NCBI GenBank assembly: GCA_029210545.1 | Contig: JARGFV010000118.1 | Location: forward strand, 1-7,311 | Direction of reading: 5' to 3' | Origin: a bacterium | GTDB taxonomy: Bacteria > BMS3Abin14 | DNA length: 7,311 bases | Part shown: positions 1 to 7,311 of the stretch, in pieces | How positions within the stretch are numbered: the first letter of the stretch is position 1 | Layout: each line of letters starts with the position of its first letter | Program-made: the position numbers and the translations under genes | The notes under the pieces: model-generated | Databases searched by the model: none | Told to the model about the DNA's origin: nothing | Seen by the model: only the letters and a program-made list of their open reading frames with translations

Positions 1-10
1 GGGGGGAGGA

Positions 11-43
11 TCCGCCGTCGCTCAAGCTATGGCGGGACAAGTC
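11..43. repeat. Degenerate dispersed palindrome (GCTATGG...GACA type)
   Basis: CCGCC at 12-16 pairs with GGCGG at 31-35, around GCTATGG at 26-32. The same core, GCTATGG followed by GACA, one variable base and GT, is seen on the opposite strand at about 3595-3610 in the livK-livH spacer. Two inverted partial copies in one window suggest a dispersed repeat family. I recall similar palindromes in many deltaproteobacterial genomes, but could not check this. Confidence 0.45.
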
Positions 44-195
44 AGAGGTGGGGGTGAAAGTGATTTTTGAGGGGGGAAGACCGAGATGGGGGTGACTACG
101 CTGGGGAACGAGAGGGACGCGGCAATCTCGGCAGCTGTGGGGTTCGCTGCGGCTTACTCCGGTCGCCCTTCAGATCGCGTCGCGCAGGAAATAGC

Positions 196-223
196 TCGCG
201 ATGACATCGCCCTGTCATTGCGA
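196..223. repeat. Hairpin of the TGTCATTGCGA repeat type
   Basis: TCGCGATGACA (196-206) pairs with TGTCATTGCGA (213-223): 11 bp with one G-T wobble and a 6-nt loop. The arms look like head-to-head copies of the short TGTCATTGCGA(G) motif I recall as dispersed in many bacterial genomes. It is followed 10 nt later by a second hairpin, so the pair resembles a BIME-like cluster. Confidence 0.55.
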
Positions 224-233
224 AGCGACATCA

Positions 234-262
234 CATCCGGATTTCCTCGTGAAATCCGGATG
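234..262 (+). repeat. Perfect 12-bp hairpin just upstream of the paaK ribosome binding site
   Basis: Positions 234-245 pair without mismatch with 251-262, leaving a 5-nt loop (246-250). Each arm contains the self-complementary octamer ATCCGGAT (235-242 and 254-261), so the octamer is repeated both directly and inverted. No T-run follows, so it is not a standard terminator. The stem ends two bases before the GAGAGGAG Shine-Dalgarno of paaK, where it could affect ribosome access or the mRNA 5' end. It could also be only a dispersed repeat. Confidence 0.7.
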
Positions 263-264
263 CC

Positions 265-272
265 GAGAGGAG
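265..272 (+). promoter_or_regulatory. Ribosome binding site of paaK
   Basis: GAGAGGAG lies four bases before the ATG at 277. This supports that start and places initiation directly downstream of the 234-262 hairpin. Confidence 0.75.
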
Positions 273-276
273 CATT

Positions 277-1578
277 ATGATCTGGGATGAAGAGTTTGAG
301 AGTATGCCGAGGGATGCCCTTGAATCGCTCCAGCTGTATCGCCTCAGGAAAACAGCTGAGCGCGTCTACGCCACTGTCCCTTTTTACAAGGATGCCTTCG
401 ACAAGGCCGGGATCCATCCGTCCGGGATAGGCTCCATGGCAGACCTGGGCCGCCTGCCCTTTACCGACAAGACCGACCTGCGTGACAATTATCCTTTCGG
501 ACTTTTTACCCTGCCCCTTCACGAGGTCGTGCGGATCCACGCCTCATCAGGGACCACCGGGAAGCCCACCGTGGTCGGGTACACCAGGCGTGACATCGAC
601 ACATGGTCATCGCTCATGGCCAGAACCCTGGCCTGCGCCGGCGTACGGAAGGGCGATGTGGTCCAGAACGCCTACGGCTACGGCCTTTTCACCGGAGGGC
701 TGGGTTTCCACTACGGTGCGGAGAAACTTGGCGCGACGGTGATCCCTATCTCCGGCGGAAATACCAAGCGCCAGGTCATGCTCATGGAGGATTTCGCCAG
801 CACAGTACTGACCTGCACACCTTCCTACGCCCTGACCCTTGCCGAGGCCATGGATGAGCTCGGAGTGACAAAGGATCGTCTCAAACTCCGGGTGGGGATC
901 TTCGGGGCCGAGCCCTGGTCCCAGAACATGCGCCAGCAGGTGGAAACCAGGCTGGGGATCGACGCTATCGACATCTACGGGATCTCGGAGATCATTGGAC
1001 CCGGCGTATCGGTCGAGTGTATCGAGGCCAAGAACGGACTCCACATCTTCGAGGATCACTTTATCCCCGAGATCATCGATCCTGAAACAGGAGAGAGCCT
1101 CCCATATGGAGAAGATGGTGAACTGGTTTTCACCACCATTACGAAAGAGGCGTTTCCGGTCATCCGGTACCGGACAAAAGACATTACCCGGCTGCATCCG
1201 GAACCTTGCCGCTGCGGTCGTACTCACATCCGCATGGACCGTGTGACAGGACGCACCGACGACATGCTCATCATCCGCGGAGTCAACCTCTTCCCGAGCC
1301 AGATCGAGAGCCTGCTCATGGAGATCGAAGGCCTGGAGCCCCATTACCAGCTCATCGTGGACCGGGAAGGGACCATGGATACCCTGGAGGTACAGATCGA
1401 GGTTAACGAGGACGTTTTCACAGACGAGATCAAGGGGCTGGAAAAGCTGGAAAAAGGTGTTGAGAAGGAGATCAAGGATATGCTGGGCATCTCCGCGAAG
1501 GTTCGCCTTGTAGAGCCCAAGACGATCGAGAGGTTCGAGGGCAAGGCGAAGCGTGTGATCGATAACAGGAAAATCTAG
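277..1578 (+). CDS. paaK: Phenylacetate-CoA ligase family protein (AMP-forming aryl-CoA ligase)
   Basis: By family, it is a cytoplasmic enzyme that activates an arylacetate with ATP and CoA to arylacetyl-CoA, AMP and pyrophosphate (ANL superfamily). The 433 residues match the usual PaaK length. Visible motifs, in order: phosphate loop SSGTTGKPT (90-98), YGISE (234-238), RYRTKDIT with Asp302 as the likely ribose contact (297-304), hinge region [19 protein letters not shown] (326-344) and a C-terminal EGKAKRVID (421-429) in which Lys423 is the likely adenylation lysine. Cys248, His256, Cys311 and Cys313 could form the metal site reported in some relatives; that is inference. The start has a good ribosome binding site and a family-like N-terminus ([10 protein letters not shown]). 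No key residue is missing. The substrate (phenylacetate, indoleacetate, hydroxyphenylacetate or other) cannot be read from sequence. The stop codon sits in a hairpin loop. The next gene, an ACT protein, is a recurrent neighbour of such ligases in anaerobes, from memory. Confidence 0.93.
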
Positions 1579-1592
1579 AGATTTCCCTGTTA
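1563..1592 (+). repeat. Hairpin enclosing the paaK stop codon in its loop
   Basis: 1563-1575 pairs with 1580-1592: 7 bp, one A-C mismatch (1570/1585), then 5 bp, closed by the tetraloop TAGA (1576-1579). The first three loop bases are the paaK stop codon, so the left arm encodes the last residues of the ligase. No U-tract follows; instead a tandem 7-bp array starts at the next base (1593). It may protect the mRNA 3' end or act as a weak bidirectional terminator. A similar arrangement is seen at the end of livF. Confidence 0.6.
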
Positions 1593-1627
1593 ATTCCATA
1601 TTCCAGATGCCGGATGCCGAATCCTTG
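1593..1627. repeat. Tandem heptamer array A (about five units, ATNCC-type)
   Basis: Five consecutive 7-base units begin at 1593, 1600, 1607, 1614 and 1621. The first four fit ATKCCRN (for example ATTCCAT, ATGCCGG) and the fifth is degraded. Adjacent units match at 20 of 28 positions by hand count. The array starts immediately after the stop-codon hairpin of paaK. I see no coding sense in it. Confidence 0.6.
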
Positions 1628-1693
1628 GGAACACTATACAAAATCGGGAAATAGGTAGTGTAACTCATCGAAAAATATTTTATATTGTGTTCT

Positions 1694-1728
1694 AAACTCA
1701 AAACCTGAAACTCAAAACTCAAAACTAT
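1694..1728. repeat. Tandem heptamer array B (five units, AAACTCA-type)
   Basis: Five contiguous 7-base units begin at 1694, 1701, 1708, 1715 and 1722, all starting with AAAC; units one, three and four are AAACTCA. Adjacent units match at 20 of 28 positions. The array ends 6 nt before the G-run that serves the ACT gene as ribosome binding site. The sequence differs from array A but the period is the same. The intervening AT-rich stretch (about 1634-1693) could hold a promoter, but I see no pair of boxes good enough to call. Confidence 0.65.
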
Positions 1729-1744
1729 TTTTTTGGGGGTTGTT

Positions 1745-2170
1745 ATGAAAGTTGAGCAGATCTCGGTATTTATGGAGAACAAGACCGGCCGCCTGGCACA
1801 GATCACCAGGGTCCTGGGAGAGGCCGGTGTGAACATCCTGGCCCTGTCCCTTGCCGACACGGCCGACTTCGGCATTTTACGGATCATCGTTTCCGACAAC
1901 GACAAGGCCCATGCTGCCCTGAAGGCGGAAGGCTTCACTGTGGGCCGGAACGACGTCCTGGCCATCGATGTTCCTGACAGGCCTGGCGGATTGGCCGACT
2001 TTCTCGAGATCCTCAAGGTCAACGAGATCAATATCGAATACATGTACGCCTACAGGAAGTCCGGGCACGCGCTCCTCATCTTCAGGTTCGACGACCTGGA
2101 CAAGGCCATGGAGATCCTGCCCCGCGCCAACTTCAAGGTTCTATCCGCCGAGGAACTTTACGCGCTCTGA
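1745..2170 (+). CDS. Tandem ACT-domain protein (probable amino-acid-sensing regulator)
   Basis: This is a 141-residue soluble protein made of two ACT modules, about residues 3-66 and 71-135, and nothing else. Each has the expected beta-alpha turn where effectors bind: KTGRLAQITRVLGEAGVNI (13-31) in the first and RPGGLADFLEILKVNEINI (79-97) in the second. ACT modules bind small ligands, usually amino acids, at dimer interfaces. Free-standing tandem ACT proteins of this kind (COG4747-like by recollection) are found beside phenylacetate-CoA ligase and indolepyruvate ferredoxin oxidoreductase genes in anaerobes. No DNA-binding or catalytic domain is visible, so any regulatory effect probably works through a protein partner, perhaps the ligase; that is inference. 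ATG 1745 was chosen because GGGGG at 1735-1739 gives a ribosome binding site with 5-nt spacing. The in-frame TTG at 1733 would absorb that site. Confidence 0.88.
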   Translation: MKVEQISVFMENKTGRLAQITRVLGEAGVNILALSLADTADFGILRIIVSDNDKAHAALKAEGFTVGRNDVLAIDVPDRPGGLADFLEILKVNEINIEYMYAYRKSGHALLIFRFDDLDKAMEILPRANFKVLSAEELYAL

Positions 2171-2179
2171 ACTCATGCG

Positions 2180-2201
2180 CACGGCACAATTCATGTGCGT
2201 G
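2180..2201 (+). other. Small hairpin in the ACT-livK spacer
   Basis: The stem is 8 bp with one bulged G: 2180-2182 and 2184-2188 pair with 2194-2201 around a 5-nt loop. It lies 57 nt before the livK ATG and just after the ACT stop codon. There is no U-tract, so I do not call it a terminator. It could be an operator or a processing site, or chance. The rest of the 87-nt spacer is unremarkable apart from the livK ribosome binding site. Confidence 0.3.
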
Positions 2202-2240
2202 GCCGTCAGCAGCGTTTTCCGCATGAACGTAACCCGGGGG

Positions 2241-2252
2241 GGAGAGGAGAAG
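2241..2252 (+). promoter_or_regulatory. Ribosome binding site of livK
   Basis: The purine run GGAGAGGAGAAG contains AGGAG at 2245-2249, 8 nt before ATG 2258. It sets the start there, not at an upstream GTG at 2195 that would put 21 non-signal residues before the signal peptide. Confidence 0.8.
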
Positions 2253-2257
2253 TTAAA

Positions 2258-3412
2258 ATGAAACGACTTGTGGTAGTTGCCATGGTCATGGGAATGGTCC
2301 TGACTTTCGCTTCAACGGCACCGGCGGCCGATGAGTACAGGATCGGTGCCATATATGCGTCGACGGGGCCTGCCTCAGCGCTGGGCCTTCCGGAGAAAAA
2401 CACTACCGAGATGCTCGTGGAAGAGCTTAACGCGGCCGGCGGGATCAACGGGAAGCAGGTCAAGCTGTTCATGTATGACACCGAGGCGGACCCCACCAAG
2501 GCCAACAACGCGGTGAAAAAGCTCATCAGCCTGGACGAGGTGGACGTGATCATCGGCCCGACGACGTCGGGGGTCACCATGGCCATCATCCCCCCCATCG
2601 AGAAGGCAAAGATCCCCCTGATCTCATGCGCCGCTTCGGTGAAGATCGTGCAGCCTGTGAAGAAATGGGTCTTCAAGACACCACAGACGGACACGATGGC
2701 AGTGGAGAAGATCTACGCGACGCTCCAGAGCAAGGGTATCAGGAAGGTCTCCATCATCACCGTCAGCGACGGCTACGGTGACTCCGGGCGCGTGGAGCTG
2801 CAGAGACTGGCCCCCGACTACGGTCTCACCGTTGTCGCGGATGAGAGGTACGGCGGTAATGACACCGACATGAGCGCCCAACTCACCAAGATCAAGGGCA
2901 CCGATGCCGAGGCCATCGTTTGTTGGGGAACCTTCCCCGGCCCGGCCGTGATCGCCAAGAACAGGAAACAGCTGGGGCTGACCATCCCGCTCTACAACAG
3001 CCACGGCATCGCCTCTCCCAAGTATATTGAACTTGCGGGCGACGCGGCGGAAGGGACGTTCCTGCCCGCGGGCAGGCTCATCGTCATCGACAGCCTCCCG
3101 GATTCCGATCCCCAGAAATCGGTGCTTTCCGCGTACAAGGCGGCGTACGAGGGGAAATTCGGCAAGAATTCCGTCAGCACCTTCGGCGGCCACGCTTACG
3201 ACGCCTTCAAGATCGCCGTCATGGCCATTGAGAACGCCGCCAAGGCGGGGGACGTTACCCGGGCCGGCATCCGTGACGAGATCGAGAAGATCACCGGGTT
3301 CGTCGGGACCGGCGGCATCTTCAACTACTCAGCCGAGGACCACAACGGCCTGACCAAGGAAGGGTTCGGAATGGTCGAGATCAAGAACGGCGGCTGGAGC
3401 CTGGCGCAATAG
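2258..3412 (+). CDS. livK: Periplasmic substrate-binding protein of a Liv/HAAT-type ABC importer, resembling the aromatic-acid-binding RPA1789 group
   Basis: The 384-residue precursor has a cleavable signal peptide: positive MKR, hydrophobic core to about residue 18, and a STAPAA cleavage region ending near residue 23 or 24. It lacks a lipobox cysteine, so it should be free in the periplasm. The mature part is a two-lobe type 1 periplasmic binding protein (YRIGAIYASTGPAS at 27-40, IIGPTTSG at 98-105, SDGYGDSGR at 170-178, GHAYDAF at 311-317). Several segments recall the Rhodopseudomonas RPA1789/CouP-like binding proteins for phenylpropanoid acids: KKWVFKTPQTD (135-145), ADERYGGNDTDM (194-205), LPDSDPQK (280-287) and GFVGTGGIFNYSAEDHNGL (347-365). 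A classical leucine-isoleucine-valine ligand is therefore less certain than the annotation suggests. The gene ends 67 nt before a strong terminator, so it may be expressed above the permease genes, as binding proteins often are. Confidence 0.9.
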   Translation: MKRLVVVAMVMGMVLTFASTAPAADEYRIGAIYASTGPASALGLPEKNTTEMLVEELNAAGGINGKQVKLFMYDTEADPTKANNAVKKLISLDEVDVIIGPTTSGVTMAIIPPIEKAKIPLISCAASVKIVQPVKKWVFKTPQTDTMAVEKIYATLQSKGIRKVSIITVSDGYGDSGRVELQRLAPDYGLTVVADERYGGNDTDMSAQLTKIKGTDAEAIVCWGTFPGPAVIAKNRKQLGLTIPLYNSHGIASPKYIELAGDAAEGTFLPAGRLIVIDSLPDSDPQKSVLSAYKAAYEGKFGKNSVSTFGGHAYDAFKIAVMAIENAAKAGDVTRAGIRDEIEKITGFVGTGGIFNYSAEDHNGLTKEGFGMVEIKNGGWSLAQ

Positions 3413-3414
3413 AA

Positions 3415-3437
3415 AGTGCAGGGTGCAGTGTATGCAG
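3415..3437. repeat. Short heptamer array C (AGTGCAG-type)
   Basis: Two contiguous heptamers, AGTGCAG and GGTGCAG (3415-3428), are followed by a 9-base variant ending TGCAG (3429-3437). Further TGCAG appears at 3451-3455. It begins two bases after the livK stop codon. It is shorter and weaker than the other arrays and could be chance if taken alone. Confidence 0.35.
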
Positions 3438-3479
3438 GGTTAGGATCAGTTGCAGGAATCTGTGCCCGTTAATACTTCA

Positions 3480-3508
3480 GGGGGCCGATTTACGGCCCCC
3501 TTTTCCTT
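3480..3508 (+). terminator. Rho-independent terminator between livK and livH
   Basis: GGGGGCCG (3480-3487) pairs perfectly with CGGCCCCC (3493-3500) over 8 G+C-rich base pairs with a 5-nt loop ATTTA. TTTTCCTT follows directly. This is a textbook intrinsic terminator on the + strand. It should end or reduce the livK transcript before livHMGF, giving more binding protein than membrane complex, or requiring read-through or a separate promoter for livH. Confidence 0.85.
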
Positions 3509-3525
3509 GAACCTGTCTTCGACCT

Positions 3526-3550
3526 TAACTCTTCAACGTGGCAAGAGTTA
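3526..3550. promoter_or_regulatory. Perfect inverted repeat TAACTCTT-N9-AAGAGTTA (possible operator)
   Basis: TAACTCTT (3526-3533) and AAGAGTTA (3543-3550) are exact inverted copies separated by 9 nt, placed after the livK terminator and upstream of livH. The arm and spacer lengths would suit a dimeric repressor spanning about two helical turns, or an RNA hairpin. No promoter boxes are clear beside it. The regulatory role is inference. Confidence 0.4.
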
Positions 3551-3591
3551 GACAGTTGCTTGTCCCCGTTGGACTTCGGCCTTTTTGCCCA

Positions 3592-3666
3592 CCGACCTGT
3601 CACCCATAGCTCCTGACCTTCGGAGCTTTAGCGTAGGAGGTTTATGCGAAGGGTGAAGCTGGTCGG
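3592..3666. repeat. Large imperfect inverted repeat upstream of livH
   Basis: Nested pairing is visible: CCGACC (3592-3597) with GGTCGG (3661-3666), CACCC (3601-3605) with GGGTG (3651-3655), and an inner hairpin AGCTCC (3608-3613) with GGAGCT (3622-3627) around an 8-nt loop. The CCATAGCT core (3604-3611) is the reverse complement of AGCTATGG at 25-32, marking both as members of one dispersed family. The right half contains AGGAGG and an ATG, giving the element a possible translation role. Confidence 0.5.
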
Positions 3667-3706
3667 AAGCTGTCAGCGAAGGTGGATGGACTTTGGACTG
3701 ATTTAA
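3644..3706 (+). CDS. Possible 20-codon leader peptide coupled to livH
   Basis: ATG at 3644 follows a perfect AGGAGG (3635-3640), though the 3-nt spacing is shorter than ideal. The frame runs 20 codons, starting MRRVKLVG and ending DFGLI, to TAA at 3704-3706, two bases before the preferred livH ATG at 3709. Since livH lacks a strong ribosome binding site at 3709, translation of this mini-frame could deliver ribosomes to livH by coupling. Most of it lies within a repeat-like palindrome, so it may be fortuitous. The peptide has no run of a regulatory amino acid, so classical attenuation is not indicated. Confidence 0.25.
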   Translation: MRRVKLVGSCQRRWMDFGLI

Positions 3707-3708
3707 AT

Positions 3709-4590
3709 ATGGGCCTCGAACAGATACTTCAATTCGTTATTACCGGGATCACGGTGGGCAGTACCTATGCGCTCATCGGGATCGGTTTTAACATCATCTT
3801 TAACGCCACCGAGATCATCAACTTCGCCCAGGGCGAGTTTGTCATGCTCGGCGGGATGTTCACCGTGTTCGGGATGCAGGTGCTGCGCCTGCCGGTGCCG
3901 TTCGCGGCCCTGCTGTCTATCATCCTGGTGGCGTTCGTGGGGCTGCTTCTCAACATGCTCGCCATCAGGCCCATCAGGAACCCCAGCCCCATCACCCTGA
4001 TCATCATCACGATCGGGGCCTCCATCTTCATCCGGGGCGCTTCCAGCCTCATCTGGGGCAAGGACCCCTATCCCATCGCTGCCTTCAGCGGTGAAGACCC
4101 TATCCCGTTCTTCGGGGCGGTCATCCAGCCGCAGAGCCTGTGGGTCATGGGCGTGGTGTTTGCCGTGGTGGTGGCCCTGAGACAGTTCCTGAACCGCACC
4201 ATCACCGGGAAGGCGATGCTGGCCTCGGCGTTCCAGCCCCGGGCGGCCCGGCTGGTGGGGATCGACACCCCCTACATGGTGCTGCTTTCCTTCGCCCTGT
4301 CCGGGGCTGTGGGGGCAGCAGCAGGTATCATCATCGCGCCCATGAGCATGGTGACCTACGACATGGGCGTCATGATGGGATTGAAAGGTTTTTGCGCCGC
4401 TATCGTCGGAGGGCTCGGACATCCCTTCGGGGTGGTCCTGGGTGGGCTGATACTGGGGGTCATGGAGTCCCTTGGCGCGGGTCTCATCTCCAGCGGGTAC
4501 AAGGATGCCATCGCCTTCGTGATCCTGCTCCTCATGCTGTTCTTCCGGCCCCAGGGTATCCTGGGCAAGGGCCGGGGGGAGCGGGTGTGA
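3709..4590 (+). CDS. livH: Branched-chain/aromatic acid ABC transporter permease, LivH type
   Basis: This is a 293-residue inner-membrane permease that pairs with LivM to form the translocation channel. It is mostly hydrophobic, with about eight membrane segments. Family hallmarks: GSTYALIGIGFNIIF (17-31), ATEIINFAQGEFVMLGG (33-49), the cytoplasmic stretch TGKAMLASAFQPRAARLVGID (166-186), the LKGFCAAIVGGLG motif (225-237), which corresponds to the ATPase-contact region, and the C-terminal FFRPQGILG (278-286). I chose ATG 3709 because MGLEQILQF is the usual LivH beginning. A GTG at 3682 would add nine residues (MDGLWTDLN) and has no usable ribosome binding site. ATG 3709 itself has only a weak GGA at 3695-3697, so coupling to the mini-frame 3644-3706 is possible. 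Its last bases overlap the livM start. Translocated substrate is set mainly by the binding protein and is unproven. Confidence 0.92.
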   Translation: MGLEQILQFVITGITVGSTYALIGIGFNIIFNATEIINFAQGEFVMLGGMFTVFGMQVLRLPVPFAALLSIILVAFVGLLLNMLAIRPIRNPSPITLIIITIGASIFIRGASSLIWGKDPYPIAAFSGEDPIPFFGAVIQPQSLWVMGVVFAVVVALRQFLNRTITGKAMLASAFQPRAARLVGIDTPYMVLLSFALSGAVGAAAGIIIAPMSMVTYDMGVMMGLKGFCAAIVGGLGHPFGVVLGGLILGVMESLGAGLISSGYKDAIAFVILLLMLFFRPQGILGKGRGERV

Positions 4591-5588
4591 AGCTGCTCCG
4601 GTTCATACTGGACCCATATGCCAGGTTTGCGTTATTCGCCCTCCTGATCATGGGATTACCCCTGGTGGTCACCAACGAATACTACCTGGGGGTGCTGGTG
4701 GTCATTGCCATCCACTCCATCATCGTCCTCGGACTGGACCTTCTGATGGGCTACACGGGGCAGATCTCCCTGGGGCACGCCTCGTTCTACGGGCTGGGGG
4801 CATACATTACCGGCGTTCTCTCCGCCCATTGGCAGTGGCCGCCCCTGGCCGGCCTGGCAGCGGCCCTCCTCATCGTGGCAGCCATCGCCTGGATCATCGG
4901 AGTGCCCACTCTCAAGCTCCACGGACATTACCTGGCTATGGCGACCCTGGGTTTCGGGATCATCGTCTTCATCTTTTTCAACGAACTGGGGAGTCTCACC
5001 GGCGGTCCTTCCGGGCTCACCGGGATCGAGGAGATGAACATCTTCGGCGTGACCTTCGACTCGGACAGGGAATGGTATTTCCTGTCCGTATCGTTCCTCC
5101 TCGCGGTGCTTCTGCTCTCCATCAACGTGGTCCGGTCCAGGGTGGGCAGGGCGCTTCGGGCGATCCACGGTTCGGAGACCGCTTCCGGTGTTCTCGGTGT
5201 CAACATCGCGAGGTACAAGGTGGGGATCTTCGTCCTGTCGGCCCTCTATGCGGCCCTCGCCGGATGGCTTTACGCCCACTACATCACCTTTATCAGCCCG
5301 AGCTCCTTTACCTTCATGTTCTCCGTGAAGCTGGTCACCATGGTGGTTGCCGGCAGCCTTGGCAGCCTTTGGGGGGCCATCTTCGGGGCGGCGCTGCTCA
5401 CCAGCCTGCCCGAGTTCCTGTTTGTGTTCAACAACTACGAAACGCTGGTATTCGGCTTCATCCTCATCGTTGTGATGATCTTCATGCCTAGGGGGCTGCT
5501 GCGCGGCATCGAGGATATGTTCAAGTGGCTGTGGCACGCTGCCCGGAAAGCTCCCCCAACCTCCAGGCCCGGGGAGGAACGCTCGTGA
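4587..5588 (+). CDS. livM: Branched-chain/aromatic acid ABC transporter permease, LivM type
   Basis: This 333-residue second membrane subunit of the importer has hydrophobic segments throughout. Hallmarks: GYTGQISLGHASFYGLGAY (55-73), the classic LivM signature; PTLKLHGHYLAMATLGFG (107-124); the cytoplasmic coupling stretch GRALRAIHGSETASGVLGVN (187-206); MVVAGSLGSLWGA (252-264); and the terminal PRGL (301-304). The start is GTG 4587, whose bases overlap the livH TGA in a GTGA junction. GGGGGAG at 4575-4581 supplies the ribosome binding site with 5-nt spacing. The same frame is open far upstream within livH, but that extension is a shadow of livH. The hydrophilic tail after residue 310 is ordinary for the family. 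The tight overlap implies translational coupling and equal amounts of LivH and LivM. Confidence 0.93.
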   Translation: MKLLRFILDPYARFALFALLIMGLPLVVTNEYYLGVLVVIAIHSIIVLGLDLLMGYTGQISLGHASFYGLGAYITGVLSAHWQWPPLAGLAAALLIVAAIAWIIGVPTLKLHGHYLAMATLGFGIIVFIFFNELGSLTGGPSGLTGIEEMNIFGVTFDSDREWYFLSVSFLLAVLLLSINVVRSRVGRALRAIHGSETASGVLGVNIARYKVGIFVLSALYAALAGWLYAHYITFISPSSFTFMFSVKLVTMVVAGSLGSLWGAIFGAALLTSLPEFLFVFNNYETLVFGFILIVVMIFMPRGLLRGIEDMFKWLWHAARKAPPTSRPGEERS

Positions 5589-6346
5589 GCGCGCTCATGG
5601 AAACAAGGGGGCTTTGCCGGTATTTCGGGGGCGTACGGGCTATCCAGGAGTTGGATTTCGAGGTCCGCGAGGGGCTTATCCAGTCGGTCATCGGGCCCAA
5701 CGGGGCCGGCAAGACCACCCTGTTCAACGTGGTTTCGGGTATCCTTCCTCCGACATCGGGGGAGGTTTTCTTTAACGGTGCGCCCATCACCAGGCTGGCT
5801 CCTCACCGGATTGCGTCCATGGGTGTGACCCGCACCTTCCAGAACCTGCAGCTTTTTTCCGACATGACGGTTCTGGAAAACGTTATGGTTGGGATGCATC
5901 TGAGATCCCGGGGAGGCTTTTTCGCCTCGGCGTTCAAACCGCCATGGGTCTGGAAGGAGGAGCGCCGGATCCGGGACAGTTCCATGGAGATCCTGGAGTT
6001 CACAGCTCTTGCGGATTACGCATCGCTGGTGGCCGGGAGCCTGCCCTTCGGACGTCAGCGGGTCCTGGAGATCGCGAGGGGGCTGGCAATGAAACCGGAA
6101 CTCCTCATGCTGGACGAACCGGCCGCCGGTCTGAACATTAGGGAAACGTCCGATCTTTCCGGCCTTATTTCCCGCATCAGGGAACTCGGGATCACCATCC
6201 TCCTGGTGGAGCACGACATGGACCTGGTCATGGCCATTTCCGATCGTGTCACCGTTCTGGACCAGGGACAGAAGATCGCCGAAGGTGACCCCGAGTTCGT
6301 GAGAAACGACGACAAAGTGCTCAAGGCGTATCTGGGAGAAGAGTAA
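5585..6346 (+). CDS. livG: ABC transporter ATPase, LivG type
   Basis: This 253-residue cytoplasmic ATPase pairs with LivF to power the importer. Walker A is GPNGAGKT (37-44) and the Q-loop residue is Gln86 in RTFQNLQLF. The signature region SLPFGRQR (152-159) replaces LSGGQ, in keeping with the LPYGxQR form usual in LivG. Walker B LLMLDEPAAGL (173-183) carries Asp177 and catalytic Glu178, and the switch histidine is His210 in LLVEHDMDLV. The insert around residues 108-130 before the signature is typical of LivG compared with LivF. GTG 5585 was chosen because GGAGG (5573-5577) lies 7 nt ahead and because it reproduces the GTGA overlap seen at livH/livM. An in-frame ATG at 5597 would shorten the protein by four residues, with poor spacing. 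Confidence 0.94.
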   Translation: MSALMETRGLCRYFGGVRAIQELDFEVREGLIQSVIGPNGAGKTTLFNVVSGILPPTSGEVFFNGAPITRLAPHRIASMGVTRTFQNLQLFSDMTVLENVMVGMHLRSRGGFFASAFKPPWVWKEERRIRDSSMEILEFTALADYASLVAGSLPFGRQRVLEIARGLAMKPELLMLDEPAAGLNIRETSDLSGLISRIRELGITILLVEHDMDLVMAISDRVTVLDQGQKIAEGDPEFVRNDDKVLKAYLGEE

Positions 6347-6347
6347 A

Positions 6348-6364
6348 CAGGTCACAGTGACCTG
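6348..6364. promoter_or_regulatory. Perfect 17-bp palindrome after the livG stop codon
   Basis: CAGGTCAC-A-GTGACCTG is an exact dyad of 8-bp arms around one central base, starting two nucleotides after the livG TAA. As DNA it looks like a dimeric-regulator operator. As RNA it could form a 7-bp hairpin with a 3-nt loop, but no U-tract follows. It is the first thing met in the 78-nt livG-livF spacer. Confidence 0.5.
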
Positions 6365-6390
6365 GGGAAAATGATCCCTTACGATCTAAC

Positions 6391-6418
6391 CGTAAACAGT
6401 AAACTGTAAACCGTTAAC
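6391..6418. repeat. Tandem heptamer array D (four NGTAAAC units) upstream of livF
   Basis: Four contiguous heptamers begin at 6391, 6398, 6405 and 6412: CGTAAAC, AGTAAAC, then TGTAAAC and CGTTAAC. Neighbouring units match at 17 of 21 positions. The array ends six bases before the livF ATG and occupies the place where a Shine-Dalgarno would lie. Its last 16 bases recur inverted at 7185-7200 beyond livF, with one difference. Confidence 0.75.
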
Positions 6419-6424
6419 TTCATT

Positions 6425-7162
6425 ATGTTAAAAGTGCGCAACATAACCACATATTACGGCCGGATCCAGGTCCTTCATGGCGTGTCCATCCACGTGGGCG
6501 AGGGGGAGATCGTGGCGCTCATCGGCGCCAACGGCGCCGGAAAAACGACTCTCATCAACGCTGTCAGCGGGATCCTCAAGATCGCCGAGGGAAGTATCAA
6601 GCTGGGTGAAAGGGAGATCGGGAACCTCCCGCCCGAGCGGATCGTCAAGGCCGGGCTATCCCAGGTCCCTGAGGGGAGGCTGATCTTTTCACCCCTGACA
6701 GTGGAGGACAATCTGCGTCTCGGCGCCTACATCCGGTACCGGGCCAGGGAAAAGGAAGAGATCAAGGAGGATCTCGAAAAGATCTACGAACTTTTTCCCG
6801 TACTGCGGCAACGGTCGGAGCAGATGGCAGGGATGCTGAGCGGGGGAGAACAGCAGATGCTGGCCCTGGGCCGCGCTCTCATGGCCAATCCCCGGCTGAT
6901 CCTCCTTGACGAGCCCTCCCTGGGTCTGGCACCCATCATCGCTGCCGGGATCTTCCGCACCATCGCGGGCCTTCGGGACAAGGGCGTGACCGTGCTGCTG
7001 GTGGAGCAGAACGCCCGTGCCGCCCTGGCCCTTGCGGACAGGGGGTATGTCATAGAGACAGGTTCTGTGGTCCTCCAGGACAAGGCCGAGCGGCTCCTGA
7101 GCAACCCGGAAGTCCAGCGGGCCTACCTGGGGAAGGGGAAAAAAGAAATTTGGGATTCCTGA
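6425..7162 (+). CDS. livF: ABC transporter ATPase, LivF type
   Basis: This 245-residue cytoplasmic ATPase is the partner of LivG. Walker A is GANGAGKT (34-41). The Q-loop segment is SQVPEGRLIF (79-88) with Gln80, and the signature is the family form LSGGEQQ (138-144). Walker B LILLDEPSLGL (158-168) has Asp162 and Glu163. The switch position is Gln195 in LLVEQNARAA, as usual for LivF in place of histidine. ATG 6425 gives a family-like N-terminus (MLKVRNITTYYG), but no purine-rich ribosome binding site precedes it, and the in-frame codons upstream reach a TAA at 6407 with no alternative ATG, GTG or TTG. The usual C-terminus around YLG (235-236 region) is followed by a short tail, KGKKEIWDS; its last residues are encoded by one arm of the downstream hairpin. 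It is separated from livG by 78 nt, unlike the overlapping livHMG genes. Confidence 0.93.
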   Translation: MLKVRNITTYYGRIQVLHGVSIHVGEGEIVALIGANGAGKTTLINAVSGILKIAEGSIKLGEREIGNLPPERIVKAGLSQVPEGRLIFSPLTVEDNLRLGAYIRYRAREKEEIKEDLEKIYELFPVLRQRSEQMAGMLSGGEQQMLALGRALMANPRLILLDEPSLGLAPIIAAGIFRTIAGLRDKGVTVLLVEQNARAALALADRGYVIETGSVVLQDKAERLLSNPEVQRAYLGKGKKEIWDS

Positions 7163-7184
7163 TATTCAAGAATCCCAAATTTCT
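7144..7184 (+). repeat. 15-bp hairpin enclosing the livF stop codon in its loop
   Basis: 7144-7158 pairs perfectly with 7170-7184, leaving an 11-nt loop (7159-7169) that contains the TGA stop (7160-7162). The left arm is coding and supplies the unusual KEIWDS end of LivF. No U-tract follows. A heptamer array begins at the last base of the right arm. It may serve as a 3'-end stabiliser or weak terminator, or be a dispersed repeat that overran the gene end. Confidence 0.7.
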
Positions 7185-7211
7185 GTTCACGGTTTACAGT
7201 AGACAGTTCAC
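7184..7211. repeat. Tandem heptamer array E (four NGTNNAC units) downstream of livF
   Basis: Units begin at 7184, 7191, 7198 and 7205 and all fit NGTNNAC (TGTTCAC, GGTTTAC and two more). Adjacent units match at 14 of 21 positions. The stretch 7185-7200 is the reverse complement of 6403-6418 at 15 of 16 positions, so arrays D and E are inverted relatives flanking livF. Confidence 0.6.
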
Positions 7212-7236
7212 AGTCAAAAAGTTTTTTCTGTATACT
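7207..7236 (+). promoter_or_regulatory. Possible sigma-70 promoter reading rightward
   Basis: TTCACA (7207-7212) and TATACT (7231-7236) are separated by 18 nt, with TG just before the second box. The -10 match is fair and the -35 match partial. It would drive a gene beyond the right edge or the hairpin-rich region. AT-rich spacers give such matches by chance, so confidence is low. Confidence 0.25.
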
Positions 7237-7247
7237 TTGATAGAGTC

Positions 7248-7275
7248 GCAAAAAGTCCAATCCGGGACTTTTCGC
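7248..7275. repeat. Imperfect hairpin downstream of livF
   Basis: 7251-7258 pairs with 7265-7272 over 8 bp around a 6-nt loop. After one mismatch (7250/7273), two more pairs extend the stem to 7248/7275. The GTCGCAAAAAGTCC core resembles dispersed hairpins I recall from deltaproteobacterial genomes. No T-run follows the stem. Confidence 0.5.
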
Positions 7276-7280
7276 TCCAC

Positions 7281-7310
7281 GGAAAGGGAAAAGCGTCGTT
7301 TTCCCTTTCC
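7281..7310. terminator. Perfect 12-bp hairpin, possible bidirectional terminator
   Basis: GGAAAGGGAAAA (7281-7292) pairs perfectly with TTTTCCCTTTCC (7299-7310) around the 6-nt loop GCGTCG. The window ends at 7311, so a downstream U-tract cannot be seen. The stem is purine on one strand and pyrimidine on the other. It is the likeliest end of the livHMGF transcript in this window, but may instead be another dispersed palindrome. Confidence 0.45.
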
Positions 7311-7311
7311 T

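Follow-up and report, generated by a model that had tools for sequence, protein, structure and literature searches.

Does a hairpin laid across the stop codon of a gene, with a tandem heptamer array directly behind it, reflect a shared architecture of gene ends, and how could such a structure arise? The question is raised by the end of a paaK-like gene in the window, by which is meant one whole 7,311-base contig of a 2.72 Mb draft genome (G000); the features are collected in Table 1. The final 13 coding bases of this gene, whose protein has family relatives that are 82-90% identical, double as the 5' arm of a hairpin. The first-pass annotation had described a stem at 1563-1592 with 12 pairs, one mismatch and a TAGA loop holding the stop, and this is confirmed, the pairs being Watson-Crick and the mismatch A.C. 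Among dinucleotide shuffles with the stop fixed in place, an equally good stop-overlapping stem occurred in 8 of 20,000 and had the stop in its loop in 3. The overall fold of the 96 nt around the gene end is unremarkable (z -1.0). Array A, which reads ATTCCAT ATTCCAG ATGCCGG ATGCCGA AT, matches itself at lag 7 in 19 of 23 positions (shuffle mean 5.3; none of 5,000 shuffles as good). It does begin directly at 1593 as had been claimed, but the repeat ends at about 1622 and not at 1627.

The bases that follow the paaK stem on the coding strand are ATTCCAT, i.e., without a T-tract. When 261 nt from the paaK end were searched against G000, the stem turned up nowhere else, and the remaining matches fell at query positions 196-252, in the second heptamer array; the stem is thus not one of the dispersed palindromes of the REP/REPIN kind. 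There was no match of the paaK end in the phage collection and no Rfam match in the window. A perfect 12-bp palindrome (CATCCGGATTTC/GAAATCCGGATG) is also found at 234-262, 14 nt upstream of the paaK start and beside the ribosome-binding region.

Table 1. Genes, hairpins and heptamer arrays of the window
Feature	Position	Strand	Basis
paaK-like phenylacetate-CoA ligase CDS	277..1578	+	ORF and codon-model gene call; name from first-pass annotation
paaK stop hairpin, 5' arm (coding), TAACAGGAAAATC	1563..1575	+	Stem search
paaK hairpin loop TAGA, containing stop TAG at 1576-1578	1576..1579	+	Stem search
paaK hairpin, 3' arm GATTTCCCTGTTA, inverted copy of gene end	1580..1592	+	Comparison with G003, G011
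Array A, ATTCCAN-type heptamers, flush with stem base	1593..1622	+	Lag-7 match score
Second heptamer array, AAACTCA type, other spacer edge, before next gene	1694..1727	+	TRF
Heptamer array directly upstream of livF, GTAAACN type	6388..6419	+	TRF, lag-7 score
livF-like ABC transporter ATPase CDS	6425..7162	+	ORF and codon-model gene call; name from first-pass annotation
livF stop hairpin, 15 perfect pairs, 11-nt loop with TGA stop	7144..7184	+	Stem search
Array E, GTTCACG/GTTTACA-type heptamers, flush with livF stem base	7185..7214	+	TRF, lag-7 score

A second composite of hairpin and array, unrelated in sequence, had been claimed for the end of livF and is indeed present, with arms at 7144-7158 and 7170-7184 and the loop CTGATATTCAA. 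The claim that its stop lies in the loop holds more loosely, as in the predicted RNA fold the TGA is itself base-paired, with a TCA, forming a small stem at the apex. This stem too has no T-tract after its 3' end on the coding strand. The livG end, where the 17-nt palindrome CAGGTCACAGTGACCTG at 6348-6364 starts 1 nt past the stop, may be counted as a third, looser case in the window. Canonical T-tract terminators exist too, e.g., at 3479-3501. Separately, the window carries at 7247-7311 a copy of a dispersed hairpin element (GCAAAAAGTCC...GGACTTTTCGC, then GGAAAGGGAAAAGCG...) which occurs at 37 loci of G000 and G003 and is common to two genera. Exact copies of this element, the one in the window included, often lie 30-70 bases from contig ends, and therefore it seems to break assemblies.

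Gene ends were surveyed in 1.15 Mb of G000 (about 42%), 1.2 Mb of its relative G003 (about 38%) and 0.4 Mb of the complete genome G001 (about 14%). Genes were called with our own codon model, an end was counted if its spacer was 60 nt or longer, and stems were required to score at least 10 (pairs minus 2 per mismatch) with a loop of 3-12 nt. Hairpins overlapping the stop were found at 52 of 570 ends in G000 (9.1%), 28 of 606 in G003 (4.6%) and 2 of 237 in G001 (0.8%); the same test found none at 92 gene ends of E. coli K-12 and none at 237 ends from wider relatives, sampled at 74 loci. Overlap with a start codon is far rarer (7/569, 1/611 and 0/229 for G000, G003 and G001; P<1e-7 for the contrast between stops and starts). 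Near the stop in G000, each 10-nt bin holds 1.4-4.6 hairpins per 100 ends, where shuffles give about 0.02-0.04; hairpins exceed the shuffles more than 30-fold. Dispersed families account for about 60% of the spacer hairpins of G000, and with these separated the unique stems alone peak at the stop and show no peak at the start, being about 2.5-5 times denser near stops than across most of the spacer. Hairpins occur in none of 190 spacers of 20-59 nt versus 66 of 958 spacers of at least 100 nt, and they are nearly absent within genes; palindromes and arrays are present all through the spacers. The architecture is real and lineage-specific, and the proposal that gene 3' ends of unrelated sequence share it is borne out by stop-overlapping hairpins far above the shuffles. 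An artefact of assembly or amplification is ruled out because the hairpins are rare in genes, are common to several genomes with compensatory changes, and are biased to 3' ends. Nor are they classical (Rho-independent) terminators, because T-tracts are nearly absent after the stop-overlapping stems (3 of 52 in G000, 0 of 28 in G003).

The first-pass annotation had further taken the stop codon in the loop as a feature of this architecture, and here the counts disagree. Of 50 stems in G000, 6 hold the whole stop in the loop, where random placement of stop-overlapping stems gives 6.0, and of 28 in G003, 6 do so, where it gives 3.5; the commonest position of the stop is the 5' arm. A designed placement is rejected on these counts, and the position in the loop is therefore incidental. 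At paaK itself it is conserved, the loop in the relative G011 being exactly TAG.

Seven nucleotides is the sole strongly over-represented period in the spacers of G000, G003 and G001, with 12-24 lag-7 runs per 10 kb versus about 0.1-5 at other lags, and with none at lag 7 in E. coli. Period-8 repeats show a weaker but clear excess, at about 4-5 runs per 10 kb in the spacers of G000 and G003. Each genome has many unit types, and each array is internally alike. The tie of the arrays to the hairpins is one of placement. In 18 of 27 detected cases the gap between stem end and array start is about -3 to +3 nt, and flush arrays accompany 18 of 75 stems versus 114 of 1,009 bare stops, although a wider window was granted to the latter (odds ratio about 2.5, P=0.002). 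Likewise, the lag-7 match fraction in the next 35 nt is higher after a stem than after a bare stop (0.442 +- 0.027 versus 0.341 in G000; 0.452 +- 0.039 versus 0.370 in G003). The association seen at paaK and livF thus extends to flush placement and graded periodicity but not to joint occurrence at fixed thresholds, where 6 cases were seen versus 8.5 expected in G000, with no significant enrichment of arrays among its hairpin ends, and 8 versus 4.4 in G003. Most arrays lack a hairpin and most hairpins lack a detectable array. The two are separable features, because G001 has arrays and almost no stop hairpins. Many bare stops also have arrays starting right after them, and therefore the array behaves as filler with its start set by the end of the gene or of its stem.

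Arrays are found at both edges of a spacer twice as often as expected. When the two edges of one co-directional spacer were compared in G000, G003 and G001, 40 of 73 pairs shared 6-mers in inverted orientation versus 12.7 in permuted pairs (maximum 23 in 500 permutations); sharing in direct orientation was at chance (6 versus 6.4). For example, the paaK spacer has ATTCC-type arrays at both edges in G011 and G006 and TTTGA-type arrays at both in G003, so that the unit type changes in concert at both edges between relatives; G000 is mixed, with no complementarity between its array at 1694-1727 and array A. The likeness of the edge arrays is maintained either by copying in inverted orientation or by selection on their pairing. 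A literature search found no description of paired inverted heptamer arrays.

The history of the hairpins could be followed in 331 ortholog pairs of G000 and G003, in which most stems occur in one genome only. Because the orthologs that lack a stem retain the coding arm and miss the 3' arm, the latter is the derived part, a copy of the gene tail in inverted orientation. Identity over the last five amino acids is equal in hairpin genes (0.436, n=11) and non-hairpin genes (0.456), which argues that the coding arm is ancestral. Turnover between genera is fast. The G003 ortholog of paaK has no stem and carries a different array at that place. In G011 the paaK stem has been kept through three double changes (C-G to T-A, A-T to C-G and A-T to G-C) and one repaired mismatch, all synonymous. 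Hairpins at both orthologous ends were seen in 8 pairs versus about 2 expected (P=1e-4), mostly as unrelated or strongly changed stems, and some of the 8 are T-rich terminators or dispersed elements and not of the U-less kind. The closest relative is 90% identical in the PaaK protein, and inter-genus spacers are too diverged for placing switch points.

Template switching in replication is a published route by which a near-perfect stem can form in a single step and be mended through multi-base compensations (PMC8794818), and earlier work on the heptamer repeats of bacteria has put forward slippage in 7-nt steps (PMC4692102, PMC4679880). Taken together, the two processes account for how every part arose. 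It seems on balance probable that these two processes remodel the spacers of this lineage and that stems past the stop are kept as U-less 3'-end structures. The spacers would be altered by replication errors, namely short template switching (backward copying) and slippage in 7-nt steps. A switch from the gene tail to just past the stop would leave the gene end copied there in inverted orientation, so that a near-perfect hairpin spans the stop; the rest of the spacer would be filled by heptamer arrays from where the gene or its hairpin ends, and longer-range inverted copying would produce matching, oppositely oriented arrays at both edges. The stems past stops would be preferentially kept, most likely as U-less transcript 3' ends that assist Rho-dependent termination or protect from 3' exonucleases, and equivalent stems would be purged at start codons and within operons. 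We infer both the replication mechanism and the transcript-end role, the support for the origin being good. The survival of stems just past stops, their absence from the 190 short spacers and their recurrence in orthologs suggest that they are used at transcript ends without a U-tract, and G000 does encode Rho. The enrichment at 3' ends could be partly passive, since decay is slower for a palindrome that has one of its arms in coding sequence, and it counts against this explanation that small spacers offer less room for a 3' arm.

Ordinary mutation and selection could instead have produced U-less ('I-shaped') intrinsic terminators, the arrays being irrelevant neighbours. Many bacteria have been proposed to terminate transcription in this way close to their stop codons (PMC8355165), and such a mode would fit hairpins that sit at gene ends with spacers, are absent from short spacers and co-occur in orthologs. 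However, perfect stems of 12-20 bp with a coding arm, non-homologous at the same position in relatives, are hard to reach by point mutation, and the T-tract counts (3/52 and 0/28), with canonical T-tract terminators such as that at 3479-3501 existing alongside, also speak against this explanation, which we regard as unlikely. We would give a similarly small chance to the neutral view that palindromes and heptamers are mutational debris, the stop bias coming from protection of the coding arm and from purging at starts and in operons. The conserved presence of hairpins at orthologous ends (8 versus about 2), the paaK pairing kept through three double changes and the 2.5-5 times denser unique hairpins near stops are at odds with pure debris, even if palindromes and arrays throughout the spacers, fast turnover between genera and the inconsistent position of the loop agree with it.

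That a mobile element or enzyme recognizes gene ends and brings in the 3' arm together with the array as one unit is very improbable. The arrays do sit exactly against the stems (18 of 27 with a gap of about -3 to +3), and the paired inverted arrays look like terminal repeats, but the stems share no common sequence, the unit types are many, and arrays are frequent without hairpins, in G001 almost entirely so. Two Y1-type transposases were found that would better fit the separate dispersed hairpin family. An origin by reverse transcriptase is rejected, as the search of G000 gave no RVT_1 match. Loss of the hairpin nuclease SbcCD was considered as another cause. None of 12 family genomes had an SbcD match above the curated cut-off, but this includes the hairpin-poor G001, and many unrelated genomes also lack one, so that the absence of SbcD is at most permissive for palindromes and leaves the difference between G000 and G001 unexplained. 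SbcC gave weak matches only, as it did in control genomes, so that this search is little informative; ExoVII (xseA) is present in 8 of 9.

The STRR repeats of cyanobacteria are intergenic 7-nt tandem arrays. The arrays described here are likewise intergenic tandem heptamers in excess of control periods, but they have no dominant consensus per genome. Similar intergenic 7-nt arrays are the heptamer repeats of Xanthomonas and Nostoc, those of Xanthomonas lying mostly near the neighbouring ORF on their 5' side as here (PMC4692102), and the TAACTGA repeats of Beggiatoaceae (PMC4679880). Whereas all these families have one main consensus per genome, the present arrays have many units, form inverted pairs across the spacer and abut stop hairpins. 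The hairpins resemble U-less (I-shaped) terminators and hairpin clusters, which lie within about 20 nt of the stop and often have no U-tract (PMC8355165), but here the 5' arm is coding, the 3' arm is its derived copy, and a terminator function is putative. The inverted repeats at E. coli gene ends are also enriched near gene ends and depleted before start codons (PMC6060812); unlike the present hairpins, they are situated downstream of the stop codon and mostly belong to intrinsic terminators, and in our test they overlapped the stop at 0 of 92 ends. There is also a likeness in form to template-switch hairpins, with near-perfect inverted-copy stems and multi-base compensatory changes (Monttinen and Loytynoja 2022, PMC8794818), which were published for RNA genes and not, as here, across the stops of protein genes in one bacterial lineage beside 7-nt arrays.

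A more far-reaching and tentative possibility is that an active lineage-specific process places inverted copies of gene tails past stops and maintains the edge arrays in base-pairing register, so that de novo, constantly renewed stems at transcript ends and in intercistronic spacers would replace sequence-conserved terminators or processing sites. The lineage offers a genome-scale natural case in which gene-end hairpins apparently arise through inverted copying and not through point mutation, and in which coding constraint holds the ancestral arm in place. The system makes the template-switch origin of RNA stems, and their selective retention as transcript ends, directly testable.

Follow-up and report, generated by a model that had tools for sequence, protein, structure and literature searches.

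Period-7 arrays in intergenic spacers of a BMS3Abin14 bacterium as probable orphan arms of small S23p elements

PF05635 (Pfam S23p, "23S rRNA-intervening sequence protein"; a four-helix bundle) is a large orphan family whose members are related to Avd, a protein of diversity-generating retroelements; to our knowledge it has no nuclease or recombinase domain. The S23p-encoding 23S rRNA IVS of Coxiella burnetii is ~430 bp long and combines one PF05635-type gene with terminal inverted repeats, with heptamers in tandem at the 5' end (PMC4990558). REPIN/RAYT systems likewise comprise dispersed inverted doublets of short repeats, singlets alongside them and a single protein gene bounded by ends that match (PMC3116915). 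Tandem heptamers are also described in several other bacteria. The Geobacter metallireducens elements (3-5 tandem heptamers or octamers, often in opposite-strand pairs) were interpreted as sites for regulators or as RNA elements, with no link to S23p in the portion of that paper used here (PMC2700814), and the Xanthomonas GGGAATC heptamers (four units preferred, mainly between genes, 70-75 pairs in inverted orientation per genome) were explained by G-quadruplexes, with S23 not mentioned (PMC4692102). STRR/TAACTGA sequences of cyanobacteria, Beggiatoaceae and Bacteroidetes share the heptamer unit and were reported to lie close to start codons as direct repeats, with one inverted repeat noted (PMC4679880). 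The heptamers of these and other groups have so far received separate explanations (slippage, quadruplexes, regulator sites, translation signals), and no earlier statement of an S23p-heptamer link was found in the searchable literature.

The window, meaning the whole stretch analyzed here (7,311 nucleotides; contig JARGFV010000118.1, assembly GCA_029210545.1; GTDB lineage Bacteria; BMS3Abin14), carries arrays that are likely to be orphan arms, that is, terminal inverted repeats of small S23p (IVS-like) selfish elements. Its intergenic DNA showed an excess of matches at lag 7 (z = 5.7), and none of the other lags from 3 to 15 peaked to a similar degree. The first array (1593-1622, plus strand; AT TCCAT AT TCCAG AT GCCGG AT GCCGA AT; 30 bp, five AT steps at a 7-bp pitch) begins 15 bp past the stop of a CoA-ligase gene and gave 19/23 lag-7 matches, equaled by 0 of 2000 spacer shuffles. 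The second (1696-1725, plus strand; AC TCAAA AC CTGAA AC TCAAA AC TCAAA AC; 30 bp, AC steps) lies immediately upstream of an ACT-domain gene (17/23 matches, p 0.002; TRF score 45). Two further arrays belong to the GTTYACN family and flank livF. One (6389-6418, minus strand; plus-strand reading AC CGTAA AC AGTAA AC TGTAA AC CGTTA AC; 30 bp, AC steps) lies 6 bp upstream of the gene, with 19/23 matches and 0/2000 shuffles equal, and the other (7185-7214, plus strand; GT TCACG GT TTACA GT AGACA GT TCACA GT; 30 bp, GT steps) lies 22 bp downstream, with 17/23 matches and p 0.006. All four follow XY(N5XY)4 and measure exactly 30 bp. A weak GTGCAGG-like repeat after livK (3415-3441, plus strand) reached 11/22 matches at p 0.03, which is marginal, and was left out of the arm count. 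The original prediction, that spacers in this stretch hold arrays of one shared period, was thus upheld for four of its five arrays (shuffle p 0 to 0.006).

The same prediction held the arrays to be mostly unrelated in sequence, and this was corrected in part: 6389-6418 and 7185-7214 match at 24/30 positions in inverted orientation, and unit families recur genome-wide, with 81 three-unit matches to GTTYACN in the genome and 0 to the reversed pattern. A reading in which this inverted pair brackets livF as a cassette was rejected, as bracketing of whole genes was without support genome-wide: 0/64 adjacent pairs across one gene reached an inverted-match score of 12 (2.8 expected). Inverted pairing was specific to arrays within the same spacer, and the pair around livF is therefore best taken as two arrays from the most abundant family. 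No S23p gene or inverted partner was detected for any of the four arrays in the flanks searched; the partner of 7185-7214 could lie off the contig, which ends 97 bp further on. No Rfam family was matched within the window. All of these arrays sit in spacers of protein genes and not inside a 23S rRNA gene.

Arrays were then counted in 1.48 Mb of the window's own genome and in shuffled spacers. Period 7 gave 307 intergenic arrays against 1.3 in shuffles, followed by period 8 (96 against 0.7); periods 5, 6 and 9 gave 3, 9 and 20 intergenic arrays, respectively. The excess of lag 7 over neighboring periods that had been anticipated is therefore present genome-wide. Among spacers of at least 60 bp, 249/821 contained an array and none did after shuffling, and array density was 1.31 per kb between genes against 0.027 per kb inside them (~48-fold). 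The earlier remark that no array lies inside a gene was nearly right, with 34/364 arrays found inside predicted genes. Arrays were enriched at gene 3' ends, a check proposed earlier (141 within 30 bp against 81 expected), but 5' ends were crowded too (94 against 70). Dozens of unit families recur in this single genome. Degenerate tandem heptamers between genes, the form by which STRR sequences are recognized, are present here, but this feature is common to all of the explanations weighed.

A typical array measures exactly 30 bp and has five equal steps, XY(N5XY)4, and octad arrays peak at 34 bp. The length peak is sharp at 4P+2 for both periods, the one at P = 8 resting on a smaller number of arrays. 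Variability within the unit is concentrated at particular phases, and unit-to-unit identity falls with distance from 0.85 to 0.62. An inverted partner was present within 250 bp of 44% of arrays (background 9.5%), and terminal inverted repeats were found both genome-wide and around S23p genes. Two parts of the original prediction were upheld, namely a single common process behind arrays of differing sequence and spacing as the constrained property. A third part, slippage as a possible origin, was not supported. Replication slippage favored at 7 bp (e.g., by a polymerase footprint), with each array growing from local sequence, would give neighbor copying and hence the falling unit identity; many bacteria carry heptamers in excess, and slippage tied to the polymerase footprint has been put forward (PMC4692102). 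A simple sequence repeat is nevertheless expected to have no preferred size, and slippage leaves unpredicted the 4P+2 length at two periods, the recurrent families, the phase-restricted variation, the placement of arrays around S23p genes and the co-variation of protein and arm (below), while inverted partners strain it further; it is considered very unlikely. Long perfect arrays, e.g., in genome G003, may nonetheless be lengthened by slippage.

Flanks of PF05635 genes from many phyla were scored for inverted arms, mostly heptad or octad arrays. Significant inverted flanks were present at 48/66 genes and absent from 18/66, compared with 1.3-2.7% of control windows; the arms at these 48 genes enclose an S23p gene, whereas the four window arrays are single arms. 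The window's own genome has nine PF05635 genes, six of which have inverted flanks scoring at least 15, a level that roughly 99% of control windows do not reach. Taking own, family and unrelated genomes together, 24/36 genes had inverted flanks, a set mostly free of the selection that applies to the next one: in 28 array-bearing genomes found by pattern scan, 24/30 genes were flanked (median 23), and these 30 do not sample S23p genes at random because their genomes were picked for GTTYAC arrays. Arm period among 49 flanked genes was 7 in 35 and 8 in 8, with no clear period in a few. Arms co-vary with the protein in both period and sequence: arms of period 8 group together on the S23p tree (4 changes against 7.6 shuffled, 0/500), and proteins of higher identity tend to have more similar arm units (Mantel r 0.23, 0/500 permutations). 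In a comparison of 28 genomes, arrays were commoner where PF05635 was present (median 21 against 0 per 100 kb, p 0.006), with some bias in that three S23p-positive stretches contain the S23p gene. In several S23p-bearing genomes the 20-kb sample contained no array, and ~10 arrays per 100 kb occur in two relatives that lack S23p. A profile search of the 1.48 Mb returned only two intact S23p genes and no further fragments; tblastn on the same genome returned one additional decayed copy.

Presence and absence of elements were compared between orthologous spacers. Genome G008 has a 642-bp S23p element that the orthologous spacers of G000, G001, G003 and G011 lack, a comparison detailed at one locus and at cross-species distance, in spacers that differ otherwise too. 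Decay to an orphan arm was seen once: an orphan array in the genome of the window lies next to a decayed S23p fragment whose orthologs persist as elements in G008 and G003. A search for target-site duplications gave none. Insertion into hairpin loops or terminators, an idea from the G011 spacer, was rejected, the outer flanks of 71 elements being no more palindromic than shuffled pairs.

Retention of the arrays as host regulator sites or RNA elements, for control of transcription or translation, would fit their position hugging gene ends, the reading of paired opposite-strand heptamer and octamer sites as global regulator sites in G. metallireducens (PMC2700814) and the interpretation of TAACTGA repeats as translational sites (PMC4679880). 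Dozens of unit families per genome, presence and absence at orthologous spacers and bracketing of S23p genes speak against host control, which is judged very unlikely. Arm mismatches showed no G-U bias on the sense strand of the gene (64 against 66 for the antisense equivalent), which also counts against control through RNA pairing. Pairing of the arms as RNA is therefore not evidently selected, and selection on the RNA strand was rejected on the same counts.

Elements of REP/REPIN type, mobilized by Y1 (RAYT) transposases, share in principle the layout of dispersed inverted doublets, decaying singlets and a single protein gene whose ends match (PMC3116915), and over-represented inverted doublets with singlets as remnants were found here. 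This genome has, however, only two Y1_Tnp genes, and although 14/25 Y1 genes have inverted flanks, few of the arms tested are heptad or octad arrays, which does not fit a cognate Y1 transposase with matching ends; movement by Y1 enzymes is most improbable. The best reading by analogy would be a REPIN/RAYT-like arrangement built on a protein without a known transposase domain, differing in that S23p is a four-helix bundle instead of a tyrosine transposase and that the arm is itself a tandem array. Compared with the Coxiella IVS, the elements here are placed in protein-gene spacers, have regular five-step arms and are in most copies gene-less or single-armed.

In the favored S23p-element reading, a full element would consist of an arm, an S23p gene and an inverted arm (about 410-640 bp), and short forms of an arm, a non-coding core and an inverted arm; single arrays of the window type would be remnants whose partner was lost or is unrecognizable. 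Each arm has five dinucleotide steps at a 7-bp pitch (30 bp) or, in some S23p subfamilies, an 8-bp pitch (34 bp). An S23p oligomer, probably a pentamer, may bind the arm with one contact per step, in which case spacing, not sequence, would be the common constraint, and unit sequence would differ between elements because each S23p lineage recognizes its own. Such binding would be needed for spread, with help from other enzymes. Tentatively, and with somewhat less than even confidence, S23p may be the spacing- and sequence-reading core of a widespread, unnamed mobility system without a known transposase domain: a putative homopentamer would read the five steps of each arm with a lineage-own unit and a 7- or 8-bp pitch, and spread itself and a larger gene-less hairpin population through bacterial spacers and between phyla, many unexplained heptamers being its footprints. 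If the S23p link is true, several unexplained repeat families would gain a common origin, debris of one selfish-element class would lie in about 30% of this genome's spacers, and PF05635 would gain a likely nucleic-acid partner readable straight from gene flanks. Biochemically, the prediction is that S23p gauges how five steps are spaced, with a pitch of 7 or 8 bp.

In favor of this reading, the solved S23p relatives 2gsc and 2rld each have five chains per entry; PDB 2gsc is the structure of XCC0516, which is related to the S23p examined in this work. The resemblance to cyanobacterial STRR sequences, originally proposed as one of form, may go beyond it: an S23p element of Microcystis has arms of TCAGTTA, the reverse complement of the TAACTGA unit.

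The 7,311-bp window contig comes from a draft genome of 2.72 Mb and carries genes for a CoA ligase and an ACT-domain protein, as well as an operon (livK, livH, livM, livG, livF) for a branched-chain amino acid transporter. When re-measured, four spacer arrays (1593-1622, 1696-1725, 6389-6418 and 7185-7214) proved real and had a common anatomy, XY(N5XY)4, in which a dinucleotide XY occurs five times in 7-bp steps over exactly 30 bp (shuffle p = 0 to 0.006); the array at 3415 was marginal. A separate inverted repeat at 1629-1692, GAACACTATACAAAAT (1629-1644) / ATTTTATATTGTGTTC (1677-1692), sits between heptad arrays of two different families.

Arrays were counted over 1.48 Mb of the window's own genome, with expectations taken from dinucleotide shuffles. 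The original observation of a shared 7-bp period held up in the proposed genome-wide check against shuffled spacers: 307 intergenic period-7 arrays were found vs 1.3 in shuffles. Period 8 gave 96 vs 0.7, the remaining periods from 2 to 13 gave 3 to 20 arrays each, and arrays at periods 14, 16 and 21 were mostly multiples. Arrays were carried by 249 of 821 spacers, at 1.31 per kb in spacers vs 0.027 per kb within genes. Modal length was 30 bp at period 7 (69 arrays vs ~20 at adjacent lengths) and 34 bp at period 8 (11 vs ~5), which is four periods plus 2 bp at both. Variation was gathered in certain unit phases: the top phase held 477 of 944 mismatches, against an expected 352 +/- 7.

Neighbouring arrays in the same spacer were inverted copies at score >= 12 in 30 of 89 pairs, vs 3.8 expected, and in 0 of 64 pairs with one gene between. 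An inverted partner lay within 250 bp (score 10) of 44% of single arrays vs 9.5% around other arrays; direct matches in the same search reached 21%. Short complete elements were found, such as L055 11365-11436 (30-bp arm, 12-bp loop, 30-bp inverted arm), whose arms have relatives elsewhere in the genome with other loops and flanks. Purine-rich arrays lay at the left spacer edge and pyrimidine-rich arrays at the right edge, with a matching orientation bias in the GTTYAC family (16 and 6 vs 6 and 16, p 0.006). In the window (6389-7214), livF stands between two arms of the GTTYAC family that are inverted and 766 bp apart; livF and these arms are probably not a cassette, because the arms point away from the gene under the orientation rule found elsewhere. 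One Prevotella contig (L209 5880-7384) holds a short element twice, with GTTTAC arms, a similar core with GTGGCTTGCACGG and different flanks; related arms occur in L113 and L207. A further spacer family of the own genome comprises GTCATTGCGAG...GAAGCAATCT-like dispersed repeats (L101 9730-9898 and L067 15005-15339), and GTCATTGCGAAGC, near window 215, is similar to their start.

In other phyla, the gene enclosed by long inverted pairs resembled a four-helix-bundle S23p protein, and Pfam PF05635 was then used to test the S23p identity of enclosed genes. Of nine PF05635 genes in the own genome, six have significant inverted flanks. Flank scores >= 15 were reached by 24 of 36 PF05635 genes sampled in the own genome, in its family and in unrelated genomes, and by 24 of 30 from 28 further genomes of many phyla in which a GTTYAC scan had found arrays; control windows reached the threshold in 1.3-2.7%. 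Among 49 flanked S23p genes, arm period was 7 in 35, 8 in eight, 9 in one and 6 in one, with no clear period in four. Most elements measured 410-640 bp arm to arm. The element consists of two inverted arms, with a preferred five-step layout, around an S23p gene or a short core. Y1 transposase genes, a control family, had inverted flanks in 14 of 25 cases, as expected from RAYTs; unlike those of S23p, their arms carried heptads or octads in a minority only. Octad arrays, second commonest genome-wide, are the arms on certain S23p branches (L062 4450-5096; L255; L297). Genome G019 gave 19 PF05635 matches, many being opposite-strand pairs no more than a few hundred bases apart (e.g., contig C7 104028-104554), unlike the others.

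Elements were absent or decayed at orthologous sites. In genome G008, element L263, which spans 642 bp from one arm to the other, is flanked by a start codon and a conserved promoter-like block. At this position the orthologous spacers have ~54 bp in G003 and in the own genome, G000, vs ~696, and that of G011 holds a different heptad pair. At a second locus the element is kept in G008 and G003, the G003 copy being broken by another repeat, and G000 retains an S23p gene fragment and one heptad array, nothing more. This is a direct example of a route by which window-type orphan arrays can arise. The arrays are likely orphan arms of S23p elements; as no S23p gene or inverted partner is left beside the window arrays, this reading of them depends on their identical anatomy and on their genome context. 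A dispersed repeat at window 7227-7311 starts near TTTGATAGAGTCGCAAAAAGTCC and ends AAAGCGTCGTTTTCCCTTTCC; similar blocks occur in other spacers, and one breaks the S23p gene of G003 (L326).

S23p pairs above 60% identity always had a common period, and those below 30% did in about half. Protein identity followed unit similarity (Mantel r 0.23, a value reached in 0 of 500 permutations), and period 8 required four changes on the S23p tree vs 7.6 in shuffles. The correlation is support for recognition of the arm by S23p, not proof, since shared ancestry of gene and arms would give it too. Transfer between phyla is indicated by S23p proteins ~65-75% identical, with closely related heptads, that occurred in G001 and in genomes of a Scytonema, a member of the Chloroflexi and one of the Victivallales. 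Matches listed in a scan for four GTTYACN units included Bacteroidales, Cyanobacteria, Chloroflexi, Acidobacteria, Nitrospirae, Desulfobacterales, Zixibacteria and others. Across 28 genomes, median period-7 density was 21 per 100 kb with PF05635 present and 0 with it absent (Spearman 0.51, p 0.005), with exceptions in both directions.

The arms may be bound by an S23p oligomer. The entries for the solved S23p relatives 2gsc and 2rld each contain five chains, which suggests, and does not prove, that they are pentameric; an arm of five steps, at either pitch, fits one contact per subunit. Because we know of no nuclease domain in PF05635, our guess is that movement could be helped by host enzymes or a reverse transcriptase. 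Avd, a protein of diversity-generating retroelements, is pentameric and acts together with a reverse transcriptase. PF05635 and Avd are likely homologous (PMC10053308). Arm mismatches gave no indication that RNA pairing is under selection, the two wobble types being equally frequent.

Intervening sequences of 23S rRNA encode S23p and are bounded by terminal inverted repeats; those of Coxiella also have tandem heptamers adjoining the gene (PMC4990558). In the literature searched, largely without subscription papers and preprints, no statement of the repeat-S23p link was found, and priority is uncertain. Heptamers and octamers in opposite-strand pairs, like the arrays here, are described from G. 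metallireducens (PMC2700814); the Xanthomonas GGGAATC repeats (PMC4692102), with four units and inverted pairs, and the TAACTGA repeats (PMC4679880) are likewise similar. All three look like the same thing recorded separately, and the present data touch the TAACTGA repeats only, through the S23p element L308.
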